NCBI GenBank assembly: GCA_902766655.1
Contig: CACXEL010000043.1
Location: 1-7,267 of the forward strand
DNA: 7,267 nt
Source: an uncultured Lachnospiraceae bacterium
GTDB taxonomy: Bacteria > Bacillota > Clostridia > Lachnospirales > Lachnospiraceae
Direction of reading: 5' to 3'
Below the pieces are notes generated by a model. It worked only from the letters and a program-made list of their open reading frames with translations. It was not told the origin of the DNA and searched no databases. This document shows, one piece after another, positions 1 to 7,267 of the stretch. Both the position numbers and the translations under genes were made by a program. Position 1 is the first letter of the stretch. The number at the start of each line of letters is the position of its first letter.

Positions 1-1572
1 GTCAAAGATCAGGAGGGCAGGGTCCTTGAGCAGGACCCGCGCGATGGATATCCGCTGCTTCTCCCCGCCCGAGAGCTTGAGGCCGCGGTTGCCCACCATG
101 GTGTCGAGGCCCTTGTCCTGACTTTCCACAAAATCGTAGATATTAGCCTTTTTGCAGGCCTCGATCATCTCCTCCTCCGTGGCATCCGGGCGCGCGTAGA
201 GGAGGTTCTCGCGGATGGTCCCGTTGAAAAGGTAGGTCTCCTGGCTGACGATGCCCACCTGCTGCCTGAGCCAGGTGAGGGAGAGCTTCCGCACGTCCAC
301 ATGCTCAAATGTGACCGAGCCGCCGCCCACGTCGTAGAGGCGTGGGATCAGGTTGATCAGCGTGCTCTTGCCGGACCCCGAGGGACCGACGATGGCGATG
401 CTGCGCCCGGCGGCAAGCTCAAAGCTCACGTCCTTCAGGATCTGCCGCTCGCCGTCGTAGGAGAAGTCCACATGGTCGAAGGTCACGCAGCCCGTAGACT
501 CGCCGGGCACCACCGGATCCACCGGCTCCTCGATCTCCACCGGCATGTCGAAATACTCGAAAATTCTGGTGAACATGGCCATGGACCGGATCCACTCCAC
601 CTGGAAGTTGAGGAGCTGGTTCACAGGCATGTACATTTTCCCCAGGAGGGCCACCAGGACCGTGATATCGCCGACGGTCAGGTCAGCCCCGTAGCTGATC
701 ATAAGCACGCCGCCGACCAGGTAGAGGAGCATGGGCCCGATGCTGGACACCGTGGAAATGACGACAAAGAACCAGCGCCCCGCCATGCTCTCCTTGATAT
801 TGAGTTCGATCATGCGCCTGTTGGCCTTTTCATAACGGCCGTACTCATAGGCCTCCTTGCCGAAGAGCTTGACCAGGAGCTGACCGCTCACCGAGAGGGT
901 CTCGTTCAGGATCCCGTTGATCTCGTCGGAACAGGCCTGGGCCTCCCGGGTCAGGGTCCAGCGGGTCTTGCCGGCCTTCCGGGTCGGGATCGTGAAGAGG
1001 GGTATGATGATCACGCCGATGGTGGCCAGGATCCAGTTGCGGCGGTACATGGCCACCACGGCCACGACCAGGGTGATCACATTGGAAAGAATGCTGGTCA
1101 TGGTGTTGGTGATGACGCTTCGGACCCCGTCAATGTCGCTGGTCATTCGGGTGATAATGTCGCCCTGGCTGCTGGTGGTGAAAAAGCGCTGGGACATTTT
1201 CTGGAGATGGGCGTACATGGCGTTCCGCATATCGAAGGTGATATGCTGGGCGATCCAGGTATTGAGGTAGCTTTCCAGAACGCCGATGAGCTTGGAGCCC
1301 AGCGTGACGGCCAGGGAGAGGACAATGAGGTAGACCAGACGAGGAAGGTCCCGGGCAATGAGACCTTCGTCGACGATCCGTCCGGTCAGGATGGACGGGT
1401 AGAGGGCCAGCACCGAGGAAATGAAGATGGCCGCCAGCACCAGAGCCATCTGCTTCACATAGGGTCTCAGATAAGAAAAAATGCGGATAAGCAGCGCCTT
1501 CGTCACCCTGGGCCGGTTCTTCTGCTCCTCCTCCGTCAGATAGGCGCCCATGCGCCCGCCGTGTCCTGCCAT
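1..1572 (-). CDS. ABC exporter half-transporter (fused membrane and ATPase domains), C-terminus cut by window edge
   Basis: This is a type IV ABC exporter of the MdlB/LmrA/MsbA-like group, which moves lipids, drugs or peptides across the cytoplasmic membrane as a dimer; the substrate cannot be told. There are 524 codons visible, starting at the ATG at 1572, with AGGAGG at 1581-1586 eight bases upstream. The membrane domain covers about residues 20-340. The ATPase domain then shows Walker A GPSGSGKST (residues 396-404), the Q-loop glutamine in IVSQE (444), the ABC signature LSGGE (500-504) and the start of Walker B, LLIFD (520-524). The window ends exactly at the Walker B aspartate, so the catalytic glutamate, D-loop and H-loop lie outside; roughly 60-80 residues are missing by family length. 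It lies 27 bp after pyrC on the same strand and is probably co-transcribed with it. Exporters of this kind often work as heterodimers, so a partner gene could lie to the left. Confidence 0.95.
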   Translation of the reverse strand, partial: MAGHGGRMGAYLTEEEQKNRPRVTKALLIRIFSYLRPYVKQMALVLAAIFISSVLALYPSILTGRIVDEGLIARDLPRLVYLIVLSLAVTLGSKLIGVLESYLNTWIAQHITFDMRNAMYAHLQKMSQRFFTTSSQGDIITRMTSDIDGVRSVITNTMTSILSNVITLVVAVVAMYRRNWILATIGVIIIPLFTIPTRKAGKTRWTLTREAQACSDEINGILNETLSVSGQLLVKLFGKEAYEYGRYEKANRRMIELNIKESMAGRWFFVVISTVSSIGPMLLYLVGGVLMISYGADLTVGDITVLVALLGKMYMPVNQLLNFQVEWIRSMAMFTRIFEYFDMPVEIEEPVDPVVPGESTGCVTFDHVDFSYDGERQILKDVSFELAAGRSIAIVGPSGSGKSTLINLIPRLYDVGGGSVTFEHVDVRKLSLTWLRQQVGIVSQETYLFNGTIRENLLYARPDATEEEMIEACKKANIYDFVESQDKGLDTMVGNRGLKLSGGEKQRISIARVLLKDPALLIFD

Positions 1573-1599
1573 AAGGCTCACCTCCTGAAACTTCCGGCT

Positions 1600-2865
1600 T
1601 TAAGCCTCATACACTACATTTCCGCCACAGACAGTCCAGCGCACGCGCCCCATGAGCCTGCGGCCCGTGAATGGTGTGTTCTCCGCCTTCGAGGCATACT
1701 TTCCCGCCACAAAGGTCTCCTCGGGACTAAAAATGACAACATCCGCCGGTCCCCCCTCCGCCAGATATCCGGCGTCCAGGTGGTAGAGCTTCGCGGGATT
1801 GGCAGTCATGAGCCGCAGCAGATCCATGAGGGCCAGATGACCGGGAGCGACCAGTTCAGTGACACCCAGGGGCAGGGAGGTCTCGAGACCGATGATTCCG
1901 CTGGGGGCAGCCGTGATGCCCCGGGACTTTTCCTCCTTCGTATGTGGCGCGTGGTCCGTGGCGATGATGTCGATTGTGCCGTCCCGGAGGCCCTCGATGA
2001 TGGCCAGGCGGTCGCGCTCCTCCCGGAGGGGCGGGTTCATTTTCGCGTACGTGCCGTACTCTATGGCGGCCTCCTCCGTCAGGCTGAAGTGGTGGGGCGT
2101 GGCTTCCGCGTGAATGTTGACGCCTGCCGCCCTGGCCCTGCGGACGATCGCCACGGATTCGGCGGCGCTGATATGCTGGATCTCGACGCAGGCGCCGGTC
2201 TCGGCGGCCAGTTCGGCGTCCCTCTCCACCATGCTGATCTCAGCCTGCCGGTCCGAACCCTCTATGCCGAAGAAGGCGCTGGCCTTACCCCGGTTGATGC
2301 CATTGTTTTTAATAAAGGCCGGGTCCTCCTCGTGGAAGCTGATGGGCAGGTCAAGGGCCGCTGCCTGAAGCATGGCCTGCCGGCAGAGCTCCTTGTCCAG
2401 GATGGGCACACCGTCGTCGGTGAAACCCGCCGCCCCGGCCGCGGCCAGGGTCTTCATGTCCGTCAGCACCTTTCCCTGCATGCCCACGGTCACGTTTGCA
2501 CAGGAGAGGACGTGGATTCCGGTCTTTCTTCCCTTCTCCAGAACGTAAGTAAGGGTCTCAGCGTTGTCGATCTTAGGGGATGTGTTGGCCATCATGATGA
2601 CCGTAGTGAAGCCGCCCGCCGCGGCCGCCGCCGCGCCGGTCAGGATATCCTCCTTGGCCGGAAAGCCGGGATCGCGGAAATGCACGTGGACGTCCACGAG
2701 CCCCGGCGCCGCCACGCAGCCCGCCGCGTCGATCACCCTGTCCTCCGGTCCCGCCGCAAGACCTGGCGCGATCCGCAGTATTCTCCCGCCATCCATCATG
2801 ATATCTGCCTGGCCGTCAAAGCCGCCAGCCGGGTCCATGACCCGGGCGTTCTTAATCAAAAGCAT
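1600..2865 (-). CDS. pyrC: Dihydroorotase, class I (zinc amidohydrolase), pyrimidine biosynthesis
   Basis: This cytoplasmic enzyme cyclises N-carbamoyl-L-aspartate to L-dihydroorotate, the third step of de novo pyrimidine synthesis. The 421-residue product has the usual length for class I bacterial dihydroorotases. The metal ligands are all visible: DVHVHFRDPG gives His60 and His62, TDDG gives the bridging Asp151, SFHEED gives His178, IQHIS gives His231, and IATDHAPH gives the catalytic Asp304. An aspartate in place of a carboxylated lysine as bridging ligand is typical of the Aquifex/Bacillus class. A start 54 bases further upstream would use TTG. The ATG at 2865 is preferred because it begins the conserved MLLIKNARV strand and has AGGAG at 2871-2875, five bases upstream. 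The gene is first in a unit with the ABC exporter gene. No PyrR attenuator or other pyrimidine-responsive leader structure was recognised. Confidence 0.96.
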   Translation of the reverse strand: MLLIKNARVMDPAGGFDGQADIMMDGGRILRIAPGLAAGPEDRVIDAAGCVAAPGLVDVHVHFRDPGFPAKEDILTGAAAAAAGGFTTVIMMANTSPKIDNAETLTYVLEKGRKTGIHVLSCANVTVGMQGKVLTDMKTLAAAGAAGFTDDGVPILDKELCRQAMLQAAALDLPISFHEEDPAFIKNNGINRGKASAFFGIEGSDRQAEISMVERDAELAAETGACVEIQHISAAESVAIVRRARAAGVNIHAEATPHHFSLTEEAAIEYGTYAKMNPPLREERDRLAIIEGLRDGTIDIIATDHAPHTKEEKSRGITAAPSGIIGLETSLPLGVTELVAPGHLALMDLLRLMTANPAKLYHLDAGYLAEGGPADVVIFSPEETFVAGKYASKAENTPFTGRRLMGRVRWTVCGGNVVYEA

Positions 2866-2907
2866 GCCGTCTCCTCTTCTTTGCTGAAAATATCGGTAGC
2901 TGCTATT

Positions 2908-2937
2908 ATCATATCGCAATTGCTTTCGCTGTGTCTA
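2908..2937 (-). promoter_or_regulatory. Putative sigma-A promoter for pyrC
   Basis: On the minus strand TAGACA (2932-2937) and TATGAT (2908-2913) are separated by 18 bp; each box matches the consensus at five of six positions. Transcription would start near 2901, giving a leader of about 36 nt before the pyrC ATG. That is too short for an attenuator. Confidence 0.5.
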
Positions 2938-3078
2938 CAGGGCATTTTGGAACACTGCCCGGCGCAGTCATGCAAAACGGCCGGATCAGTCAGAGCGCAG
3001 CAATTGTGGCAAGTGACGGGAATGTTTGTATTTTTCATGTCATGTCACGCCTGAAAGACCTCAGCTCCGGTGCTGTTT

Positions 3079-3092
3079 TCAGAATATTCTGA
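3079..3092. promoter_or_regulatory. 14-bp perfect palindrome, possible operator
   Basis: TCAGAATATTCTGA is a perfect dyad centred about 78 bp upstream of the predicted start of the array transcript, in an A/T-rich stretch. The half-site TTTCAGAA (3077-3084) recurs at 3116-3123, next to the -35 box. The arrangement would suit a dimeric regulator or an UP-element-rich promoter. The regulator is unknown. Confidence 0.35.
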
Positions 3093-3128
3093 TATATTTG
3101 TTAATGTATTTTTTATTTCAGAAATCTC

Positions 3129-3157
3129 TTGACAAAACGGGCAACATACATTACAAT
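3129..3157 (+). promoter_or_regulatory. Strong sigma-A promoter driving the Met-Tyr minigene array
   Basis: TTGACA (3129-3134) is a perfect -35 box. TACAAT (3152-3157) is a -10 box with five of six matches. The spacer is the optimal 17 bp, and the 40 bp upstream are A/T-rich like an UP element. The start site should be near 3164. No ordinary reading frame follows, so this promoter appears dedicated to the repeat array. Confidence 0.8.
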
Positions 3158-3228
3158 AAGACCATCAAAACAAACAACCAATACCTAACAAAAGACAAAC
3201 CCCCACTTAATAAGCAAATCACCGACCC

Positions 3229-3772
3229 AGGAGGACACTCCGATGTACTAAGAAACCAACCGCCAAAAGACCTGTTTCATTCGCAGGCAACATTTCTCAC
3301 TACTGTTTTGGAGGATAAACCAATGTACTGAGTGGTTGGCAACCTGAAGATCCTGCATCAATCGGAGGACGGACCAATGTACTGAGTGGTTAGCAGCACA
3401 AAGACCTGCCACCTGGAGGACGGACCGATGTACTGATTATCCGGCAACCCATCAACCCCAGCACATCCGGAGGACGGACCGATGTACTAAGCAGTCAGCA
3501 ACTTGAAGACCCCTCACAATCCGGAGGACAGACCAATGTACTGAGTACTTAGCAACTGACGACCTGATATGACCCGGAGGACAGACCAATGTACTGAAAG
3601 GCCAGCAGCCAAAAGACCTCTTCAAAGATCCGGAGGACGGACCGATGTACTAAGAACTCCACCCCCAATTGATTGAAAGGCATTCAGAGAAAAGCCTCTA
3701 TACCGGTTAAAGGGCAAACTTCTCATCCCCCCGAAAGCCAGACAATCACCTAAGGAAAGACCGATGTACTGA
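3229..3772 (+). repeat. Tandem array of nine Shine-Dalgarno/ATG-TAC-stop minigenes
   Basis: Each unit consists of GGAGG, an 8-nt spacer (consensus ACRGACCR) and the frame ATG-TAC-TRA, which encodes Met-Tyr only. The ATGs are at 3243, 3323, 3377, 3428, 3482, 3536, 3589, 3645 and 3764, giving spacings of 80, 54, 51, 54, 54, 53, 56 and 119. The stops in order are TAA, TGA, TGA, TGA, TAA, TGA, TGA, TAA, TGA. Units 1-8 have GGAGG exactly 8 nt from ATG; unit 9 is degenerate, with AAGGA and a 7-nt gap. Units 1 and 2 have divergent spacers (ACACTCCG, ATAAACCA). The linkers vary more than the cores but share a weak box AGCARC followed by AAGACC. All nine frames use TAC, never TAT. The regular spacing and ribosome-binding geometry suggest real initiation sites. 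Expression and translation are inferred. Confidence 0.85.
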
Positions 3773-3793
3773 GTGGTCAAAAGCCAGCATTTT

Positions 3794-3858
3794 CCGAAAC
3801 AAAAGTCCGATATAGATCAGGACCGAAACAAAATCAGGAACTGGCACAGAAACAAAAG
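3794..3858 (+). repeat. Three short A-rich direct repeats in the array tail
   Basis: CCGAAACAAAA occurs at 3794-3804 and 3823-3833, and the variant CAGAAACAAAA at 3847-3857, at intervals of 29 and 24 nt. Between the first two lies a small hairpin (GTCCGAT 3805-3811 with ATC 3816-3818 and GGAC 3820-3823). The copies lie downstream of the last minigene inside the same predicted transcript. Their function is unknown. Confidence 0.55.
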
Positions 3859-3915
3859 AGCGAAGACCCCGAACATTGGCAGTCTACAACTAAATAAAGT
3901 AAAGGAGGTTATACA

Positions 3916-3939
3916 GTGAAACTTCTAAATATTCATTAA
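3916..3939 (+). CDS. Seven-codon leader-like peptide MKLLNIH with very strong ribosome binding site
   Basis: The frame runs GTG AAA CTT CTA AAT ATT CAT TAA. It follows AAAGGAGG (3901-3908) with a 7-nt spacer, the best Shine-Dalgarno in the transcript. The stop codon abuts the 5' arm of a perfect 14-bp hairpin, so a ribosome terminating here would cover that arm. This arrangement resembles a leader peptide, but no downstream gene in the same transcript is evident before the terminator. It could also be the remnant start of a lost gene. Confidence 0.4.
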   Translation: MKLLNIH

Positions 3940-3985
3940 AAGGGCTATCTGATCGAGCGGGACCAAAATTCATCAGATAGCCCTT
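3940..3985 (+). repeat. Perfect 14-bp inverted repeat (RNA hairpin) after the 7-codon frame
   Basis: AAGGGCTATCTGAT (3940-3953) pairs perfectly with ATCAGATAGCCCTT (3972-3985) around an 18-nt loop. No T-tract follows, so it is not itself an intrinsic terminator. It lies 13 nt before the terminator stem. Confidence 0.75.
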
Positions 3986-3998
3986 AACCATGTTGTTC

Positions 3999-4028
3999 GG
4001 CAGGCGTGCGAAGGCCTGTCTTTTTTTT
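3999..4028 (+). terminator. Intrinsic terminator of the minigene array transcript
   Basis: GGCAGGC (3999-4005) pairs with GCCTGTC (4014-4020), including one G-U pair, around an 8-nt loop. Eight T residues follow at 4021-4028. It works on the plus strand only, because no T-tract lies on the other side. Confidence 0.85.
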
Positions 4029-4046
4029 GTGCCCGGAACCAGGCCT

Positions 4047-4126
4047 GGACTTACCTTCTCTTTCGGAAGCTTTTCACTCAGCAGCTCTTTGATCTCAATC
4101 AAGAGACGGAGTGAAAGGCGAAGTCC
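4047..4126. repeat. Nested imperfect inverted repeats between the array terminator and the lipoprotein promoter
   Basis: Three nested pairs of arms are visible. GGACTT (4047-4052) pairs with AAGTCC (4121-4126). TTTCACTC (4072-4079) pairs with GAGTGAAA (4109-4116). CTCTTTGAT (4085-4093) pairs with ATCAAGAG (4098-4105) with one bulged T. CTTACC (4050-4055) and GGTAAG (4133-4138) offer an alternative outer pairing. There is no T-tract and no recognisable gene in 4029-4149. It could be a decayed small palindromic element or a structured RNA; nothing shows which. Confidence 0.5.
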
Positions 4127-4149
4127 GGAGATGGTAAGGCTCCCTCGGA

Positions 4150-4177
4150 TTGACTTTGCCTGAAAAACAGGTACAAT
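4150..4177 (+). promoter_or_regulatory. Putative sigma-A promoter for the substrate-binding lipoprotein gene
   Basis: TTGACT (4150-4155) and TACAAT (4172-4177) are separated by 16 bp, and a TATATA run follows the -10 box. The predicted start near 4184 gives a 5' leader of about 120 nt. That leader contains a repeated CCGGAC and no recognisable riboswitch. Confidence 0.5.
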
Positions 4178-4302
4178 ATATATATATATCTGTTCAGCCG
4201 CCGGACAAAAGGTGCCGGACAGTGCCTGTACTTCACAGCAGGGTGCCCCGAGGTTTTATGAGAGCCCTGTCTTTCAACCAACAAAATGATAAAGGATATG
4301 CG

Positions 4303-5568
4303 ATGAGAAAAATAAAGACTCTTCTGGCCCTTGGACTGGCCGCCGTGCTCTTTGCCGGCTGTACCGCCACGGACACGCCCTTCGGCCCATTGCTGAATGA
4401 GGAGGAGGATGATGCGGCCGCCATGAGCGAGGCCGCCGAGCTGACCTTCTGGGCGGATGCCTCCGACCAGGGCACCTTCGAGACCGCTCTGAACGCCTTC
4501 AACGCCACCCAGGACCTGGTGAACGTGACCTGCACCTTCTACAAGCGGGCTGAGCTGAGTTCAGCCCTCAGGGAAGCAGCTGACAAAGGCGAGCTGCCCT
4601 CCATGTGGACCACCTCCCCCGGGCCGGACAGCCGATCCTATGTCGAGACCGGCCTTACTTACGATCTGACCCAGTTCGCCATGGAGAGGAAGTGGGATTC
4701 CGTTTTCCGCCCTTCCGCCCTGAAAATGGTCTCCATGAACGACAGTATAGCCGGCTATCCCACCAGCCTGAGCGCATTCGGCATCTATTACAACAAGAGT
4801 CTCTTCGCCGAGGCCGGCCTCAAGGTCCCCGAGACCTTCGAGGAGCTGGAAAATGTCTGCGCGGTCCTGAAGACTGCCGGAATCGTTCCCTTCGCCCTCG
4901 CGGGAAAGAGCAGCAACCAGGTATCCTACTTTCTGGAGTGCCTGATCGAGTACTTCGCGGGCAGCGCTTCCCATGACCGGATGCTGGCCTTGAAGAGCAC
5001 CTGGAACAACGACGCCGTGTCCCAGGCCGCTGCCCTCTACCAGGAGTACGCGGAGCTGGGCTTCTTCGAAACCGGCTTCAATGACAACAAGCTCAAAAAA
5101 GTCTACGAGCTGCTCCGCACCCGCAAGGCCGCCATGACCATCTTCGACCAGGGCGGCGACTATCTACTCACCGAGCATGGGGTCAATCCGGACGAGTTCG
5201 GCTGGTTCCCCTTCCCCTCCGTCGAGGGCCGGGTGGCCGCGACCGGCGACATGGTCCAGCTCTCCTCCACCCTCACGGAAAATGAAGTCAGCGCCGCCGT
5301 CACCTTCCTGGACTACTACATGAACACCCTGGTCTCTTACGACAACAGCTACTTCACAGATCCGATCAAGGGCCACAGCATCCAGGGCAACCAGCCCAAC
5401 ACGGCCGCCATCCTGGCCGCTGCCGACGAACGGGGCATCTACACCATCTTTGCCACCTCTCTCCCGGCCGACAACAGGACAATTTACAAGGATGTCATCC
5501 GGGCTCTCACGGAGGATAACATGCAGCCCAGCACGGCAGCCGCCAAGCTTGCGGAGGCTTTCCGTTAA
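4303..5568 (+). CDS. Extracellular solute-binding lipoprotein, family 1 (sugar-type ABC importer receptor)
   Basis: This is a membrane-anchored receptor that would capture a carbohydrate or similar small solute and pass it to an ABC importer. It has 421 residues, normal for family 1 binding proteins. The N-terminus MRKIK, a hydrophobic core and LFAGC give a lipoprotein signal peptide with the lipidated cysteine at residue 20; Phe at -3 is slightly unusual. An acidic linker follows (EEEDD, about 31-35), then the mature domain starting ELTFWAD. GIYYNK at residues 160-165 is the typical family 1 signature, followed by the PETFEEL helix. The frame is open upstream to a TTG at 4150, but that start would bury the signal peptide and overlap the promoter. 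The ATG at 4303 has AAAGGA at 4291-4296. No permease genes are nearby, so the receptor is an orphan here and its ligand is unknown. A remnant Nif3-like gene follows 14 bp downstream. Confidence 0.93.
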   Translation: MRKIKTLLALGLAAVLFAGCTATDTPFGPLLNEEEDDAAAMSEAAELTFWADASDQGTFETALNAFNATQDLVNVTCTFYKRAELSSALREAADKGELPSMWTTSPGPDSRSYVETGLTYDLTQFAMERKWDSVFRPSALKMVSMNDSIAGYPTSLSAFGIYYNKSLFAEAGLKVPETFEELENVCAVLKTAGIVPFALAGKSSNQVSYFLECLIEYFAGSASHDRMLALKSTWNNDAVSQAAALYQEYAELGFFETGFNDNKLKKVYELLRTRKAAMTIFDQGGDYLLTEHGVNPDEFGWFPFPSVEGRVAATGDMVQLSSTLTENEVSAAVTFLDYYMNTLVSYDNSYFTDPIKGHSIQGNQPNTAAILAAADERGIYTIFATSLPADNRTIYKDVIRALTEDNMQPSTAAAKLAEAFR

Positions 5569-5582
5569 CATGAGGAAGGAAA

Positions 5583-5785
5583 ATGAAAATCTCGGAGATT
5601 ATGGCACGAGTCGCAGACTACCATCCTGATCTTGGTCCCGGCTATGACGGATGTGATGGGATCAAATTAACCGGGAAGCACTTGGGGCCAGGTACGCAGT
5701 AGACTGGCTCTCCGATCTGACGGAGAACAAGGTGCCCATTCAATATGTCCCCATGAAGGATCTTTGGAATTACCAGCTCAGATAA
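5583..5785 (+). pseudogene. Remnant of a Nif3-like dinuclear metal-centre protein with the middle deleted
   Basis: From the ATG at 5583, behind a good GAGGAAGGA ribosome site, a 39-codon frame reads MKISEIMARVADYHPDL and then YDGCDGIKLT before stopping at 5702. This matches the start of the Nif3-like family, whose N-terminus carries a YHPDL...GCDG motif. From about 5668 a different frame reads EALGARYAVDWLSDL, then VPIQYVPMKDLW, and stops at 5785. That resembles the family's C-terminus. Intact members are about 250-280 residues, so some 200 internal residues, including the metal-binding centre, are lost, and the two ends are joined out of frame near 5668-5675. Intact relatives are hexameric proteins of uncertain biochemical function. 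The short remnant is probably still co-transcribed with the lipoprotein gene but should be inactive. The family assignment comes from recalled sequence patterns, not a search. Confidence 0.7.
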
Positions 5786-5842
5786 GAGTCCCTTCCGGAA
5801 AGATCATCAGGCGGTGCGATATCCATGGTCTTCGAAGCCTGC

Positions 5843-5882
5843 ACAAAAAACCAGCCTGTCCATCGACAGGCTGGTTTTTTGT
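5843..5882. terminator. Bidirectional intrinsic terminator between converging genes
   Basis: ACAAAAAACCAGCCTGTC (5843-5860) and its exact complement (5865-5882) flank a 4-nt loop. This gives a G/C-rich stem with a T6 run on each strand. It would end both the plus-strand lipoprotein unit and the minus-strand feoB unit. Confidence 0.93.
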
Positions 5883-5912
5883 ATATGATTCTTCTTTTTC
5901 CATGCAGCCTTT

Positions 5913-6116
5913 TTAAAGCCTGCTCTCGGTCTCTTCCGAACTGCCCGCCTTTCCGGGCGGCGTCTTGGCCTGGCAGCTGCAGGAGCCGCCGCAGGCGCTG
6001 CAGTTCCCGCAGCAGGAGCCGGACTTCATGCCGGCTATAATATTGCGAGCCGCAAAGAAGACCAGCAGGGCCACGAGAGCGAGGACTATAATATTACCGA
6101 TTGTACCTGGGATCAC
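5913..6116 (-). CDS. FeoB-associated Cys-rich membrane protein
   Basis: This small single-span membrane protein is typically found next to feoB in Firmicutes and is thought to support ferrous iron uptake, possibly in place of other Feo partners; its mechanism is not established. The 67 residues comprise a short N-terminus, a membrane helix at about 6-24 (IIVLALVALLVFF), a basic turn, and the cysteine cluster CCGNCSACGGSCSC (residues 35-48, six cysteines). A hydrophilic Pro/Ser/Glu tail ends the protein. The start is GTG at 6116, with AAAGGAGG about nine bases upstream and no in-frame ATG nearby. It lies 217 bp downstream of feoB on the same strand and is followed by the bidirectional terminator, consistent with being the last gene of the feo unit. 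Confidence 0.9.
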   Translation of the reverse strand: MIPGTIGNIIVLALVALLVFFAARNIIAGMKSGSCCGNCSACGGSCSCQAKTPPGKAGSSEETESRL

Positions 6117-6255
6117 CGGATGGACCCTCCTTTACTCATAACGATCCATGAACAAAAAGTTCAGAGGTGCTACCGCACCGGCCGAACGTTTCCGCGGGAC
6201 CAGCTGTGGCAGTCAATATCTGAACAGTCATTTTCATCACTTACCGTATACTTCA

Positions 6256-6280
6256 GGGGATGCTGCCGGGCAGCACCCCC
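6256..6280. other. Strong hairpin between feoB and the Cys-rich protein gene
   Basis: GGGG (6256-6259) pairs with CCCC (6277-6280), and TGCTGC (6261-6266) pairs with GCAGCA (6270-6275). There is one A-C mismatch and a CGG loop. T-rich sequence follows on the plus strand (6281-6293), where no gene needs a terminator; on the minus (feo) strand no T-run follows. It may be an mRNA-stabilising or processing structure. The rest of 6117-6333 shows no recognisable gene. Confidence 0.4.
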
Positions 6281-6333
6281 TTGTTTTCATTTTACTGTAT
6301 AATGCGCGTCCTGCAAAGAGGCTCTGCGCTTTT

Positions 6334-7267
6334 TTACTTCATGGCAGCCTCAACGCTGGAGAGATGCTTTACGCTCTCATCCGGCTGATAGCCCTTGCGA
6401 ACAAGCAGATAGACCACGCAGGCCGTCAGGGCGATGGCTGCGATGGTGCCGATGCCGAAGCTGACGTCGCCGGTCGCAAGACCGTAGAAGTTGTAAATGA
6501 TCATGGCTACGACATAAGCCCACAGGCACTGGTAGCCGACAGCGCCCAGCGTCCACTTGACGTTGTTCATCTCGCGCTTGATGGCGCCGATGGCAGCGAA
6601 GCAGGGTGCGCAGAGAAGGTTGAAGGCCATGAAGGCCATGGCGGAAGCGCGGGTGTAATCAGCGGCGACCAGGGCCCAGATCTCCTCGCCCTCCTCAGAG
6701 AGCTCTTCTGCATAGTGATAGAGGACACCGAAGGTGCCGACGACTTCTTCCTTGGCGACCAGACCTGTGATGGTGGCCACGGTGGCTCTCCAGTTGCCGA
6801 AGCCCAGCGGGGCAAAGATCCAGGCGAGACCGTTGCCGACAGCTGCCAGGAGGGAGTTGTCCATATCCTCGACCATGCCGAAGCCGCCGCCTTCATTGCC
6901 GAAGGAGGACAGGAACCAGATGATGATCGAAGAGATCACGATGACGGAGCCTGCGCGCTTGATGACGGACCAGCCACGCTCCCAGGTGGCCCGGAGGACG
7001 TTGCCCATGGAGGGAACGTGGTAGGCCGGAAGCTCCATGACGAAGGGAGCCGGCTCGCCGGCGAAGAACTTGAACTTCTTGAGCATGATGCCGGAGACGA
7101 TGATGGAACCGATTCCCAGGAAGTAGGCGGATGCCGCAATGTAGGGGCTGCCTCCGAAGATGGCGCCCGCGATGAGGCCGATGATCGGAAGCTTGGCGCC
7201 GCAGGGCATGAAGGTGGTTGTCATGATCGTCATCTTGCGGTCGCGGTCATTTTCTATCGTGCGGGAA
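6334..7267 (-). CDS. feoB: Ferrous iron transporter FeoB, C-terminal membrane part (5' end beyond window)
   Basis: FeoB is the GTPase-linked Fe(II) permease of the cytoplasmic membrane. The visible 310 complete codons are the C-terminal membrane domain; the N-terminal G-protein domain lies outside the window, since full FeoB proteins are roughly 600-800 residues. The frame stays open to the window edge. It begins SRTIENDRDRKM, then FMPCGAKLPI, the conserved segment with the gate-motif cysteine. Further hydrophobic segments include YIAASAYFLGIG, SVIVISSIIIWFLSSFG, the family-typical VAKEEVVGTFGVLY, and LLCAPCFAAIGAIKRE with its two cysteines. Two last helices precede a short charged tail ending SSVEAAMK. 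The ATG at 7233 is internal, not the start. The downstream partner is the Cys-rich membrane protein gene. Confidence 0.96.
   Translation of the reverse strand, partial: SRTIENDRDRKMTIMTTTFMPCGAKLPIIGLIAGAIFGGSPYIAASAYFLGIGSIIVSGIMLKKFKFFAGEPAPFVMELPAYHVPSMGNVLRATWERGWSVIKRAGSVIVISSIIIWFLSSFGNEGGGFGMVEDMDNSLLAAVGNGLAWIFAPLGFGNWRATVATITGLVAKEEVVGTFGVLYHYAEELSEEGEEIWALVAADYTRASAMAFMAFNLLCAPCFAAIGAIKREMNNVKWTLGAVGYQCLWAYVVAMIIYNFYGLATGDVSFGIGTIAAIALTACVVYLLVRKGYQPDESVKHLSSVEAAMK

What the first reader, a model, noticed from the sequence alone, without database searches (positions are those of the whole stretch)
3229..3772. Tandem array of nine ribosome-binding-site/Met-Tyr-stop minigenes
Seen directly: GGAGG, 8 nt, ATG-TAC-TGA/TAA repeated eight times with near-identical cores at ~54-nt intervals, plus a degenerate ninth copy. 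No longer frame explains it. The geometry is an ideal translation initiation region each time, yet each frame has only two sense codons. I know of no described system with this architecture. A dedicated promoter and terminator flank it.
Basis: seen in the sequence. Interest (0 to 1): 0.93.

Follow-up and report, generated by a model that had tools for sequence, protein, structure and literature searches.

The report
Ribosome-decoy RNA of tandem micro-genes
A bacterial genome carries eight near-identical ribosome-binding sites plus a weaker ninth, each followed by a two-codon reading frame, in what is likely a stand-alone RNA gene; dozens of related genomes share its tail and some carry similar arrays, and the RNA is predicted to catch ribosomes rather than to make protein.

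Summary
Eight exact GGAGG-N8-ATG-TAC-TRA units (0 expected in 200 shuffles) and a ninth with a weak SD lie at 3230-3772, behind a near-consensus promoter and before a terminator. A model of that tail finds 49 matches (E<=1e-5) in 37 of 348 genomes of the family; 20 of the 37 did not supply the model. One genome of another family has it too; no Rfam family fits. The relatives share no neighbour gene. Most begin with a TTGACA promoter and carry one or more SD units, GGAGG(U)ACGGUCCAAUG-one or two codons-stop. Arrays with 51-57-nt gaps recur in other genomes. The second codon is not fixed, so Met-Tyr is incidental. About a quarter of the units keep SD and stop without a start codon. Some relatives add a hairpin that can block the SD of an MKGRxP ORF. 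Best reading: an undescribed family of micro-ORF RNAs, likely decoys that engage ribosomes; rival: a self-regulated operon of micropeptides. A CsrA sponge and tRNA-Tyr titration are disfavoured. Expression and ribosome binding are untested.

The parts
3129..3157 (+). sigma-70-type promoter TTGACA-N17-TACAAT
   Evidence: 45 of 50 loci of the family (window included) have TTGACA-N16..18-TANNNT upstream.
3158..3229 (+). predicted A/C-rich 5' leader (AAGACCATCAAAACAAACAACC...)
   Evidence: many relatives show a like leader (ACCATCAAAAGAA) by reading.
3230..3251 (+). unit 1: GGAGG-N8-ATG TAC TAA
3310..3331 (+). unit 2: GGAGG-N8-ATG TAC TGA
3364..3385 (+). unit 3: GGAGG-N8-ATG TAC TGA
3415..3436 (+). 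unit 4: GGAGG-N8-ATG TAC TGA
3469..3490 (+). unit 5: GGAGG-N8-ATG TAC TAA
3523..3544 (+). unit 6: GGAGG-N8-ATG TAC TGA
3576..3597 (+). unit 7: GGAGG-N8-ATG TAC TGA
3632..3653 (+). unit 8: GGAGG-N8-ATG TAC TAA
3752..3772 (+). unit 9, degenerate SD (AAGGAAA): ATG TAC TGA
3901..3908 (+). SD of the tail ORF (AAAGGAGG)
3916..3939 (+). tail micro-ORF MKLLNIH-stop (GTG start), conserved in the family
   Evidence: model R2 match 3892-3996, E 6.9e-14 (the window is one of the 19 training sequences)
3940..3985 (+). 14-bp perfect hairpin directly after the tail ORF
   Evidence: I1. Hairpin counts over 19 sequences:
3999..4028 (+). intrinsic-terminator-like hairpin with T8 tail, likely transcript end

Best explanation
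The array is the likely amplified front part of a predicted stand-alone RNA gene whose tail (SD, 7-codon ORF, hairpin) matches 36 of 347 other genomes of the same family at E<=1e-5, and the RNA likely works as a ribosome decoy: each unit is predicted to load a ribosome at a strong start site and send it straight to a stop codon. Shown by sequence: the units, the shared tail, the recurrent promoter, the lack of a shared neighbour gene, the recurrence of tandem arrays with gaps mostly of 49-57 nt (near one ribosome per unit, by my own estimate of the footprint), the free choice of second codon, and units that keep the SD with no start codon. Inferred: that the RNA is made, that 30S subunits or initiating ribosomes bind it, and that this holds or slows ribosomes in trans, with the number of units setting capacity. 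The tail ORF and hairpin would close and protect the RNA. In some relatives, though not in this window, a mid hairpin can also block the SD of an MKGRxP ORF, which would make that ribosome site switchable.
For: Family: (49 matches at E<=1e-5 in 37 of 348 genomes, counted by hand; 17 of the 37 supplied training sequences, so 20 are new). No Rfam match at gathering score in the window and none over the RNA in 16 relatives. Promoter: 45 of 50 loci against 50 of 390 tiles of the same loci, a background that still includes the true promoters. No shared neighbour: at most 3 of 76 flanking proteins share a Pfam family (76 of the 81 nearest ORFs of 100 aa or more were given). Spacing: 27 of 53 gaps are 47-57 nt and none is under 42 nt (search floor 20 nt). 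Start-stop geometry: 57 of 66 start-codon units outside the window stop after 2 or 3 codons, start included, against 8.4% of any ATG in the fetched loci. Start-less units: after dropping 7 of 31 rows by eye, 24 units have AAG, ATC, AAA, ACA, CCA or CCG in place of the start, and 21 of the 24 keep a stop as fourth codon. Other arrays: L210 (7 units plus an SD before the tail ORF), L215 and L216. Weak sign of separate growth: spacers of the window (first one left out) and of L210 are each about 62% alike within, 47% across. Unit pairing with the 16S tail averages -14.4 kcal/mol against -11.4 for 76 gene starts.
Against: No RNA or ribosome data. The unit search required CC before the start, which itself pairs with the 16S tail, so the comparison is biased. 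The window's own units pair no better than many shuffles (ranks 0.28 to 0.72). The window's SDs are not unusually open in a naked fold (unpaired 0.16 to 0.52) and the whole transcript folds no better than its shuffles (z +0.82). Six of 55 stretches show no unit by the pattern. The tail peptide (47 of 51 begin M-[KR]-[LI], hand count) and MKGRxP look selected as peptides, which a pure decoy does not need; this was not tested formally. The only other genome of the genus held, G209, has no R2 match and no unit within 1.5 kb upstream of its pyrC. Why stops persist after lost starts is unexplained.
Confidence: 0.4

Rival explanations
1. A self-regulated operon of micropeptides. The products are the MKLxxIH and MKGRxP peptides; the minigenes are leader elements that protect the RNA or tune loading of the downstream SDs, with a ribosome- or signal-dependent switch at the second SD.
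For: Tail ORF conserved as peptide with synonymous change (Leu-3 as CTT, CTG, CTA, CTC, TTA and TTG in L086). MKGR[DGSA]P-like ORFs in 16 of 51 transcripts. In 14 relatives the 5' hairpin arm pairs better with its own second SD than with others' (-6.3 vs -5.4 kcal/mol, permutation 0.003) and with its own 3' arm (-3.7 vs -2.7, 0.002). Published two-codon minigenes act in cis on a downstream gene (PMC8708949, abstract and introduction read).
Against: The window has the longest array but no MKGRxP ORF and no AATCTC/ATCTCT/ATCTCC arm. The peptides are mostly 6 to 8 residues. Start-less units and arrays of up to nine units are not needed to tune one 7-codon ORF. The 14 sequences are related and their arms were picked by eye.
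Confidence: 0.3
2. A target-mimic sponge for a base-pairing small RNA (or a protein) that recognises GGAGGUACGGUCC.
For: The core GG(U)ACGGUCC is kept where the start codon is not. GGUCC is commoner in the units than GAUCC, which would pair better with the 16S tail.
Against: In 24 genomes the exact 12-mer GAGGTACGGTCC occurs 19 times, in 12 of them; 18 lie in or at loci of this family, by place or by reading, and the other (L214) reads as coding sequence, so no antisense partner appeared. A partner with imperfect pairing is not excluded.
Confidence: 0.12
3. Minigenes that deplete a tRNA by peptidyl-tRNA drop-off, here tRNA-Tyr, as recalled for phage lambda bar minigenes.
For: Eight of eight full units in the window read ATG-TAC-stop.
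Against: Second codons in relatives are AAA, GGA, GCA, AGA, GCT, TAC, GGC, GAC and others; start-less units should make no peptidyl-tRNA.
Confidence: 0.06
4. A CsrA-sequestering RNA like CsrB, using the repeated GGA motifs.
For: Many GGA motifs per transcript (by reading).
Against: CsrA (PF02599) is over the cut-off in 181 of 348 genomes but in only 5 of the 37 with the RNA tail (Fisher p 3.9e-7; relatedness of genomes not corrected for). None was found in the window's own genome, which is 76% complete.
Confidence: 0.02
5. A DNA-level repeat (CRISPR-like, iteron-like) or a chance repeat without RNA function.
For: A period of about 54 bp is close to five helical turns; tandem repeats are found by TRF.
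Against: Relatives with one or two units keep promoter, SD, start-stop frame and tail in the same order; spacers inside the window array are alike, unlike CRISPR spacers.
Confidence: 0.03

Closest known systems
Two-codon leader minigenes (axe-txe mg2; those cited for EHEC LEE1/LEE4 and B. subtilis ycbK) - PMC8708949, abstract and introduction read
   Same: A strong SD directly followed by a two-codon (or six-codon, LEE4) ORF; ribosome occupancy can protect the RNA or tune translation.
   Different: Those are single or paired minigenes in cis before a protein gene. Here up to nine stand in series in a predicted stand-alone RNA with no conserved protein gene.
Phage lambda bar minigenes (recalled)
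   Same: Start, one sense codon, stop, behind an SD.
   Different: They act through one tRNA; here the second codon is free.
CsrB/RsmZ sponge RNAs (recalled)
   Same: A small RNA with many copies of a GGA-containing binding motif that titrates a translation factor.
   Different: CsrA is rare in carriers (5 of 37); units are start-stop frames with fixed SD spacing.
Extended SD-aSD start sites of Staphylococcus aureus - PMC13009471, abstract, section 9 part 1 and section 10 read
   Same: Start-proximal bases beyond the canonical SD pair with 16S bases upstream of CCUCC, and strong extended SDs accompany non-canonical starts (AUU, AUA).
   Different: Those precede real proteins; here they precede two- or three-codon frames, and the window's own units lack the extension.
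Translational attenuators of erm/cat type (recalled; also described in PMC8708949 introduction)
   Same: Mid module of some relatives: an SD that can be blocked by an upstream arm with an alternative hairpin.
   Different: No conserved gene follows, and the window lacks the module.
Rfam CC2171 (Caulobacter sRNA, RF01867)
   Same: Sub-threshold match to 3892-3984, resting on AAAGGAGGU plus a terminator hairpin (22.1 bits, gathering 75).
   Different: Far below the curated score; read as convergence on an SD.

Membership tests
Described RNA family (Rfam 15) | Score at or above a family's gathering threshold | tested here: not met
   Window: 0 matches. 16 relatives: FMN, tRNA and a group II intron, all outside the RNA, reach the cut-off; Clostridiales-1 (L092, L097) and MIR7504 (L097, other strand) stay below.
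Leader minigene | SD followed by a two-codon ORF | tested here: met
   8 units
Leader minigene | Acts on a protein gene downstream in the same transcript | tested here: not met
   Terminator-like site at 3999-4028; no shared flanking family among 76 proteins. Conservation was tested, not a cis effect.
bar-type tRNA-titrating minigene | One fixed second codon | tested here: not met
   11 different second codons among 57 short start-codon units of relatives
CsrB-type CsrA sponge | CsrA present in carriers | tested here: not met
   5 of 37 carriers against 176 of 311 others
sRNA sponge / target mimic | A complementary small RNA in the genome | tested here: inconclusive
   No antisense site for one exact 12-mer in 24 genomes; imperfect partners not tested
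erm/cat-type attenuator | SD sequestered by an alternative structure | tested here: inconclusive
   Supported in 14 relatives; absent from the window
erm/cat-type attenuator | Conserved regulated gene downstream | tested here: not met
CRISPR array | Near-identical repeats with unrelated spacers | tested here: not met
   Spacers in the window are about 62% alike, first one left out
CRISPR array | cas genes in the genome | not tested
   Not searched
Ribosome decoy (as a function) | Binds ribosomes or 30S in trans and changes translation | not testable with these tools
   Needs toeprinting, ribosome profiling and deletion

The most novel reading that the evidence does not exclude
A new kind of global regulator: a trans-acting ribosome-sponge RNA whose serial SD sites, some with an immediate stop and some with no start codon at all, park or trap 30S subunits one per about 52 nt, with capacity set by unit number (up to nine) and, in some relatives, gated by a hairpin that covers one of the sites.
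Probability: 0.3. Interest if true: 0.94.

Novelty: categorically new. Interest (0 to 1): 0.86.

Why it matters
The genes look like messages but seem built to start translation and not to continue it. If they hold ribosomes, they would be an RNA means of setting the free ribosome pool in a bacterial family that is probably Lachnospiraceae (inferred), beside protein hibernation factors. If they are micropeptide operons instead, they are among the smallest conserved coding units known to me. Either way, clustered unit spacing, free codon choice and start-less SD units make the role of the SD alone directly testable.

Tried and rejected
CsrA sponge: rejected by co-occurrence. tRNA-Tyr titration: second codon varies. 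Antisense partner: none for one 12-mer in 24 genomes. Phage origin: 24 viral stretches from one pattern, none with the tail model. Conserved neighbour: none (five of 81 ORFs left out). Named-genome pattern scan: 11 stretches; L041 and L047 belong (L047 looks to be the same contig as L017, from equal length and tail); L039 reads as coding and, like L038, L040 and L042, has no tail match; L043-L046 and L048 were not examined. Tail model beyond the family: order set, 216 genomes (some of the same family), only the window and G484 at E<=1e-5 (G484 has two units and MKLTEYH); phylum set, 219 genomes, only the window. Of the weaker hits I read L187, L188, L189, L191, L192, L193, L195 and L196: by eye mostly gene ends plus a hairpin; L192 is a possible distant relative. 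Of 27 regions fetched gave clear RNA loci, L080, L081 and L099 are unclear, and the other 8 were taken by eye as chance hits in genes; the match list that they came from was capped. First model R1 had a poor automatic structure and was replaced by R2. The 16S tail pattern was not found in 8 draft genomes, 7 relatives and the window's own, so the tail was taken from G232, G341 and G282. Extended pairing with it is not claimed for the window. Papers: nine searches (listings only, apart from the two papers named) showed no such system; most subscription papers and preprints are not held.

Full report
What is there. Positions 3230-3772 hold eight exact GGAGG-N8-ATG-TAC-TRA units (none in 200 shuffles) and a ninth ATG-TAC-TGA with a weak SD. 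The genome has no further such site (76% complete). A promoter at 3129-3157 and a terminator-like site at 3999-4028 bracket it.

How relatives were found. Nineteen tails were aligned. In their hairpin 81% of cells are paired and 24 cells have two-sided changes, above all 500 shuffles and all slid versions, and so is the covariation score. Two other measures (pairs with a two-sided change, 65 of 500; further pair types, 334 of 500) are not beyond shuffles, and the sequences are related. The model R2 built from them gave 49 matches at E<=1e-5 in 37 of 348 family genomes (counted by hand from the listing). Seventeen of these genomes supplied training sequences, so 20 are new. Ten of the 37 have two or three copies. 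At E<=0.01 the tally is 60 of 348, but weaker hits look like chance. Outside the family one genome (G484) is convincing: two units plus MKLTEYH. The 219-genome phylum set gave none beyond the window at that level. No Rfam family covers the RNA. The family is probably Lachnospiraceae, inferred from the named records L041 and L047.

Anatomy across 51 transcripts (50 of 57 sources searched; L009, L038, L039, L040, L042, L081 and L099 gave no match). TTGACA-N16..18-TANNNT stands upstream in 45 of 50 loci with enough sequence. Units per locus range from 0 (6 of 55 stretches) to 8 (which adds L186, L210, L215 and L216 and counts some false units such as MKGRxP ORFs). Gaps between units cluster at 47-57 nt (27 of 53; 21 of 46 without the window) and none is under 42 nt. 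Arrays recur: L210 has seven units at 52-57 nt plus an SD before its tail ORF; L215 has six (gaps 67, 53, 116, 53, 52), L216 three at 51 and 53 nt plus one far off. Window and L210 arrays may have grown separately, as their spacers are about 62% alike within (first window spacer left out) and 47% across; this is weak evidence.

What is constant in a unit. Outside the window, 66 units have ATG, TTG or GTG and 57 of them stop after two or three codons, start included (41 and 16), against 4.8% and 3.6% for any ATG in the fetched loci. Second codons vary (11 kinds among the 57), so neither Tyr nor any other residue is fixed. Of 31 rows without a start codon I dropped 7 by eye (parts of MKGRxP ORFs or chance). 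In the other 24 the start is replaced by AAG, ATC, AAA, ACA, CCA or CCG, and 21 keep a stop as fourth codon. The SD and the following ACGGUCC are thus kept when the start is not. S. aureus uses start-proximal extended SD pairing and, with it, the non-canonical starts AUU and AUA (PMC13009471, sections 9 part 1 and 10 read), which makes AUC plausible as a start but not AAG or CCA.

Pairing with 16S. The family's 16S tail is GGCTGGATCACCTCCTTTCT (read from G232, G341 and G282, since the pattern was not found in 8 drafts that included the window's own genome). The common unit GGAGGUACGGUCCA pairs with it at -17.4 kcal/mol; 36 distinct units average -14.4 against -11.4 for 76 gene starts. This is biased, because the unit search required CC, and the window's own units (mostly GACC) show little or no gain over shuffles. 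I therefore keep extended pairing as a property of relatives only.

The switch in relatives. MKGRxP-like ORFs occur in 16 of 51 transcripts. In 14 relatives, 13 of them with such an ORF and L093 with another second ORF, an upstream arm (AAUCUCU, varying to CCACUC or AAUCUCC) can pair either with its neighbour or with the SD of that second ORF. Own pairs beat permuted pairs in both cases (0.003 and 0.002), and minimum-energy folds mostly show the blocked SD, by eye. Arms were chosen by eye and the sequences are related. The window lacks this module.

What it is not. CsrA occurs in 181 of 348 genomes but in only 5 of 37 carriers, so a CsrA sponge is unlikely. One exact 12-mer of the unit found no antisense partner in 24 genomes. 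Neighbours share nothing clear (at most 3 of 76 proteins per Pfam family). No viral stretch among 24 carried the tail. The one other genome of the genus, G209, has no R2 match and no unit within 1.5 kb upstream of its pyrC.

Mechanism. I commit to a ribosome-engaging decoy (0.4). Many strong start sites in series, about a ribosome apart, with next to nothing to translate, copy number free to grow, codons free to change, start codons dispensable, no conserved gene to regulate in cis: these fit capture of ribosomes better than making any product. Against it stand the conserved tail peptide and MKGRxP, the switch, the six stretches without a detected unit, and the ordinary accessibility of the window's SDs. 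A micropeptide operon with leader minigenes is the main rival (0.3). All steps after the DNA sequence are inferred.

Novelty. Two-codon minigenes and sponge RNAs are known separately (PMC8708949, abstract and introduction; others recalled). A family of stand-alone RNAs made of serial micro-ORFs was not in Rfam nor in the paper searches that I made, which miss subscription papers and preprints.

Noticed in passing
L088, L091, L095, L096, L127, L133, L134, L139-L141, L145, L147, L151, L152, L210, L215, L216: SD units with no canonical start codon but a stop kept as fourth codon (21 of 24). Why the stop persists is unexplained.
   Followed up: partly
L088, L092, L093, L096, L097, L102, L118, L123, L132, L133, L140, L141, L148, L150: Alternative pairing of a conserved arm with its local partner or with the SD of the second ORF (an MKGRxP-type ORF except in L093).
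   Followed up: partly
L086, L088, L091, L095, L096 and like loci, just before the tail ORF: GTG-TAG or GTG-TAT-TAA directly upstream of ATG-AAA-TTA or ATG-AAA-TTG, a possible start-stop in the tail ORF's leader.
   Followed up: no
L146, L150, L151, L009, L085, L210: Variant tail ORFs (MILKEPF in two loci, MEIAEHH, MDIEEPIH, MIEPVH, MESICY) in the same place before the terminator.
   Followed up: partly
L083 928-1022 and 1422-1517: Two copies of the RNA gene in tandem; G222 has two about 2.6 kb apart.
   Followed up: no
L216 (G343:C58), between the units and the terminator: A separate series of repeated GTAGAATG-type elements inside the same presumed transcript.
   Followed up: no
window 301-3054 +: A 917-codon open frame antisense to pyrC and the ABC transporter gene; it looks like a GC-rich shadow frame, not a gene.
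   Followed up: no
window 4303-5568 + and about 5581-5790: A solute-binding protein gene (SBP_bac_1) with no permease gene seen in the window, followed by short open remnants that may be a broken gene (by reading).
   Followed up: no
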